Of a stretch of 64,000 nucleotides of DNA, positions 1 through 64,000 are shown piece after piece. The notes beneath the pieces are model-generated. The model ran no database searches. It was not told the origin of the DNA and was given only the letters and a program-made list of their open reading frames with translations. The DNA is from Salegentibacter mishustinae (GTDB taxonomy: Bacteria; Bacteroidota; Bacteroidia; Flavobacteriales; Flavobacteriaceae), in assembly GCF_002900095.1 (NCBI RefSeq), contig NZ_LLKN01000002.1:372001-436000 (forward strand), in the 5' to 3' direction. Position 1 is the first letter of the stretch; every line of letters begins with the position of its first letter. The translations under genes were made by a program, and so were the position numbers.

Positions 1-81
1 GGGATTAAATTATAAGAAACTTTCCCTTGAAAAGAATGTCTTTGAGGCACTTCACATAAATTTTAATATCTTGATAAGAGA

Positions 82-104
82 ATGCCGGCTTAGGCAGCCG
101 GCAT
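82..104 (-). terminator. Hairpin after the DUF3078 gene
   Basis: A perfect 9-bp inverted repeat (ATGCCGGCT / AGCCGGCAT, 5-nt loop) begins three bases past the stop codon of the minus-strand DUF3078 gene. The T-tract that follows is weak (TTCTCTTATC), so termination may be partial. It could also serve a plus-strand transcript entering from outside the window. Confidence 0.6.
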
Positions 105-106
105 CT

Positions 107-1129
107 TTAAAATTCGTAGACGAGGCCCACGCCAAGCATTTGTTTAAACTGAACCCTGGGCCCGGTTGTTTCCAATTCCCCGTCCCCATTAGTATCTTCT
201 TTAAACTTTACATCGTCGTCGTATCGCAAGTGAGAACCAACATTGGCTTTTATAAAGTCGTTTACTTTTAAGTTCACATTTAGCTGCCATTCCACATCGA
301 TATTTCCAAATTTGTTCAGGTAATCTGAATACAGACTCAACTGGTTATCCAGCTCAACATTTTCAAAAACTTCTTTTGAGAAATCGCTGGTGACCAGGAA
401 TCCAAATTCTGTTCTCACTTTTTCTCCTTCTTCCACAATATTGCCAAGCGTATCCCGAACTGCACCGGTAACACCAAACATTCCTTCATTGGCCAACCTT
501 TGGTCTAAAACAAAAGTTGATTTTTGGGTAACAGGAGAAATATATACTTTAAGATCTTCTACAGGATCTGAATATTCACTACCAATACCCAGAAATAGAT
601 AGCCGGGAGCCATAAATTTAGAGATGGGACTATCGGCATCAGGATATTTGTACCCGTTAGTAAATTGGGTGTTAAAGTTAAATTTTGCGGAGTAAAACCA
701 ATTGGAGATCGAATCTTTTCTATACCCGAAAGAAGAATTGAAACGCAATTCATCTTCAGTTTTTCTAAGTTCCTGGCCTTCCTGGGAGTTAATCCCGTAA
801 CGCACTATTGCTTTATTCCGCCAATTGAGATCGTCCTTTTTATAATTTCTTTCCAGGTTACCATAAACTAATGCCGAAATTGAATTATTTCCCCCGGCAT
901 TCCAGTTAACAAAAGCTACCTCACTAAGGTTCACTCCAACTTCGTTTTTCTCTGTCCAAAAAGTAACCACAACAGAGTCTACCTGGGTTTCAGGCGGTAC
1001 TACTTTAAGAGAATCTGAAGGTTTTATTGTATCGCTATAATTGTCAGGATAGTAATCTGAAATTGAATTTTTTGCGGTTAAATTTAAGTGAATTAAGCAA
1101 GCTAAAAGACATAAGGCTTTGATTTTCAT
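107..1129 (-). CDS. DUF3078 domain-containing protein, probable outer-membrane/periplasmic protein
   Basis: The 340-aa product begins with a short hydrophobic signal peptide (about residues 1-19) and is then rich in aromatic, beta-strand-like stretches. The segment FVNWNAGGNNSISAL (about residues 73-87), the following LERNYKKDDLNWRN-type stretch and the C-terminal LGVGLVYEF ending are typical of the Bacteroidota DUF3078 family, whose function is unknown. An aromatic C-terminal residue and alternating hydrophobic strands suggest an outer-membrane barrel. It lies 31 bp downstream of dxs on the same strand and may share its transcript. A strong hairpin follows its stop codon. Confidence 0.8.
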   Translation of the reverse strand: MKIKALCLLACLIHLNLTAKNSISDYYPDNYSDTIKPSDSLKVVPPETQVDSVVVTFWTEKNEVGVNLSEVAFVNWNAGGNNSISALVYGNLERNYKKDDLNWRNKAIVRYGINSQEGQELRKTEDELRFNSSFGYRKDSISNWFYSAKFNFNTQFTNGYKYPDADSPISKFMAPGYLFLGIGSEYSDPVEDLKVYISPVTQKSTFVLDQRLANEGMFGVTGAVRDTLGNIVEEGEKVRTEFGFLVTSDFSKEVFENVELDNQLSLYSDYLNKFGNIDVEWQLNVNLKVNDFIKANVGSHLRYDDDVKFKEDTNGDGELETTGPRVQFKQMLGVGLVYEF

Positions 1130-1160
1130 TAGTTAATTAAGATTTTTCGGAATTGCAAAA

Positions 1161-2939
1161 CTAAAGATTTTGAACAAGAGAGACTATCTCTTCCTCAATA
1201 TATTGAACGTTAATTTTTGCAATTTCTTGTAACTCATCTATATTTCCCTGCTCGATGAATTCATCTGGCAAACCTAAATTTCTAATTTTCGCCTTATAAT
1301 CGTATTTTGCGGCAAATTCTAAAACCGCAGAACCAAAACCTCCGGTCACTACGCCGTCTTCTAAAGTAATAATCGCTTTATATTTTTTGAATACAGAATG
1401 CAAAACCTCTTCATCTAGAGGTTTTACAAAACGCATATCATAATGGCCTATCATTTCGTTTTTTACCTTTTTTATAGCTTTGGTGGCGTTTTGCAACATA
1501 TTGCCAATACTTAATACAGCAATTCTATCTCCTTGCTGTAAGCAGCGGGCTTTTCCTATTTCTATTTCTTCAAAAGGGGTTTCCCACTCTTCTTGAACTC
1601 CTCTTCCTCTTGGATATCTTATTGCCATAGGAAGCTTTAAATCAAGCTGCGCGGTATATAACAAATTTCTTAGTTCAGTTTCATTACTTGGAGCTGCAAT
1701 AATAATATTTGGAATACACCTTAAATAGGCGATATCAAAAACACCGTGGTGTGTGGCGCCATCTTCTCCCACGAGTCCTGCCCTATCCAGACAAAAGACA
1801 ACAGGAAGTTTTTGCAATGCGACATCGTGAATTACCTGATCGTAGGCGCGCTGGAGGAAAGTAGAATAAATAGCACAAAAAACCACAAACCCCTGGGTAG
1901 CCATCCCTGCTGAAAGCGTAACTGCATGTTGTTCGGCTATCCCCACATCAAATGCTCTTTCAGGAAATGCCTGCATCATAAACTTCAAGGAGCTTCCTGT
2001 AGGCATTGCGGGAGTAATTCCTATAATTTTTTCGTTCTTCTTTGCTAATTCTACCAGGCTTAATCCAAAAACATCCTGGTATTTTAAAGGAAGGCCGGCG
2101 GTATCATAAGTTAAAAGTTCACCGGTATCGGGTTTAAATTTCCCGGGGGCGTGATACTTTACCTGGTCTTCTTCAGCTTTTTTTAATCCTTTCCCCTTAG
2201 TAGTAATTACGTGCAGAAATTTTGGACCTTCAATTTGCTTCATTTGCTCAAAAACTTCCAGCAACCCGGTAATATCGTGCCCATCTACCGGACCAAAATA
2301 TTTAAAATTCAAGGCTTCAATAATATTGCTTTGTTTTGGCTTATAACCTACTCTTGCTTTGGTTAGGTATTGTTTTAAAGCTCCAACGCTGGGGTCTATC
2401 CCAATAGCATTGTCATTAAGAACTACTAACAAGTTAGCTTTGGTCACTCCCGCGTGATTTAATCCTTCAAAGGCCATTCCACTGGCAATAGAAGCATCTC
2501 CCACCACAGCGATATGCTGTTTACTGAATTCTCCCTGTAAATTTGAAGCAATTGCCATTCCAAGCGCTGCTGAAATTGCGGTTGAAGAATGCCCTACCCC
2601 AAAAGTATCGTACTCACTTTCTTCCCGCTTTGGAAATCCGCTAATTCCGTTTAATCTTCTATTGGTATGAAAATTTTCGCGCCTACCCGTTAGAATCTTA
2701 TGGCCGTAGGCCTGGTGACCTACATCCCAAACCAGGAGATCTTTAGGAGTGTTGAACGCATAATGCAAGGCAATAGTTAATTCTACCACCCCCAGGCTGG
2801 CACCAAGATGCCCTTCTTTGGTGGCTACTATGTCTATAATAAACTTACGCAGCGCGGTTGAAACTTCCTGTAATCTTTCTGGCGGAAGTTTTCGCAAATC
2901 TTCAGGTGAATGTATATCTTCTAAAATATTGAGATCCAT
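1161..2939 (-). CDS. dxs: 1-deoxy-D-xylulose-5-phosphate synthase
   Basis: This enzyme condenses pyruvate and glyceraldehyde-3-phosphate, the first step of the MEP isoprenoid pathway, and also feeds thiamine and pyridoxal synthesis. Visible family marks are EGHLGASLG (His44), the thiamine-diphosphate motif GDAS (147-150) with NDN (175-177), and DVGIAEQHA with the catalytic Glu in the pyrimidine-binding domain. The length of 592 aa is slightly shorter than the usual 620-640. I chose the ATG at 2939 rather than the in-frame TTG at 2948, because that TTG is part of the -7 promoter box TAACTTTG, which ends six bases before the ATG. The mRNA is therefore probably leaderless. Confidence 0.97.
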   Translation of the reverse strand: MDLNILEDIHSPEDLRKLPPERLQEVSTALRKFIIDIVATKEGHLGASLGVVELTIALHYAFNTPKDLLVWDVGHQAYGHKILTGRRENFHTNRRLNGISGFPKREESEYDTFGVGHSSTAISAALGMAIASNLQGEFSKQHIAVVGDASIASGMAFEGLNHAGVTKANLLVVLNDNAIGIDPSVGALKQYLTKARVGYKPKQSNIIEALNFKYFGPVDGHDITGLLEVFEQMKQIEGPKFLHVITTKGKGLKKAEEDQVKYHAPGKFKPDTGELLTYDTAGLPLKYQDVFGLSLVELAKKNEKIIGITPAMPTGSSLKFMMQAFPERAFDVGIAEQHAVTLSAGMATQGFVVFCAIYSTFLQRAYDQVIHDVALQKLPVVFCLDRAGLVGEDGATHHGVFDIAYLRCIPNIIIAAPSNETELRNLLYTAQLDLKLPMAIRYPRGRGVQEEWETPFEEIEIGKARCLQQGDRIAVLSIGNMLQNATKAIKKVKNEMIGHYDMRFVKPLDEEVLHSVFKKYKAIITLEDGVVTGGFGSAVLEFAAKYDYKAKIRNLGLPDEFIEQGNIDELQEIAKINVQYIEEEIVSLVQNL

Positions 2940-2945
2940 AGTAAG

Positions 2946-2978
2946 CAAAGTTAAGCTTTGAAAAGATATTTCTTACAA
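2946..2978 (-). promoter_or_regulatory. dxs promoter (TTG-N22-TAACTTTG), leaderless arrangement
   Basis: On the minus strand a TTG (2978-2976) is followed after 22 bp by TAACTTTG (2953-2946), a full match to the Bacteroidota -33/-7 consensus. The dxs ATG comes six bases later, so transcription should begin at or within a base or two of the start codon. Confidence 0.65.
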
Positions 2979-3037
2979 GGATTTCTTCAGAAGCTAATTT
3001 TATAATTTTTATCTTTCCGCAGAAATATTAATCTTCA

Positions 3038-3487
3038 ATGCTACAGCCTTACAACGACGAATATTTTATGCGAAAAGCCCTGGAAGAAGCCGAAAAAGCT
3101 TTTGAAAGAGGTGAGATTCCTGTAGGTGTTGTTGTAGTGATCAATAATCAAATTATTGCGCGCGGTCATAATCTCACCGAAACCCTTAACGATATTACCG
3201 CTCACGCTGAAATGCAGGCCATAACTGCTGCGGCCAGTTTTCTTGGCGGGAAATATCTAAAGGATTGCAGCATGTACGTTAGCCTGGAACCCTGCCAAAT
3301 GTGTGCCGGCGCTTTATACTGGAGCCAGATCTCGAAACTTATTTTTGCTGCAGAAGACGAGCAACGCGGTTATCGTAAAACCGGGGTTAAACTTCATCCT
3401 AAAACCGAAGTAAAATCCGGTATTCTGGCAGAAGAAGCTTCCTCTCTATTGAAGCGTTTCTTTATTGAAAGAAGAAACCTGAACTAA
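3038..3487 (+). CDS. tadA: tRNA-specific adenosine deaminase (nucleoside deaminase)
   Basis: TadA converts adenosine 34 of tRNA-Arg(ACG) to inosine, and some family members act on free guanine or cytosine. The 149-aa protein carries the zinc/catalytic motif HAE (56-58) and PCQMC (85-89, zinc cysteines 86 and 89). This is the standard cytidine-deaminase-like layout at normal length. It is divergent from dxs, with 98 bp between the two start codons. The assignment as tRNA deaminase rather than guanine deaminase rests on length and the PCQMC context. Confidence 0.9.
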   Translation: MLQPYNDEYFMRKALEEAEKAFERGEIPVGVVVVINNQIIARGHNLTETLNDITAHAEMQAITAAASFLGGKYLKDCSMYVSLEPCQMCAGALYWSQISKLIFAAEDEQRGYRKTGVKLHPKTEVKSGILAEEASSLLKRFFIERRNLN

Positions 3488-3615
3488 GTAAACCTTCCGT
3501 TAACGTTAAAGACTTGCTAACACCAAGTGTTATAATGCGTTAAAAGCTATTGCTAAACGACATTTTTTTTCAAAAATTTGACATTCTATAAAAATAATTT
3601 TCGTTTTACGCTTAT

Positions 3616-6600
3616 ATGGGAAATATTCACAAATTTTTAAAACTTACACTTCTTTTCTTATTTACAGGAATAACGGCAACTGCGCAGGTTACTCCCGGCA
3701 AAGAAGAACCTAAATCCCTGGAACATACTTTTTATGTTGCAGGAAATATTGGAAACGATCTTACCGGTGAAGGTCAAAAAATCCTAAAAGCTATTGTAGA
3801 AGCTTCTAAAAAAGATAAGGAAGCAACGCTTTTAGTGCCAGGGAATTTTCTTCCGCCTAAAGGCTTTGCTAAGAACGAAAACGAGCGTGAGACCCAGAAA
3901 CAATTTCTGCAAAAAAATTTACTAAATGCCGTTCAGGAATTTAATGGAACCGTAGTTTTTACTCCCGGGCAAAACGAATGGACAAAACAGGGACAGAACG
4001 CAATAGATGATCTGGAATCTTTTCTTCAGGATAACCAGTCTAACACAGAAGTTTGGCCAGATGATGGTTGCCCTATAGAAAGTGAAGAAATCTCCCCAGA
4101 GGTAATTCTGGTAACTGTAGACACCCAATGGTATTTAGAAAACTGGGACGAACACCCAAATATGAACGCTAAATGTGATATAAAAACCAGGGAACGCTTT
4201 TTTGCAGAGTTTAAAGATGATATTAAAGATGCACACGGAAAAACTATCATTGTATCTATGCAACACCCGGTAATGAGCAATTCAAAAAGATCTTTTACCG
4301 AAAAGATTGGAGGTTTTTCTCCACAGGATTATCAAAATAAAGAGCATAGGTATTTGCGAGGTAGGTTAGAAACTCTGGCCAGCCAGTTTGATAATGTGGT
4401 GTTTGTTTCAGGAAAAGATCAAAATCTTCAATTTTTAGAAGACGACGGTATTCCACAAATTATAAGCGGAAGTGCCGGAAAGCCCGAAAAACTTAGCATT
4501 AGGAAAGAAAATGAACACTTTGGGACTACTAAAAGTGGTTATGCTAAATTAAAACTCTATAAAAATAACCAAACGCTGGTTGAATTCTTCACTATAGAAA
4601 ATAACGAAAATCCCATTTTCAGCAAAACGATTAAAAGCGACGAACCTAACTGGGATGAAATTGATTTTAAAACAAAAGAGGAAATTGGGGATACCATTAG
4701 TGCTTCTATTTACACCGAAGAAGAAACTGATAAATCGGGCTTATATAAATCGCTTTTTGGAGATTTTTACAGGGACGTTTATAGTACAAAAATAAAAGCT
4801 CCTGTACTATTTCTTGATACGTTAGACGGTAACCTTGAACCGCTAAAAGAAGGTGGTGGTATGCAATCGCGTTCCCTGCGATTTATTGCAGACGACAAAA
4901 ACGAATTCACCATACGCGCACTAAAGAAAAGCGCTACCCGTTTCCTCCAATCTGCAGCTATAAAAGATCATTATATAAAGGATTATATAGAAAATACAGT
5001 AGCACAACGCTATGCTTTAGATCTCTTTACCACGGCGCATCCTTATGCTCGATACTCTTTAAAACACATTAACGACTTACTTGAAATAAATGCCGGTAAA
5101 CCACAAATATTCTATATCCCAAAGCAAAAAGCGCTCGGACTGAATAATGATGAATATGGAAATGAACTTTATATGCTTGAAGCTCATGTAGGTGATGAAA
5201 ATAAAGAATTTGAAAAATTTGGTTCCCCTGAAGATATCATTAGTACTCGAGATCTTTTAGCAGAATTAAGAGAGTCTAAAAATATAAAGGCAGATGAAGA
5301 AAAATTTATAAAAAATCGATTGGTAGATATGCTAATTGGTGATTGGGATAGGCATTATGACCAATGGAGATGGGCCTTGCATACTCAAAGCGATGGCACC
5401 AAATTTTACAAACCAATCCCAAGGGATAGGGACTTTGCATTCCCAAATTACGACGGTTTTATTCCAGACTTAGTGAAACTGGGCTTGCCAATTGTGAGAA
5501 AAATGGAAACCTACGACGATAACGTAGATAACGTAAAATGGTTTAACCTTTCTGGTTATCCTTTAGACCAGCGATTGTTGAAAACTTCTGATTGGGAAGA
5601 TTGGCAGGAGCAGGTAGAATTTATTCAATCTCAACTTACCAACGAAGAAATAGAAACTGCTTTTGAAGCTTTGCCCGAAGCAGTTCAGGATGAAACCATA
5701 GAAGATATTAAAGCACACCTTAAGGCCAGGAGAGATAATTTAGGCGACATTGCTCAGCGGTATTACAACTACCTCCAGGAATTCCAGGTATTCTCCGGAA
5801 CCGAGGAAGATGATGTTTTTAATATTGTAAGAAAAGAAAACGGTATTACTGCTATAGAGATGATTAATGAGGATGGAAAAAAAGTCTTCAGTAAATCTTA
5901 TAATTCTGAAGCTACCGATGAGATTTGGGTCTACGGGCTTGATGGTGATGATACTTTTAAAGTTACCGCGGATGGAGAAAATCTTATTAGAATAAATGTT
6001 ATTGGCGGGGAAGAAAATGACATTTACGATTTTGAAAATACTCGACAAATTAAGTTGTACGATCATAAAAGCAAGGAAAACACCATTACAAATCCAAAGT
6101 CTAAAAAATGGTTGGTAGATGATTACGAGATCAACACCTACGACCCAGATAAGCGCAAGCAAAGTGAGAATAAAATTATGCCTCATGTAGACTATAATGG
6201 TGACGAAGGACTTTCCCTTGGGCTAAAAGACACCTACACAACTTACGGGTTAACTAATAATCCGTTTAACACACAACATAGTTTTGATGCTTCTTACTAT
6301 TTTGCCACAAATGGCTTCGAGGTAGGCTACAGGGGTGAGTTCGCACATATTTTTTATAACTGGAACCTTGGAATAGATGCTCGTTATACTAGCCCTAATT
6401 TTGCTTTAAACTACTTTGGTAAAGGCATAGAATCAGAAAATTTACGAGACAGTTTTGGGCGTGATTATAACCGTGTAAGGATCGAGCAATGGGAGTTTGC
6501 ACCATCACTTATTTGGCGGGGAAAATCTGGCGGAAGCTTTTACGTAAAGCCAATGATACAATCTAAGGAAGTATCTTATGACGAAGAACGTTTTATAGCC

Positions 6601-7206
6601 GATGCTTTTTCTGAAGAGAACGACCTTTTTAATCAGCAGCTTTATGCCGGTGGGGAATTAAACTATCATTATGAGAACAGGGATAACCCGGCATATCCTG
6701 CTCGCGGATTTGAAGCAGATATTACCACGGGTTACAAAACTAATATTGACGAATACAATAATGAATTCGCCTATATAAGTCCGTCTCTAGCCATAGATTA
6801 TCCATTACACGAAAGCGGAATCGCTGTTCTGGCCACCAAAATAGGTGGAAAAGTTATTTTTGGTGATAATTACGAATATTACGATGGAGCCATTCTTGGG
6901 GGAAATTCAGATTTAAGAGCCTACCGATGGGAACGTTTTAATGGGAAACAATCTTTCTACCATTCTACCGATCTTAGAGTTGGGCTAAGCCGATTTAAAA
7001 CGAATTTCATTCCGTTGCAAATTGGGGTAAGCGCAGGCTTCGATTACGGTCGTGTGTGGGCTGAAGGTTCCACTTCAGAACAATGGCGAAATAATTATGG
7101 TGGATCTATCTGGATTAATGGCTTTAGCGCTTTTACCGCAAACACAGGATATTATTATGGTGACGATGGGGGAAGATTAACCTTCACTTTCGGGTTCAAA
7201 TTCTAA
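3616..7206 (+). CDS. Large surface protein: degenerate metallophosphatase domain, kinase-like segment, C-terminal BamA/D15-like beta-barrel
   Basis: The 1196-aa product has a signal peptide (1-24, ending TATAQ). Residues 35-300 follow the calcineurin-like metallophosphatase family of Bacteroidota, but the metal-binding blocks are altered. GDxG is GNIG (43-46), GDN is GNF (76-78), GNHDW is GQNEW (118-122), HHP is QHP (216-218) and GHEH is GKDQ (266-269). The domain is therefore probably inactive. A middle part has SRSLRF (418-423) with IRALKK (433-438), GDWDRH (575-580) and PRDRDFAF (602-609), resembling the lysine, catalytic loop and metal-Asp of atypical kinases of the CotH/FAM20/HipA kind. 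From about 855 on, strands ending in TFTFGFKF fit an outer-membrane barrel. The kinase reading is inference. Confidence 0.75.
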   Translation: MGNIHKFLKLTLLFLFTGITATAQVTPGKEEPKSLEHTFYVAGNIGNDLTGEGQKILKAIVEASKKDKEATLLVPGNFLPPKGFAKNENERETQKQFLQKNLLNAVQEFNGTVVFTPGQNEWTKQGQNAIDDLESFLQDNQSNTEVWPDDGCPIESEEISPEVILVTVDTQWYLENWDEHPNMNAKCDIKTRERFFAEFKDDIKDAHGKTIIVSMQHPVMSNSKRSFTEKIGGFSPQDYQNKEHRYLRGRLETLASQFDNVVFVSGKDQNLQFLEDDGIPQIISGSAGKPEKLSIRKENEHFGTTKSGYAKLKLYKNNQTLVEFFTIENNENPIFSKTIKSDEPNWDEIDFKTKEEIGDTISASIYTEEETDKSGLYKSLFGDFYRDVYSTKIKAPVLFLDTLDGNLEPLKEGGGMQSRSLRFIADDKNEFTIRALKKSATRFLQSAAIKDHYIKDYIENTVAQRYALDLFTTAHPYARYSLKHINDLLEINAGKPQIFYIPKQKALGLNNDEYGNELYMLEAHVGDENKEFEKFGSPEDIISTRDLLAELRESKNIKADEEKFIKNRLVDMLIGDWDRHYDQWRWALHTQSDGTKFYKPIPRDRDFAFPNYDGFIPDLVKLGLPIVRKMETYDDNVDNVKWFNLSGYPLDQRLLKTSDWEDWQEQVEFIQSQLTNEEIETAFEALPEAVQDETIEDIKAHLKARRDNLGDIAQRYYNYLQEFQVFSGTEEDDVFNIVRKENGITAIEMINEDGKKVFSKSYNSEATDEIWVYGLDGDDTFKVTADGENLIRINVIGGEENDIYDFENTRQIKLYDHKSKENTITNPKSKKWLVDDYEINTYDPDKRKQSENKIMPHVDYNGDEGLSLGLKDTYTTYGLTNNPFNTQHSFDASYYFATNGFEVGYRGEFAHIFYNWNLGIDARYTSPNFALNYFGKGIESENLRDSFGRDYNRVRIEQWEFAPSLIWRGKSGGSFYVKPMIQSKEVSYDEERFIADAFSEENDLFNQQLYAGGELNYHYENRDNPAYPARGFEADITTGYKTNIDEYNNEFAYISPSLAIDYPLHESGIAVLATKIGGKVIFGDNYEYYDGAILGGNSDLRAYRWERFNGKQSFYHSTDLRVGLSRFKTNFIPLQIGVSAGFDYGRVWAEGSTSEQWRNNYGGSIWINGFSAFTANTGYYYGDDGGRLTFTFGFKF

Positions 7207-7220
7207 AAAAATACTACTTT

Positions 7221-7257
7221 TTTCCACACACCTGTGGAAACACTATTGTGGAAAACA
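7221..7257. repeat. TTTCCACA/TGTGGAAA inverted repeat plus a further copy
   Basis: Just after the surface-protein stop, TTTCCACA (7221-7228) and TGTGGAAA (7233-7240) form an 8-bp hairpin with a 4-nt loop. A further TGTGGAAAA lies at about 7247-7255. With the preceding Ts, the first copy reads TTTTCCACA. As a hairpin it may end the upstream transcript. As nonamers they resemble DnaA boxes. The roughly 150 bp that follow are very AT-rich and contain the pair TTTAGCGT / ACGCTAAA. Confidence 0.45.
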
Positions 7258-7408
7258 AATAGTTTTAAACTTAAAGAAATTATTAATTCAAGTAATATTT
7301 AGCGTAAAACACTAAAATTCAGTTAATTATTAACGCTAAACCCTAAGCTATTATAATTTAAGATTTTAGGTAAGGAAATTGGATTTAAGGAGATAAATAG
7401 ATATAAAA

Positions 7409-8638
7409 ATGTCTCCAGATATAAACCTTATTCATAACCTGTTGCAAGCGATAATGCTTATTCCGTTTTTGCACCTGTTGAATCAATATATTTTTAAAAA
7501 GATTAGTGAAAAGCACGATTTTTTCTCAGCCAACCTGATGAATAAATTGTTCTATTACCACCTAATCTTTGCCGGAATTTATTATACCTATGCGTTCTTT
7601 AACCCATCCGATTCTAAAAGGTATTTTAGAGTACCGGGGAAAGAAGGTAAAACCTGGGACGGCTTTTTAGAAACCGGTACTTCCTTTATAGATTTTATCT
7701 CCTATCCGTTTATTAATTTCTTCGGATTCAGTTACGAAATGATGATGCTGCTTTTTAGCTGGATTGGCTTTATGGGCTTTGTTTACGCCTATTTATTTTT
7801 CAAAGAAAACATTGCGATAAATATCAAAATATTCAAAAAAATAGATTTTTTAGTACTGATTCTTTTCCTACCCAATATGCACTTCTGGACGGCTTCTTTA
7901 GGCAAAGGCGCACCTATTTTTCTGGGATTAATGTTATTTGCTTATGCACTTAGAAAACCCAAAAACAGGATTATTAGCTTAAGCCTGGGATCACTCCTGG
8001 TATTCGCCATTAGACCACATATGTTCTTATTACTGGCCGGTGCAGGGATGTTGAGTATATTTATAAATAAGAACCAGATAAGCTTAAAGCAAAAAGCCAT
8101 TTTCGTGGGGGCCATTACAGGCGTTTTATTGCTTTTTCACAAGCAAATTCTTGAAGTAGTAAACCTTGGAAATTCTCAAAACTTAATCGCCGATTTTCTT
8201 TCTTTTACCGAAAACAGGGCGAAAGATTTGGATAATGCGACTTCAGGAGTACCAATGACTGACTACTCAATTATTGAAAAGTTCTTTACGTTTTGGTTTA
8301 GACCTTTATTTTTTGATGCGCCGGGAATTCTTGGAGTGATCGTATCTATAGAGAATTTTATCTATTTACTGTTGTTCGGAAAGTTGTTTAAAAAGAGCTT
8401 CTTTGGATTTCTAAAAACAGCACCGGGACACGTAAAACTAAGCCTGATCTTATTTTTCACCACCTCTTTCGCAATGACTTTTGTAATGTCTAACCTGGGA
8501 ATAATTTTAAGACAGAAATCTATGATCATGTATTTCTTGTTTTTTGTGATTTATTATTTCCTGGCTTACGAAAAAGACACCGTTTTCAGATTAAAACAAG
8601 AGGTGACTGGAAGAAAACCATTGGCAAGAGCTGCCTAA
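7409..8638 (+). CDS. Polytopic inner-membrane protein of unknown function (polysaccharide-polymerase-like layout)
   Basis: The 409-aa protein is strongly hydrophobic, with roughly nine to ten predicted membrane segments. A central loop holds the conserved-looking stretch NMHFWTASLGKGAPIF and then IRPHMFL. This arrangement recalls EpsG/Wzy-type polymerases and related glycan-assembly membrane proteins, but I cannot assign a family with certainty. A good ribosome site, AAGGAG, lies about 15 bp before the ATG. It stands alone, with 200 bp of AT-rich DNA upstream and a convergent gene downstream. Confidence 0.6.
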   Translation: MSPDINLIHNLLQAIMLIPFLHLLNQYIFKKISEKHDFFSANLMNKLFYYHLIFAGIYYTYAFFNPSDSKRYFRVPGKEGKTWDGFLETGTSFIDFISYPFINFFGFSYEMMMLLFSWIGFMGFVYAYLFFKENIAINIKIFKKIDFLVLILFLPNMHFWTASLGKGAPIFLGLMLFAYALRKPKNRIISLSLGSLLVFAIRPHMFLLLAGAGMLSIFINKNQISLKQKAIFVGAITGVLLLFHKQILEVVNLGNSQNLIADFLSFTENRAKDLDNATSGVPMTDYSIIEKFFTFWFRPLFFDAPGILGVIVSIENFIYLLLFGKLFKKSFFGFLKTAPGHVKLSLILFFTTSFAMTFVMSNLGIILRQKSMIMYFLFFVIYYFLAYEKDTVFRLKQEVTGRKPLARAA

Positions 8639-8675
8639 TTGTTCATTAATGTCATGCGGACTTTAATGCTGAAAG

Positions 8676-9146
8676 TTATTCCCAGAATTCATCTTCCCAA
8701 AGGCCACAGGAAATTTCTTTCTCGTGGTGTTCCTGAATATGCTGAAGTTCTTCGGTTGAAGCTACTTCCTGGATTTTATTAAAAAGCACCCGCTCTTCAA
8801 ACCTGATATGGCCTTCCAGATCATTCTGAATCTTTTCCAATGTAAGCGCTATTTCATTCTTCTGAAGAAATAATGAGGCAAGATGCTCGTGCTCTTCCAG
8901 CGCCTGTTTTACCAAATCATTTTCAGCACCCAAAACTGGAAAAACATATTTTTCTTCAATTTTAAAATGCTCTTCTAACTGGTTTTCCCAAAACCAATCG
9001 GTATAATTTTTAATTCGCTGCGGTTCGATTCCTTTTTCAATACCTTTTCTAATATTCCAGCATAACAAAAGGCTTTGGTGGTGCTCCCTGCTTAGCGGCT
9101 GAATGGCTTTATGCCTTTTTATAGGTTTGCCTTTTGGTGGTATCAT
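8676..9146 (-). CDS. Hemerythrin/HHE cation-binding domain protein
   Basis: The 156-aa soluble protein is alpha-helical with the histidine/glutamate pattern of HHE domains: REHHQSLL near residue 20, EEHFKIEEKYVFP in the second helix, EEHEHL in the third and HIRFEERVLF in the fourth. Such proteins bind a di-iron centre and are linked to oxygen, nitric oxide or redox sensing and repair. It sits 27 bp downstream of a VOC protein on the same strand, so the two are probably co-transcribed. The exact role is unknown. Confidence 0.85.
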   Translation of the reverse strand: MIPPKGKPIKRHKAIQPLSREHHQSLLLCWNIRKGIEKGIEPQRIKNYTDWFWENQLEEHFKIEEKYVFPVLGAENDLVKQALEEHEHLASLFLQKNEIALTLEKIQNDLEGHIRFEERVLFNKIQEVASTEELQHIQEHHEKEISCGLWEDEFWE

Positions 9147-9173
9147 AATATGAAAAGTTGAAATAACAAAGAT

Positions 9174-9545
9174 TTATACGTGCTGATCTACCAAAATTGC
9201 ATTGCCATCAGGATCTAAAACCACGAAACTTCCGGGACCCGAAGTATTTTCATCGGCTTCGCTTTCAAAACTCACTCCTTCCTCTTTTAAATTTTTCTGA
9301 ATTTCCCTAACATCATCAAATTCATCTAACTTATTGGCACTGGCATCCCAGCCCGGATTAAAAGTGAGAATATTATTTTCGAACATCCCCTGAAACAAAC
9401 CAATTAAGGAATCTCCATTCTTCATAATAAAATAATTCTTTTCAAAATCTCCGGCAAAAACCCGGAACCCCAGCTTTTCATAAAACGCCTTTGAAGCCTT
9501 AAGATCTTTCACGCTAAGACTTACTGAAAATGCACCTAATTTCAT
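9174..9545 (-). CDS. VOC (glyoxalase/bleomycin-resistance fold) family protein
   Basis: The 123-aa protein starts MKLGAFSVSLSVKDL and shows the VOC pattern: SKAFYEKLGFRVF in the first half and GPGSFVVLDPDGNAILVDQH at the C terminus. Members are glyoxalases, dioxygenases, isomerases or resistance proteins, and this short single-domain form usually has no assigned substrate. It probably forms a two-gene unit with the downstream HHE protein. A terminator hairpin separates it from the upstream GH97 gene. Confidence 0.85.
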   Translation of the reverse strand: MKLGAFSVSLSVKDLKASKAFYEKLGFRVFAGDFEKNYFIMKNGDSLIGLFQGMFENNILTFNPGWDASANKLDEFDDVREIQKNLKEEGVSFESEADENTSGPGSFVVLDPDGNAILVDQHV

Positions 9546-9629
9546 AATTCTTGTTTTTAAATTATTCTGATAACTAAAGCTAAGCTTCCTTGATAAAGCT
9601 ATAAATTATTTCTTGATTTATAATAAAAT

Positions 9630-9657
9630 AAAACCCCCGCCAAATTGACGAGGGTTT
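9630..9657 (-). terminator. Intrinsic terminator after the GH97 gene
   Basis: On the minus strand AAACCCTCG pairs with the later GCGGGGGTTT, and the stem is followed by TTTTATTTTATT. It sits 60 bp beyond the GH97 stop and before the VOC gene, so it should end the GH97 transcript. Confidence 0.75.
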
Positions 9658-9715
9658 CATATTATTGAAGCTTTTGCAGTATACAATCTACATTATACAG
9701 TAATACATTTTTTAA

Positions 9716-11895
<2,180 letters not shown>

Positions 11896-11939
11896 AGGTT
11901 TTATGTTTTTCGAGGAAATTAAAGGTTCTGAAACTATTC

Positions 11940-12200
11940 TTAAGAAGCTAACATTTTGAAAAGCTCTTCGTCAATCTTAGCATTTTCATTTCGGTGATAC
12001 TTGTTCAGCAAATTTGCTATTAATTCGCCTATCGCATCCTGGCGATCTTCAGATTTATTCATAAACTGGATTTTTCCCCACCCACGAATATCGCAAACCA
12101 TTAAACCTTTGGCGTCCCAAATTGTTTGTTGCTTCGCATCGTAATGCACAGGAAACTTTAAGGTATCCAAAGCTAAATTGTTCTTTTCACTTAAATTCAT
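11940..12200 (-). CDS. Small conserved hypothetical protein
   Basis: The 86-aa product contains a stretch reading VHYDAKQQTIWDAKGLMVCD, then DIRGWGKIQ and a helical C-terminal half. I do not recognise a named domain. It appears soluble, with no signal peptide. The start at 12200 (MNLSEKNN) was preferred to the longer frame because the earlier candidate start at 12230 lies in a -7 box, TAATTTTG (12235-12228). It is monocistronic, between GH97 and a long intergenic region. Confidence 0.65.
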   Translation of the reverse strand: MNLSEKNNLALDTLKFPVHYDAKQQTIWDAKGLMVCDIRGWGKIQFMNKSEDRQDAIGELIANLLNKYHRNENAKIDEELFKMLAS

Positions 12201-12397
12201 AATCAATTTTTTACAATTATTTTTATGCAAAATTAGACGGAACCATCGTGAGATATGTTATTTAAAAATTAAGGCTTAGCCCTTGGTTTTTAAGCAAATG
12301 TTAAGTTGAATTCTAATGCTTTCTCATAATAAAAACTTAGTATTTACTTGACCTTCGTTTAACTTAAATAGAACTGAACTGATCTATTTTTGCTATA

Positions 12398-12453
12398 TAT
12401 ATTTGGGTTACAAAGGGGGCAATTCTGAAATGAAAGTCAATCCCCCTTTTTTT
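12398..12453 (+). ncRNA. Candidate tiny RNA: promoter immediately followed by a hairpin terminator
   Basis: TATATTTG (12398-12405) is a full -7 box. Six bases on, AAAGGGGG (12412-12419) begins an 8-bp stem closed by CCCCCTTT and a T7 run. The whole predicted transcript would be about 40-45 nt. No coding sequence lies inside, and the next gene starts about 270 bp away. It could be a small RNA, an attenuator, or a remnant. Confidence 0.4.
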
Positions 12454-12570
12454 ATGGCATATTTTTTAAGGTTCTAAATCGCTTAAAACAATCCTAACTG
12501 CAACTTATCAGCTTATAAACTCCCATTAAGCAAATATTCTGTTCCAGGGAATTTATTAACTTTACTCCAT

Positions 12571-12660
12571 AATCGAGATTAAATGAGCTGTACCAAAACA
12601 TCGGGATGCCTCGAAATCAAATTATATTTTTAAATAATAATGCTTCGCGAGCTTGCTCTG
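12571..12660 (+). repeat. Degenerate dispersed intergenic repeat, copy 1
   Basis: The segment carries ATAATCGAGATTAAATG near 12571 and AATGCTTCGCGAGC near 12647. Both have close matches, in adjacent order, in the minus strand at 47762-47820. The copy here is broken up by unrelated bases. Confidence 0.45.
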
Positions 12661-12721
12661 AGGTAGTTTACTTTATAGCCTATTCAAAGGCTTTCCAATT
12701 TCCGAATTAAAAAAATCATCT

Positions 12722-13327
12722 TTGAGTAAGAAATTCATTTACAAAACCTGTGGAGTTATTGGTATTTTAGGCTGTGTAGCTGTATTGGCAACCGATCTTA
12801 TTGGAATTGCACTCCATGAAGCACATAATCCCATTAAAAACACGATTAGCATGTTGGCCATAGGTAAATATGGATGGATCCAGGATTTGGGATTAGATAT
12901 TTTGGCTATTGGTTTTCTTGCGCTTGCCATTGGATTTTATAGCTGGAAAAGCTCCGGCACAAAATGGATTATAGGCCTCATTATACTTGTTCTAATAAGC
13001 GTAGACCTCATCTTAATCGCTGAACATAACCAGTATGCCGGAAGACCGGGTGATAAAATACATCGCAAGCTAGTTTATGCCCTGGCCCTTCTATTCCCCG
13101 CACTTGTTCTTCTAATAAGTTTTGATCTAAAATCATTAAAACCTTATCTTAAAAAATTCTCTTTTTGGATTGCAGGTTTATGGCTGGTTCTTGCGCCACT
13201 TTTACCTCTAGTGCCAGATTCTATAAATGGTGCCTACGAACGCTTGGTGTGCGCCCTGATCGTAATTTGGCTGGGTACAGTCTCTTATAATTTGATCTAT
13301 GCTTATAGGAAGACTGAAAAAAGTTAA
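12722..13327 (+). CDS. DUF998-like integral membrane protein
   Basis: The 201-aa protein has about six membrane helices. It opens with a helix containing GVIGILGCVAVLATD, followed by HEAHNPIKNTISMLAIGKYGW, which matches the start of DUF998 proteins (function unknown). Later loops contain AEHNQYAGRPGDKIHRK. The start is a TTG at 12722, giving MSKKFIY. There is no in-frame ATG before residue 44, so TTG is likely although its bases resemble a -7 box (CATCTTTG). It is a single gene, convergent with lpd. Confidence 0.75.
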   Translation: MSKKFIYKTCGVIGILGCVAVLATDLIGIALHEAHNPIKNTISMLAIGKYGWIQDLGLDILAIGFLALAIGFYSWKSSGTKWIIGLIILVLISVDLILIAEHNQYAGRPGDKIHRKLVYALALLFPALVLLISFDLKSLKPYLKKFSFWIAGLWLVLAPLLPLVPDSINGAYERLVCALIVIWLGTVSYNLIYAYRKTEKS

Positions 13328-13394
13328 TCCCGATAAATTCAACCTTAATTAATTAAGGAATATTTACTTTGAATTTTTCAAAAAATTCGAAACG

Positions 13395-14804
13395 TTACGA
13401 CTTTTTATAATGCGTAGCACCTCCGTAAAATAACTCGGCGCTTTCCATTATAGTTTCTGAAAGAGTAGGATGCGGATGAATAGTTAGCGATAAATCACTG
13501 GCTGTACTTCCCATCTCAATTGCCAAAGCGATCTCCGGAATTAAACTTCCGGCATTTTTCCCGGCTACGGCGCCACCTAAAATCACTTCTGTTTCCTTAT
13601 CTATTAAAAGCTTAGTCAAGCCTGTATTTTCCCCAATAGCAACAGCCCTTCCCGAAGCAGACCAGGGGAATTTTACAACTTTCACATTTTTATTTTTTTC
13701 TTTTACCTCTTCTTCAGTGAGACCACACCAGACGAGTTCGGGATTGGTAAATACAATTGCCGGAATTACCTTAGGATCGTAGGCAGCTCCTTTTTTCCCT
13801 GCTATCACTTCTGCAGCAATTCTGCCTTCGTGACTTGCTTTATGCGCCAACATAGGTTCTCCGGTAATATCTCCAATTGCAAAAATGTGCTCCAATTTTG
13901 TTCGGCGTTTATCATCTACTTCCAGGAATCCTTTTTTATTGGCCGAAATTCCCAGTGCTTTCAAACCCAGATTTTGTGTATTTGGCTTTCTACCAACAGC
14001 TACCAATACACAATCAAATTTTTTGCTCTGCTCTTCTTTCTTTCCTTTCAAAGAAACCTTCACTCCTTTTTTGGTGATCTTCACTTTCTCTACTTTAGTT
14101 TCAAAAAAGACATTTTTAAAAGCTTCACTTTTTTCAAAAACCTTAACCAGGTCTCGATCTGCCCCGGGTAAAAATCCCGGTGTCATTTCGGCTATAGAAA
14201 CCTTTGTACCCAAAGCAGCATAAACGCTACCAAGTTCAAGGCCTATATAACCACCACCAACGACTAACATTTTTTTGGGTAATTCCTTAAGTTCCAATGC
14301 ATCGGTAGCATCCCAAATTTTTTCATGGTCTATCTCCAGTTCTGGTAAGCCTACCGCAGAAGAACCAGTGGCAATAATCACTTTTTCAAAACTCAAACCT
14401 GAAGTTTTCCCTTTATTATCGGTCACTTCCAGCTCATTCTTGCCGGTAAATTTGGCCTTTCCCTGGATGTATTCAATATTCCTGGCTTTGCTTAATTGTC
14501 CTAAGCCTTCTGTAAGTTTTTTAACCACCTTCTCTTTCCAGCTTGCAACTTTTTTAATGTCAATTTTTGGCTCTTCAAATTTCATCCCCCATTTTGAAGC
14601 CTGCATAGCCTCTTCTTTGGTTTTTGCCAGGTGTAAAAGTGCCTTGGAAGGAATACAACCTCGATAAAGACAAACTCCACCGGGATTCACTTCAGGATCA
14701 ATAAGCGTAACTTTTATTCCGAGATCTGCTGCGTGAAAAGCCGCAGCGTATCCTCCAGGACCGGCGCCAATAATCACGAGTTCTTTTTTATCTTTTTTTG
14801 CCAT
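13395..14804 (-). CDS. lpdA: Dihydrolipoyl dehydrogenase (E3)
   Basis: E3 reoxidises the dihydrolipoyl arm of E2 using FAD and NAD+. The 469-aa protein has the FAD-binding GAGPGGYAA (13-21), the redox-active disulfide C45-x4-C50 in GGVCLYRGCIPSK, the NAD-binding GGGYIGLE, the second FAD motif AIGDITG and the C-terminal HPHPTLSE active-site histidine. The disulfide loop reads CLYRGC rather than the commoner CLNVGC. It is the last gene of aceE-aceF-lpdA, 17 bp after aceF, so it probably belongs to the pyruvate dehydrogenase complex. Confidence 0.96.
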   Translation of the reverse strand: MAKKDKKELVIIGAGPGGYAAAFHAADLGIKVTLIDPEVNPGGVCLYRGCIPSKALLHLAKTKEEAMQASKWGMKFEEPKIDIKKVASWKEKVVKKLTEGLGQLSKARNIEYIQGKAKFTGKNELEVTDNKGKTSGLSFEKVIIATGSSAVGLPELEIDHEKIWDATDALELKELPKKMLVVGGGYIGLELGSVYAALGTKVSIAEMTPGFLPGADRDLVKVFEKSEAFKNVFFETKVEKVKITKKGVKVSLKGKKEEQSKKFDCVLVAVGRKPNTQNLGLKALGISANKKGFLEVDDKRRTKLEHIFAIGDITGEPMLAHKASHEGRIAAEVIAGKKGAAYDPKVIPAIVFTNPELVWCGLTEEEVKEKNKNVKVVKFPWSASGRAVAIGENTGLTKLLIDKETEVILGGAVAGKNAGSLIPEIALAIEMGSTASDLSLTIHPHPTLSETIMESAELFYGGATHYKKS

Positions 14805-14821
14805 TATTTTTAAGATTTAGA

Positions 14822-16207
14822 TTAGCCCAAAAGCGCTTCGTATGGGTCTTCCAGTGCTTTTACCAGCCAATTCATAAAACCAGCTCCATCTGCACCATCT
14901 ATTAGACGATGATCGTAAGATAAACTAAGCGGAAGTATACTACGAGGTTCAAACTTACCATCTATATAAACCGGTTTGGTAGTTGCCCGGGAAATACCGA
15001 GAATCGCAACCTGCGGATGGTAGACGATGGGTGTAAAATTAGTACCTCCAATACCGCCAAGGTTCGAGATAGAAAAATTGCCTCCTTCCATATCTTCTTT
15101 AGATAGTTTTTGTTCCCGAGCTTTTTCTGCTATTTCTGAAATTTCTACCGAGAGATCCTTGATGCTTTTTTGATCTGCATTTTTAATTACCGGCACTAAA
15201 AGTCCCTCTTCTGTAGCCACTGCAATATTGATATTTACATATTTTTTAAGGATCATTTCTTCCTTATCCATATCTATACTCGCATTGAATGTTGGAAACT
15301 TATGCAAAGCTGTAGCCACAATCTTGGTAAGTATGGCTGTTAGTGTGAGTTTACCTCCGGCTTTTTCAACTTTCTCATTATGATCTTCTATATAGGTTTC
15401 TACTCCAGAAATATCAGCTTCTCCAAACTGAAACACATGCGGAATAGATTGCCAGGAAGCCAATACATTTTTGGCTGTGGTTTTTTTAATACTATTTAGT
15501 GGTTTAGTTTCTACCGCTCCCCACTTACTAAAATCGGGTAATTTAGCTTGGCCGGAACTGCTCTTTGTACTACCGCCTTCTTTGTACTTTTTAACATCTT
15601 TATCTGTAATTCTTCCACTTTCGCCGCTACCATTTATTTCTTTTAAATTCACGCCAAGTTCCCGAGCTAATCGCCTTACTCCAGGAGAAGCATAGACTTC
15701 GTTTGAAGATGCTTCATCGGTATCCTTATCTTTTTTAGACTTAGTGTCTTTATTTTTTTTCTTCTCATCTCCGTCCTTTTCATCCTCATTCTCATCATCT
15801 TCTTCCTGCTCGTCATCTTTTTCCTCAGACTTGGATTCGTCTTTTTTATTTTCTTCAGAATCGGAATCATCTTCGTTTCTTTCAGATTCTTCCTTTTTCT
15901 TTTTTGAAGTATCCTTTTCTTTATCTGTAGTTTCCTTTTCCTCTTTTTCTTCTGAATCCTCATCATCATCGTCATCTTTCAGGATAATGATAACATCGCC
16001 CACGTTCACTTCATCACCTTCGCTAACCTTTATTTCTTTAATTGTACCTCCTGAAGTAGCAGGAACTTCAGCCGTAGCTTTATCTGTTTCTACTGAAATC
16101 ACCGACTGATCTTCTTCAATTTTATCTCCCTTAGAAACCAGGATTTCTGAAATAACAGCGGTCTCTACACCTTCAGATATTTGCGGAACTTTTATCTCTT
16201 TTGCCAT
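14822..16207 (-). CDS. aceF: Dihydrolipoamide acetyltransferase (E2 of pyruvate dehydrogenase)
   Basis: E2 carries acetyl groups on lipoyl-lysine and passes them to CoA. The 461-aa protein has one lipoyl domain (about 1-78, lipoyl Lys43 in TDKA), a long linker (about 79-168), a peripheral subunit-binding domain (about 171-207, SPGVRRLARELGV) and the catalytic domain with SYDHRLIDGADG (active His433). The linker is odd. Instead of the usual Ala/Pro-rich hinge it is about 90 residues almost entirely Asp, Glu, Lys and Ser. Only one lipoyl domain is present, against three in Escherichia coli. It sits 11 bp after aceE. Confidence 0.95.
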   Translation of the reverse strand: MAKEIKVPQISEGVETAVISEILVSKGDKIEEDQSVISVETDKATAEVPATSGGTIKEIKVSEGDEVNVGDVIIILKDDDDDEDSEEKEEKETTDKEKDTSKKKKEESERNEDDSDSEENKKDESKSEEKDDEQEEDDENEDEKDGDEKKKNKDTKSKKDKDTDEASSNEVYASPGVRRLARELGVNLKEINGSGESGRITDKDVKKYKEGGSTKSSSGQAKLPDFSKWGAVETKPLNSIKKTTAKNVLASWQSIPHVFQFGEADISGVETYIEDHNEKVEKAGGKLTLTAILTKIVATALHKFPTFNASIDMDKEEMILKKYVNINIAVATEEGLLVPVIKNADQKSIKDLSVEISEIAEKAREQKLSKEDMEGGNFSISNLGGIGGTNFTPIVYHPQVAILGISRATTKPVYIDGKFEPRSILPLSLSYDHRLIDGADGAGFMNWLVKALEDPYEALLG

Positions 16208-16218
16208 AATTCAATTTT

Positions 16219-18882
16219 TTAAGCCGTTCTTGGATTGGTCTTTTGTGGATCTATATTTAATTTTTTAGCTGCTTTTTTCAATTCTTCCATGCTAATTTGA
16301 TTTTGTTTAGCAAGGCCATATAAGGCTGCATAAGCAATATGTGAAGCATCGATCTCGAAGAAAGCACGCAGAGCTTCCCTATTATCACTCCTGCCGAACC
16401 CATCGGCACCCAAGCTAATAAGCTCATCGGGAAAATAGGAAGCAAGGCTTTCGGGAAGCGCCTTTACAAAATCTGAAGCGGCTACAAAAGTTCCCTGTTC
16501 ACCTTGAAGTTGTTGTTCTATATAATTTTCTTCCTTATTCACCTGCCCTTTTAGACGGTTGCTACGTTCGGTATCAATAGCATTATCGTACAGATTTTTA
16601 TAACTCGTAATACTCCAGATATCTGCACCCACATCAAATTTATCTTCCAAAATTTCAGCGGCTTCCAATACCTCTTTCATAATTGCACCGCTACCAAATA
16701 AATGCGCCTTCTTTTTCTTTTTACGTGTTTTAGATTTTCTGAATTTGTAAAGTCCGTTAATAATGGCTTCCCGATTCACATCATCCGGCATTTCGGGCAT
16801 AGGATAGGTATCGTTACCTATGGTGATATAATAGAACAGGTCTTTGTTTTCTATATACATGGCCTTAATCCCTTCTTCTACAATAACAGCCAGTTCGTAA
16901 GCAAAAGCGGGATCATAAGCTTTTAAATTAGGAAACGCCAACGCGTATAAATGACTTTGACCATCCTGATGTTGTAAACCTTCTCCCGGAATACTGGTTC
17001 TCCCTGAAATACCGCCCATAAGAAAACCTTTTGCACCTGCATCTGCCGCAGCCCACATTAGATCGCCGGTTCTTTGAAAACCAAACATGGAATAGAAAAA
17101 ATAAAACGGAATGGTATTGATACCATGGGTTAAGTAAGTAGTTCCTGCCGCAATAAATTCGGCCATACAACCAGATTCGGTAATCCCTTCTTCCATTATT
17201 GCGCCATTTTTGGCTTCCTTATAATAGAGCAAACTTTCTTCATCTACCGGATCATATTTTTGCCCATGCGGGGCGTATATTCCGGCTTGTCTAAAAAGAG
17301 ATTCCATTCCAAAAGTTCGGGATTCATCGGGAATAATTGGTACGATCAATTTTCCTAAATTTTTATCCTTCATCAATTTGCTTAAGATCTGCACCATGGC
17401 CATAGTAGTAGCCACTTCATCTTCGCCCGATCCTTCTAAAAAACTTTCAAAGATTTTCACATCAGGAGCCTTTAATTTTGAGCTTCTGTCTTTTCGCTGC
17501 GGAATAAAACCACCAAGGTCTTTTCGTTTTTTCTCAATGTATTTTAACTCTTCACTATCTTCTTTTGGTTTTATAAATGGAATTTTTTCCAGGTCTTTAT
17601 CTGAAACCGGCACCTTAAAAAAGTCTCTAAATTCTCCCAGCTGCTCTTTGTTGAATTTTTTGGTTTTATGCGAAACATTACTGGCCTCACCGGCACTGCC
17701 CTGGCCATAACCTTTAACGGTTTGAGCTAAAATAATACTGGGTTTTTCCTTTGTTTCTAATGCTACTTTATAGGCATTGTATATTTTTTCTGAATCGTGG
17801 CCACCACGCTTAAAATTCCCCAATTCTTCATCAGAATAATTTTCAACTAACTTCTTTAGGTCTTTATCACTTTCAAACAAATCTTTCCGCAAAAATTCTC
17901 CGTCGCTATAAGCGTATTTTTGAAGTTGTCCATCGGTAAGTTTGCCCAGTTTCTTGAGGAGTTTTCCGGTTTTATCCTTTTCAATAAGTTTATCCCATTG
18001 CTTTCCCCAAAGCAGTTTAATTACATTCCAGCCGGCACCTTTAAACAGACCTTCTAATTCCTGAATAAGCTTGGCATTACCACGCACAGGGCCATCTAAG
18101 CGTTGTAAATTACAATCTACCACAAAAATGAGATTATCCAGCTTATCTCTGGATGCGATATTAATAGCTCCCCGGGCTTCTACCTCGTCCATCTCACCAT
18201 CGCCAATAAATGCCCAAACTTTACTATTGTCTTCGTCAATAAGTCCGCGATTGTGGAGGTATTTATTAAATCTAGCACGATAAATAGCCTGGATGGGACC
18301 CAGGCCCATTGAAACCGTTGGATTGCTCCAAAAATTGGGCATTAAATGTGGGTGCGGATAAGAAGTAAGGCCTTTTTCAGATTGTACTTCGTGGCGAAAA
18401 TTTTCCAGATTCTTTTTTGTTAAGCGCCCCTCCATATAAGCTCTTGCATAAATCCCGGGAGAAGCGTGACCCTGGAAATAGATCTGGTCCTGTACATCAT
18501 TTTCAATCTTAAAAAAATGATGAAAGCCCACTTCCCAAAGTTGGGCAATTGAGGCATATGTAGAAATATGCCCACCAATTCCTTCATCAGCTTTATTGGC
18601 TTTTACCACCATGGCCATAGCGTTCCACCTAATATAAGCCAGGATCTTTTCTTCCAGTTCTAAATCGCCGGGATAATCCTCCTCTTTGTTATGTGAAATA
18701 GTATTATGATAGGGTGTGGTTAGCGTCTCGGGAAGCATTACATCATGTTTTTTGGCTTCTTCCTGTAAGATCTTTAGTAGTTCCTCTGCTCTTTTTGTAG
18801 ATTTATTTTCAATGATCCAGGTTAGCGAATCTATCCATTCCTGATTTTCCTGCTGGGTACTGTCTTTCTTACTATTGGCCAT
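16219..18882 (-). CDS. aceE: Pyruvate dehydrogenase E1, homodimeric type
   Basis: This E1 decarboxylates pyruvate using thiamine diphosphate and acetylates the lipoyl arm of E2. The 887-aa length matches the single-chain gammaproteobacterial AceE (about 886 aa), as do IGGHISTYAS (102-111), GDGEMDE (227-233) with the N258 side of the thiamine motif, and the PGEGLQHQDGQSH block. Many Flavobacteriia instead use a two-subunit alpha/beta E1, so transfer of the aceEF-lpd block is possible but unproven. It heads the three-gene operon, with a 257-bp intergenic region upstream. Confidence 0.96.
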   Translation of the reverse strand: MANSKKDSTQQENQEWIDSLTWIIENKSTKRAEELLKILQEEAKKHDVMLPETLTTPYHNTISHNKEEDYPGDLELEEKILAYIRWNAMAMVVKANKADEGIGGHISTYASIAQLWEVGFHHFFKIENDVQDQIYFQGHASPGIYARAYMEGRLTKKNLENFRHEVQSEKGLTSYPHPHLMPNFWSNPTVSMGLGPIQAIYRARFNKYLHNRGLIDEDNSKVWAFIGDGEMDEVEARGAINIASRDKLDNLIFVVDCNLQRLDGPVRGNAKLIQELEGLFKGAGWNVIKLLWGKQWDKLIEKDKTGKLLKKLGKLTDGQLQKYAYSDGEFLRKDLFESDKDLKKLVENYSDEELGNFKRGGHDSEKIYNAYKVALETKEKPSIILAQTVKGYGQGSAGEASNVSHKTKKFNKEQLGEFRDFFKVPVSDKDLEKIPFIKPKEDSEELKYIEKKRKDLGGFIPQRKDRSSKLKAPDVKIFESFLEGSGEDEVATTMAMVQILSKLMKDKNLGKLIVPIIPDESRTFGMESLFRQAGIYAPHGQKYDPVDEESLLYYKEAKNGAIMEEGITESGCMAEFIAAGTTYLTHGINTIPFYFFYSMFGFQRTGDLMWAAADAGAKGFLMGGISGRTSIPGEGLQHQDGQSHLYALAFPNLKAYDPAFAYELAVIVEEGIKAMYIENKDLFYYITIGNDTYPMPEMPDDVNREAIINGLYKFRKSKTRKKKKKAHLFGSGAIMKEVLEAAEILEDKFDVGADIWSITSYKNLYDNAIDTERSNRLKGQVNKEENYIEQQLQGEQGTFVAASDFVKALPESLASYFPDELISLGADGFGRSDNREALRAFFEIDASHIAYAALYGLAKQNQISMEELKKAAKKLNIDPQKTNPRTA

Positions 18883-19087
18883 AAGTTATTTATTGATTTC
18901 AAAAGAGATGGTTGAAGTCTTGATGAACTATTAAAAAGGAAATAAACTCAAGCAAAATTTATTACTGAAGAGTTAATTCCAAATTCAATTTAAAAAATAA
19001 CAGGTTTAACTTCAATTGATTAACATAAGATTATCTCCAGATGTTAAAAATTCGAAAGTAGGGCAGTCGTAAATCACCAGGTAAAAA

Positions 19088-19116
19088 AAAATGCCACCCG
19101 TTATCAGGCAGCATTT
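19088..19116 (-). terminator. Terminator after the 224-aa protein gene
   Basis: On the minus strand AAATGCTGCC pairs (with two G-U pairs) with GGGTGGCATTT, followed by nine Ts. It lies about 25 bp past the stop codon of the gene at 19140. Confidence 0.75.
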
Positions 19117-19139
19117 AGTATTCTAAATTTTTAATTCAG

Positions 19140-19814
19140 TTATTTATCTGAATCCTCTTCGTCCTCTATTTCCTTCTCCCATTCTGAAGCTATCACCTCT
19201 TCTTTTTTAATAAGGTTTCCGGAAGTTGTTATTTTGAAATGATCATTTTCTGAAACTTCTAAATTCCAGATAATATTTTCAGCCTCGGGAAATTCCGCAT
19301 CTCCGTTCATTTGTTCTTCAAACAATCTTTTCACGATATTCCTGTCTGACAAGCCATCATTCAACAACCTCAACACCGATTTTTTGCTCAGTTTAGAATC
19401 AGCAGCCTCATTTACCGAAGTAATGGAACAATGAATAATTGTAGCGCTGGAACTCGGAAACTTGCCATTAAAAGCTTTAAAAAGTAATTGATTTACGTGG
19501 AATAAAGGAGCTTGCAATTCCATTTCAGGATATTCTTCACAAACTGTATCTATCAACATATCGTTGGAGATCTGCTCAATTTGTCCTTCAGAGAGTTGCT
19601 CTCCAAGCTTATATTCCAACACTAATTTTGCCGCTTCAGAAGGTTCAAAATCTGATATAGCCATAAATAATAGCTCTCTCAAATTTTCAGGATCAGAATC
19701 TTCAGCGTCTGGAAAATCGAATTTTTTGAGTAATTGAATATAATCTTCCTTCGTCCAATATTCCCTAACCTCATCTACATTACTTACTTTCTCTATGCTT
19801 ATTTTATATTTCAT
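19140..19814 (-). CDS. Hypothetical acidic protein
   Basis: The 224-aa product has no signal peptide or membrane helix, is rich in Glu and Asp, and ends in the acidic tail EKEIEDEEDSDK. I recognise no domain. Predicted helices dominate the first half, and a central stretch (SSATIIHCSITSVNEAADS) is more strand-like. It is flanked by aceE upstream in map order and the flavoprotein gene, but has its own terminator, so it is probably a single-gene unit. Confidence 0.6.
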   Translation of the reverse strand: MKYKISIEKVSNVDEVREYWTKEDYIQLLKKFDFPDAEDSDPENLRELLFMAISDFEPSEAAKLVLEYKLGEQLSEGQIEQISNDMLIDTVCEEYPEMELQAPLFHVNQLLFKAFNGKFPSSSATIIHCSITSVNEAADSKLSKKSVLRLLNDGLSDRNIVKRLFEEQMNGDAEFPEAENIIWNLEVSENDHFKITTSGNLIKKEEVIASEWEKEIEDEEDSDK

Positions 19815-19914
19815 CTTGATTTTTTATTCGGTTGTAAAACAGTATTATACCGTCTTTAGCATGATAATCATTTTCTACAACTTAATAGATGAAATTCCAG
19901 ACTTTTAATCAATT

Positions 19915-20928
19915 TTATTTCGTGAATATATGATGCTGTGTTGCCGTAAAATAATCGCAGAAAATTTGGTTTAGTGGCTCATCATTTCTGCTTGCTTTTA
20001 TTCCGAGATGAGGGAATATTTCAATCATATTCTTTGAAATGCTTTTTACTGAATTTGAAGCCACAGCATGGACTTCTGCAATATATTCTGAATTAATGTC
20101 CACGTTTGAATTGATCTTGCTTTCAATTTCTTTAGCGTACTCCACAACTTTTAGATTGGAAATGGAAAGATCATCATCTAAAGAATTCAGATTTTTATCG
20201 GGCTTAAGTTCGCGAGCACCGGCCAGGTAATGTTCTGCCATACCAATATAATTCACCCAAAGCGTAAGATCGGCAAATACCGAAAACGGAATTTTAAAGA
20301 TATCTTGAAGCTGGTAAAATTCATTGTAGATAAAACTGAAGCGCTGAGGAACTAAAACATTTTCCACTTTAAAAGAATGGGTAGTCGAAGCTTTTAATCC
20401 CATACTATTCCAATCTTCGATGATTTCCACCTCTTCCCGGGGAAGCACAAACGAAAGTATTTTGGGCGACCCATCTTTGTTTTTTAATGGTTTACCATCT
20501 TCCTGTATTTCAGCATTCAATGTAAAATGCGTTAAATAATTTGCGCCTGTGGCATAACGCCAGGTTCCGGAAATTTTATAATCATCACCAATTTTTTCAG
20601 CTGTCCCAAAAACGCCACCGCTTCCGCCTAAAATAGTGGTTTTTGAATCTTGAAAGATCTCCTTCGCAGCTGCTGGTTCCAGGTTTCCTATAAAGTAATT
20701 GGCGCCACTACATAAAGTTACCGTCCAGCCCAGGCTACCATCAATTCTGGCCAGTTCCTGAAGTTTAGAAAGCCCTTCAGATAACGAGAATTCGAGTCCC
20801 CCATAATTTTTAGGCACCCATATATTCCAAAGGTTTTCTCGCTGGATCCAGCTTAAAACTTTTTCAGGAAAAAGGTTTTTCCCAAAACATAGTTTTTTCA
20901 GTTCTTGTTGCATCTGCTCTTCTATCAT
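19915..20928 (-). CDS. Acyl-CoA-dehydrogenase-like flavoprotein
   Basis: The 337-aa protein keeps the acyl-CoA dehydrogenase fold signs: PKNYGGLEFS near residue 40, DGSLGWTVTL (about 79-88), GGVFGTAEKIGDDYKISGTWRYATGA in the middle domain, and DWNSMGLKASTTHSFKVENV. The pattern, including GTWRYATGA, is closer to the flavin monooxygenase side of the family (DszC/HpaH-like) than to fatty-acid dehydrogenases. The usual catalytic Glu is not evident, and the C-terminal helical domain is short. It starts 51 bp after pnuT in the same direction, so it is probably under the same TPP riboswitch. Substrate unknown. Confidence 0.75.
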   Translation of the reverse strand: MIEEQMQQELKKLCFGKNLFPEKVLSWIQRENLWNIWVPKNYGGLEFSLSEGLSKLQELARIDGSLGWTVTLCSGANYFIGNLEPAAAKEIFQDSKTTILGGSGGVFGTAEKIGDDYKISGTWRYATGANYLTHFTLNAEIQEDGKPLKNKDGSPKILSFVLPREEVEIIEDWNSMGLKASTTHSFKVENVLVPQRFSFIYNEFYQLQDIFKIPFSVFADLTLWVNYIGMAEHYLAGARELKPDKNLNSLDDDLSISNLKVVEYAKEIESKINSNVDINSEYIAEVHAVASNSVKSISKNMIEIFPHLGIKASRNDEPLNQIFCDYFTATQHHIFTK

Positions 20929-20979
20929 TACATAAAATTTAGATATTGAATGATCTGTTTTAATACTCCCAGATAAAAT

Positions 20980-21594
20980 TTATTGGGCTGGAGCAAATTC
21001 CCCGTTATGATTTTTAATAATTTTTCGCCACTTAAAATATCCCGAAGTGCCTACTATAAACAGGAAGATCGTCAAACCGGCATATATGTATAATTCTTTG
21101 TAAATAAGTAAAGGAATGGAAATAGCATTGCTGATATTTAAAAAGATCCAGTTCTCCATTTTTCTTTTGGCCATAAGCCACATCCCGGCCCAGGCGAAAG
21201 CGCTCACCCCGGCATCCCAAAGAGGAACATCAGAATTAGTATGGAATCTAAGCCAGTAACTCATTCCTGTGAAACAAACCAAAACAATTCCGAGGGCCTT
21301 TAAATGCTCTAATTTACTGGAATATGAAATTGGGGTTTCTTCTTTCTCCTTCCCAAATTTCCAAAAAAACCATCCGTAAATACTCATCACCAGGTAATAC
21401 AGGTTTAAAATGATATCGGCATAAAGTTTAGACTGGTAAAGTACCCAGAGGCTTATAAGAATAGAAACAATCCCAAATAAATAATTATCGATATTGTTTT
21501 TTCTTGCCAGTAAAACCTGAACCACTCCAAAAGTAGTTCCTATAGCTTGTAACCAGGTAAGTTGTGTAAAGAAGTCCTCTATCATTGCGTTCAA
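20980..21594 (-). CDS. pnuT: PnuC/PnuT-family transporter, probable thiamine uptake
   Basis: The 204-aa protein has about seven membrane helices. It contains the family pattern NNIDNYLFGIVSILISLWVLYQ, then WFFWKFGK, then WDAGVSAFAWAGMWLMAKRKMENW. PnuC proteins carry nicotinamide riboside by facilitated diffusion, while riboswitch-controlled relatives (PnuT) carry thiamine. A clear TPP riboswitch lies directly upstream, so thiamine or a thiamine precursor is the likely substrate. No thiamine pyrophosphokinase gene is adjacent. The flavoprotein gene follows at 51 bp. Confidence 0.88.
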   Translation of the reverse strand: MNAMIEDFFTQLTWLQAIGTTFGVVQVLLARKNNIDNYLFGIVSILISLWVLYQSKLYADIILNLYYLVMSIYGWFFWKFGKEKEETPISYSSKLEHLKALGIVLVCFTGMSYWLRFHTNSDVPLWDAGVSAFAWAGMWLMAKRKMENWIFLNISNAISIPLLIYKELYIYAGLTIFLFIVGTSGYFKWRKIIKNHNGEFAPAQ

Positions 21595-21654
21595 ATTTTA
21601 CAATGAAATGAGGTGATGAAGTAGCTAAAAGTTGCAGAAATACAACCTCAACTT

Positions 21655-21800
21655 AGAAAATCCCTACGCCGGCATTATCCGGATCAGGTTCAGAGTAAAT
21701 TACATCGATGCAAAAAAACATTTTTAGAAAATGAATCTTAATTCGAGTAAAAACTCCCGGGTATCATCTCAGCCTGCCGTATAGCAAGCACCCCATTTCT
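21655..21800 (-). promoter_or_regulatory. TPP (THI-box) riboswitch
   Basis: Reading the minus strand, the order is GGGGTGC (21794-21788), CTGAGA with ACCCGGG in the pyrimidine-sensing arm, then the AACCTGATCCGGATAATGCC stretch and GCGTAGGGA (ending 21661). These are the conserved blocks of the thiamine-pyrophosphate aptamer. The variable P3 arm is AT-rich. The aptamer ends about 60 nt before pnuT. No strong poly-T terminator follows, but the spacer can form competing hairpins (GAGGT/ACCTC and AGTTG/CAACT), which suggests translational control. Confidence 0.95.
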
Positions 21801-21804
21801 AGCA

Positions 21805-21812
21805 CAAAGCTA
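21805..21812 (-). promoter_or_regulatory. -7 box of the riboswitch transcript
   Basis: Minus-strand TAGCTTTG matches TAnnTTTG and lies five bases before the presumed 5-prime end of the TPP aptamer, placing the transcription start right at the riboswitch. No TTG was found at the usual -33 distance. Confidence 0.5.
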
Positions 21813-21869
21813 TGATTTATTTGTGAGGATCTTAAAATTTCTTGAGGGTTTTAATAAATGCATAAAAAG

Positions 21870-21941
21870 TAGCCTCGCCAGGAATCGAACCTGGATCTAA
21901 AGTTTAGGAAACTTCTATTCTATCCGTTGAACTACGAGGCC
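21870..21941 (-). tRNA. tRNA-Arg (anticodon CCT)
   Basis: The minus strand folds into a full cloverleaf. It has a 7-bp acceptor stem (GGCCTCG/CGAGGCT with one G-U), a D arm GTTC/GAAT, a 5-bp anticodon stem around TTCCTAA giving anticodon CCT, and a T arm CCAGG/CCTGG with TTCGATT. The discriminator base is A, and CCA is not encoded. It reads AGG codons. Two partial copies of its 5-prime half lie within 170 bp upstream. Confidence 0.95.
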
Positions 21942-21975
21942 AAAATGTAAAAACCTTTTATTATTATAGATCCAA

Positions 21976-22010
21976 AATTAGGACCCCGACACTGCGGGGC
22001 TATTCTATCC
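21976..22010 (-). repeat. tRNA-Arg-derived fragment A with inserted palindrome
   Basis: TTAGGA is followed by a GC-rich imperfect palindrome (CCCCGACACTGCGGGG) and then CTATTCTATCC, identical to part of the D-arm side of the neighbouring tRNA-Arg. The rest of the tRNA is absent, so this is a decayed partial copy. Confidence 0.55.
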
Positions 22011-22060
22011 CTCAAAAAAGGTCAATATTTAAAAGCTTACTTTGAGAACCCACATCTTAG

Positions 22061-22111
22061 GTTTAGGATCCCGAAGCTTCGGGACTATTCTATCCGTTGA
22101 ACTACGAGGCC
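22061..22111 (-). pseudogene. tRNA-Arg 5-prime-half remnant B with inserted palindrome
   Basis: Positions 22085-22111 repeat exactly 27 nt of the tRNA-Arg (acceptor 5-prime strand and D arm). GTTTAGGA, matching the anticodon-loop side, is also present. Between them the bases of the anticodon stem are replaced by the perfect palindrome TCCCGAAGCTTCGGGA. The 3-prime half is missing, so no functional tRNA can form. Confidence 0.7.
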
Positions 22112-22233
22112 TTGTAAGCGCAACAAAAATAATAATGTTTTCAGAAATTCATCATATTATAACTTAAAACTTCAGGCAGTTTCCCGGCTTTTATTAACTT
22201 TAATTCGATTGTATATTTTCAAAATAAAATTTT

Positions 22234-22536
22234 ATGAAAGTCTTTTTTCTAAGCCTGTTTACCGGTCTCATTTTTTTTGCTGCTACCTGTGACAGGGAAA
22301 AAACACAAGAACAAATGCAAATTACCGGAACTATAGAAAGCCAGGGGATTACTTCTTATCAATATGGCACCCACGTTTTGAATTCAGAAGATGATTTCTA
22401 TGCTTTAAAAAGTGAAAAATTGAATCTGGACCAATTTATAGGTAAAGAAGTCAAAGTTTCCGGATCAAAAATAGAAGGTTACCCAGTAGATGGTGGCCCC
22501 GATTATATTCTGGTTACAGAAGTGAAAGAGCAGTAG
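22234..22536 (+). CDS. Small putative lipoprotein
   Basis: The 100-aa product has a hydrophobic signal (1-16) and Cys at about residue 19 in FFAATCDREK, a plausible lipobox. The mature part (MQITGTIESQGITSYQYGTH, then LDQFIGKEVKVSGSKI) looks like a small beta-barrel of OB type, in which a compound or metal could bind. I cannot name a family. It is probably periplasmic or membrane-anchored and stands as a single gene in the same direction as the DUF1028 gene. Confidence 0.65.
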   Translation: MKVFFLSLFTGLIFFAATCDREKTQEQMQITGTIESQGITSYQYGTHVLNSEDDFYALKSEKLNLDQFIGKEVKVSGSKIEGYPVDGGPDYILVTEVKEQ

Positions 22537-22628
22537 ACTACTTTGTCTTCCCAGATGATGTAAACTATTGTAGAAAATTAATTCAGTAGAGTTTCGCTAT
22601 CTTTAACTTTTAATTTGAAACCTGCGTT

Positions 22629-23633
22629 ATGAAGCAATTTTTACTCTTTACTGTTTTACTATTTATCTCAATTTTAAATAGTAAAGCCCAAAATCCTGAA
22701 ATTAGCGGAGACGCTTTTGCACATACCTATTCTATTGTAGCCCGCGATGCTAAAACCGGTGAAATGGCAGTGGGCGTTCAAAGTCATTGGTTTTCGGTTG
22801 GGCCTCTGGTAGCCTGGGGAAAATCTGGAGTTGGCGTGGTTGCCACGCAGTCTTTTGTAAATCCTGCTTTTGGTCCCGAAGGCCTTAAACTTTTACACGA
22901 AGGCTACACCCCGGAAGAAGCTATAGAAACACTTATTAATAACGATGAAGGTCGCGCTTTTCGGCAATTAGCCATTCTTGGAAAATCTGGGAAAAATGCA
23001 GCTTATACCGGCGAAAATTGTGTAGCTGAAGCCCTGCATATTACCGGAGATAATTTTTCGGTTCAAGCCAATATGATGCTTAATGATCAGGTAGTTCCTG
23101 AAATGGCAAAAGCCTTTACCGAAAATGTAAATCTGCCTTTAGCCGAAAGAGTCGTAGCCGTTTTGAAAGCTGCTCAAAAAGCAGGTGGAGATATCCGCGG
23201 AAAACAATCGGCAGCTTTAATCGTGGTTGGTCCCGATAAAGTTGAAGAAGTTTGGAAAGATAAGAAAATAGACCTGAGAGTAGATGACCACGAAAATCCT
23301 ATAGAAGAACTGGACAGACTGCTAAAAACTGCAAGAGCTTACGAATTTATGAACCGTGGCGATCTGGCTATGGAAGAAGGAAATGTAGAAAAAGCTTTGG
23401 AGCAATACGGCACTGCTGAAAGTATGTTCCCGGAAAACCTGGAAATGCGTTTCTGGAAAGCGGTGGCTCTTGCTAATAGCGATCGTTTACAAGAAGCGAA
23501 ACAAATTTTTGATAGAATTTTTGATGAAGACGAAAACTGGAGAACAATGCTGAAGCGTTTGCCAAAAGCCGGACTTATAGATGTGAGCGAAGAGGAACTG
23601 GAAATGCTCACCAGGCAATCTTCTAAGAATTAG
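22629..23633 (+). CDS. DUF1028 (Ntn-hydrolase-like) protein with C-terminal tetratricopeptide-like region
   Basis: The 334-aa protein has a signal peptide (1-20, ending SKAQ) and then the DUF1028 core, starting HTYSIVARDAKTGEMAVGVQ and continuing with VVATQSFVNPAFGPEGL. DUF1028 has an N-terminal-nucleophile-hydrolase-like fold with an unclear role. After about residue 235 comes a helical repeat region (NRGDLAMEEGNVEKALEQYG and the following SDRLQEAKQIFDRIF) that resembles one or two TPR units. The product is likely periplasmic. It is followed after 28 bp by a small lipoprotein gene in the same direction. Confidence 0.88.
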   Translation: MKQFLLFTVLLFISILNSKAQNPEISGDAFAHTYSIVARDAKTGEMAVGVQSHWFSVGPLVAWGKSGVGVVATQSFVNPAFGPEGLKLLHEGYTPEEAIETLINNDEGRAFRQLAILGKSGKNAAYTGENCVAEALHITGDNFSVQANMMLNDQVVPEMAKAFTENVNLPLAERVVAVLKAAQKAGGDIRGKQSAALIVVGPDKVEEVWKDKKIDLRVDDHENPIEELDRLLKTARAYEFMNRGDLAMEEGNVEKALEQYGTAESMFPENLEMRFWKAVALANSDRLQEAKQIFDRIFDEDENWRTMLKRLPKAGLIDVSEEELEMLTRQSSKN

Positions 23634-23661
23634 TACCTTTAAAACTTAAAATATTACTGTT

Positions 23662-24015
23662 ATGAAAATCACTATAAATAAAATTTTTCTTGGAATTGCA
23701 GTTTTAGGACTTACTGCTTTTACATCCTGTAAAGAAGAAGAAAAAACACCCGAAACTACACCAAATACTCAAATGACAGGAAACACAGCAGGTAGCGAAG
23801 AAACTCCAGATGTGAATCCTCCACATGGGCAACCCGGTCACCGTTGCGATATGCCGGTTGGCGCTTCTTTAACTGATGCTAACAGCACTGATACCCAACA
23901 GGAAATGACCTCTTCCCCTATAAGGATAAGACAGGATAAGCCTACTAAAAATCCTCCACACGGTGAGCCTTATCACGATTGCAGCATTCCTGTAGGAGGA
24001 GATTTGAAAGGTTAA
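23662..24015 (+). CDS. Small lipoprotein with two NPPHGxPxHxCxxPVG repeats
   Basis: The 117-aa product has a lipoprotein signal ending TAFTSC (Cys about 23). The mature part is low-complexity Thr/Glu, but it contains the same motif twice: NPPHGQPGHRCDMPVGASL in the middle and NPPHGEPYHDCSIPVGGDL at the C terminus. Each copy has two His and one Cys, which suggests metal or haem binding or a structural role. I do not know a named domain for it. It follows the DUF1028 gene by 28 bp. Confidence 0.75.
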   Translation: MKITINKIFLGIAVLGLTAFTSCKEEEKTPETTPNTQMTGNTAGSEETPDVNPPHGQPGHRCDMPVGASLTDANSTDTQQEMTSSPIRIRQDKPTKNPPHGEPYHDCSIPVGGDLKG

Positions 24016-24040
24016 ATCTCTAAGATTTCTATAAATTAAA

Positions 24041-24109
24041 ACGTCATTACGAACGGAGTGAAGTAATCTGCCATTAATTTCCAGATTGCTTCGGCCCTCG
24101 CAATGACGT
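24041..24109. terminator. Imperfect 69-bp inverted repeat between convergent genes
   Basis: ACGTCATTACGAACGGAGTG at the left is mirrored by the right arm ending CTCGCAATGACGT, with inner arms AATCTG/CAGATT. It sits exactly between two convergent genes and probably ends both transcripts. The CGTCATTGCGA-type arms resemble a class of dispersed intergenic palindromes known from many bacteria. Confidence 0.6.
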
Positions 24110-24131
24110 TTACTTTTACTTTAGAAAGCCC

Positions 24132-25682
24132 TTAATCTAATCCGCCTTTTCGCTCAGCATCTCTTGGTTCAGGCCAGGTCATTTGTTCGCCTGTTCTTCT
24201 GTTAATTGGTAAAACAGCTCTTTCTCTTGAGGTAGTTTCAGGATCCTCGCTCGCCATATAGGTCATAATTGCGGTTAAGATCACATTACTGCGTACATCA
24301 TCAAAAACAATCTTATCATAGGTATCTAAATTGGTATGCCAGGTATAGTCCCAGTAAGACCAGTTTAAAGATCTTAACATAAATGCAGGCGCTCCGGCGG
24401 CCACAAAAGAAGCATGATCAGTTCCGCCGCTGGAAGGAGTTCCAGGGAAAGAAGTTTCAATCTCACTTTTTATTTCCTGTGGAACAGGTTCTAACCAACT
24501 TCCAATATAATCATAGGCGTGCAAAAATCCCTGCCCGCTAATATTTTTCACTCTTCCGGTTCCGTTATCCTGGTTAAATAGGGCCTGAACATTGGCTACA
24601 ATTTCCGGGTTGTCCTTTACAAAAGCACGAGAACCATTAAGTCCCTGCTCTTCACTACCCCAATGCCCAGCAATAATAGTTCGTTTAGGGTTTGGATACA
24701 GTTTTTTAAGGATTCGCATCGTTTCCATCATCACCATAGTTCCGGTGGCATTATCGGTTGCGCCGGTTCCACCATCCCAGGAATCAAAATGCGCTGAAAG
24801 AATAACATATTCTTCAGGCTTTTCGCTACCTTCAATTCTGGCTATGGTATTAAAGGTTGGCACTTCACCCAGATCTTTAGATTGGGCAACTACTTTTATT
24901 TTCGGAGCGTTATTATTTTCGGCTAAACGATAAAGCAAACCATAATCTTCAAGAGCTAGATCTATAGTGGGAATATCATCGGTATAAGCACCAAAAACCT
25001 TATTCGCACCAAACCCGTGAGACCAGTTAGAAGTCACAATACCTGCTGCACCGGCTTCTTCCAAAGCTTTTGGCAATTCACGATAACCATAACCAGTGTT
25101 TTGGATTCGATTTCTCCAAAGAGAATCGGTTTCCTTGATACTTTCCTGCATCTTTTTCCAGGATTTTTCGGTAGCCCATTCTTCCCAGTTATATGGAGGC
25201 CTCCCTGTAGGTTCGTTTACCGATATCATCACGAATTTTCCTTTAACCGAAGAAAGCATTTCGGCAAACGCAGTAGAGTCTGCAGCTTCAGGTAAAATAA
25301 CTACCTCGGCAGTCACTCCCTTTTTTCCTGTAGAAGGGCTCCAGGCCAATTGTCGCCCACTTAAGGTTCTCACTCTTGGTTCTACAAGGTCTATATGGGT
25401 AATTCCGCGTTCCCAACCTCGCCAGGTTCCATACTCCTGATTTTCGGCTGAAATCCCCCAGCTATCATATTTTTTTACCGCCCAGTCGTGTGCGTTTTTC
25501 ATTTGTGGGGTTCCCACCAATCGTGGTCCAACCACATCTACCATTTCGTGGGCAAGTTCTTCTAATTTCGAATTTTCATTGGCTTCCTTTACAATTTCGT
25601 CTACCATTTCTTCTTGCGCCTGCACCTGTAATGCACCGGCCACAAGGAATAAACTAAAAAGTGAACGTAAGTTTTTCTTCAT
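24132..25682 (-). CDS. M28-family metallopeptidase (secreted aminopeptidase-like)
   Basis: The 516-aa protein has a signal peptide (1-22, ending QVQAQ), a protease-associated region in the first half and an M28 catalytic domain. Zinc-site blocks are SAHFDSWDGGTGATDNATG (His and Asp), GHWGSEEQGLNGSRAF (Glu pair) and GGTDHASF (Asp/His region). It is predicted to be a periplasmic or surface exopeptidase acting on peptides with free N termini. It is a single gene, convergent with the small lipoprotein gene and divergent from the S9 peptidase. Confidence 0.9.
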   Translation of the reverse strand: MKKNLRSLFSLFLVAGALQVQAQEEMVDEIVKEANENSKLEELAHEMVDVVGPRLVGTPQMKNAHDWAVKKYDSWGISAENQEYGTWRGWERGITHIDLVEPRVRTLSGRQLAWSPSTGKKGVTAEVVILPEAADSTAFAEMLSSVKGKFVMISVNEPTGRPPYNWEEWATEKSWKKMQESIKETDSLWRNRIQNTGYGYRELPKALEEAGAAGIVTSNWSHGFGANKVFGAYTDDIPTIDLALEDYGLLYRLAENNNAPKIKVVAQSKDLGEVPTFNTIARIEGSEKPEEYVILSAHFDSWDGGTGATDNATGTMVMMETMRILKKLYPNPKRTIIAGHWGSEEQGLNGSRAFVKDNPEIVANVQALFNQDNGTGRVKNISGQGFLHAYDYIGSWLEPVPQEIKSEIETSFPGTPSSGGTDHASFVAAGAPAFMLRSLNWSYWDYTWHTNLDTYDKIVFDDVRSNVILTAIMTYMASEDPETTSRERAVLPINRRTGEQMTWPEPRDAERKGGLD

Positions 25683-25824
25683 TCTATTTTGATTAATATG
25701 TTAAGAATTGAGCCTAAAGATATCATTTATATTTTTTCAACTTCAGGTGAATGCTTTACTGTTTTTAGCATTTTAACTATATTGGCTGTGCTTTTAAAAA
25801 TTAAAACGACAATTCCTTAAATCG

Positions 25825-28218
25825 ATGAAAAAACATCTACCCAACCCCCTCAAATTTAAATTTCACTTTCTCTTTTTAACATTAATAGGTTTCAGTTTTA
25901 TCGGTATCTCGCAAACAAGCGAGCTTTCCGTAGAAAAAATTATGCAAGATCCTAATTGGATGGGTACCTTCCCTTCTAACGTAAAGTGGAGTGCAGATAG
26001 TGAAACCATCTATTTTGACTATAATCCCGAGAAAAATACTAAAGATTCGCTTTATAAAATTGACTTGAGCAATACTTCAAAAATAAGCAAGGTAAGCCTT
26101 GAAGAAGAACGAAAGCTAATCTCCAGGTATGGCGATTTTAATAAAGATAGAAGTAAAAAAATATTCAGCAAAAAGGGAAACCTGGTTATTTATGATGTGA
26201 AATCTGGTGAAACTACCCAGCTATTAGATCTTTCTGAAAGTATCTCGAATGCCGAATTCATGGCAGATGAGAATAAAATTAGCTTTACCCTGGGCGACAA
26301 TGCCTTTATTTACAATAGAAAAGTGGGTAGCATTAAACAGATTACTAATATTAAAAGCGGTAAAGCAAAAGAAGAGAAAGAAGAGAAAATTTCAGATAAA
26401 GATGCCTGGGTAAGGGATGAAAATCTTGAACTCCTGGAAGTTGTGAATCAGCGAAAAACCGAAGAGAAAAATGAAGAAGCTTATCGTGAAGCTACGGCAG
26501 AAGAAGAGACCTTTACATTTTATCTGGAAGATCGCAATCTTAGCAGTTTACAGGTTTCGCCAAACGCAAAATTCGCAACTTTTAAACTCATTACCCGCGA
26601 AAGTGGAGAAAACACCAATGTCCCAAATTATGTAGATGAATCGGGTTATACTGTAAATCTCCCTGCCCGCAGTAAAGTTGGGGAAAATCAAACTAAAGTT
26701 GAACTTGCTATTTACAACTTTGAAAAAGACACGGTTTATAACATAAAGACAGATGAATTACCCGGAATTACTGATCTTCCAGATTACGTAAAAGATTATC
26801 CAGATAAAGAATGGGAAGAAACCGATAGAGAAGTAGTTCCCACTACCGTTTATTTTTCAGAAAATGGAGAACACGCCGTGGTTAACATTCGTTCTAAAGA
26901 CAATAAAGATCGCTGGATCGCTAAAATTAACCTGGAAACCGGCGAGTTAAATACTTTAGACCGCCAGCGTGATGAGGCCTGGATTGCCGGGCCGGGAATT
27001 GGCTATACTTTTTATGGTGGTGAAGACATGGGCTGGTTACCAGATAATAAACATATTTACTTTCAAAGTGAAGAAACAGGATATTCCCATCTTTACCTGT
27101 TAGATGTTACTTCTGGCAATAAAAAAGCGCTAACCGAGGGCGATTTTGAAGTTTTTGACCCGGAACTTTCCAACAATAAAAAACATTGGTTTTTAACGAC
27201 TTCAGAAGTTGGACCCGGCGAACGTCATTTTTATAAAATGCCGGTTATGGGCGGTAAGATGGAAAAACTCACTCAAATGGAGGGTAATAATAATGTTTAC
27301 CTTTCTCCCGATGAAAAAAACATGGCCATTTTACATTCCTATAGCAATAAACCCTGGGAATTATATTTAAAGAAAACGAAAGCAAATGCGGAAGCCAAAC
27401 AATTAACCGAAGGACAATCTGAAGCATTTAGCAACTACGAATGGAGAGAACCCGAATTAATAGAATTTGAAGCCGAAGATGGCGCTATGGTTCCCGCCAG
27501 GTTATATAAACCGGAAGCAGATGTAAAAAACAATGCTGCAGTAGTTTTTGTACACGGTGCAGGATACCTGCAAAACGCGCACAAATGGTGGAGCAGTTAT
27601 TTTAGAGAATATATGTTCCATAATTTATTAACCGATCTTGGCTACACCGTTATAGATATCGACTACCGCGGAAGTGCAGGTTATGGTCGCGATTGGAGAA
27701 CAGGAATTTACCGCCATATGGGTGGAAAAGACCTTTCTGACCAGGTTGACGGCGTGGAATATTTAATAGAAAATCATGGAATAAGCCCTGAAAAAGTGGG
27801 GATCTATGGAGGAAGTTATGGCGGTTTTATCACCTTAATGGGAATGTTTACCGAACCTGAAACTTTTAAAGCCGGTGCTGCACTAAGATCGGTAACCGAT
27901 TGGGCGCATTATAATCACGGCTACACTTCTAACATTTTAAACGAACCGGCAGCCGATCCTATTGCTTACAGAAGATCTTCTCCCATTTATTTTGCTGAAG
28001 GCCTTGAAGGTGATTTATTGATTGCCCACGGAATGGTAGATGTAAATGTTCATTTTCAGGATGTAGTAAGACTTTCACAACGTCTAATCGAACTAGGCAA
28101 AGAAGACTGGGAAATGGCAATTTACCCCGTAGAAGATCACGGCTTTGTAGAACCCAGCAGTTGGACCGATGAATATAGAAGAATTCTTGAATTATTCAAC
28201 GAAAGCCTTTTAGACTAA
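25825..28218 (+). CDS. S9-family prolyl oligopeptidase / dipeptidyl peptidase IV-like protease
   Basis: The 797-aa protein has a signal peptide or anchor (about 1-30), a beta-propeller region (about 50-540) and a C-terminal alpha/beta hydrolase domain. The catalytic triad is readable as Ser664 in GGSYGG, Asp739 in HGMVDVNVHF and His772 in EDHGF, with spacing like human DPP IV. It is predicted to be a periplasmic serine peptidase cleaving after proline or alanine. Its TAA stop overlaps the ATG of the next gene (TAATG), so translation of the two is coupled. Confidence 0.92.
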   Translation: MKKHLPNPLKFKFHFLFLTLIGFSFIGISQTSELSVEKIMQDPNWMGTFPSNVKWSADSETIYFDYNPEKNTKDSLYKIDLSNTSKISKVSLEEERKLISRYGDFNKDRSKKIFSKKGNLVIYDVKSGETTQLLDLSESISNAEFMADENKISFTLGDNAFIYNRKVGSIKQITNIKSGKAKEEKEEKISDKDAWVRDENLELLEVVNQRKTEEKNEEAYREATAEEETFTFYLEDRNLSSLQVSPNAKFATFKLITRESGENTNVPNYVDESGYTVNLPARSKVGENQTKVELAIYNFEKDTVYNIKTDELPGITDLPDYVKDYPDKEWEETDREVVPTTVYFSENGEHAVVNIRSKDNKDRWIAKINLETGELNTLDRQRDEAWIAGPGIGYTFYGGEDMGWLPDNKHIYFQSEETGYSHLYLLDVTSGNKKALTEGDFEVFDPELSNNKKHWFLTTSEVGPGERHFYKMPVMGGKMEKLTQMEGNNNVYLSPDEKNMAILHSYSNKPWELYLKKTKANAEAKQLTEGQSEAFSNYEWREPELIEFEAEDGAMVPARLYKPEADVKNNAAVVFVHGAGYLQNAHKWWSSYFREYMFHNLLTDLGYTVIDIDYRGSAGYGRDWRTGIYRHMGGKDLSDQVDGVEYLIENHGISPEKVGIYGGSYGGFITLMGMFTEPETFKAGAALRSVTDWAHYNHGYTSNILNEPAADPIAYRRSSPIYFAEGLEGDLLIAHGMVDVNVHFQDVVRLSQRLIELGKEDWEMAIYPVEDHGFVEPSSWTDEYRRILELFNESLLD

Positions 28219-29444
28219 TGGATATTGAATTTGTAAGAAACCAATTTCCGGCGCTGGAAAGGGAATTCACTTTTATGGATAACGCAGGCGGTTCACAAAC
28301 TTTAAAAAAAGTAGCAGAACGCATCAGCGGGTATTTATTACATCATAATGTTCAGTTGGGTGCTTCGTATAAAGTTTCCCGTGAAGCCGGGGAAAAACTT
28401 ACCTACGCCACCAAACAGGTAAGTAAATACATAAATGCGGGCAGGCCAGAAGAAGTGGTGATTGGACCTTCTTCTTCTATGCTTTTACGAATTTTAAGTA
28501 TTTGCATAAGCAAACAATGGCAGGAAGGTGACGAGGTAATTGTTACTAATACAGATCATGAGGCAAATGTCTCTCCCTGGACATATTTAAAGGAAAAAGG
28601 AATAAAAGTAAAAATCTGGAAGGCAAATCCTGAAAGCCTGGAGCTGGAAATAAGCGACCTCAACAAATTGCTGACCAAGCGCACTAAGTTGGTAGCCGTA
28701 ACCCACTCTTCTAATATTTTAGGAAGTATAAATCCTATTAAAGAAATTGCAAAAACCGTTCATAAAGCTGGCGCACTTATTTGTGTTGATGGTGTGGCTT
28801 ATGCACCTCATAGACGGGTAGATGTTAGAAAACTGGATGTAGATTTTTATGTATTTAGCTGGTACAAGACCTATGGCCCGCATTTAGCAGTAATGTACGG
28901 AAAGTACAATCAGTTGTACAAAATGGATGGCATAAACCATTATTTTTTCACCAAAAAAGATGTTCCCTATAAATTCCAGCCCGGAAATCTCAACTTTGAA
29001 CTCACTTATAGCTTACTGGGAATTACAGAATATTTTGAACAGCTATTTAAGCACGAATTTCCCAGGGAGAAAAAAATCGATTTTCAGCAAAAAATGGATA
29101 AGATCTTTGAACATATTGGGCGCCACGAAGAGCGAATTAGCAAACCCCTAATTAATTATTTAGCCGAACATCCAGACATTAAAATTATTGGTAAGGATAC
29201 TGCCGATAGGGAACAAAGAGTGCCCACCATTTCTTTCGTACACCATAAAATGAAAAGCGATGAAATTGTTGAAAAAGTAGATGATTATCGTATCGGGATT
29301 CGGTTTGGAGATTTTTACGCTAAAAAATTAATTGAAGATGCAGGTTTAAAAGAAAAGAACGGCGTAGTAAGAGTTAGCCTGGTGCACTACAACTCGCTTG
29401 ATGAAGTAAAAAGATTGATTTGGGTTTTAAAGAAAGTGATTTAG
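28218..29444 (+). CDS. Cysteine-desulfurase-like class V aminotransferase (VC1184-type)
   Basis: The 408-aa PLP enzyme begins MDIEFVRNQFPALEREFTFM and contains NTDHEANVSPW, THSSNILGSINPI, VDGVAYAPHRRVD and SWYKTYGPHLAVMYG, where the Lys is the expected PLP ligand. This matches the cysteine-desulfurase-like subgroup whose substrate is not settled. The usual SufS/IscS catalytic Cys loop is not visible, so sulfur transfer for Fe-S clusters is doubtful. It is coupled by a 1-nt overlap to the S9 peptidase upstream, an uncommon pairing. Confidence 0.88.
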   Translation: MDIEFVRNQFPALEREFTFMDNAGGSQTLKKVAERISGYLLHHNVQLGASYKVSREAGEKLTYATKQVSKYINAGRPEEVVIGPSSSMLLRILSICISKQWQEGDEVIVTNTDHEANVSPWTYLKEKGIKVKIWKANPESLELEISDLNKLLTKRTKLVAVTHSSNILGSINPIKEIAKTVHKAGALICVDGVAYAPHRRVDVRKLDVDFYVFSWYKTYGPHLAVMYGKYNQLYKMDGINHYFFTKKDVPYKFQPGNLNFELTYSLLGITEYFEQLFKHEFPREKKIDFQQKMDKIFEHIGRHEERISKPLINYLAEHPDIKIIGKDTADREQRVPTISFVHHKMKSDEIVEKVDDYRIGIRFGDFYAKKLIEDAGLKEKNGVVRVSLVHYNSLDEVKRLIWVLKKVI

Positions 29445-29453
29445 TACGTTTTT

Positions 29454-29502
29454 AAGGTTTCTTCATTGCGATTCAAACAGGGATCGCAATGAAGAACCTC
29501 TT
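29454..29502. terminator. Bidirectional hairpin between convergent PLP-enzyme genes
   Basis: AAGGTTTCTTCATTGCGAT (29454-29472) is mirrored by the right arm (29483-29502), with a roughly 10-nt loop. It lies between the convergent genes ending at 29444 and 29545 and should end both. Confidence 0.6.
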
Positions 29503-29544
29503 AACTTTTAAACCACTAATTAAGTATTTCTGAGAAAAGTCAAA

Positions 29545-30687
29545 TTACCCCAAAGCTTGCTTCAGGTCGTTTATTAGATCTTCTTCATCTTCAATTCCTA
29601 CGCTTAACCTAATTAGGGAATCTACTACCCCGGTTTTTTCTCTTTCTTCTTTCGGGATAGAAGCATGCGTCATACTTGCAGGATGTCCGGCTAGAGATTC
29701 TACGCCGCCAAGTGATTCTGCCAAAGTGAACACTTTTAAGTTTTCTACAATCTTTGTAGCACTTTCCAGGGTGTTTTCTTTAGTGGTAAAAGAAATCATT
29801 CCTCCAAAACCTTTCATCTGTTTTTTCGCAATATCGTGGTTGGGATGATCTTCAAATCCGGGCCAGTAGACCTTTCCTATTTTTAGGTGTGATCTTAAAA
29901 ATTTCGCTACTGTCTCTCCATTTTCACAGTGACGTTGAATTCTAAGATGCAACGTTTTTATTCCGCGTAAAACCAAAAAGCTATCCTGCGGCCCACAAAT
30001 AGCTCCGCTCGCTTTTTGAATAAAATAAAGTTTGTCAGCTAAGTCTTCATCTCTCACTACCAAACTACCCATTACTACATCGCTATGCCCGCCTAAATAT
30101 TTTGTAGCGCTGTGCATTACAATATCGGCTCCCAGGTCTAGAGGTTGTTGTAAGTATGGAGTGGCGAAAGTGTTATCTACCGCCAGCAACAAATTGTTTG
30201 CTTTCGCGATTTTAGAAACTGCTTCAATATCAATAATATTCATCATCGGGTTAGTCGGCGTTTCTACCCAAAGCAGTTTAGTGTTTTCGTTGATGTAATT
30301 TTCAATATTGCTAGCTTCCCCCATCCCAATAAAGTGGAATTTAATCCCCATCTTTTCAAAAATGGAAGTAAACAAACGATAAGATCCGCCGTATAGATCG
30401 TTCGTGGTAATAATTTCATCCCCAGGTTTAAAAAGCTTTAAAACAGCATCTATAGCCGCAAGACCAGAACCAAATGCAATACCAAATTTACCATTCTCAA
30501 TACTCGCCATAGACTTCTCGAGGGCGGTTCTTGTAGGATTTGCACTTCGTGAATATTCAAATCCTTTGTGGCCACCGGGTGTACTTTGCGAATAGGTAGT
30601 GGTCTGATATATTGGCGGCATTATAGAACCGTATGCCGGATCTATATTTTCCTGGCCTCCATGTATTGTTTTGGTATTAAATTTCAT
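29545..30687 (-). CDS. Cystathionine gamma-synthase / gamma-lyase family PLP enzyme
   Basis: The 380-aa protein (start MKFNTKTIHGG) shows the Cys/Met-metabolism PLP family pattern: YSRSANPTRTALE, FGSGLAAIDAVL, NDLYGGSYRLF, VETPTNPMM, VDNTFATPYLQ, and the PLP lysine in HSATKYLGGHSDVVMG. It makes or cleaves cystathionine in methionine/cysteine interconversion, and the sequence alone does not settle the direction. A longer frame from 30756 is rejected because a promoter (TTG-N20-TACATTTG) lies at 30705-30735, upstream of the chosen ATG. Confidence 0.93.
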   Translation of the reverse strand: MKFNTKTIHGGQENIDPAYGSIMPPIYQTTTYSQSTPGGHKGFEYSRSANPTRTALEKSMASIENGKFGIAFGSGLAAIDAVLKLFKPGDEIITTNDLYGGSYRLFTSIFEKMGIKFHFIGMGEASNIENYINENTKLLWVETPTNPMMNIIDIEAVSKIAKANNLLLAVDNTFATPYLQQPLDLGADIVMHSATKYLGGHSDVVMGSLVVRDEDLADKLYFIQKASGAICGPQDSFLVLRGIKTLHLRIQRHCENGETVAKFLRSHLKIGKVYWPGFEDHPNHDIAKKQMKGFGGMISFTTKENTLESATKIVENLKVFTLAESLGGVESLAGHPASMTHASIPKEEREKTGVVDSLIRLSVGIEDEEDLINDLKQALG

Positions 30688-30704
30688 AAGTCTTCGGTTT
30701 ATAG

Positions 30705-30735
30705 CAAATGTAGCAGACTCATTGTGTTTAAGCAA
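30705..30735 (-). promoter_or_regulatory. Promoter of the cystathionine gamma-synthase-like gene
   Basis: Minus-strand TTG (30735-30733), 20-bp spacer and TACATTTG (30712-30705) fit the Bacteroidota consensus. The -7 box ends 17 bp before the ATG at 30687, which decides the start codon. Confidence 0.65.
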
Positions 30736-30775
30736 AATAGGTTTATCTTTATTCAAGTATTTAACAGCCTCCTAT

Positions 30776-31567
30776 ATGTATCAAAAATTAGTTCCCATTA
30801 TAGCGATTTTTCTCTTATTCACCTCCTGTCGCGAAGAAAAAACTGATTCCCGGGTAAAACAGGTTAAAGGTGATACCGAAGCCTTAAGCTTTTACGACGA
30901 AGGTCTCTTGCCTAAAGATTTTGAGGCCTGTAAAAGCGGAAATTGCCCTAAAATTAGAGTGAATTATTTAAAGTTTAGGGAAGATCGTGAAGCTGCACGG
31001 GCTATGAATCAATATAACGAAAAAATCCTTACTAAAATATTCAATAATACCGAAGAAGACACCAATGCCGAGAATATAAAAGCAGCGATAGAAGAATTTA
31101 TTACTGATTACCAGAATTTTAAAAATGATTTCCCAAGTTCCGAAGCCGGCTACGAAATTGAAATTTCACAATCGGTTTTAAGTCAGACAAAAGATTTACT
31201 GGTATTGGAGACCGATTTCTATATTTTTACCGGCGGCGCTCACGGCTATGGTGCTAAACGCTTTGCTAATTTTGATGTTACTTCAGGCGAATTGCTGGAA
31301 AAAGACGATTTATTTTCAGACCTCGAGGCTTTTAAAGATTTTGCAGAAAAAGAATTCAGAAAAAAATATAAAATTCCGGAAGGAGAAAACATCAATGCCA
31401 AAGGATTTTTCTTTGAAAATGATAAATTTGCGCTTCCGGAAAATATAGCCGTTACCAAAAATCGGGTGATTCTGGTCTATAATCGTTATGAAGCCGCCAG
31501 TTATGCAGAAGGGGAATTGAAATTATCTATTCCGAAGAACAAAGTAGCACAATGGCTTATTTACTAA
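30776..31567 (+). CDS. DUF3298/DUF4163 (RsiV-like) lipoprotein
   Basis: The 263-aa product from the ATG at 30776 has a lipoprotein signal with Cys in LLFTSCREE (about residue 18). The C-terminal part, TDFYIFTGGAHGYGAKRFAN and then LPENIAVTKNRVILVYNRYE, is the DUF3298 region, preceded by a DUF4163-like part. In Bacillus this pair forms the lysozyme-sensing part of the anti-sigma factor RsiV. Here there is no cytoplasmic anti-sigma domain, so a lysozyme-binding role is only a possibility. It is followed by an ArsC-like gene after 11 bp. Confidence 0.85.
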   Translation: MYQKLVPIIAIFLLFTSCREEKTDSRVKQVKGDTEALSFYDEGLLPKDFEACKSGNCPKIRVNYLKFREDREAARAMNQYNEKILTKIFNNTEEDTNAENIKAAIEEFITDYQNFKNDFPSSEAGYEIEISQSVLSQTKDLLVLETDFYIFTGGAHGYGAKRFANFDVTSGELLEKDDLFSDLEAFKDFAEKEFRKKYKIPEGENINAKGFFFENDKFALPENIAVTKNRVILVYNRYEAASYAEGELKLSIPKNKVAQWLIY

Positions 31568-31578
31568 ACTAAACCACC

Positions 31579-31932
31579 ATGAAAAAAGTTTATCACCTCT
31601 CTAGCTGCAACACCTGCCAAAAGATTTTAAAGGAACTGAATTTGCCTGATTCTTTTGAGATTCAGGATATCAAAGAGGAAGAAATCACCAAAGAGCAACT
31701 GGAAGAGATGGAAGCACTTGCAGGAAGTTATGAAGCTTTATTTAGTCGAAGAGCACGCCTCTATCGCGAAAGGGAACTGAATAAAAAAGAGCTTTCTGAG
31801 GCTGATTATAAAGAGCTTATTCTGGATCATTATACTTTTCTAAAAAGACCGGTAATTATCAATAATGATGAAATTTTTATAGGAAATTCTAAGAAAACCG
31901 TCGCGGCGGCCAAAGCAGCCGTGCATGGATAA
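31579..31932 (+). CDS. ArsC/Spx-family thioredoxin-fold protein
   Basis: The 117-aa protein begins with a beta strand and SSCNTCQKIL, placing a CxxC pair at the position of the ArsC catalytic cysteine, and ends with the typical LKRPVIINNDEIFIGNSKK stretch, where RP matches the cis-proline side. Length and pattern fit ArsC-like arsenate reductases and the related YffB/Spx proteins. There is no ars operon nearby, so arsenate is not assured. It overlaps the EamA gene by 8 bp. Confidence 0.85.
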   Translation: MKKVYHLSSCNTCQKILKELNLPDSFEIQDIKEEEITKEQLEEMEALAGSYEALFSRRARLYRERELNKKELSEADYKELILDHYTFLKRPVIINNDEIFIGNSKKTVAAAKAAVHG

Positions 31933-32824
31933 CCAACGTATTTTGGCAATTTTCGCAGCCATTGGCGCAAGTGCGATCTACGGACTCAACCACACGATTG
32001 CCAAGGGCGTGATGCCTACTTATATTGAACCTTTTGGATTTATCTTTTTAAGAGTTTTTGGCGCAGCTGTACTATTTTGGGGAATTAGCTGGTTAGGGCC
32101 CAAAGAAAAGATCGCTACTTCTGACTGGCCAAGAATTTTAGGCTGTGCCGTTTTTGGAATGGCAATTAATATGTTGTTTTTCTTTAAAGGCCTAAGCCTC
32201 TCTACTCCAATTAACAGTTCGGTAATTGTAACGCTGTCACCGGTTATGGTGCTTATCCTGGCTTCTATTCTAATAAAGGAGCGCATAACTTTACTCAAAA
32301 CCCTTGGAATAATTGTTGGTTTAGCGGGGGCTTTGGTATTGGTGCTTTTTAGTACCGATAGTACCGGCAATGCCCCAAACATTCCTTTAGGAAATATTCT
32401 TTTTATAGTAAACGCTTTTAGCTACGGACTTTACCTCATTTTAGTAAAACCACTTACCAAAAAATATCATGCGCTTACTTTAATGAAATGGTTATTTTTT
32501 ATAGGAGTTCTTATCAATTTCCCGATCACCATTAGTGAATTCACCGAAGTAAACTGGACAAGTTTGCCGTTTGATGCTATTTGGAAGATGGCTTTTGTGG
32601 TAGCAGGAACCACTTTTTCTACTTATTTACTTAATATTTATGCTTTAAAACAACTTTCGGCCTCCACTATAAGTGTATTTATTTATCTCCAACCACTAAT
32701 CGCGATTACGTATGCGATTTTGACCGGTGCCGATGAGCTTAATATGGTAAAAGCAGTAGCGGCAATTTTGGTATTCGTAGGCGTTTATATGGTGACCAAA
32801 AAGAAAACCGAAGTTAGGGCGTAG
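31925..32824 (+). CDS. EamA/DMT-superfamily transporter
   Basis: The 299-aa protein has ten membrane helices arranged as two five-helix EamA repeats. The first holds GASAIYGLNHTIAKGVMP and INSSVIVTLSPVMVLILASI, and the second holds TFSTYLLNIYALKQLSASTI and YLQPLIAITYAILTG. Such proteins export or import metabolites such as amino acids. The substrate is not predictable. It overlaps the ArsC-like gene by 8 bp, and the lipoprotein upstream is 11 bp before that, so the three probably form one operon. Confidence 0.9.
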   Translation: MDNQRILAIFAAIGASAIYGLNHTIAKGVMPTYIEPFGFIFLRVFGAAVLFWGISWLGPKEKIATSDWPRILGCAVFGMAINMLFFFKGLSLSTPINSSVIVTLSPVMVLILASILIKERITLLKTLGIIVGLAGALVLVLFSTDSTGNAPNIPLGNILFIVNAFSYGLYLILVKPLTKKYHALTLMKWLFFIGVLINFPITISEFTEVNWTSLPFDAIWKMAFVVAGTTFSTYLLNIYALKQLSASTISVFIYLQPLIAITYAILTGADELNMVKAVAAILVFVGVYMVTKKKTEVRA

Positions 32825-32826
32825 TT

Positions 32827-33529
32827 TTAATCTTCTAGTTTTTCCGCTAGTTTATATAGGTAATTTTTGTTGGCTTTTATTACTGAAAGTGGCGCCGTAA
32901 AAGTGCTAACCCTGCCTATTGTTGGAAAACTTAATTTCCCCTTTGCTATTGAATTTGCAAGGAGTATTTGCAGATAATTATAAGTAAGAATAAATCGCTG
33001 TAATAAATTAGTTTCTTTTCTACGGAAACCCAGTTTTTCTGCAGTCCTGTCGTTAAGAATATAACTTGTACCTTCCAGGGTGATTTTTTCCGCCTCTTTT
33101 TCGCTGAAGGATTCACTAAGCTTCACCAATCCTAAAATATATTGACTTAAAATAAATCTTATACGTTGCTTTCCCTTCCAATTTCTATCAATCATATAGT
33201 AATAGTCAAACAAAGTTCCCCCGTGAATTATTATTCTTCCATCTTTCTCTTTTTCAGTGATAAAAAGTGGAGTGTAGTAGATCAGGTTTCCTTTTTTTCG
33301 ACCTTGAGGCATATCAATAAAAGGTGCCAGGACTGTAAGAATTACGGGAGCTATAAACAGCGGTAAATAATACCATTCAAAGAATAAAGCGGCTAATACA
33401 ATAGCTAGAAATACTAAAAAAGCAATCCCGGAAAATTTAAGGATCTCCCGGGTTTGTTCTTTATCTGATTTTATGTAAAAACTATGTTTTTTGATACGGA
33501 AATTTAAGTATTTCTAAAGAAGGAAGCAT
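32827..33529 (-). CDS. Two-helix membrane protein, frame broken at an A6 run (or non-canonical start)
   Basis: The longest frame with a conventional start runs only from 33312 (MPQGRKKG, 161 aa). The same frame stays open upstream to 33513 and encodes two clear membrane helices (FSGIAFLVFLAIVLAALFF and LPLFIAPVILTVLAPFID), but it has no ATG, GTG or TTG. In the next frame an ATG at 33529 overlaps the stop of the upstream thioesterase (TAATG). It reads MLPSLEILKFPYQK and then hits a stop just after six As (33487-33492). Removing one A joins the frames into about 233 aa. No family was recognised. The cytoplasmic C-terminal half is basic and helical. Confidence 0.65.
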
Positions 33530-34023
33530 TAAAATCCTATTTTTTCCGGATTTAAATGTTTTGGTTTTTTTCCAAACTTCCGGGTATCTTCTTTGGTTAA
33601 AATTTTAAAATCATCGGTATGGCTCAAGCTGTCTAAATTATCGCGCAGCGCTTTTGGAAGTTTTGTGAGTTTTCTTTCTTTTAGATCTATCCAGGCACCC
33701 ATCATCTCACAGCTAGCAAAATTTTGACCATTTTCATCATAAAAATTATGCAAAAATTCAAAGTACATACCGTCTTCGGCAAGGCCTTTTAATTGCAATG
33801 TCACCTTTATAGGTTTACCGGCAAAAACTTCTTTAAAGTAATAGATATGTTCATAAAAGACCACCGGGCCAATATTTTCTCTGGCAAGATCTTCCTGGCC
33901 AAAACCGTTTTCCATTAAGAAAGCCATCCTGGTATGGCTCATAAAATTCACATAAGCCGTATTCGCCAAATGTCTATTTGCATCTATATCACTCCAGCGT
34001 ATTTCAAATTCTTTGGTATACAT
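33529..34023 (-). CDS. Acyl-CoA thioesterase, hot-dog fold (4HBT-like)
   Basis: The 164-aa protein has the hot-dog thioesterase pattern: FEIRWSDIDANRHLANTAYV, where the Asp-x-x-x-His motif is typical of 4-hydroxybenzoyl-CoA thioesterase-like enzymes, followed by HTRMAFL and FEFLHNFYDENGQNFAS. It likely hydrolyses an acyl-CoA in the cytoplasm. Its stop codon overlaps the ATG of the damaged membrane-protein gene. Upstream is a set of overlapping GCATAA/TTATGC half sites. Confidence 0.88.
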   Translation of the reverse strand: MYTKEFEIRWSDIDANRHLANTAYVNFMSHTRMAFLMENGFGQEDLARENIGPVVFYEHIYYFKEVFAGKPIKVTLQLKGLAEDGMYFEFLHNFYDENGQNFASCEMMGAWIDLKERKLTKLPKALRDNLDSLSHTDDFKILTKEDTRKFGKKPKHLNPEKIGF

Positions 34024-34050
34024 TTTCTTCCTATTTTTTAATAAAACTAA

Positions 34051-34074
34051 GCATAAATATTATGCACGCATAAT
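34051..34074 (-). promoter_or_regulatory. Overlapping GCATAA/TTATGC palindromes (operator-like)
   Basis: GCATAA (34051-34056), TTATGC (34060-34065) and GCATAA (34068-34073) alternate and make two overlapping inverted repeats, one 7 bp with a 2-nt centre. They lie 28-51 bp before the thioesterase start, where a repressor would act. ATGCATGCAT-like sites are typical of MarR-type regulators. The regulator is unknown. Confidence 0.45.
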
Positions 34075-34209
34075 TATTTTAAAATTTTTAAGGGACCAAA
34101 TTAAGGTTTAACGCGGTCTTTAGAAGCAAATTCTTTCAAAGCCAATTTGTAACAGATTTAATATCTCACAGAATTATCAACAAGATTATTCACTTAGCAT
34201 AATACTACT

Positions 34210-34217
34210 TAACTTTG
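34210..34217 (+). promoter_or_regulatory. -7 box TAACTTTG before the YheT-like gene, leaderless arrangement
   Basis: TAACTTTG is an exact -7 match, and the ATG at 34224 follows after six bases, the same arrangement as dxs. The TTG at 34215 that would extend the frame is part of this box. Confidence 0.55.
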
Positions 34218-34223
34218 CCCGCT

Positions 34224-35192
34224 ATGCCTATACTCAAAACCGAATATAAAGCTCCCGGGATTTTTAGAAATCCTCACGTATCCAGCATTTATGCTGCAAC
34301 GTTGCGAAAAGTAGACTTTAGTTTTCACACTACAGATCGTATAGAATTAAGCGATGGTGATTTCTTAGATTTAGAACGTGGTTTTTATTCTCCAAAAAAT
34401 GATAAAATCATTATCCTGCTTCACGGTCTTGCGGGCAATGCAAACCGACCTTATATGTTGGGAATGGCAAAACAATTTCAGCATAATGGCTGGGATGTGG
34501 CTTCTATGAATTTTAGGAGTTGTAGTGGAGAAATGAACCGGCTTTATCGCAGTTATCACGGCGGTGCTACCGAAGATCTACAAGCGGTAATTAAACATTT
34601 GCAGCAGGAAAATCAGTATAAAGAAATCGGTTTGATTGGCTTCAGTCTTGGAGGCAATTTACTGCTAAAATATTTAGGCGAGCAAAAAGATATTCCATCA
34701 GAAATTAAATCGGCAGTTGCAGTTTCTACGCCCTGTGATCTTGGTGCGTCCCTGGAAGAACTTAACAAAACACATAATTTTCTATATTCAAAACGCTTTT
34801 TAAAAAATTTAAAAAAGGAATTGCAGCTTAGGCAAACCCATTTTCCTGAAAAAATTAGCAAAGAAGAAATCACACAATGTAATTCGCTACTGGCCATAGA
34901 CGAACTATACACCAGCAAAGCACACGGGTTTAAAAACGCTTCAGATTATTATAAAAAATGCAGCTGTATAGGTTTTCTACCAAACATCACTATTCCTACA
35001 CTTCTGTTAAATGCGAAAAATGATTCTTTTCTTTCCCCAAATTCTTACCCAACAGAAATAGCAAAAAATTCGGAATTTCTTCATTTAGAAACTCCTAAAC
35101 ACGGTGGGCACGTAGGTTATATTCAGCATAATAAAGCCTATTACCACGAAGAAAGAGCCCTAAAATTTATCACGCAGGTTAAACCAACATAA
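34224..35192 (+). CDS. YheT/YbhI-like alpha/beta hydrolase
   Basis: The 322-aa protein has FRNPHVSSIYAATLR near the start, ILLHGLAGNANRPYML (oxyanion region), MNFRSCSGEMNRLYRSYHGG and the nucleophile elbow GFSLGGNLLLKYLGE, ending with KHGGHVGYI, which supplies the catalytic His. This is the EMB8/YheT esterase family, cytoplasmic, with unknown natural substrate. The ATG at 34224 was chosen over an upstream TTG that lies in the promoter. Confidence 0.9.
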   Translation: MPILKTEYKAPGIFRNPHVSSIYAATLRKVDFSFHTTDRIELSDGDFLDLERGFYSPKNDKIIILLHGLAGNANRPYMLGMAKQFQHNGWDVASMNFRSCSGEMNRLYRSYHGGATEDLQAVIKHLQQENQYKEIGLIGFSLGGNLLLKYLGEQKDIPSEIKSAVAVSTPCDLGASLEELNKTHNFLYSKRFLKNLKKELQLRQTHFPEKISKEEITQCNSLLAIDELYTSKAHGFKNASDYYKKCSCIGFLPNITIPTLLLNAKNDSFLSPNSYPTEIAKNSEFLHLETPKHGGHVGYIQHNKAYYHEERALKFITQVKPT

Positions 35193-35259
35193 GCCCGTGG
35201 CAAAAGGCAATTTTCAAAATCAATAACTTCAGAATCTGCAAAATACCCTTTTCCCGGCT

Positions 35260-35288
35260 TTGCCCTGCTATAGAATTGATTATCTTTG
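35260..35288 (+). promoter_or_regulatory. Promoter of the yicC-gmk-nadD operon
   Basis: TTG (35260-35262), an 18-bp spacer and TATCTTTG (35281-35288) match the Bacteroidota consensus. The start codon follows after 20 bp. Confidence 0.65.
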
Positions 35289-35308
35289 CACAAGCTTAAA
35301 AATCACTC

Positions 35309-36166
35309 ATGATTCAGTCAATGACAGGTTTTGGGAAAAGCATAACGCAGCTCCCATCCAAAAAAGTAACCGTTGAAATCAAGTCGCTAAATAGCAAAAA
35401 CCTTGATGTAAACGCCCGAATTCCTTCGCAGTATCGCGAAAAAGAACTCCTGCTAAGAAATACAATTTCAAAATCACTTACTCGCGGAAAAGTAGACTTT
35501 TCCCTTTATGTAGAGGTAACTGGCGAAGAAACTACGGCTTCTGTAAATCGTGGGGTGGTTAAAAATTATATGCAACAATTAAAAAGTATTGTTGACGGCG
35601 ATGAGACCGAATTGCTGAAAATGGCGGTAAGAATGCCTGATGCTGTTACCACCGAACGTGAGGAAATAGACGAATCTGAATTTAAAGCGATTGAAGACGC
35701 GATGATTGAAGCGCTGGAAGAGATCAATCAATTTAGAAAAGACGAAGGCGAAGCATTAGAAAAAGACCTGAAACTTAGAGTGAATAATATTGAAGCTTTG
35801 TTACAGGAAGTTCTAAGAATTGATCCAGAAAGGGTTGTTGCTGTAAAAGAACGTCTAAGAAAAGGAATTGCCGATCTTAAGGAGAATGTAGATGAAAATC
35901 GCTTTGAACAGGAATTGGTTTACTACATTGAAAAATTTGACATTACCGAAGAAAAGGTAAGGTTAGAAAACCACCTTGCTTATTTTAACGAAAGCATAAA
36001 TTCACCGGATTCTAACGGTAGAAAACTGGGTTTTATTTCCCAGGAAATGGGACGTGAAATCAACACGATTGGAAGCAAATCTAACTACGCCCCTATGCAA
36101 CAATTGGTGGTGCAAATGAAAGATGAGCTTGAAAAGATTAAAGAACAACTTTTAAACGTACTCTAA
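35309..36166 (+). CDS. yicC: YicC/YloC family endoribonuclease
   Basis: The 285-aa protein begins IQSMTGFGKS and ends with LGFISQEMGREINTIGSKS, followed by a helical tail, the two signature blocks of the YicC family. Members have been described as endoribonucleases affecting small-RNA decay. SLNSKNLDVNARIP near residue 29 is also conserved. It is immediately followed by gmk with no gap and then nadD, a common Bacteroidota arrangement. Confidence 0.93.
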   Translation: MIQSMTGFGKSITQLPSKKVTVEIKSLNSKNLDVNARIPSQYREKELLLRNTISKSLTRGKVDFSLYVEVTGEETTASVNRGVVKNYMQQLKSIVDGDETELLKMAVRMPDAVTTEREEIDESEFKAIEDAMIEALEEINQFRKDEGEALEKDLKLRVNNIEALLQEVLRIDPERVVAVKERLRKGIADLKENVDENRFEQELVYYIEKFDITEEKVRLENHLAYFNESINSPDSNGRKLGFISQEMGREINTIGSKSNYAPMQQLVVQMKDELEKIKEQLLNVL

Positions 36167-36760
36167 ATGAGCGATGGTAAACTTATCGTCTTCTCGGCAC
36201 CTTCAGGATCGGGAAAAACCACGATAGTCCAACATTTGTTGAAACATAAAGAGCTAAACCTGGAATTTTCGACCTCGGCTACTTCACGTGCTCCAAGGGG
36301 CGAAGAAAAAGACGGACAGCATTATTACTTTTTATCTTTAGAGGACTTTAAAAAGAAGATTAAAAACGATGAATTCCTGGAATGGGAAGAGGTATACCGC
36401 GATAATTTTTACGGCACCCTAAAAAGCGAAGTAGAACGCATTTGGGCAGAAGGTAAAAACGTGATTTTTGATATTGATGTTGTTGGCGGATTGGATATAA
36501 AAAACATCTATCCAGAGAAAACCCTCGCGGTTTTTGTAAAGCCACCTAGCATCGAAGAATTAAAAATAAGGCTGAAAAAGCGCAAAACCGAAACCGATGA
36601 TAAAATAAGCATGCGTGTAGCTAAAGCCTCTATTGAATTGGCTACGGCGCCGCAATTTGATTTTATCATAGAAAATCATCATTTAGGCACAGCGCTTAAG
36701 GAAGCTTACGATCTTGTTGCAAGTTATGTAGGCGTAAAAAATGAAAATAAGGATGAATAG
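36167..36760 (+). CDS. gmk: Guanylate kinase
   Basis: Guanylate kinase phosphorylates GMP to GDP with ATP. The 197-aa protein has the P-loop SAPSGSGKTT (9-18), the GMP-binding block TSATSRAPRGEEKDGQHYYF and the FDIDVVGG Mg/nucleotide region. Length is normal. It follows yicC directly and overlaps nadD by 8 bp, so all three are translated from one message. Confidence 0.97.
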   Translation: MSDGKLIVFSAPSGSGKTTIVQHLLKHKELNLEFSTSATSRAPRGEEKDGQHYYFLSLEDFKKKIKNDEFLEWEEVYRDNFYGTLKSEVERIWAEGKNVIFDIDVVGGLDIKNIYPEKTLAVFVKPPSIEELKIRLKKRKTETDDKISMRVAKASIELATAPQFDFIIENHHLGTALKEAYDLVASYVGVKNENKDE

Positions 36761-37337
36761 GAAAGTAGGTTTATTTTTTGGGACCTTCAATCCTATTCAT
36801 ATTGGTCACCTTATAATTGCCAACCACATGGCCGAATTTTCAGATTTAGACGAGGTTTGGCTGGTGGTCACACCCCATAATCCGCATAAAAAGAAAAATA
36901 CGCTTTTAGAAAATCATCACCGCCTGGAGATGGTTTATAAAGCCTGCGAAGGTTATGAGCATTTAAAGCCTTCTAATGCTGAATTTAGCCTGCCACAACC
37001 CAATTATACCAGTACCACCCTGGCACACCTTCAGGAGAAATATCCCACCAATGAGTTTTGCCCAATTATGGGAGAAGACAACCTGAAAACTTTCCATAAA
37101 TGGAAGAATTACGAGGTGATCTTAGAAAACCATGAAATTTATGTGTATCCTAGAATTTCTGGCGGAAAGGTTGAAAATGAATTTAAAGATCACCCTAAAA
37201 TTAAACGGATAGCAGCTCCTGTAGTAGAGATTTCTTCTACTTTCATTAGAAAATCGGTAAAGGAAGGGAAATTCATTAAACCCATGTTACCAGATTCGGT
37301 TTGGGATTATATTAAACTGATGAATTTCTTTAAATAG
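36753..37337 (+). CDS. nadD: Nicotinate-nucleotide adenylyltransferase
   Basis: NadD adenylates nicotinate mononucleotide in NAD synthesis. The 194-aa protein has GTFNPIHIGHL (10-20) with the HxGH nucleotidyltransferase motif and the C-terminal ISSTFIRKSVKEGK motif (a variant of SST.iR). The ATG at 36753 was preferred to 36741, since it gives MNRKVGLFFGTFNP and an 8-bp overlap with gmk. The kynurenine-pathway dioxygenase in this window feeds the same route. Confidence 0.95.
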   Translation: MNRKVGLFFGTFNPIHIGHLIIANHMAEFSDLDEVWLVVTPHNPHKKKNTLLENHHRLEMVYKACEGYEHLKPSNAEFSLPQPNYTSTTLAHLQEKYPTNEFCPIMGEDNLKTFHKWKNYEVILENHEIYVYPRISGGKVENEFKDHPKIKRIAAPVVEISSTFIRKSVKEGKFIKPMLPDSVWDYIKLMNFFK

Positions 37338-37357
37338 TCTTTAAGGCTTAAAAAACA

Positions 37358-37490
37358 AAAGACTGTTTAAAAATCTCATTTTAGCTGTTCGGGTTAGCTG
37401 ATTGAACCTACTTTTTTCATTGTGGAACTACAAGCTATAGGACGTCGACTGCCCTCAATGTAACAACCTCAAAAACTTTAAACAGTCTTT
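37358..37490. repeat. 133-bp element bounded by 14-bp perfect inverted repeats
   Basis: AAAGACTGTTTAAA (37358-37371) and TTTAAACAGTCTTT (37477-37490) are exact inverse copies at the two ends of a non-coding stretch between the convergent nadD and LysM genes. Inside there is no reading frame and little further symmetry. It may be a miniature transposable element or the two ends of a deleted insertion sequence. Termini as a simple terminator are unlikely at 105 bp apart. Confidence 0.5.
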
Positions 37491-37495
37491 AATCT

Positions 37496-37999
37496 TTATT
37501 TCTGCTCCAGGCGTGGAATTCGCAAAACCTGCCCTGGATATATCTTATTAGGATCTTTAAGCATTGGCTTATTAGCCTCAAAGATCATCGTATATTTATT
37601 AGCATCACCGTAATGCTCTTTTGCTATTTTACTTAAATTTTCGCCTCGTTCTACGGTATGAAAACTAGCTTCGGGCGCTTCAATTTTTACAGCTAACCTG
37701 TCGTCTACCTTCGCGATACCTTCAGAATTACCGATTACAAGCACTATTTTTTCACGAATAGCCTGGGAATCTGCCAGTCCATAAACTGTAGCGGTATTTC
37801 CTTCAATATTAATTACAGGATTTTCTACGGTTAAATCAAGACCTTTTATCGTTTCCAGAAGTTTCTCTGCCGCTTTCGCATTCTCCCTTCTTACTATTTC
37901 CTTTTTTGCTTCTGTTATTTCTATATGTTCTTCTTCTTTCTCCTTTTCTTTTCCAAAGATTTTCTCTCCGGCATCTTTTATAAATGAAAATATTCCCAT
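37496..37999 (-). CDS. BON-LysM domain protein (Kbp/YgaU-like)
   Basis: The 167-aa protein begins MGIFSFIKDAGEKIFGKEKE, has a BON domain (about 60-112) and a C-terminal LysM (about 115-165, HTVERGENLSKIAKEHYGD ... IYPGQVLRIP). This is the layout of Escherichia coli Kbp/YgaU, a cytoplasmic potassium-binding protein. There is no signal peptide. The start at 37999 was preferred to a longer frame whose first 42 residues do not resemble the family. Confidence 0.88.
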   Translation of the reverse strand: MGIFSFIKDAGEKIFGKEKEKEEEHIEITEAKKEIVRRENAKAAEKLLETIKGLDLTVENPVINIEGNTATVYGLADSQAIREKIVLVIGNSEGIAKVDDRLAVKIEAPEASFHTVERGENLSKIAKEHYGDANKYTMIFEANKPMLKDPNKIYPGQVLRIPRLEQK

Positions 38000-38110
38000 A
38001 AGTCTGATTACTAAGTTAGTAAAAAGAAAAGTACGAAAGAATATTTGTGTTCCGCATATATGAAAGCCTAAATTTTTGTTAGATTTTCTTACGAACAAGT
38101 ATAGAAAACA

Positions 38111-38150
38111 AAAACCGCAAACCACAACTAAATTGTGAGTTTGCGGTTTT
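38111..38150. terminator. Strong bidirectional hairpin in a divergent promoter region
   Basis: AAAACCGCAAAC (38111-38122) pairs fully with GTTTGCGGTTTT (38139-38150), and the stem extends by CACAA/TTGTG past a one-base bulge. Ts follow on both strands. It is terminator-like but lies between divergently transcribed genes. Confidence 0.65.
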
Positions 38151-38355
38151 CAAACTAAATAACCAACCAAAAAAACTAAGAAAATCCGTCTTTTTTTAAA
38201 AGAAGGACTCGTCGTCTATAAGACAACGCTCAAAAACCTTTAGAATTGCCGTAGACATAATTTATATATGTTAAATTTTTATCGGTATTTCTTAGATATT
38301 CCGCAAGAAATAGGTTTATAAACCCTGTCTCTTTAGATATACTTAGAAATTTGTT

Positions 38356-38363
38356 TATTTTTG
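38356..38363 (+). promoter_or_regulatory. gpsA -7 box
   Basis: TATTTTTG matches TAnnTTTG and ends 19 bp before the gpsA ATG. No TTG was found at the usual -33 distance. Confidence 0.45.
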
Positions 38364-38382
38364 AATTACAGAAAACCAACCT

Positions 38383-39378
38383 ATGGATAAATCTCCAAAG
38401 TTTGCCGTGATTGGCGGAGGTAGCTGGGCTACCGCGATTGTAAAGATGCTGAGTGAAAATGTAGATACCATTTACTGGTATATGCGTAGTAATTATGCCA
38501 TTGAGCATATTAGAAAACAGGAACACAACCCAAATTACCTTAGCTCGGTTGAGTTTGATATTAACCAGTTAGAACTGAGCAGTGATATCAATAAAACAGT
38601 AGCTGCAGCAGACTTTCTTATTTTCGCTATCCCATCGGCATTTGTAAAGCGAGAGTTAGATGCTTTAACGGTTTCCCTGGAAGATAAGATCATATTTTCG
38701 GCTATTAAAGGAATTGTTCCTGAAAGCAGCCTCATAGTAGGTGAGCATTTTGAAGAATATCATCACGTGCCGGCCGATAATATCGGGGTGATCACAGGGC
38801 CTTGTCACGCTGAAGAAGTAGCCCTGGAAAGGCTTTCTTACCTTACCATTGCCTGTACCGATGAGAAAAAGGCAAAGATCCTGGCCGATAATCTAAGCAG
38901 CGAATACATTAAGTGCAAATTAAGCGATGATGTAACCGGAACCGAATATGCAGCAATGCTGAAGAATATCTACGCCATTGCCGCCGGTATAGCGCACGGA
39001 TTGGGCTATGGAGACAACTTCCAGAGTGTATTGATGAGTAATGCCATAAAAGAGATGAAACGCTTTATCAAGAAAGTACATAGTATGAAGCGTAACATAA
39101 ACGATTCTGCTTACCTGGGAGATCTTCTTGTAACAGGATATTCCGTATTTAGCCGAAACCGTATGTTCGGGAATATGATTGGGAAAGGCTACACCGTAAA
39201 GAGCGCCCAAATGGAAATGAGTATGATTGCAGAAGGTTATTATGCTACCGAAAGTGCTTATAAAATTAATAAAGATAAAGGCGCGAAAACGCCCATAATA
39301 AACGCGGTATATGGGATTCTTTATGAAGGGAAAAACCCTAAAAAAGTAATTAAGAAACTGGCAGAAAAGCTTACTTAA
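38383..39378 (+). CDS. gpsA: NAD(P)-dependent glycerol-3-phosphate dehydrogenase
   Basis: GpsA reduces dihydroxyacetone phosphate to sn-glycerol-3-phosphate for phospholipid synthesis. The 331-aa protein has the dinucleotide-binding VIGGGSWATA (9-18), the GPCHAEEVA block, the catalytic-lysine region EYAAMLKNIYAIAAGI and the substrate-binding LGDLLVTGYSVFSRNRMFG. Normal length. It converges with a hypothetical gene, only 5 bp apart. Confidence 0.96.
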   Translation: MDKSPKFAVIGGGSWATAIVKMLSENVDTIYWYMRSNYAIEHIRKQEHNPNYLSSVEFDINQLELSSDINKTVAAADFLIFAIPSAFVKRELDALTVSLEDKIIFSAIKGIVPESSLIVGEHFEEYHHVPADNIGVITGPCHAEEVALERLSYLTIACTDEKKAKILADNLSSEYIKCKLSDDVTGTEYAAMLKNIYAIAAGIAHGLGYGDNFQSVLMSNAIKEMKRFIKKVHSMKRNINDSAYLGDLLVTGYSVFSRNRMFGNMIGKGYTVKSAQMEMSMIAEGYYATESAYKINKDKGAKTPIINAVYGILYEGKNPKKVIKKLAEKLT

Positions 39379-39383
39379 GCCTA

Positions 39384-39779
39384 TTATTCGGCTAAAACTC
39401 CTTTATTTGGGATAATAGGAATTTCACGTAAAGCTTTTTCGTTTACGCTATTTTTTCTGAATAAATATTTCTTTTCAAACATTTTACCATCAGCAAAAAA
39501 AGTAACCTGGAATTGGTTATTAAGGGCGAGCACTTCTTCCTGGATAAATTCAATTTTAGCAAAAGACTTAGAGGGAAGTTTTTCCAGCTTATGGCGTATA
39601 ACAGAGGTTTCTTTCTTATTATCATAGCCTTTACTTACAATTAAAGCCATCTCAATAGCTTCGTCCCTATCGTTTATAAGATAAGCGTTCCACTCCTCTA
39701 CTTTAAAAGACTCATTATAGACCTTTACGGCCGCCACATATACGTTTTCTACTTCAGGTATGTCAATATCTTTCTTCAC
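39384..39779 (-). CDS. Conserved hypothetical protein, GTG start
   Basis: The 131-aa soluble protein has no recognised domain. It begins KKDIDIPEVENVYVAAVKVY and is rich in strands, with a central VIRHKLEKLPSKSFAKIEF. The start is GTG at 39779, whose G is shared with the TAG stop of an upstream 55-aa membrane protein (TAGTG), so the two are translationally coupled and probably work together. I know no function. Confidence 0.75.
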   Translation of the reverse strand: MKKDIDIPEVENVYVAAVKVYNESFKVEEWNAYLINDRDEAIEMALIVSKGYDNKKETSVIRHKLEKLPSKSFAKIEFIQEEVLALNNQFQVTFFADGKMFEKKYLFRKNSVNEKALREIPIIPNKGVLAE

Positions 39780-39946
39780 TAATCTTCTATCTTATTTTTA
39801 GCCCATCTGTACAATCCCCATAAAATTATTGCAGCTACCCCTAATAAAATCGCACCTAATGCAAATTCAATTATTTTTACAGCTACCAAAATAATAATAA
39901 CTGCAAGCGCAAGAATACCAATAATAATTAATCCAGTTCTATTCAT
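39779..39946 (-). CDS. 55-aa single-gene membrane protein coupled to the 131-aa protein
   Basis: From the ATG at 39946 the minus strand encodes 55 residues, MNRTGLIIIGILALAVIIIL onward. Two hydrophobic helices (about 5-22 and 28-43) are followed by the basic tail LYRWAKNKIED. Its TAG stop overlaps the GTG of the downstream 131-aa gene. Hydrophobic profile, charged ends and exact overlap all support a real gene. No family was recognised. Confidence 0.7.
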   Translation of the reverse strand: MNRTGLIIIGILALAVIIILVAVKIIEFALGAILLGVAAIILWGLYRWAKNKIED

Positions 39947-39991
39947 AATTCACTTGTATTAAGCTCTGGATTTTGCGCCAGAATTTTTTAG

Positions 39992-41011
39992 TTAAAATGA
40001 GGATTTGAACTGCTCAAGAAATCTAATATCGTTTTCATAGAACATTCTAATATCACCAATTTGATAAAGCAACATGGCTATACGTTCTATTCCCATCCCA
40101 AAAGCAAAACCCGAATATTCTGTTGGATCTATATCACAGTTTCTAAGCACATTTGGGTCTACCATTCCGCAGCCCATAATCTCTAACCAACCGGTTCCCT
40201 TTGTAATTCGGTAATCGGTTTCGGTTTCCAGCCCCCAGTAAATATCTACCTCAGCACTTGGCTCGGTAAATGGAAAATAAGAAGGTCTTAATCTAATTTT
40301 AGACTTGCCAAAGAGTTGTTCTGTAAAATAAAGCAGGGTTTGTTTTAGATCGGCAAAACTTACGTTCTTGTCAATATAAAGTCCTTCCACCTGATGAAAA
40401 ATACAGTGGGAACGTGAAGAAATCGCTTCGTTTCTAAAAACCCTTCCCGGAGAAATTGTTCTAATTGGTGGTTTGTTATTTTCCATATATCGCACCTGTA
40501 CCGAAGAGGTATGGGTACGCAATAAAATATCTGGATCTGTCTGAATAAAAAAGGTATCCTGCATATCGCGTGCCGGGTGATATTCTGGCAAATTAAGCGC
40601 GGTAAAGTTATGCCAGTCATCTTCCATTTCGGGTCCTTCAGAAACATTGAAACCAATGTTAGAAAAGATCTCTATAATCTGGTTTTTAACGATAGAAATA
40701 GGATGTCTTGAGCCAATTTCAATAGGTTCTCCCGGTCTTGAAAGATCACCGTAAACTCCCTTTTCTTCCTGTTTGCTTTCCAGGTTTTCTTTCAACTCAG
40801 CAACTTTGGCCTCAGAGGCCTTTTTAAGCGAGTTTACCGCCTGGCCAAATTCCTTTTTTTGCTCGTTAGGTACTTCTTTGAAAGAAGCGAAGAAATCGTT
40901 TAAAATTCCCTTTTTTCCCAGGTATTTAATTCTGAATGCTTCTACTTCTTTAGCCGATTCGGTTTTAAAAGCTTCTACTTCAGCTATATGTTGCTTAATT
41001 TTATCTATCAT
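39992..41011 (-). CDS. pheS: Phenylalanyl-tRNA synthetase alpha subunit
   Basis: PheS forms the alpha2beta2 enzyme that charges tRNA-Phe. The 339-aa protein has an N-terminal coiled coil (about 1-90), then the class II catalytic core: [34 protein letters not shown], the motif 2 region [10 protein letters not shown] and the motif 3 [17 protein letters not shown]. Length and order are normal. The pheT beta subunit is not in this window. A -7 box, TAAATTTG (41043-41036), precedes it by 24 bp. Confidence 0.97.
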
Positions 41012-41077
41012 GAGATCCTTTTCTTTTCAGAAGGGCAAATTTAGTAAAAATGTAGTTTTAGGCAGCACGTGGCGCCT

Positions 41078-41434
41078 TTAATCTATGTACTCGTTATTGA
41101 TAAAATAATTTACAATTGCTTCCTTCATTAAAACCGATTGCTCACCGGCCTTAAGCGTAGGTAATTGTTCCAAAATCTTATAATGTGGCCAGCCATCTTC
41201 ATCAAAATAATCAAATTCATAATAACCGTATGGTTCCAGCAAACGGCAAATAGCAATATGCATTAGATCTATTTTATGATCTTTTTTAAATTTTCTATGA
41301 GGCTGCCCCAATTCCTGAACACCAATTACATAAATTATCGCATCCAGATCCATTGATTCTCCATCGGCAAACTGGTTAGAAAGCTTTTTTTGCAAACCAT
41401 CCCATCTACCTTTCAAATTTTCGTCTCGTGTCAT
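41078..41434 (-). CDS. Conserved hypothetical protein
   Basis: The 118-aa soluble protein contains DAIIYVIGVQELGQPHRKFKK, then HIAICRLLEPYGYYEF and the segment DEDGWPHYKI. It is typical of small conserved Bacteroidota proteins without a named function. The ATG at 41434 is preferred to the GTG at 41440, because that GTG lies in a -7 box (TATCTTTG, 41447-41440) ending five bases before the ATG. The message is probably leaderless. Confidence 0.7.
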   Translation of the reverse strand: MTRDENLKGRWDGLQKKLSNQFADGESMDLDAIIYVIGVQELGQPHRKFKKDHKIDLMHIAICRLLEPYGYYEFDYFDEDGWPHYKILEQLPTLKAGEQSVLMKEAIVNYFINNEYID

Positions 41435-41439
41435 GCCCA

Positions 41440-41447
41440 CAAAGATA
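41440..41447 (-). promoter_or_regulatory. -7 box TATCTTTG, leaderless arrangement
   Basis: An exact TAnnTTTG on the minus strand, five bases before the ATG at 41434. No TTG at the normal -33 distance was seen. Confidence 0.5.
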
Positions 41448-41563
41448 ATATCTTACTTTTTGAATTAACCCTCTGGAGACACTTAAAATGTTAGTCCACC
41501 TTCTATACAAAATCATAGTTTTATTCACTATAAGATATAGGAAGCTTACCACTGGTATTTTAC

Positions 41564-41571
41564 TATATTTG
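41564..41571 (+). promoter_or_regulatory. -7 box TATATTTG of cvpA, leaderless arrangement
   Basis: An exact TAnnTTTG four bases before the cvpA ATG at 41576. Confidence 0.5.
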
Positions 41572-41575
41572 AAAC

Positions 41576-42121
41576 ATGAATACAGTAGACATCGTCCTGG
41601 CCTTACTTCTGCTTTATGGGCTCGTTAGAGGATTTTTTAGAGGGCTTTTGGCCGAGATCGCTTCCCTGGTGGGCATAGTAGCCGGAATTTACGGCGCTAT
41701 TCATTTCTCATATATTTTAAGCGATTTCTTTTCTGAAAATATGAATTGGGATTCAGAATATGTAAACCTAATCGCATTTGCCATCACTTTTGTTCTTATT
41801 GTTTTTCTAATCTCGCTGGCAGGAAAGATTTTAACTAAAATGGCCGGTTTTGCCGCGCTGGGCATCGTAAATAAATTACTAGGCGCCGGTTTCGGATTAT
41901 TAAAAATGGCTTTTATAGCCAGTGTAATAATTATGTTTTTTGCAGCTACCAATGAAGAGATAGAACTGGTTAGCAAAGAAAAACTTGAAGACTCTAAACT
42001 GTATGCTCCGGTTAGAGTTATTGCGCCAGCAGTGCTTCCTTCAATCTTAAGAGAAGCCAGGGAAAGAGACCTGCTGGATGATGAAAGTGAACTTTTTGAA
42101 AATAAAAAAGAGGAAGTCTAA
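41576..42121 (+). CDS. cvpA: CvpA family membrane protein
   Basis: The 181-aa protein has four membrane helices with the CvpA opening (VDIVLALLLLYGLVRGFFRG, then LLAEIASLVGIVAGIYGA) and a C-terminal soluble tail. CvpA homologues affect colicin V production, biofilm and envelope stress, and the molecular role is unclear. The stop codon is inside the stem of a strong terminator. It converges with the SulP gene. Confidence 0.9.
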   Translation: MNTVDIVLALLLLYGLVRGFFRGLLAEIASLVGIVAGIYGAIHFSYILSDFFSENMNWDSEYVNLIAFAITFVLIVFLISLAGKILTKMAGFAALGIVNKLLGAGFGLLKMAFIASVIIMFFAATNEEIELVSKEKLEDSKLYAPVRVIAPAVLPSILREARERDLLDDESELFENKKEEV

Positions 42122-42139
42122 AGTATAGACTTCCTCTTT
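42107..42139 (+). terminator. cvpA terminator overlapping its stop codon
   Basis: AAAGAGGAAGTCTA (42107-42120) and TAGACTTCCTCTTT (42126-42139) form a perfect 14-bp stem with a 5-nt loop. The TAA stop of cvpA lies at the loop boundary. Confidence 0.75.
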
Positions 42140-42165
42140 GCAAAATTAGCTTTTGGCTTAAAGTT

Positions 42166-43725
42166 CTAAAGCGGAACGTCCAGGCCAAAATATCTTCTAA
42201 AGCTATCGGGATTGGTAACTTCTCCTCTACCGGAAACCAGTTTAATGGTAATATCCTTACGTTTTGCTTTTACAGCAAATTCATCCAGAATTTCTAAAAC
42301 ATCATAATCCAGCACTTTGGTCTTCCTAACATCAATCAATACGGTAGAACCATCGGGTATATCGTTCAATTCTCTTAAAATAGCACCTTTGTTCAGGAAA
42401 GAAAGCTCCTCTGCAAGGGTAATTTTATAGTTACCATCATTATTTTCATAACCTTCTTTATGCAAGAAGTGAGAGTTTTTATAGCTATTAATTAAAATAA
42501 CACCTATACCAACTGCCAAACCAAGCCCTATTCCCATTAGAAGGTCTAAAAATACCACCCCAAGAATAGTAACTATAAAAGGAAGAAATTGTCCCTTCCC
42601 TAATTTAAACATTTGCTTAAATAAAGCCGGTTTAGCCAACTTATAGCCCACCAGTAGAAGAACTGCGGCAAGTACAGCCAAAGGAATCATATTCAATACG
42701 GTTGGAATAGCAATAATGGAGAAAAGAATAAGAAAACCGTGTAAAATGGCAGACATTTTTGTTCTACCTCCAGATTGAGCATTGGTAGAACTTCTTACAA
42801 TTACCTGGGTAACCGGTAAACCACCAATAAGTCCGGAAATCATATTACCGGCTCCCTGTGCATATAGCTCACGGTTAGTGTTGGTTGTTCTTTTTAACGG
42901 GTCTATTTTATCTATAGCTTCAACACTTAATAAAGTTTCCAAACTGGCTACAATAGCAATGGTTACTGCAACAACCCATACTTCAGAATTTGCGATCTCA
43001 GCAAAGTTAGGCATAGAGAATTGCCCAAAGAAAGAGGCGGCACTATCTGGCACCGGTACGGTTACCAATTGAAAATCCTGGATCCCAAAAACTGGACCAT
43101 CTACTACAATATAGTAAACTACCCCCATAGCAACGGCTACTAGAGGTCCCGGAACAATGCTAAATATTTTACTCTTTTTAGTAAGAACTTTTTCCCATAA
43201 TAGTAAGATTGCCAGGGCAACAAGAGTGATTAATATACTACCGTAATGAAGGTTATCAGCAATTTTACTTAACGCAGAACCAATTCCGCCATCAATGGAA
43301 AAAATTTCCAGATCACTGGAAAAGCCTAAAACGTTTGGAATTTGTGAAATTGCAATGGTAATACCTATACCGGCGAGCATACCTTTAATTACCGAAGAAG
43401 GGAAATAATACCCAATAATCCCGGCTTTTAAAGCTCCCATTACTATTTGAAGAAGTCCTGCTATTACCACAGCAACCAAAAATATTTCATAGCTGCCAAG
43501 TGATTGAATGGCGCTTAAAACAATTACTGCAAGGCCTGCTGCGGGACCACTTACCCCAAGTTGAGAATTTGAAATACTACCTACCACGATACCTCCAACC
43601 ATACCGGCAATTAAACCGGCAAACAATGGAGCTCCACTGGCAAGTGCAATTCCTAAACACAACGGAATAGCTACAAAAAATACTACAATACTTGCTGGGA
43701 AATCTTTATTAAGATGTTTAAACAT
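42166..43725 (-). CDS. SulP-family anion transporter with STAS domain
   Basis: The 519-aa protein has about 11-12 membrane helices, beginning with the SulP pattern VVFFVAIPLCLGIALASGAP, then VSGPAAGLAVIVLSAI and LPVTQVIVRSSTNAQSGGRT. A C-terminal STAS domain (about 440-515, VLIDVRKTKVLDYDVLEILD) follows. SulP proteins carry sulfate, bicarbonate or other anions. A carbonic anhydrase, often adjacent in relatives, is not seen here. The 5-prime leader holds a nested inverted repeat. Confidence 0.92.
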   Translation of the reverse strand: MFKHLNKDFPASIVVFFVAIPLCLGIALASGAPLFAGLIAGMVGGIVVGSISNSQLGVSGPAAGLAVIVLSAIQSLGSYEIFLVAVVIAGLLQIVMGALKAGIIGYYFPSSVIKGMLAGIGITIAISQIPNVLGFSSDLEIFSIDGGIGSALSKIADNLHYGSILITLVALAILLLWEKVLTKKSKIFSIVPGPLVAVAMGVVYYIVVDGPVFGIQDFQLVTVPVPDSAASFFGQFSMPNFAEIANSEVWVVAVTIAIVASLETLLSVEAIDKIDPLKRTTNTNRELYAQGAGNMISGLIGGLPVTQVIVRSSTNAQSGGRTKMSAILHGFLILFSIIAIPTVLNMIPLAVLAAVLLLVGYKLAKPALFKQMFKLGKGQFLPFIVTILGVVFLDLLMGIGLGLAVGIGVILINSYKNSHFLHKEGYENNDGNYKITLAEELSFLNKGAILRELNDIPDGSTVLIDVRKTKVLDYDVLEILDEFAVKAKRKDITIKLVSGRGEVTNPDSFRRYFGLDVPL

Positions 43726-43744
43726 ATAAAACGCTTTATGAAGT

Positions 43745-43808
43745 TGAGATCAATTATTCAGGAATTAATATACCTGAAGTTGGTTTTAAACGAATTGTAT
43801 TGATCTCA
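43745..43808 (-). promoter_or_regulatory. Nested inverted repeats upstream of the SulP gene
   Basis: TGAGATCAAT (43745-43754) pairs with ATTGATCTCA (43799-43808), and inside them TTCAGG (43757-43762) pairs with CCTGAA (43773-43778). The structure begins 20 bp before the SulP ATG. It could be a structured leader or an operator. I recognise no known riboswitch class. Confidence 0.4.
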
Positions 43809-43928
43809 GTAATCTAATTTTTAAATAATCGAATAGAATTTTTGACACAAAAAGACTTTAATATCAAGGTGTGTTCTCTACAAAAAATTGCAGAAAGCTT
43901 ATAAAAATTCAGTAAAAGTTAAATTAGA

Positions 43929-44219
43929 TTATGCGCTTTTGGGCGGTGGGCAAATAACATCCAGGAACACTATTGGATAGCTTTCTGTATAAATGTCTTC
44001 GGTATGTGTATGTTCCTGTAGATACTGTATACTAATATAATTTGAATGATGTTCCTCCAGATTAAATTCCAGATTGATCTCATTTTTTGAAGAACTTTCT
44101 TCTTCATTTACATTAAATGCAAAAGAAACATCTACAGAATTATCAATATAGGCTACAATACTTGGAGTTGCGATAAACGCCATAAATACGAAGGTTAGTA
44201 TGTAAGCCATTCTTTTCAT
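43929..44219 (-). CDS. Small secreted or membrane-anchored hypothetical protein
   Basis: The 96-aa product has an N-terminal hydrophobic segment (MAYILTFVFMAFIATPSIVA) acting as signal or anchor, an acidic middle and the C-terminal ending DVICPPPKSA with a single Cys. I do not recognise a family. It lies 204 bp upstream of the SulP gene in the same direction. Its -7 box TATTTTTG (44232-44225) ends five bases before the ATG, again a leaderless layout. Confidence 0.65.
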   Translation of the reverse strand: MKRMAYILTFVFMAFIATPSIVAYIDNSVDVSFAFNVNEEESSSKNEINLEFNLEEHHSNYISIQYLQEHTHTEDIYTESYPIVFLDVICPPPKSA

Positions 44220-44224
44220 AACGG

Positions 44225-44232
44225 CAAAAATA
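44225..44232 (-). promoter_or_regulatory. -7 box TATTTTTG, leaderless arrangement
   Basis: A match to TAnnTTTG on the minus strand, five bases before the ATG at 44219. Confidence 0.45.
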
Positions 44233-44296
44233 CTAAGAAATGCTTCTAACTAAAAAGAAAACTCATACTTTAATGTAAAACTAGCATCAATATTCC

Positions 44297-45046
44297 TTAT
44301 AGTCGCTTCAAATAATTATTTTCTATCCATCCCTGTGTCCCGTTAGGAAGCTCTATTTTCACCCATTCCTGGTAATCTTCAAGAACCCTGGTTTTAGTAC
44401 CCGCGTGAAGACTAAATGCAGCCTCTCCCCGTGGTGATGGCTCATTTTTTACCGGAGCTTCTTCTGCAAAAATTATAGCAAATTGATTATTAAACTGAAT
44501 TTCCTGTTGCTGAAATGCGAAAAACACTGAAATGCCACCTAAGAGAAAAACAAATATCGCTACTCCAAAAAAGATGCGCTTTTGCAAAGAATTTCGGCTG
44601 AAATAATAAAGTAAAAATAAAATCACAAAAGTTATTGACAGGGCGATAGCCAGGTAAGCCCAGGTATTATAGGAAAAAGTAGAAATTAAACTATTAAATT
44701 TCTTCTGAAAACCAGTTTCTTCGTTCACCGGAATATCATCAACAGTCGTACTTCGTGCAAATTCTATATTGTTTTGCACATCTTCATCTGTAGGATCTAA
44801 CTGAAGCGCTTTTTCAAAATAATAAATACTGGAGGCTACATTATTTAGTTTATAATGTGCATTCCCAAGGTTATAATAAATCGCCACCGAAGTCTCCCCG
44901 TTCTCAAGAATCTTCTCATATTTGGTTATGGCAGTTTCAAAATCCTCGTTTGCATAGGCATTATTAGCCTCTTCAAAAAGCTCTGGGTTTTGAGCCTGCG
45001 CCAAAGTCGATAAAAATAGGAGTAATATAAATACCTGTTTTTTCAT
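44297..45046 (-). CDS. batE: BatE: TPR and SH3-like membrane protein
   Basis: The 249-aa protein has a signal peptide (ending LAQAQ), tetratricopeptide units (FEEANNAYANEDFETAITKY and YNLGNAHYKLNNVASSIYYF), two membrane helices in the middle, and a C-terminal bacterial SH3-like domain ending GTQGWIENNYLKRL. It is the last gene of the Bat operon, one base after batD. Bat proteins were named for aerotolerance in Bacteroides fragilis, where they affect envelope and oxidative-stress fitness. The biochemical role is not settled. The start at 45046 removes six atypical residues. Confidence 0.88.
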   Translation of the reverse strand: MKKQVFILLLFLSTLAQAQNPELFEEANNAYANEDFETAITKYEKILENGETSVAIYYNLGNAHYKLNNVASSIYYFEKALQLDPTDEDVQNNIEFARSTTVDDIPVNEETGFQKKFNSLISTFSYNTWAYLAIALSITFVILFLLYYFSRNSLQKRIFFGVAIFVFLLGGISVFFAFQQQEIQFNNQFAIIFAEEAPVKNEPSPRGEAAFSLHAGTKTRVLEDYQEWVKIELPNGTQGWIENNYLKRL

Positions 45047-45047
45047 A

Positions 45048-46799
45048 TTACAAATCTTTGTCAAGTTTGGAAATTACTTTCACTGCCTTCTCGTAATCTT
45101 CGTGCTGTGCAGTATTTGATGCCGGGGTGTAGCGTGCGAATTCACAACTTTTTAATACCTCGATAAATTCGGTTGAAGTTTCATCAGCAACATTTTTTTC
45201 TCTTAATATTTCTGAAATCCTTTCCTTACTCATTTCGGCAGTTTGGATATGCAGTTTGGCTTTCAAATAATTATGCATTGCCCTTTCCAGCGATTCATAA
45301 AAGCTTTGCTGGTTACCAAGGTTCTTCTTCGCTTCAGAAAGGTATTTTCTTGCCAGTCTATCGGCTTTCTTTCTCCTGTTTCCGGTAACATCAGCTGCTT
45401 TTGCATCTCTTCTTTTTCCGAATAGAATAAATAATGGAATTGCTGCAAAAGGTAAAAACAAAGAACCCCAAAAAGTCCAGGATCTAAAAAATGCCTGCTG
45501 ATCTAAAGGTTTTAAATTGGTATTTGTTTTTATAAATCTGAATTGCTCTGAAGGAAGGTTAACAGATTGCCTGTTATTACCTGCAACAACATTTCCTCCA
45601 GTGGCCGGGCCTTCTTCCACTTCTATTACGATTTCTTGCGAAGAAAGGCTTTTATAAGTTTCGCTCTGGGGATCAAAATAAGAGAAATTAAGCGGTTTAA
45701 TTGGATATTGGCCCTTACGGGTTGGCACAATAGTGTAATTGTCTATAATGCTTCCCTGTTTCCCATTAAGCGTTGTGGTAACGTTCTCTATTCGTTCAGG
45801 ACTATACATTTCTAAAGAAGATGGCACTTCTAAAGCCGGTAACTCAAATAAATTTAAATTTCCGTTTCCTCTAATTTCCACTTTAGCCTCCAAAGATTCT
45901 GAAGCTTTCAGCTTCTCCTTGGTGGTACTCACATCCATACTAAATTTCCCAACCGCACCGGTAAATCCTGCGGGTTTCCCATCGGGCAATGGTTTTACAT
46001 CTATGGTCCTCGTACCGGCAGCCACTGTTTTATTGATGGTTTTGTAAATTCTGCTTCCAAAAATATCTCTCCTGTCACTAGGCACATCTACTGAAACCGA
46101 CAAGGTAAGCGGTTCAAGTTCCAGTTCTCCGGTTTTTTGCGGATAAAGCACCGCTTTTTTAAGCACTACATAGCGATAAGGCTCTCCCTGATATTCCCCA
46201 TTTTCCGGTCTTAATTCTCTTATTTCGATATTCTGACTCCAGAAATCTGAAAATTTAGGACTGTCTACTTCCCTAAAATTACTCACGCTAATTCGCGGAC
46301 TCACATATAATTTATATACTACCGTAATACCTTCATTTAAATAAGGGGAGGCATCAGAAACCTCTGCCACCAAATGAAGATTATCTGAAGCTATTAATTC
46401 TGAATCATCGCCATCGGTAGGTTTTTCTACTGCGGCAGTAACTTCCACATCTACCGGTGTAGTTTTATAGACCTTATCATCTACGGTTATTTCTGCCTGG
46501 GCAATGGTTTTTCTGCCTCGTGAATTTGGTTGTAGGTAATATGAATAGGTTTTGGAATACGTACGGTCGCCATTAATCCAACGGTTACTTACCGCCTGGT
46601 TAGGGCCGCCCACTACGGTAAATCCATCAAAAGAAGGTGGACGAAAATTATCACCATCCTGGTTCATTTCAAAATCTACCCTTAGACGTTCGTTCACCCC
46701 AAGCTTATTCTTGCTTACTTTGGCCTCGAACCTCACCTGGGCCTGCAAACTAAGGCCGGTAAAAAATAAAATGCTAAGTATTAAAAATTTCAACTTCAT
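45048..46799 (-). CDS. batD: BatD: oxygen-tolerance/BatD-family membrane protein
   Basis: The 583-aa protein has a signal peptide (ending LQAQ), a long extracytoplasmic part with immunoglobulin-like strands (VRFEAKVSKNKLGVNERLRV, YYLQPNSRGRKTIAQAEITV), one membrane helix (about 440-460, FWGSLFLPFAAIPLFILFG) and a cytoplasmic helical tail. This is the BatD layout. It is followed one base later by batE and preceded by batC at 58 bp. It probably forms a complex with the VWA proteins BatA and BatB. Confidence 0.92.
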   Translation of the reverse strand: MKLKFLILSILFFTGLSLQAQVRFEAKVSKNKLGVNERLRVDFEMNQDGDNFRPPSFDGFTVVGGPNQAVSNRWINGDRTYSKTYSYYLQPNSRGRKTIAQAEITVDDKVYKTTPVDVEVTAAVEKPTDGDDSELIASDNLHLVAEVSDASPYLNEGITVVYKLYVSPRISVSNFREVDSPKFSDFWSQNIEIRELRPENGEYQGEPYRYVVLKKAVLYPQKTGELELEPLTLSVSVDVPSDRRDIFGSRIYKTINKTVAAGTRTIDVKPLPDGKPAGFTGAVGKFSMDVSTTKEKLKASESLEAKVEIRGNGNLNLFELPALEVPSSLEMYSPERIENVTTTLNGKQGSIIDNYTIVPTRKGQYPIKPLNFSYFDPQSETYKSLSSQEIVIEVEEGPATGGNVVAGNNRQSVNLPSEQFRFIKTNTNLKPLDQQAFFRSWTFWGSLFLPFAAIPLFILFGKRRDAKAADVTGNRRKKADRLARKYLSEAKKNLGNQQSFYESLERAMHNYLKAKLHIQTAEMSKERISEILREKNVADETSTEFIEVLKSCEFARYTPASNTAQHEDYEKAVKVISKLDKDL

Positions 46800-46857
46800 C
46801 TATAAAATTCCTTTCTTTAAGATAAGTATGATTTTGGAAAGAAATGTATCAAAAATT

Positions 46858-47739
46858 TTACCAATCTTTTTCAGATTTCACTTTGGCACCTTTTTGTTTC
46901 TCTGCATTTATTTTATCCTGTACTTTTCTCTCTTCGTTATTCATAGCTTCTAGCAAACTCTGTATTTGCTCTGGAGACAATTGTCCTTGCGTTGGTTGCG
47001 GCTGACCCTGTTGTGGTTGTTTTTCCTTTTCTTCCTGGTCACCCTGGCCATCTGGTTGCTCTTTCTCGTCCTGATCGCCTTCCTTTTCTTCCTGATCTTT
47101 CTCTTGCTGATCCTGATCTCCTTCATTATCCCCTTCACCACTTTGATCTTGTTGATCCTGGTTCTCTTTATTTTCCTGGTCCTGATTTTGATCCTGATTC
47201 TCCTGATCTTTGTTTTCCTGATCCTGGTTTTCATTATCGCCACCATCCTGATTCTCATCTTGCTGTTGTTCTTCCAGCATTTTCTTGGCTAGCGCCAGGT
47301 TGTAACGGGTTTCATCATCGGTAGGATTATTCCTTAAAGCATCTTTATAAGCATCTACGGCTTCCTGATACTTTTTTTGCTTCATATAGGCATTCCCAAG
47401 ATTATGATTGGCCTGGTGCTTTGCCTCTTTTGTATCGGCAACCTCAGCAGCCTGCTTAAAACGTTGTGCGGCTTGCGGCGAGTTTTCTCGGGTGTAATAC
47501 ATATTACCCATATTATATCGCGCAGCACTACTTTCTGGATCTTTGGCAATCGCTTTTCTATAAGCGGCTTCTGCTTCGGGGAAATTATTATCTCCCATCG
47601 CTTCTTCAGCTTCTTGCATAAGTTGCAGTGCCTCTTTCTGGGCCTTTTCTCTTTCCTTATCATTTTGTTGCTGAGCACCAACTTGAAATGAAAATAACAA
47701 GCCGAAAATCACAAATAAACCAACTCGAAGAATGCCCAT
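46858..47739 (-). CDS. batC: BatC: TPR protein with Gln/Asp/Glu-rich low-complexity tail
   Basis: The 293-aa protein starts MGILRVGLFVIFGLLF (signal or anchor), then has about three TPR units (NFPEAEAAYRKAIAKDPESS, APQAAQRFKQAAEV-like, YQEAVDAYKDALRNNPTDDE). About 90 residues of almost only Gln, Asp, Glu, Asn and Lys follow, then an SPEQIQSLLEAMNNEERKVQ helix. The ATG at 47739 is preferred to 47838, because the bases between hold a dispersed repeat and code for unlikely residues. Confidence 0.85.
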   Translation of the reverse strand: MGILRVGLFVIFGLLFSFQVGAQQQNDKEREKAQKEALQLMQEAEEAMGDNNFPEAEAAYRKAIAKDPESSAARYNMGNMYYTRENSPQAAQRFKQAAEVADTKEAKHQANHNLGNAYMKQKKYQEAVDAYKDALRNNPTDDETRYNLALAKKMLEEQQQDENQDGGDNENQDQENKDQENQDQNQDQENKENQDQQDQSGEGDNEGDQDQQEKDQEEKEGDQDEKEQPDGQGDQEEKEKQPQQGQPQPTQGQLSPEQIQSLLEAMNNEERKVQDKINAEKQKGAKVKSEKDW

Positions 47740-47761
47740 GAGGTCTTTAGAGAAAAAGGAA

Positions 47762-47820
47762 TATTTACATTTCGAAGCGAGCCCCGAAGCATTTAAATCT
47801 CGATTATCGAGTAATATGTT
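47762..47820 (-). repeat. Dispersed intergenic repeat, copy 2, between batB and batC
   Basis: The minus strand reads ACTCGATAATCGAGATTTAA then ATGCTTCGGGGCTCGCTTCG. The first block nearly matches 12571-12587, and ATGCTTCG matches near 12648. It contains the small palindrome CTCGATAATCGAG. It splits the otherwise tightly packed Bat operon. Confidence 0.5.
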
Positions 47821-47842
47821 TGCTGAAAAACCTCTCATGCTA

Positions 47843-48889
47843 TCACTCCTCTGTTTTTCTTTTTTCGTTGAATAAATTAAGCCTTCTTATCCAGCCTGTT
47901 TTTCGTTCCAGCATAAATACGTCTAGCAACAGCAATAAAATTGCCAGACCAACAAACCACTGAAACTGCGATTTATAATCGGCAAATTGTTTGGCTTCAA
48001 ATTCTGTTTTTTCAATGGTAAGTAACTCTTCCTGTACTTTCTCGGTTACCTCTGCGGTTACATTTCCATCAATATACTCGCCATTAGCTTCTTCAGCAAT
48101 TTCCTGAAGCGTACTTGGGTCTAGTTTGGTAATAACCGTTTCTCCCTGGTTGTCTTTTTTATAATTCTGAATTACCCCATTTCTTTTAATAGGAATTGGC
48201 CCTCCTTTGGTTGTTCCTACTCCAATGGTATAAATTCTAATCCCAGCCTCGGCAGCCTGCCTGGCCATATCTTCAATATTCCCACCGTGATCTTCGCCAT
48301 CACTAATAATAAACATCACCCGATTGGTTTGCTGGTTATCGTCAAAAAAGCCGGTTGCAAGGTCTATGGCATCTCCAATTGCCGTTCCTTGTGAGGAGAT
48401 CACATCGGTATTTAAGCTTTCCAGGAACATTTCTGCTGAGCCGTAATCTGTGGTAATTGGTAACTGCGGAAAAGCACTGCCGGCATAGGCGATAATCCCT
48501 ACACGGTCACTTCCTAAATTGCCAATAATTTGCCGAACCAATTGCTTCGATTTTTCCAAACGACTTGGCGCAATATCTTCGGCCTCCATACTTTTAGAAA
48601 CATCTACAGCAAAAACAATATCTACCCCTTCACGTTTTACAGTTTCTAATTGTGATCCAATTTTAGGATTTACAAGGCCAACTACTAAAGCGGCCAGTGC
48701 AAATACGATTAATAGCACTTTTAAAAGTGGTTTAAATGAAGACCTGTTTGGTGATAAGTAACCTAGAAGTTCTGGCTTGGCAAATTTAGAACGAGCGCGC
48801 TTTTGCCATATCCTAAAAATAAGATACACAAGAAGTACCACTGGAATAAGCAGTAAAAGCCATAAGTATATTTTCTCTTCTAAGATCAT
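47843..48889 (-). CDS. batB: BatB: von Willebrand factor A domain membrane protein
   Basis: The 348-aa protein has two N-terminal helices, a VWA domain with the MIDAS motif FAVDVSKSMEAEDI (DxSxS) and the later ITTDYGS and IISDGEDHGG, and a C-terminal helix (about 315-335). The VWA domain lies in the periplasm, held by flanking helices. It is 17 bp after batA, consistent with co-translation. BatA and BatB are thought to interact. Confidence 0.93.
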   Translation of the reverse strand: MILEEKIYLWLLLLIPVVLLVYLIFRIWQKRARSKFAKPELLGYLSPNRSSFKPLLKVLLIVFALAALVVGLVNPKIGSQLETVKREGVDIVFAVDVSKSMEAEDIAPSRLEKSKQLVRQIIGNLGSDRVGIIAYAGSAFPQLPITTDYGSAEMFLESLNTDVISSQGTAIGDAIDLATGFFDDNQQTNRVMFIISDGEDHGGNIEDMARQAAEAGIRIYTIGVGTTKGGPIPIKRNGVIQNYKKDNQGETVITKLDPSTLQEIAEEANGEYIDGNVTAEVTEKVQEELLTIEKTEFEAKQFADYKSQFQWFVGLAILLLLLDVFMLERKTGWIRRLNLFNEKRKTEE

Positions 48890-48906
48890 TAAACTTCCTT
48901 TCAGAT

Positions 48907-49911
48907 TTAAATAAAACCTTTAAATACAGTATATCTCAAAACCATTTCAAAAAGCAGCAAACCTAGCGCCAATAAAACATAAGGTCTAAATTTTTCGGTA
49001 TAATTATAATATCTGAATTCTTCAATTTCAGATTTTTCGAGGCTGTCTATTTCTTCATAGATTTCCTCCAGTTTTTCGTTATTGGTAGCCCTAAAATATT
49101 TCCCGCCGGTATCTGCAGCAATTTGCTGTAATAGCGCTTCGTCAATTTCTACTTTTTGTACGCCATATTGAAATCTTCCGTTTGGCAAAATTCCTACGGG
49201 GGTTAATGCATTACCATTACTTCCCACCCCAATAGTATAGGTTTTAATCCCGAATTCCACTGCGAGTTCGCTGGCAATTTTAGGGTCTATAAACCCTGAA
49301 TTATTCACCCCGTCGGTCAATAAAATAATTACCTTGCTTTTGGCATCGCTATCTTTTAACCTGTTAACAGAAGTTGCCAAACCTGAACCAATTGCCGTAC
49401 CATTTTGTAGAACGTCGCTATACTCAATCTCTTCTATGGCTCTTAAGGCAATACTTTTATCGCTGGTAATTGGTGTTTTAGTAAAACTTTCCCCGGCAAA
49501 TAGCACCAGGCCAATCCTGTCGTTAGGCCGATTTTCAATAAATTCTGCGCCAACTTCTTTTACAGATTCCAGCCGATTAGGTTCAAAATCACGAGCCAGC
49601 ATACTTGCTGAAACATCTATAGCCATCACAATATCTATCCCTCGAATATTGCTGCTTTGGGTAGTAACATCTACCGTTCTTGGCCTGGCCATAGCAGTAA
49701 TTAAAAGCGCCAAAGCCAGTAAGCGCAGTACAAAAAGCACGGGTTTTAATTTTGAAAGCAGCGATTGCTTTACTTTAAAACCTTTTACGCTAGACATTTT
49801 AAGCTCCGGAGTTTGCTGCTTACGTTTCCAGAAATACCAGGCCGTTGCCGGCAGAAGCAGCAATAACAGCCAGAAAAACTCCGGATTTTCGAATGTATAA
49901 TTAGCAAACAT
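48907..49911 (-). CDS. batA: BatA: von Willebrand factor A domain membrane protein
   Basis: The 334-aa protein has an N-terminal pair of helices, the VWA domain with MAIDVSASMLARDFEPNR (MIDAS DxSxS) and LLTDGVNNSGFID, and a C-terminal helix. Its ATG overlaps the stop of the upstream 544-aa gene (TAATG), showing tight operon structure. It is a paralogue of BatB. Confidence 0.93.
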   Translation of the reverse strand: MFANYTFENPEFFWLLLLLLPATAWYFWKRKQQTPELKMSSVKGFKVKQSLLSKLKPVLFVLRLLALALLITAMARPRTVDVTTQSSNIRGIDIVMAIDVSASMLARDFEPNRLESVKEVGAEFIENRPNDRIGLVLFAGESFTKTPITSDKSIALRAIEEIEYSDVLQNGTAIGSGLATSVNRLKDSDAKSKVIILLTDGVNNSGFIDPKIASELAVEFGIKTYTIGVGSNGNALTPVGILPNGRFQYGVQKVEIDEALLQQIAADTGGKYFRATNNEKLEEIYEEIDSLEKSEIEEFRYYNYTEKFRPYVLLALGLLLFEMVLRYTVFKGFI

Positions 49912-51545
49912 TAATTAGCCTGATTTTTTAATTGAACCGAACTCTCTATACGTTGAGAAATCTCTTCGGCATATTCATCATCTTCATTAAATACTACCAT
50001 AATTTGCTGAAAACCGCCGTTTGCACCAAAATTCAGAATTGCATATTCCTTTTTAATTGGCCCGCCGGTTACCGGATTTTCAAGATTAAAAGTTCCAAAA
50101 ACCTTTATTCCTTCGGTATTATTTATAGTAGAAAAATCTTCCTGTTTCATAATGATATTTCGGGCGCCCTGGGCTTCCAAAGACTCATAAATACCATCCA
50201 CAGCTTTTTGTAAATCAAAATCACCTTGCGGGTTTACCGGGCCGGTAATTAGTAAAGTATATAAATTCCCTTCCAGGGTTCCGGCATCAAAAGTCTCGCT
50301 ACCCAACAACATTTCCTGGAGTTCGTCATCACGATCTACCGTTTTTCTTACCAGCACTTCGGGCGTAGTGATGGTCACTTGCGGCGTACCATATTCACTT
50401 CTAATCCAGTCGCCTTCCAGCAATTCTTTGGTTTCATTCCCTAAAACAGAATCCTGTACATAGTCAAAACCTTTAGTATTTACCAGTACCGTAATAACTA
50501 TAATAGCCAGGACCACAATTCCGCCAAGTATGGCAATAATCTTATTTCTTCTTTTTTTCTTTAATTTTTCTTTTCGGTAATTTTCATCCTGCATCAATTC
50601 CTCCTCTGTCGGTTCGGGAACCACCTGCCTAATGTCTTTTATGAGATGCTCTACTTTGGTACGATCGCTTTTTGCGGTGATCACATCGGGCCTTGAATTG
50701 GCAAATTTGGCCAAATCGGCACGTTTTAATAACTGCTGAAGATTATCTATAGATTTATCCTTCAAACTTAATTCGCCCGCTTGTTTTCTTAATTCTAAAT
50801 AAGCGATAAGTTCTGAAGTGGTGCTTTCCAGCGCCCGGTCATAAATCTTTCTATCAAGGTATTTTCTAACACTAAAAGTAAGCTGAGAATAATATTCTTT
50901 AATCTCTCTATTTGGCAGTAAGGATGAATTATCTAATTGCTTAAGTTCAAGCATAGCCTGCTCGTAAGGCGGCAGTTCCTTTTGCTCTTCTTTCTTTTTC
51001 TTCTTTTTTCTGAAGAAATAAAAGGCAATCGCAAGAACAACTAATGCAGCAAGCAGCCACCAAACCCAGTTTGGTACCTCAAAAGGCTTTGGCACATCTA
51101 CAGCCGGTTTTATAGGATACATTTTCTGGCGAGTAGTATCTACTTTTACATCGGCCACTTCAACTCTAAAAGAATCAGTTAAATATTCCCTATTTTGTAT
51201 TATAATTTTCTGCTGCGGAATAGTATAAGAACCGGAATCAAATTGGGTAAGCGAGTACTTCTTTAGAAGTTTAAACCGATCTTTAACCGTGGTGGTATCA
51301 GCTCCTAAAGACTCCACCATTTCCATAGGATCAAAAGTTTGTCCTTCCGGGAAAACCACCAAATTGGTAGAATCGGTCTCCACTTCAATGCTATAAATAA
51401 TTTGCTCTCCAATTTTGATCGAAGTAGAATCTATTTCGGCATTTACTTTTGGTTGCTGGGCAAAAGACTGAAAAGATAACAATAGAAAAAGCAGCAAGCT
51501 TGCCACTTTAGAAATAGTAATTGTTGTTAAAGACCTATTTTTCAT
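49911..51545 (-). CDS. Bat-operon membrane protein with BatD-like N-terminal domain
   Basis: The 544-aa protein has a signal peptide (ending FAQ), an extracytoplasmic Ig-like part (about 30-150), a helix near 158-176 followed by KKKKKKEEQKE, a cytoplasmic helical region (about 190-340, with LTFSVRKYLDRKIYDRALEST), a second helix (about 349-370) and a C-terminal domain of about 170 residues with no recognised family. Genes at this place in Bat operons are usually annotated as hypothetical or DUF4381-like. The second helix and extra domain are noteworthy. Confidence 0.75.
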   Translation of the reverse strand: MKNRSLTTITISKVASLLLFLLLSFQSFAQQPKVNAEIDSTSIKIGEQIIYSIEVETDSTNLVVFPEGQTFDPMEMVESLGADTTTVKDRFKLLKKYSLTQFDSGSYTIPQQKIIIQNREYLTDSFRVEVADVKVDTTRQKMYPIKPAVDVPKPFEVPNWVWWLLAALVVLAIAFYFFRKKKKKKEEQKELPPYEQAMLELKQLDNSSLLPNREIKEYYSQLTFSVRKYLDRKIYDRALESTTSELIAYLELRKQAGELSLKDKSIDNLQQLLKRADLAKFANSRPDVITAKSDRTKVEHLIKDIRQVVPEPTEEELMQDENYRKEKLKKKRRNKIIAILGGIVVLAIIVITVLVNTKGFDYVQDSVLGNETKELLEGDWIRSEYGTPQVTITTPEVLVRKTVDRDDELQEMLLGSETFDAGTLEGNLYTLLITGPVNPQGDFDLQKAVDGIYESLEAQGARNIIMKQEDFSTINNTEGIKVFGTFNLENPVTGGPIKKEYAILNFGANGGFQQIMVVFNEDDEYAEEISQRIESSVQLKNQAN

Positions 51546-51550
51546 TCCTT

Positions 51551-52417
51551 TTAACCTCTTCTTTTAAAATAACCCAGTAATTTTTTTACGTAGCTTTCAT
51601 CAACGCGATTATTGATAACGCCGGCTCCACTTAGGGTGAAACTTTCATTAAAATAAGCGGCACGACCACGATAATATTCAGCGTAATTTTTTCTAACCGA
51701 TTTTGAACCGGTGTTTACAGTAACAAACTCCCCGGTTTCCTCATCCAACATTTGTACCAATCCTAAATTTGGAATTTCCTCCTCGGCGGGATCAAAAACT
51801 CTAATGCCGGTAACATCGTGTTTGTTGCCTGCAATTTTTAAAGTTTGCTGGTAGTCGTCGTCCATAAAGTCTGAAAGCATAAAGACGATCGCCTTTTTCT
51901 TCATCACGTTAGAGAGATATTTTATGGCTGCCGCGATATCGGTTTTTTTAGACTGCGGCTTAAATTCTATTAATTCCCTGATAATTCGCAGCACGTGATA
52001 GCGTCCTTTTTTAGGCGGAATATAAAGCTCTATTTTATCTGAAAAAAGCATCAGCCCAATCTTATCGTTGTTTTGGGTAGCCGAAAATGCCAAAGTTGCC
52101 GCAATTTCGGTAATCACATCTTTTTTTAGCTGATCTCTTGTTCCGAAGAATTCTGAACCCGAAACATCTACCATAAGCATCATGGTAAGTTCGCGTTCTT
52201 CTTCAAAAACCTTTACAAATGGTTCGCTGTAACGCGCGGTAACGTTCCAGTCTATATTTCTAACATCGTCTCCAAACTGGTATTGCCTAACTTCACTAAA
52301 AGTCATTCCGCGGCCTTTAAAAGTGGAATGATATTCCCCGCCAAAAACGTGATCGCTCAAACGCCGGGTTTTTATTTCAATCTTTCTTACTTTTTTTAAA
52401 AGCTCTTTAGTATCCAT
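51551..52417 (-). CDS. DUF58 domain protein with VWA-like fold (Bat operon)
   Basis: The 288-aa protein has the DUF58 pattern: YHSTFKGRGMTFSEVRQYQ, DDVRNIDWNVTARYSEPFVK, then MLMVDVSGSEFFG (a MIDAS-like DxSxS) and MLSDFMDDDY. DUF58 proteins usually follow MoxR ATPases and may act as substrates or partners. It lies 64 bp after moxR and 5 bp before the 544-aa gene. No signal peptide, so likely cytoplasmic. Confidence 0.92.
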   Translation of the reverse strand: MDTKELLKKVRKIEIKTRRLSDHVFGGEYHSTFKGRGMTFSEVRQYQFGDDVRNIDWNVTARYSEPFVKVFEEERELTMMLMVDVSGSEFFGTRDQLKKDVITEIAATLAFSATQNNDKIGLMLFSDKIELYIPPKKGRYHVLRIIRELIEFKPQSKKTDIAAAIKYLSNVMKKKAIVFMLSDFMDDDYQQTLKIAGNKHDVTGIRVFDPAEEEIPNLGLVQMLDEETGEFVTVNTGSKSVRKNYAEYYRGRAAYFNESFTLSGAGVINNRVDESYVKKLLGYFKRRG

Positions 52418-52481
52418 GAGGAAACGATTGTGTTTTTACACAAATTATTGGGAAATGCGAAAATTAGTGGAAAATTATAGC

Positions 52482-53486
52482 TTAAGGCACCTCTATCTCG
52501 TTCACTATCTTATGTACAATATCTTCTGAAGTCACATTTTCTGCCTCGGCTTCGTAGGTAATTCCAATTCTATGGCGAAGTACATCAAGAACCACTGCCC
52601 TAACATCTTCCGGAATTACATAACCGCGGCGTTTTATAAAAGCATAGCATTTTGAAGCCCGCGCAAGATTAATACTTCCCCTTGGTGAAGCACCAAAACT
52701 AATAAGTGGTTTTAGATCCTTTAAATTATATTTTTCAGGATTACGGGTTGCAAAAATAATATCCAGAATATATTTTTCGATTTTTTCATCCATATAAACT
52801 TCCCTGGCCACTTGCTGAGCACGTAAAATCTGCTCTATGCTTACCACAGGATTTACTTTTGGAAATTCTCCCTTTAAATTGGCGCGCATAATTAACTGCT
52901 CGTCGTTAATTTCGGGGTAATCTATAACTGTTTTTAGCATAAAACGGTCTACCTGAGCTTCGGGCAAAGGATAAGTTCCTTCCTGCTCTACCGGGTTTTG
53001 AGTAGCCATTACCAAAAACGGCTTATCTAAAATAAAAGTTTCTTCGCCAATGGTTACCTGCTTTTCCTGCATAGCTTCCAGCAAAGCCGACTGCACTTTT
53101 GCCGGGGCACGGTTAATCTCATCTGCAAGTACAAAATTCGCGAAAATGGGACCTTTTTTAATGCTGAAATCATTCAGCTTCATATTATAAATCAAGGTTC
53201 CAACAACGTCTGCCGGTAAAAGATCTGGCGTAAACTGGATCCTGCTAAAACTACCGTGAACGGCCTGGGAAAGTGTATTAATAGCCAGGGTTTTTGCCAA
53301 ACCGGGAACACCCTCTAGCAAAATGTGACCCTGCCCTAACAAACCAATAAGCAAACGCTCCATCATATGCTTTTGTCCAACTATTACCTTATTCACTTCG
53401 GTGTTTAGTAAATCTACAAAAGCACTTTCCCTCTCAATTTTCTCGTTTAAACTTGCAATGTCTACAGAGGCGTTGTTATCTATCAT
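52482..53486 (-). CDS. MoxR-family AAA+ ATPase (Bat operon)
   Basis: The 334-aa protein has the Walker A GVPGLAKT, Walker B FVLADEINRAPAKVQ, the sensor region FLVMATQNPVEQEGTYPLPE, which is diagnostic of MoxR ATPases, and a C-terminal lid with SFGASPRGSINLARA. MoxR ATPases act as chaperone-like partners for VWA proteins. It heads the eight-gene Bat operon and presumably powers assembly of the VWA complex. Confidence 0.95.
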   Translation of the reverse strand: MIDNNASVDIASLNEKIERESAFVDLLNTEVNKVIVGQKHMMERLLIGLLGQGHILLEGVPGLAKTLAINTLSQAVHGSFSRIQFTPDLLPADVVGTLIYNMKLNDFSIKKGPIFANFVLADEINRAPAKVQSALLEAMQEKQVTIGEETFILDKPFLVMATQNPVEQEGTYPLPEAQVDRFMLKTVIDYPEINDEQLIMRANLKGEFPKVNPVVSIEQILRAQQVAREVYMDEKIEKYILDIIFATRNPEKYNLKDLKPLISFGASPRGSINLARASKCYAFIKRRGYVIPEDVRAVVLDVLRHRIGITYEAEAENVTSEDIVHKIVNEIEVP

Positions 53487-53573
53487 TTTATAAGTATTAA
53501 AGACCTTAAATTCGTGGCCGCAAATTGGAAAATTATTAGCGTATTGGCTGTTAATGTATGGTTAAAAAACAAA

Positions 53574-53599
53574 AAAGCGGCCTTTTAAAGCCGCTCTTT
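53574..53599. terminator. Hairpin after the DUF4382 gene
   Basis: AGCGGC and GCCGCT form a stem flanked by A and T runs on both strands, about 20 bp after the minus-strand DUF4382 stop codon. Confidence 0.75.
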
Positions 53600-53621
53600 T
53601 TTTATAAGGGAATTATTTTAA

Positions 53622-54440
53622 TTATTCCAAATAAATTGTTTCAATATCTACATCAGCATCTTCTTCCACCTCAATATTATCTTTATTTATTACATCTAGG
53701 CCGGCTGCAGCCTCTGGAGTAACAGTTACCTGGTAAGTCCCTGCCGGAACCCCATGCAAAACAAAATTTCCAGATTCATCGGTATACGCAGAAATGGTAT
53801 GACTCGCATTTTGTGCTTTTACCAAGCTTTGGAAATCTGTTGGATGCACTTTTCCCATAATAGAACCTGTATTGGCCATAGCCGACACTCTAATAACCGG
53901 TTTTAAAATATAGCCTGCATTACCGGTAATTACCACAGATTCGTCTACATCAAAATCCAAAAGGTACTCATAATGCTCTCCTGCCTCAAGTTCCTGTTTT
54001 ACATTTAGTTTTAAGCCAGATTGTTGCGCACTTGGAGTAGCAAGGGCAATTTCCTCACCCGCAATGTCAACTACATTATCAGGGCCTATCACCAATCTTA
54101 TTTGATCAAGATAACCTGCAGGAATTTCTGCATCTACCAATAATTGAGAAACTCCTCCGGTTAATTGTAAAAGATCATAACGGCCGGTTTCAACATTATC
54201 AAGGCTTTCCCACTCAGCCTCTTCCTGTCCAACGGCGGCTTCGGTTTTAATCATCACATCCTGTACATCTACCCAAACGTGATCAAAATCACCGGGAGCA
54301 TCTGTCATTCTCACGGTTAATTGGGCGTTACCCTCTGCAACGTTATTCTCATCGTCATCACTACAACTTGTAAATCCAAAAGCGATTACTGTAGCAAGCA
54401 GTAAGCTTTTTAACTTTAGGTGCTTCATCGTTCTTTTCAT
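53622..54440 (-). CDS. DUF4382 lipoprotein with carboxypeptidase-regulatory-like C-terminal domain
   Basis: The 272-aa protein has a lipoprotein signal (Cys about 26 in FGFTSCSDDDE), a DUF4382 domain (about 38-190, AQLTVRMTDAPGDFDHVWVD and YDLLQLTGGVSQLLVDAEIP) and a C-terminal beta-sandwich (about 190-265, ISAYTDESGNFVLHGVPAGT) of the carboxypeptidase-regulatory kind. It is probably on the outer membrane. Function unknown. The start may be the Met at 54440 or the fifth residue (54428). Confidence 0.9.
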   Translation of the reverse strand: MKRTMKHLKLKSLLLATVIAFGFTSCSDDDENNVAEGNAQLTVRMTDAPGDFDHVWVDVQDVMIKTEAAVGQEEAEWESLDNVETGRYDLLQLTGGVSQLLVDAEIPAGYLDQIRLVIGPDNVVDIAGEEIALATPSAQQSGLKLNVKQELEAGEHYEYLLDFDVDESVVITGNAGYILKPVIRVSAMANTGSIMGKVHPTDFQSLVKAQNASHTISAYTDESGNFVLHGVPAGTYQVTVTPEAAAGLDVINKDNIEVEEDADVDIETIYLE

Positions 54441-54596
54441 AAATAGGTTTATTAATTATTTAGACAGGAAAACGCAGCATAGCCGATTAAATTTTATGAA
54501 AGACCCCAGATTAATTAAATTTAACAAGACTTTAAATTGCATATGTAAGCCTAAGCTACTTACTTGTAGATACTTTAGTACTTAGAAAAATAATTT

Positions 54597-55346
54597 ATGA
54601 AAACTGCATTAATTACAGGAGCAACCAGTGGAATAGGAAAAGCTACGGCGAGTGCGTTCGCACGAGAAGGGATTAATCTTATTCTCTGCGGAAGAAGAGA
54701 AGAGCGATTAGCTGAATTAAAAAAAGAATTATCAAAAAGAGTCGCGGTGCATACGCTTAGTTTTGATGTTCGTGATAAGGAAGTGGTTTTTCAAAAGATC
54801 AATAGCCTTCCTGAAAAATTTCAAAAAATAGATATTCTTATCAATAATGCCGGAAATGCGCACGGTTTAAATCCAATCCAGGATGGGAATATAGACGACT
54901 GGGATGCGATGCTGGATATTAACGTAAAAGGCCTGCTATATGTTAGCAAAGCGATTTTTCCGAAAATGATAAGCCAGGGAACCGGGCATATTATTAATAT
55001 TGGTTCTACCGCCGGGAAAGAAGTTTATCCCAACGGCAATGTTTATTGTGCCAGCAAATATGCCGTAGATGCCTTAAACCAGGCCATGCGAATAGATTTC
55101 AACAAGCAAGGAATTCGAGTTGGTGCCGTGAACCCCGGCCTTACGCAAACCGAATTCAGCGAAGTAAGATTTAAAGGAGACACAGAAAAAGCTAAAAGTG
55201 TTTACGAAGGTTTTCAAGCTTTACGCCCGGAAGATATCGCAGATATTATCAGGTTTGTAGTCACCAGGCCATATCACGTAAATATCGCAGATTTAGTGGT
55301 GATGCCAACAGCGCAGGCGAATAGCACTACGGTGAATAAAGAATGA
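54597..55346 (+). CDS. Short-chain dehydrogenase/reductase (YdfG-like)
   Basis: The 249-aa protein has the cofactor motif TGATSGIGKA (7-16), ILINNAGNAHG (NNAG), the catalytic INIGSTAG Ser and the YCASKYAVDAL Tyr-x3-Lys pair, and AVNPGLTQTEF. The closest named type is the YdfG serine/3-hydroxy acid dehydrogenase. It is NADP- or NAD-dependent, substrate uncertain. It is followed by an AlbA_2 gene with a 1-bp gap and then a phosphoesterase gene, so the three form an operon. Confidence 0.93.
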   Translation: MKTALITGATSGIGKATASAFAREGINLILCGRREERLAELKKELSKRVAVHTLSFDVRDKEVVFQKINSLPEKFQKIDILINNAGNAHGLNPIQDGNIDDWDAMLDINVKGLLYVSKAIFPKMISQGTGHIINIGSTAGKEVYPNGNVYCASKYAVDALNQAMRIDFNKQGIRVGAVNPGLTQTEFSEVRFKGDTEKAKSVYEGFQALRPEDIADIIRFVVTRPYHVNIADLVVMPTAQANSTTVNKE

Positions 55347-55347
55347 T

Positions 55348-56484
55348 ATGATTAACAAACGGCTTTTAATTAAAAACCTGCTCGCTCATAACGATGAGAA
55401 CAGCTTTTACGACAAAAAGCTAAAGCTCAATATTGGCGAAAGAGAAGGGAAAGCCAAGTTTTTAAAGCACGTTTGTGCACTTTCTAATTCCAATCCCGAA
55501 AACAATTCCTATATCGTAATTGGGGTCCAGGATGAAGATAACAGCATTGTGGGCACCGATTTTTTTGATGACAGTAAAATTCAAAACCTCGTGAATGCTT
55601 ATTTGAGCAATCCGCCATTAATTTCTTATGAAAATATCCCTTTTCCACATTTACCGGGAAACCTGGTGGTGGGTTTAGTGAGTATCAGACCTAATCACGG
55701 GAAAATTTGCTCGCTTAAAAAGAACATTTGGAAGTATTACGGAGGTTCGGTTTTTCTTAGGGATGGCAGCATTAGCATGCCTAAGGTTTTTGGTGTGGAG
55801 ATCACCGATGTGAATTCAGAAATAGTGAATTCTATAGAAAAACACTCGCATAACAATATTGAATTGACGCTGGATGGTGTATTCGATTTTCTTCAGAAAA
55901 GAAAAGATTACAACGCCACTTATAAGGTTTTTAAAGAATATTTTGTGGTTTGCTGGGCCGGGAAAAAGATTCAGGCAAAACACGAAACTTTTTATTCCCG
56001 GGTAGATATAGAGCTCATCAACGAACAGGTGAAATTGTTCTATTCAGATTTAGACCAGGTGAGCATTAGCCTGACCGATGAAGAGTTCAAAATTCTGGAA
56101 TACGTTCAATTGGGATTACATGATAAATACCAGTTTTACCCTTTGGAGGAGGTCACCATCAGTTTTAAAGATAGCGTGAGTTACGATATTGAAAGTAAGT
56201 TGTTATTTGAGCCACCGGAATTCGACAAAAAAACGCTGTATCATATTTACAACACAAACAGTAAACTGGTAGAAAGGTTAAAAAAGAGGCTTCCGTTAAA
56301 TAAACAACAAAAAAAAGACCTAAAAAATTTGCCTTCAACTTATTTACTTTGCTATTTAAATAACTTTGAACAGGCAATAGACAAACTGGAAGAAGCAAAA
56401 CCGTATTTAAAAGACTACAGCCAGGAAGTTTATAATTATTATAAAGAAAGTATGCGAATTTTAAGAAAAGTAAAATACAATTAA
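55348..56484 (+). CDS. AlbA_2 (Schlafen-like) domain protein
   Basis: The 378-aa protein begins with an AlbA_2 domain (about 8-140: NIGEREGKAKFLKHVCALSN, then NNSYIVIGVQDEDNSIVGTD and IRPNHGKIC). The remainder, from about 150, has no recognised domain. It contains a conserved-looking VCWAGKKIQAKHETFYSRVD and a long helical basic tail. AlbA_2 proteins are annotated as ATP-binding or DNA-binding, and some relatives regulate transcription. It sits between an SDR and a phosphoesterase in a tight operon. Confidence 0.85.
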   Translation: MINKRLLIKNLLAHNDENSFYDKKLKLNIGEREGKAKFLKHVCALSNSNPENNSYIVIGVQDEDNSIVGTDFFDDSKIQNLVNAYLSNPPLISYENIPFPHLPGNLVVGLVSIRPNHGKICSLKKNIWKYYGGSVFLRDGSISMPKVFGVEITDVNSEIVNSIEKHSHNNIELTLDGVFDFLQKRKDYNATYKVFKEYFVVCWAGKKIQAKHETFYSRVDIELINEQVKLFYSDLDQVSISLTDEEFKILEYVQLGLHDKYQFYPLEEVTISFKDSVSYDIESKLLFEPPEFDKKTLYHIYNTNSKLVERLKKRLPLNKQQKKDLKNLPSTYLLCYLNNFEQAIDKLEEAKPYLKDYSQEVYNYYKESMRILRKVKYN

Positions 56485-56485
56485 T

Positions 56486-57214
56486 ATGAGCCGAAGCATT
56501 GCTATTGGAGACATTCACGGCGGATTAAAAGCTTTAATACAGCTCCTTGAAAAAATAGAGGTAACTCCAGAAGATGAACTTATTTTCCTGGGAGATTATG
56601 TAGATGGTTGGAGCGACTCAGCCAATGTGGTTACATACCTAATAGATCTAGCAAAACAAAATACTTGTATTTTTCTAAGAGGAAATCACGACGATCTCAC
56701 CCATCGTTGGCTGGCAACCGGGGAGCTTAATGAAAAATGGTTGGAACATGGCGGGCAATCCAGTATTGACGCCTATAGAAATTTTTCTTCGGAAGAAATA
56801 GAAGCGCATATCGAGTTTTATAACCAGATGCTAAATTACTACGTAGATAAAAAGAACAGGCTTTTTGTACACGCCGGGTTTACAAGTCAACACGGCCCGG
56901 AACAGGAGTATCATGAAACCGGCTTTTATTGGGATAGAACTTTATGGGAAATGGCGCTTTCATTAGATAAGAATATTGAACCAGGCGACACAAACTACCC
57001 GAAACGCCTTCAAATTTTTGATGAAATTTTTATTGGGCATACGCCGGTAACCCGAATTAATGAAGAAGCTCCCGTAAAACGTGCAAACATTTGGAATGTA
57101 GACACCGGCGCTGCTTTTAAGGGAAAATTATCGGCTTTAGAGGTAAACACAAAGGAAATTTGGCAAAGTGATCCTGTATTTAAATTGTATCCAGAAGAAG
57201 AAGGTAGAAATTAA
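56486..57214 (+). CDS. Metallophosphoesterase (serine/threonine phosphatase-like)
   Basis: The 242-aa protein has the calcineurin-like metal-binding blocks GDIHGG (8-13), FLGDYVDGWSDS, LRGNHDD and the later HAGFTSQHG and IGHTPVTR, matching bacterial PPP-type phosphatases including ApaH/PrpA relatives. All expected metal ligands are present, unlike in the surface protein at 3.6 kb. It follows the AlbA_2 gene with 1 bp between. Substrate unknown. Confidence 0.92.
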   Translation: MSRSIAIGDIHGGLKALIQLLEKIEVTPEDELIFLGDYVDGWSDSANVVTYLIDLAKQNTCIFLRGNHDDLTHRWLATGELNEKWLEHGGQSSIDAYRNFSSEEIEAHIEFYNQMLNYYVDKKNRLFVHAGFTSQHGPEQEYHETGFYWDRTLWEMALSLDKNIEPGDTNYPKRLQIFDEIFIGHTPVTRINEEAPVKRANIWNVDTGAAFKGKLSALEVNTKEIWQSDPVFKLYPEEEGRN

Positions 57215-57382
57215 GACGATTTTACCACAAAACGCATTTTCTCTTTATATCTTTGTAATTCAGGGATTTTGCCTTTTATTTAGGCACTAAATTCCCAAAT
57301 AGAATATTTTTAGCACAATTCTTTCTTAAGAGTTGATTAATATCGGCAGATTTTTTAGATTTCTGCTCCAAAAAAAACTAGA

Positions 57383-58387
57383 ATGGCCCTCGACAATATT
57401 AGATTAGAAGTGATGAATACCGTTGAAAAACAGGTAGACGGTTTCATTAAAGAATACCTTATTCCCGTAGAAGATATTTGGCAACCCACCGACCTTCTTC
57501 CTAATTTACAGGGAGAAAATTATATGGATGAAATCAACCAAATTAGGGAAGAAGCCAAAGAGCTTGAATACGATTTTTGGGTAGTTTTAGTTGCAGATAT
57601 GGTTACTGAGGAAGCTCTGCCAACTTACGAATCCTGGTTAATGGATATGGAAGGTGTGGAGCAACACGGTAAAAGTCGCGGCGAGGAAAACGCCTGGTCT
57701 AAATGGGTTCGCCACTGGACGGGAGAAGAAAACCGCCATGGAGATACCCTTAACAAATATCTTTATTTATCTGGTAGAGTAAATATGCGCGAGATTGAAA
57801 AAACAACGCAATATTTAATCAACGATGGTTTTGATATTGGTACCGGTCGTGATCCTTACAAAAACTTTGTATATACCAGTTTTCAGGAATTAGCGACTAA
57901 TATTTCACACAAACGTGTAGGGCAATTAGCTAAGAAAAAAGGAAACAAAATGCTTGGGAAGATGTGTAACATCATTGCCGGCGACGAGATGAGGCATTAT
58001 ATGGCTTATCGTGAATTCGTGAAAACTATTTTTGAACACGATCCCAGCGAAATGATGCTGGCTTTTCACGATATGATGAAGAAAAAAATTGTAATGCCTG
58101 CTCAGTTCTTACGTGAAAGCGGACAGGGAATTGCTGAAGCTTTTGAAAATTTCTCAAATGCAGCACAGCGACTTGGCGTTTACACCACCTACGATTATAT
58201 AGAAATCCTGGAGAAACTTAATGGCTACTGGGAAATAGACAAAATGCGCTCTTTAACAGATGAGGCCGAAAAAGCAAGGGATTATTTAATGAAATTACCA
58301 GACAGAATGCGAAGAATAGCAGGAAGAATGGCTATCCCGGAAGATCAACACACCTTTAAATGGGTTGAGGCTAACGGAAGACTATAA
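57383..58387 (+). CDS. Acyl-ACP desaturase (ferritin-like di-iron)
   Basis: The 334-aa protein has the acyl-ACP desaturase pattern. The first di-iron site is WTGEENRHGD (Glu115/116 and His119) and the second is AGDEMRHYMAY. Asp and Glu ligands of the partner helices lie near VVLVADMVTEEALP. It introduces a double bond into fatty acyl-ACP (delta-9 type in plants and actinobacteria). Acyl-ACP desaturases are known from several Bacteroidota. Followed by its own terminator. Confidence 0.92.
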   Translation: MALDNIRLEVMNTVEKQVDGFIKEYLIPVEDIWQPTDLLPNLQGENYMDEINQIREEAKELEYDFWVVLVADMVTEEALPTYESWLMDMEGVEQHGKSRGEENAWSKWVRHWTGEENRHGDTLNKYLYLSGRVNMREIEKTTQYLINDGFDIGTGRDPYKNFVYTSFQELATNISHKRVGQLAKKKGNKMLGKMCNIIAGDEMRHYMAYREFVKTIFEHDPSEMMLAFHDMMKKKIVMPAQFLRESGQGIAEAFENFSNAAQRLGVYTTYDYIEILEKLNGYWEIDKMRSLTDEAEKARDYLMKLPDRMRRIAGRMAIPEDQHTFKWVEANGRL

Positions 58388-58410
58388 TTACCTATAATAT
58401 TATAAAACAA

Positions 58411-58436
58411 AACCCGCTTTAATTGAAGCGGGTTTT
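58411..58436 (+). terminator. Terminator of the acyl-ACP desaturase gene
   Basis: AACCCGCTT and AAGCGGGTT form a 9-bp stem with a short loop, followed by T6, 24 bp after the stop codon. Confidence 0.85.
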
Positions 58437-58465
58437 TTATTGAGCTATAATTAGTGATCAAGAGC

Positions 58466-58858
58466 TTAAGCGGTATTTCTCTTCCAGACCTTATAAGAGA
58501 TCAGGTCCTTTTCAATTAGGTTAAGACAAAAAGCAATTACAGCCGCATCGTCTAAATAACCAACTATCGGAATAAAATCTGGGATTAGATCTAATGGCGA
58601 AAGCACATATAATAATGCTCCTCCAATAGCCGCAACTACATTAAAAGGAACTTCCCTATAATTACCATTTGCATAATCTCTAAGCAAATTAAAAAGTAGT
58701 TGTGCATCGTCTACATAACGTTGCAGCTTTCCTTTATTTTCAAACTTCGATTTTATCTCTTCTTCATCTTCCAGCACATTATGCACGTCTTCCTCTTCAA
58801 AATCTTCCTGGCGCTTTTTATGCTCTTTCTTAATAGTTTCGTTATCGATTTTACTCAT
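58466..58858 (-). CDS. DUF1232 (YkvA-like) membrane protein
   Basis: The 130-aa protein has an acidic, Glu-rich N-terminal half (about 1-45) and then the DUF1232 core, VVAAIGGALLYVLSPLDLIP, followed by DFIPIVGYLDDAAVIAFCL, with two hydrophobic segments. The PLDLIPDFIPxxGYLDD pattern is typical of the family, whose function is unknown. Single gene. Confidence 0.88.
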   Translation of the reverse strand: MSKIDNETIKKEHKKRQEDFEEEDVHNVLEDEEEIKSKFENKGKLQRYVDDAQLLFNLLRDYANGNYREVPFNVVAAIGGALLYVLSPLDLIPDFIPIVGYLDDAAVIAFCLNLIEKDLISYKVWKRNTA

Positions 58859-58938
58859 TGTCTATTTTTTTGATGACCACAAAATATAAAATTATTATTG
58901 AAGGTCTAATTAGGGAAATGCTAAAATCTGAGAAAAAA

Positions 58939-58972
58939 TAAACCTCACAGCTTTTTAATGCTGTGAGGTTTA
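58939..58972 (-). terminator. Terminator of the aldehyde dehydrogenase gene
   Basis: AAACCTCACAGC and GCTGTGAGGTTT form a long stem, followed on the minus strand by ATTTTTT. It lies about 55 bp after the stop of the gene at 59024. Confidence 0.75.
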
Positions 58973-59023
58973 AGATTTTAGAATTATATATATGTTTAAT
59001 CAAGCTTTAATAGCCTTTAAACA

Positions 59024-60577
59024 CTACAAATCAAATTTGATTCCCTGCGCCAACGGCAGTTCAGTAGTATAATTAATAGTGTTTGTTTGTCTGCGCATAT
59101 AGATCTTCCAGGCATCAGACCCAGATTCTCTTCCGCCTCCGGTTTCTTTTTCACCGCCAAAAGCACCGCCAATTTCAGCACCAGAGGTTCCAATATTCAC
59201 GTTTGCAATCCCACAATCTGAACCTTCTACCGAAAGAAAACGTTCGGCTTCCCTTAAGTTGTTGGTCATTATCGCTGAAGAAAGTCCCTGCACGACGCCG
59301 TTCTGTAATTCCAGGGCGTTAGAAACATCTCCTGAATATTTCATAATATAAAGCACCGGTGCAAAAGTTTCGTGCTGTACGATCTTAAATTCATTTTTTG
59401 CTTCGGCAATAGCTGGTTTTACGTAGCATCCGCTTTCATAACCTTCGCCTTCCAAAACTCCACCTTCAACTAAGATCTTACCGCCTTCTTCTACTACTTT
59501 ATCTAAAGCGTTTTGATAATTTTTTACCGCATCTTTATCGATAAGTGGCCCCACGTGATTATTTTCATCTAATGGGTTTCCAATACGCAGTTGCTTATAA
59601 GCTTTTACAATAGCATCTTTTACTTTATCGTAAATAGATTCGTGAATAATCAATCTTCGAGTAGAAGTACAACGCTGTCCGCAAGTTCCCACAGCTCCAA
59701 ACACAGCACCGATTACCGTATTTTTAATATCGGCATCTGGCGTTACGATTATGGCGTTATTTCCACCTAATTCAAGAAGCGATTTTCCTAATCTTGCGGC
59801 AACTGCCTGGGCAACTATTTTTCCCATTCTAATAGAACCGGTAGCCGAAATTAACGGCACTCTTTTATCGTTGGTCATCATTTCACCCACTTTATAATCA
59901 CCGGTGATCAATGAAGAAATTCCTGCCGGAACATTGTTTTCAGCAAAAACTCGAGCGGCAATATTTTGACATGCAACAGAAGTTAACGGAGTCTTCTCTG
60001 ATCCTTTCCAAACGCAAGCATCTCCACAAACCCACGCCAAAGCCGTATTCCACGACCAAACAGCAACCGGAAAGTTAAATGCCGAGATAATTCCAACTAC
60101 TCCAAGCGGGTGGTATTGCTCGTACATTCTATGACCCGGGCGTTCAGAATGCATGGTTAAACCATGTAACTGGCGGGAAAGTCCCACTGCGAAATCACAG
60201 ATATCTATCATTTCCTGAACTTCGCCCAAACCTTCCTGGTAAGATTTTCCCATTTCGTAAGAAACTAATTTCCCCAAAGGTTCTTTTAATCTTCTCAATT
60301 CATCATTAAACTGGCGAACCACTTCACCGCGCTGAGGTGCCGGCCAGGTGCGCCATTCTTTAAAACCTGCATTGGCAGTAGTAATTACTTTTTCGTAATC
60401 TTCTTTAGTAGTGGCTTTTACTTTTCCAATTAAAGCACCGTCTACAGGAGAATACGATTCAATTACTTCACCATTACTAAAAAAATCTTTTCCAGTAGAA
60501 GTTCCATTATTGGTTTCCTGTAAGCCAAGATCGTTTAAAGCTTGTTTAATTCCGAATTTCTCTGCTATTTCACTCAT
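59024..60577 (-). CDS. Aldehyde dehydrogenase, ALDH7 / 2-aminoadipate-semialdehyde type
   Basis: The 517-aa protein has the ALDH catalytic residues Glu269 (LELGGNN) and Cys303 (GQRCTS), with SAFNFPVAVWSWNTALAWVC and MRRQTNTINYTTELPLAQGIK, hallmarks of the ALDH7 (antiquitin) group. ALDH7 enzymes oxidise alpha-aminoadipic semialdehyde in lysine breakdown. It is downstream of and on the same strand as the 3-hydroxyanthranilate dioxygenase (61 bp gap), so the two may share a transcript. Whether it acts in lysine or tryptophan breakdown is not shown by sequence alone. Confidence 0.93.
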   Translation of the reverse strand: MSEIAEKFGIKQALNDLGLQETNNGTSTGKDFFSNGEVIESYSPVDGALIGKVKATTKEDYEKVITTANAGFKEWRTWPAPQRGEVVRQFNDELRRLKEPLGKLVSYEMGKSYQEGLGEVQEMIDICDFAVGLSRQLHGLTMHSERPGHRMYEQYHPLGVVGIISAFNFPVAVWSWNTALAWVCGDACVWKGSEKTPLTSVACQNIAARVFAENNVPAGISSLITGDYKVGEMMTNDKRVPLISATGSIRMGKIVAQAVAARLGKSLLELGGNNAIIVTPDADIKNTVIGAVFGAVGTCGQRCTSTRRLIIHESIYDKVKDAIVKAYKQLRIGNPLDENNHVGPLIDKDAVKNYQNALDKVVEEGGKILVEGGVLEGEGYESGCYVKPAIAEAKNEFKIVQHETFAPVLYIMKYSGDVSNALELQNGVVQGLSSAIMTNNLREAERFLSVEGSDCGIANVNIGTSGAEIGGAFGGEKETGGGRESGSDAWKIYMRRQTNTINYTTELPLAQGIKFDL

Positions 60578-60638
60578 TAATTTGTAAATTTTATCTGTTC
60601 TTTTGTGTGTTTCCTGCTAAAATACTAAATTTTTAACG

Positions 60639-61181
60639 CTAATCTGTCCCAGCAACATAACGTTCGTCTACCGGCATCACTTCCCCGCAATTATCGCAGG
60701 TTCGTAAGTCTTTGCTTCCGTAGAAATGCTTAAAATGTTTTAGAAAGTCTTTCTCAATATCGGTTAACGGAAAATAGACTTCATACAATTTATGGTTACA
60801 ATTATCACAGAACCATAAAAGCCCATCTTTGGCATCAATCTGCACGCGTTTTCGTTCTACAACGAGACCAATAGAACCTTCTTTTCTCACCGGTGAATGT
60901 GGTACTTTTCCTGGATGCAAGTACATATCTCCAGGGCCCAATTGCATCGTCTTTTTTTCGCCATCTTCCTGGATATGCACTTCTATTTCACCTTCTAACT
61001 GGTAGAAAAGCTCTTCTGTCTCGTTATAATGATAATCTTTACGGGCATTGGGCCCGGCCACCACCATCACTATATAATCTTCAGATTCTTTATAAAGATT
61101 TCGGTTACCAACCGGCGGCTTAAGCGATTCGCGGTTTTGCTCAATCCATTTATTAAGGTTAAAAGGTTTATTTACTGCCAT
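60639..61181 (-). CDS. nbaC: 3-hydroxyanthranilate 3,4-dioxygenase
   Basis: The enzyme opens the ring of 3-hydroxyanthranilate in the kynurenine route to quinolinate and NAD. The 180-aa cupin has iron ligands His51, Glu57 and His95, and the second rubredoxin-like iron site C125-x2-C128 and C162-x2-C165, the same positions as in the Cupriavidus/Ralstonia enzyme. It gives NAD precursors, linking to nadD in this window. The promoter -7 box, TAATTTTG (61194-61187), lies five bases before the ATG. Confidence 0.97.
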   Translation of the reverse strand: MAVNKPFNLNKWIEQNRESLKPPVGNRNLYKESEDYIVMVVAGPNARKDYHYNETEELFYQLEGEIEVHIQEDGEKKTMQLGPGDMYLHPGKVPHSPVRKEGSIGLVVERKRVQIDAKDGLLWFCDNCNHKLYEVYFPLTDIEKDFLKHFKHFYGSKDLRTCDNCGEVMPVDERYVAGTD

Positions 61182-61186
61182 GATTT

Positions 61187-61194
61187 CAAAATTA
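61187..61194 (-). promoter_or_regulatory. -7 box TAATTTTG of nbaC, leaderless arrangement
   Basis: An exact TAnnTTTG ends five bases before the ATG. A TTG lies 15 bp further upstream (61212-61210), slightly closer than the usual spacing. Confidence 0.5.
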
Positions 61195-61250
61195 TATTGC
61201 TTAAAATTACAACTTAAAGCTCGAAAAAAAGGACGATTTTCTTATCTTTT

Positions 61251-61330
61251 TGGGCGCCTTAACGGGCTATTCGCTGCAATTCCTCGTCGCCTGCTGGCGC
61301 CTGTGGGATTTACGCTGCTATCCCTGGCGC
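61251..61330. repeat. GC-rich intergenic block, likely dispersed repeat
   Basis: About 80 bp beginning TGGGCGCCTTAACGGGC and ending GCTATCCCTGGCGC are far richer in G and C than the flanks and contain GGCGCC twice. From memory, blocks with ACGGGCTATTCGCT near one end and GCTACTATCCC near the other recur between genes in Flavobacteriaceae, but copy number cannot be checked here. Confidence 0.5.
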
Positions 61331-61382
61331 AAACTCAATAATTTGTACAAATGCTTATCTTCGACTGAAAATCACACCATTT

Positions 61383-62459
61383 ATGAAAAAAATATTCCTT
61401 TTATTCAGTTTATCAATCTTTTTAGCCTGTAATACTTCCGCTGAAAAAGAAACCCAAACAAATCAAATCGCTGAAACCGAAAAAGCTCAGGATTCCGTAG
61501 AAAACTTCGGCATTGTAATTCACGGCGGTGCGGGAACTATTTTAAAGGAAAACATGAGCGATTCCCTTGAACAAGCCTATAAAGCGAAATTGGAAGAGGC
61601 TATAAGAACAGGGCACGAAATTCTCGCCAATGGCGGAACTGCAATTGAAGCTGTACAGCGAACTATAAATATCATGGAGAATTCCCCACTTTTCAATGCC
61701 GGGAAAGGAGCTGTATTTACCAACGAAGGTAAAAATGAACTCGATGCTTCTATCATGGAGGGAAAAACTTTAAATGCCGGTGCAGTGTCTGGAGTAACTA
61801 CCATAAAAAACCCTATAAACCTAGCCTGGGAAGTGATGGAAAATTCAGAACACGTAATGCTTTCAGGAAAAGGAGCTGAACAATTTGCTAAAGAACGAAA
61901 CCTGGAAATTGTAAACCCTGAATATTTCTATACCGAAAACCGATTTAAAAGTTTAGAACGCTTAAAAGAAAGAAATTCAGAAAAAACAGAGCTTGACCAC
62001 GATGGGAAGACTGCTTTTGTAGATCCGTTTATTAAAGATTCTAAATTTGGTACGGTTGGTTGTGCTGCTTTAGATAAAAATGGAAATCTGGCCGCAGGAA
62101 CCTCAACCGGTGGAATGACCAATAAAAAATGGGGCCGCATAGGCGATGCTCCCATAATTGGCGCCGGAACTTATGCTAATAATAAAACGGCAGCGATATC
62201 TGCAACCGGCTGGGGAGAATTTTTTATTCGTGGAGTGGTAGCCTATGATATTTCAGCATTAATGGAATATAAAGAAATGAGTCTGGCGGAAGCTGCAAAA
62301 GAAGTGATCCAGAATAAAAACCCGGAACTTGGCGGTAGTGGCGGGATCATCGCAATAGATCACCAGGGAAATGTTTCTATGGAATTTAATACCGCTGGGA
62401 TGTACCGTGCAAAAATGAACCAAGACGGCGACCTGGAAATAGGAATCTATAGCGAATAA
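61383..62459 (+). CDS. Threonine-type isoaspartyl peptidase / L-asparaginase lipoprotein
   Basis: The 358-aa protein has a lipoprotein signal with Cys16 (LFLAC), then the Ntn-asparaginase fold: GIVIHGGAGT (43-52), NAGKGAVFTNEGKNELDASI, and the auto-cleavage site before Thr224 in KFGTVGCAALD, followed by AGTSTGGMTNKKWGRIGDA. It hydrolyses isoaspartyl dipeptides or asparagine. Membrane anchoring through the lipobox is unlike the cytoplasmic Escherichia coli IaaA, but secreted forms are known in related bacteria. A terminator follows. Confidence 0.93.
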   Translation: MKKIFLLFSLSIFLACNTSAEKETQTNQIAETEKAQDSVENFGIVIHGGAGTILKENMSDSLEQAYKAKLEEAIRTGHEILANGGTAIEAVQRTINIMENSPLFNAGKGAVFTNEGKNELDASIMEGKTLNAGAVSGVTTIKNPINLAWEVMENSEHVMLSGKGAEQFAKERNLEIVNPEYFYTENRFKSLERLKERNSEKTELDHDGKTAFVDPFIKDSKFGTVGCAALDKNGNLAAGTSTGGMTNKKWGRIGDAPIIGAGTYANNKTAAISATGWGEFFIRGVVAYDISALMEYKEMSLAEAAKEVIQNKNPELGGSGGIIAIDHQGNVSMEFNTAGMYRAKMNQDGDLEIGIYSE

Positions 62460-62481
62460 CCTTTGAAATAAGATCTTTACA

Positions 62482-62511
62482 AGCCCAACCTAAACGGTTG
62501 GGCTTTTTTTT
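62482..62511 (+). terminator. Terminator of the asparaginase gene
   Basis: AAGCCCAACC and GGTTGGGCTT form a 10-bp stem with a 4-nt loop, followed by a run of Ts. Confidence 0.9.
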
Positions 62512-62530
62512 AACTCAATTTTAGAATTCG

Positions 62531-62565
62531 TTAGTTCGGAGAATTCCGAACTAATTATAATTTTG
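62531..62565 (+). promoter_or_regulatory. pldA promoter with palindromic operator
   Basis: TTAGTTCGGA (62531-62540) and TCCGAACTAA (62545-62554) are exact inverse copies with a 4-nt centre. The -7 box TAATTTTG begins four bases later (62558-62565), so the operator fills the -33 to -7 spacer. A related site precedes the MarR-like gene at 63446. Confidence 0.7.
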
Positions 62566-62587
62566 CAAACTTCTAAATAATTTACAA

Positions 62588-63430
62588 ATGAGAAATAAGT
62601 ACGGTGTAATTCTAATATTGGTCTTTATATTCTGTTATGGAGAGGTTTTTTCACAACGTTTATCACGTGAAAAAATAAACGATACCATAGAAAATATGCC
62701 CACTTTTTCTATTCATAAGGATAATTATTTTATCACGGGAATTTCTACAAATAAAGATCTCAATTCTAAATCTGCAGATGCAAAATATCAAATTAGTTTT
62801 AAAGCATTAATTACGCGTAATACCCTACCGCTTGATACCTACTTGTTTCTCACTTATACCCAAAAAGCTTTTTGGAATATTTATGAGTTTTCAAGCCCCT
62901 TTCGCGAACTTAATTTTAATCCGGGGGTAGGCTTGGGAAAACCAGTATATAATAAAAATGATGATTTGGCCGGAATGGCCTATTTACAGTTGGAACACGA
63001 ATCTAACGGGCGGGATAGTATTTATTCCCGAAGCTGGAACTCTCTTTCTTTAAGTTATCACACCGCGATAAATAAAAACCTTTTAATTAGTGTAAAAGGC
63101 TGGTTGCCATTTAAATATAAAAAGGATAATCCCGAGCTTATTGATTATGTTGGCTACGGAAAAATAAGCCTTACTTACAATTTAATTCCAGAAAAATTAC
63201 TGGTAGATCTTATGCTTAGAAAGGGAATTAAAAACTGGAATGGAACGGTGCGCACCAGGTTTCTTTATAAACCTTTTAATTCTTCTAATTTCCAGGTAAT
63301 GCTGGAGTGGTATAAAGGAAATGCAGAAAGCCTTATTAATTTTGAAGAAAACCGAAGTATGATTCGCGCAGGCTTCGTTCTAAAATCAGACGAATTAAAC
63401 TTCCTGAAATCGCTTCCCGATGCAATTTAA
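62588..63430 (+). CDS. pldA: Outer-membrane phospholipase A
   Basis: The 280-aa protein has a signal peptide (1-22, ending EVFSQ) and the OMPLA catalytic dyad/triad. His137 and Ser139 lie in LEHESNGRDS, and Asn151 lies in RSWN, 12 residues after the Ser as in the Escherichia coli enzyme (His142/Ser144/Asn156). Other family features are LTYTQKAFWNIYEFSSPFRE and the terminal strands. It hydrolyses phospholipids in the outer leaflet. It is flanked by an operator-bearing promoter and a MarR-like gene, suggesting shared control. Confidence 0.95.
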   Translation: MRNKYGVILILVFIFCYGEVFSQRLSREKINDTIENMPTFSIHKDNYFITGISTNKDLNSKSADAKYQISFKALITRNTLPLDTYLFLTYTQKAFWNIYEFSSPFRELNFNPGVGLGKPVYNKNDDLAGMAYLQLEHESNGRDSIYSRSWNSLSLSYHTAINKNLLISVKGWLPFKYKKDNPELIDYVGYGKISLTYNLIPEKLLVDLMLRKGIKNWNGTVRTRFLYKPFNSSNFQVMLEWYKGNAESLINFEENRSMIRAGFVLKSDELNFLKSLPDAI

Positions 63431-63445
63431 CAAACCTTTTAGAAA

Positions 63446-63482
63446 TTTGGTTCGGGTTATTCGGAACTAAATATTAATTTCG
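63446..63482 (+). promoter_or_regulatory. MarR-like gene promoter with operator related to the pldA site
   Basis: TTTGGTTCGG (63446-63455) and TTCGGAACTAAA (63460-63471) form an imperfect inverted repeat sharing the right half TTCGGAACTAA/TCCGAACTAA with the pldA operator. A -7-like box TAATTTCG (63475-63482) begins five bases after the half site, nearly the same spacing. Confidence 0.6.
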
Positions 63483-63500
63483 CGCCTTCAATTTATTAAA

Positions 63501-63989
63501 ATGAACAATACGGACTTACAAGCACAAAAAACACGTTTAATTGAAAAATTGGGCGTTCAGTTTGAAAAAGAGCATCAGTTAGCTCCGGTTGCAGCCAGGA
63601 TTTTTGCCACGCTTATTGTTACCGGTAAAAAAGGAATCACTTTTGAGCAATTGGTAAAAGATTTAAATGCCGGAAAAAGTACGGTTTCTACTCATTTAGA
63701 ACATCTTCAAACAACAAACCGTATTGAATACTACACAAAATCTGGAGACAGAAAGCGGTATTTTATTGTAAAACCCGACCTGATGGAAAACCATATTGAT
63801 GAGCTCACCGCGAAGTGGGAAGCTCAAAAATGTATTCATAAAGAGGTTCTGGAATACAAGCAAAAGAGCAACGAATTGAATAAAGAAGATCCGCCTTTTG
63901 ATATGGAATTTCAAAAAAGCCTGTTAGACTTTTTAGATGAAGCAACGGCAGCGCTTAATAAATTAAAGAAGAACATCAACAACCATTAA
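63501..63989 (+). CDS. GbsR/MarR-family transcriptional regulator
   Basis: The 162-aa protein is a winged-helix regulator. RIFATLIVTGKKGITFEQLV and LNAGKSTVSTHLEHLQTTNRI make the helix-turn-helix, followed by wing YYTKSGDRKRYFIVKP and C-terminal dimerisation helices with a coiled-coil pattern. GbsR-like MarR proteins typically repress nearby transport or membrane-stress genes. Its own promoter and pldA's carry related operators, so it probably regulates both. Its target genes may continue past the window end. Confidence 0.88.
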   Translation: MNNTDLQAQKTRLIEKLGVQFEKEHQLAPVAARIFATLIVTGKKGITFEQLVKDLNAGKSTVSTHLEHLQTTNRIEYYTKSGDRKRYFIVKPDLMENHIDELTAKWEAQKCIHKEVLEYKQKSNELNKEDPPFDMEFQKSLLDFLDEATAALNKLKKNINNH

Positions 63990-64000
63990 TTACAATAAAA

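Follow-up and report, generated by a model that had tools for sequence, protein, structure and literature searches.

What function could remain to an envelope protein whose phosphatase domain has lost its metal site, and which carries a kinase-like domain and a membrane barrel on the same chain? The question is raised by a gene of the marine bacterium Salegentibacter mishustinae (GCF_002900095.1, contig NZ_LLKN01000002.1, positions 372,001-436,000 of the forward strand; these 64,000 nt are the window). The open reading frame at 3616-7206 (+) encodes 1196 residues followed by a stop, and all features of the gene given below lie on the + strand. The full-length AlphaFold2 model (mean pLDDT 85.8, pTM 0.81) comprises a dead phosphatase, a kinase-like domain, a beta module and an Omp85 barrel, and the Pfam search of the window protein (P0001) returned zero families above cut-off. 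The N-terminal signal peptide (3616-3687), read from the sequence and from comparison of relatives, is type I-like, with TATA-Q at residues 20-24 and without a lipobox Cys. Our best explanation, with a probability of roughly 0.6 as a whole, is that the protein belongs to a barrel-anchored kinase-like family which would transfer phosphate in the envelope, and that the dead phosphatase is kept as a module.

The purple-acid-phosphatase-like domain (residues ~32-343; 3709-4644) has the purple acid phosphatase/calcineurin-like fold. The altered metal-ligand blocks described in an earlier note on this DNA were borne out: 0/7 ligand columns of the two-metal set are kept, so the domain is a descendant of the phosphoesterase family and is not to be classed as an active member. 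The window protein had no match to PF00149, the Pfam model of calcineurin-like phosphoesterases. The same blocks were found intact in relatives, with all seven ligands in 54 of 128 gene pieces; six ligands were kept in 1 piece and fewer in 6, and 28 pieces belonged to the dead clade. The phosphatase was absent from 29 pieces with a barrel (24 after removal of the fragments L024, L026, L064 and L078 and the duplicate L179) and from 10 pieces without the barrel too. The dead phosphatase domain is under constraint. The dN/dS values are rough because pairs are near saturation; they were restricted to pairs with dS 0.05-2, giving 15, 10, 12 and 15 of 21 usable pairs for the four domains in Salegentibacter, 3-8 of 55 in Gramella/Christiangramia and 38-44 of 66 in Flavobacterium. 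Plasmodium GAP50 (3tgh) differs in being a eukaryotic membrane anchor without a kinase-like domain or barrel. The Riemerella metallophosphoesterase reported by Niu et al. (2021) was weighed as a possible characterised relative; as a review places it among T9SS effectors, no kinship is claimed.

The kinase-like domain (residues ~376-722; 4741-5781, with ends taken from predicted secondary structure) was modelled within residues 345-800 at a pLDDT of 92.2, and both Foldseek and VIA-align matched it to folds of the CotH/PI4KII/HipA type. The earlier note had read IRALKK, GDWDRH and PRDRDFAF as a kinase-like signature, and the fold search and conservation agree with it: K438, D578, D604 and D606 are invariant across the 77 rows of alignment A1 (the window protein and 76 of 79 loci; L026, L064 and L078 omitted, L001-L004 not used), as are G413, G414, G415, Q417 and R434. 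A Gly-rich loop, GGGMQS (413-418), and a modelled strand with Lys438 at its end are encoded at 4852-4929. Conservation and profile alignment with CotH place a catalytic-loop-like GDWDRHYDQWR (residues 575-585, including D578 and Q583) at 5338-5370, and a metal-Asp-like IPRDRDFAF (residues 601-609, including D604 and D606) at 5416-5442. By analogy, K438, D578 and D604 are the putative strand-3 Lys, catalytic Asp and metal Asp, respectively. In a wider alignment of 125 rows D604 is present in 125/125 and K438 in 123/125, and the proposed invariance fails for D578 (119/125). E522 was found in 124/124 rows of this wider alignment, yet is Val in 10/24 intact paralogues fetched later, and is therefore not essential.

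Downstream lie a beta-strand module (residues ~723-845; 5782-6150), delimited by modelled strands, in which D779, G797 and G798 are invariant in alignment A2 and GLDGDDTF and GGEENDIY look RTX-like by eye, and the Omp85 barrel (residues ~846-1196; 6151-7203). The barrel, expected by the earlier note, is 16-stranded in the AlphaFold2 model and was found by NCBIfam at the C-terminal end with a score below cut-off. Pfam detected no POTRA domain in the window protein. N-terminal domains of Omp85 proteins are periplasmic as a rule. According to the accessible part of PMC11116518, this applies to the N-terminal domain of the patatin-like Omp85 protein PlpD, and the surface location that the earlier note had proposed is not supported. 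PlpD, as described there, resembles the window protein in that an enzyme-like domain precedes its Omp85 barrel, and differs in its lipase-like domain, its POTRA and the lack of a kinase-like domain. Heinz and Lithgow (2014; PMC4104836, accessible part) report Omp85 architectures without POTRA. They define a 'Metallo' subfamily with PF00149 ahead of the barrel, called a metalloprotease, and a 'noNterm' subfamily that consists of the barrel alone and resembles Metallo barrels. The metalloprotease label for PF00149 recurs in the introduction of PMC11116518. Compared by description in the accessible text, the Metallo arrangement resembles that of the relatives L002 and L036, which match PF00149 above cut-off (the ShlB barrel match of L036 is barely above cut-off), whereas in the window protein the homologous phosphatase is dead and unmatched by PF00149. 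The word 'kinase' has 0 occurrences in the accessible main text of PMC4104836, and the titles and abstract openings of the open-literature matches listed, a scope that lies largely outside subscription papers and preprints, showed no Omp85 barrel that bears a kinase-like domain.

The middle domain was matched in 146/395 sampled Bacteroidota genomes and the window protein in 217/299 genomes of its own taxonomic family, with further relatives in MAGs of Chlorobiota and Gemmatimonadota. Loci L174-L213 (n=40) were hand-picked for variety, L179 duplicates L083, and L214, L215 and L224 are identical to L006, L035 and L020. In two genomes of one genus the parts are split into three adjacent genes on one strand (L177:5129-9094, +, and L178:1841-5793, -), encoding a kinase-like protein of 518-519 aa, a PF00149 phosphatase of 403 aa and an Omp85 barrel of 388 aa, the last comparable by description, in the accessible text, to the lone noNterm barrel. 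Three parts that share one chain in some genomes and lie in adjacent genes in others probably act together.

Other variants concern the putative catalytic residues. The stand-alone kinase-like genes of L174, L175 and L176 form divergent pairs or triplets. Within each, D578 and H580 are replaced by Ser and Arg in one copy and kept in the neighbouring copy or copies. FAM20C and FAM20A form an active/pseudokinase pair, of which these pairs are reminiscent. In L188 (~5600-10800) two kinase-like barrel genes stand in tandem, the first keeping D578 and D606 and the second having Glu and Ser in their places.

These residues bear on a reading in which the fold is a pseudokinase that binds nucleotide or peptide and transfers nothing, the protein being a receptor or assembly factor on an Omp85 barrel. 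Kinases of the CotH type normally carry Asn at the catalytic-loop position where 122/125 rows have Gln583, and 6/125 rows are without D578. The Omp85 proteins that have been studied assist in assembly or translocation (PMC11116518, accessible part), which would suit such a role. We regard this reading as possible but doubtful, given the invariance of K438, D578, D604 and D606 in A1 and given that four of the six rows without D578 (L174, L175, L176 and L188, though not L197 and L198) adjoin a D578-keeping copy, which looks like active/pseudo pairing.

Two relatives of the middle part are encoded in the window genome, namely L002 (1239 aa), with the architecture of the window protein and 7/7 phosphatase ligands, and L003 (425 aa), a stand-alone middle domain. 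In a tree of 74 rows with phosphatase columns excluded (L003, L009, L024, L026, L043, L064, L071 and L078 omitted), the 28 dead rows formed one clade (SH-aLRT 100). A second full-length copy was present in 25/26 genomes with a dead-type copy (the exception being G669), and all 25 second copies (L002 and 24 others) have 7/7 ligands. We infer that the dead-type clade arose by gene duplication and that the ligands were lost in it. A single origin of all dead phosphatases was rejected, as ligands were lost separately outside this clade in L065, L074, L076, L198, L204 and an extra copy in L250; L065, L074 and L076 are on long branches. In L250 (G587), an intact phosphatase-kinase-barrel gene adjoins the second copy, which keeps only some of the phosphatase ligands.

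The lipid anchor follows a similar division: dead-clade rows are without a lipobox, whereas their Flavobacteriales relatives have one. A lipobox was found in 41/41 rows of the intact Flavobacteriales set (35 by strict pattern, 6 by eye), in which ligand conservation is by construction because rows were selected for 6 or 7 ligands; a loose pattern likewise found one in 24/24 intact paralogues that were fetched. Among dead rows the pattern occurred in 1/29 (L077, upstream of its signal peptide) and in 0/5 of those fetched later. A general rule that intact proteins are lipoproteins was rejected, as L078 has seven ligands and no lipobox; in the wider set 8/13 seven-ligand genes have one (that of L200 being doubtful), so the lipobox is not constant outside Flavobacteriales.

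The gene neighbourhood separates the two types as well. A gene at L049:4778-5941 (-) encodes a fusion of an HD domain with the transmembrane domain of Pycsar effectors (PycTM), and homologues of the main cluster occur in 60/121 loci. Such an HD-PycTM gene was located within three genes of 51/54 seven-ligand pieces (exceptions L199, L202 and L213), which are not independent events because the rows are related, versus 0/28 dead-clade loci. By a crude pattern, an HD gene was near 19/24 fetched intact paralogues, and the sole PycTM gene of the window genome adjoins the intact paralogue L002. Across the 121 loci (one duplicate), ppk1 was a neighbour in 13, where ~0.4 would be expected by chance for a single-copy gene by our own estimate, a SixA-like phosphatase in 7 and PAP2 in 5, while clusters of SdiA-regulated propellers were found in 29 and 26. 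A neighbour of ~780 aa (L052:10855-13206, +), with homologues in 37/121 loci, belongs to a family that neither Pfam nor NCBIfam matched at E 0.001. None of HD-PycTM, ppk1, SixA-like, SdiA-regulated propeller or PAP2 genes neighbours the window gene within the window. Elsewhere in the window, 14822-16207 (-) encodes a protein that by eye resembles dihydrolipoamide acyltransferases and has a very long linker rich in acidic residues and lysine.

For the ancestral type, though not for the window copy, these neighbours point to a tie with phosphate or polyphosphate handling. They would also suit an enzyme of kinase fold that acts in such handling by a different chemistry, such as AMPylation, or with a different donor, such as polyphosphate. 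We consider this unlikely: the window gene stands apart from all of them, the one PycTM gene of its genome is found next to L002, and neighbourhood is no proof of chemistry.

Kinship with known kinases was also compared at the sequence level. Neither Pfam nor NCBIfam gave P0001 a kinase family name, and Pfam with the 77 A1 members gave no kinase family among the best 25 of 47 weak families. A PDB sequence search named no kinase, and weak matches such as HDAC6 were judged chance. P0001 had no match to CotH (PF08757) at E up to 10 or to HipA_C (PF07804) in the Pfam search; L003 reached 13.8 bits with HipA_C (E 0.048) against a curated cut-off of 30.5. Profile comparisons, in which the CotH and HipA profiles each had one empty row, gave a modest link to CotH (P 1.2e-4) and a weak one to HipA (P 0.043 and 0.58 in two runs), and the former suggests only distant kinship. 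By Foldseek, the domain resembled HipA and CtkA (E 3e-4 and 1.6e-5), which differ in having no barrel, and DrFam20C1 (E 6e-3); the absence of FAM20 from the 50 VIA-align matches listed does not argue against that resemblance. CotH, the spore-coat kinase (5jd9, 5jda), differs in having Asn where Gln583 stands here, and it is not part of a phosphatase-kinase-barrel chain. The type II phosphatidylinositol 4-kinase is a eukaryotic lipid kinase with no barrel and no phosphatase. In another reading the resemblance to kinases arose by chance in the fold search, and the domain binds substrates for a translocation system of the Omp85 kind. This is highly improbable in our view, even with no kinase match at sequence level, Foldseek TM-scores by query length of 0.25-0.35 for the five best rows, and ribosomal proteins lower in the list.

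In our preferred reading of a barrel-anchored kinase-like family, the constant part of this widespread Bacteroidota family would be a CotH/PI4KII/HipA-type domain, anchored at the outer membrane by the Omp85-type barrel and, by analogy with PlpD, probably facing the periplasm. The domain would probably transfer phosphate, from a nucleotide or another donor, onto an envelope protein, lipid or glycan. In many relatives, the intact phosphatase on the same chain could oppose this reaction or process phosphate. After duplication, the phosphatase metals would have disappeared from the window clade, along with the lipid anchor and the gene that usually lies next door, while the kinase-like site was kept, such that the transfer side alone could be active; the dead domain thus most likely persists as a binding or regulatory module, probably for a ligand or partner. 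ATP is generally regarded as scarce in the periplasm, which counts against this explanation, as do Gln583, the rows that lost D578, the Val found for E522, the lack of a kinase name from Pfam and PDB sequence searches, and the modest CotH and weak HipA profile links. A bolder version, which we hold only tentatively, is that the opposed kinase and phosphatase on one barrel form a reversible periplasmic phosphorylation switch, tied to the inner-membrane HD-PycTM protein and polyphosphate metabolism, possibly with polyphosphate as donor, and that the window clade would be a one-way kinase with the dead phosphatase as sensor. The observation of the earlier note is confirmed, and its interpretation, a former phosphatase serving as a scaffold or binding module fused to a kinase-like unit on a barrel, is supported.

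Related proteins across the Bacteroidota retain the kinase-like part even with a dead phosphatase or none, a hint that phosphate may be transferred in the cell envelope by an activity so far unsuspected. To our knowledge, outer-membrane-anchored kinases are hardly known. If the preferred reading is true, a family found in 146/395 Bacteroidota genomes, probably described in part as an outer-membrane 'metalloprotease', would be built around a previously unnamed kinase-like domain. The family offers natural comparisons: genomes that hold both an intact and a dead phosphatase, active-looking copies next to pseudo copies, forms with the parts fused or split, and a conserved partner gene.
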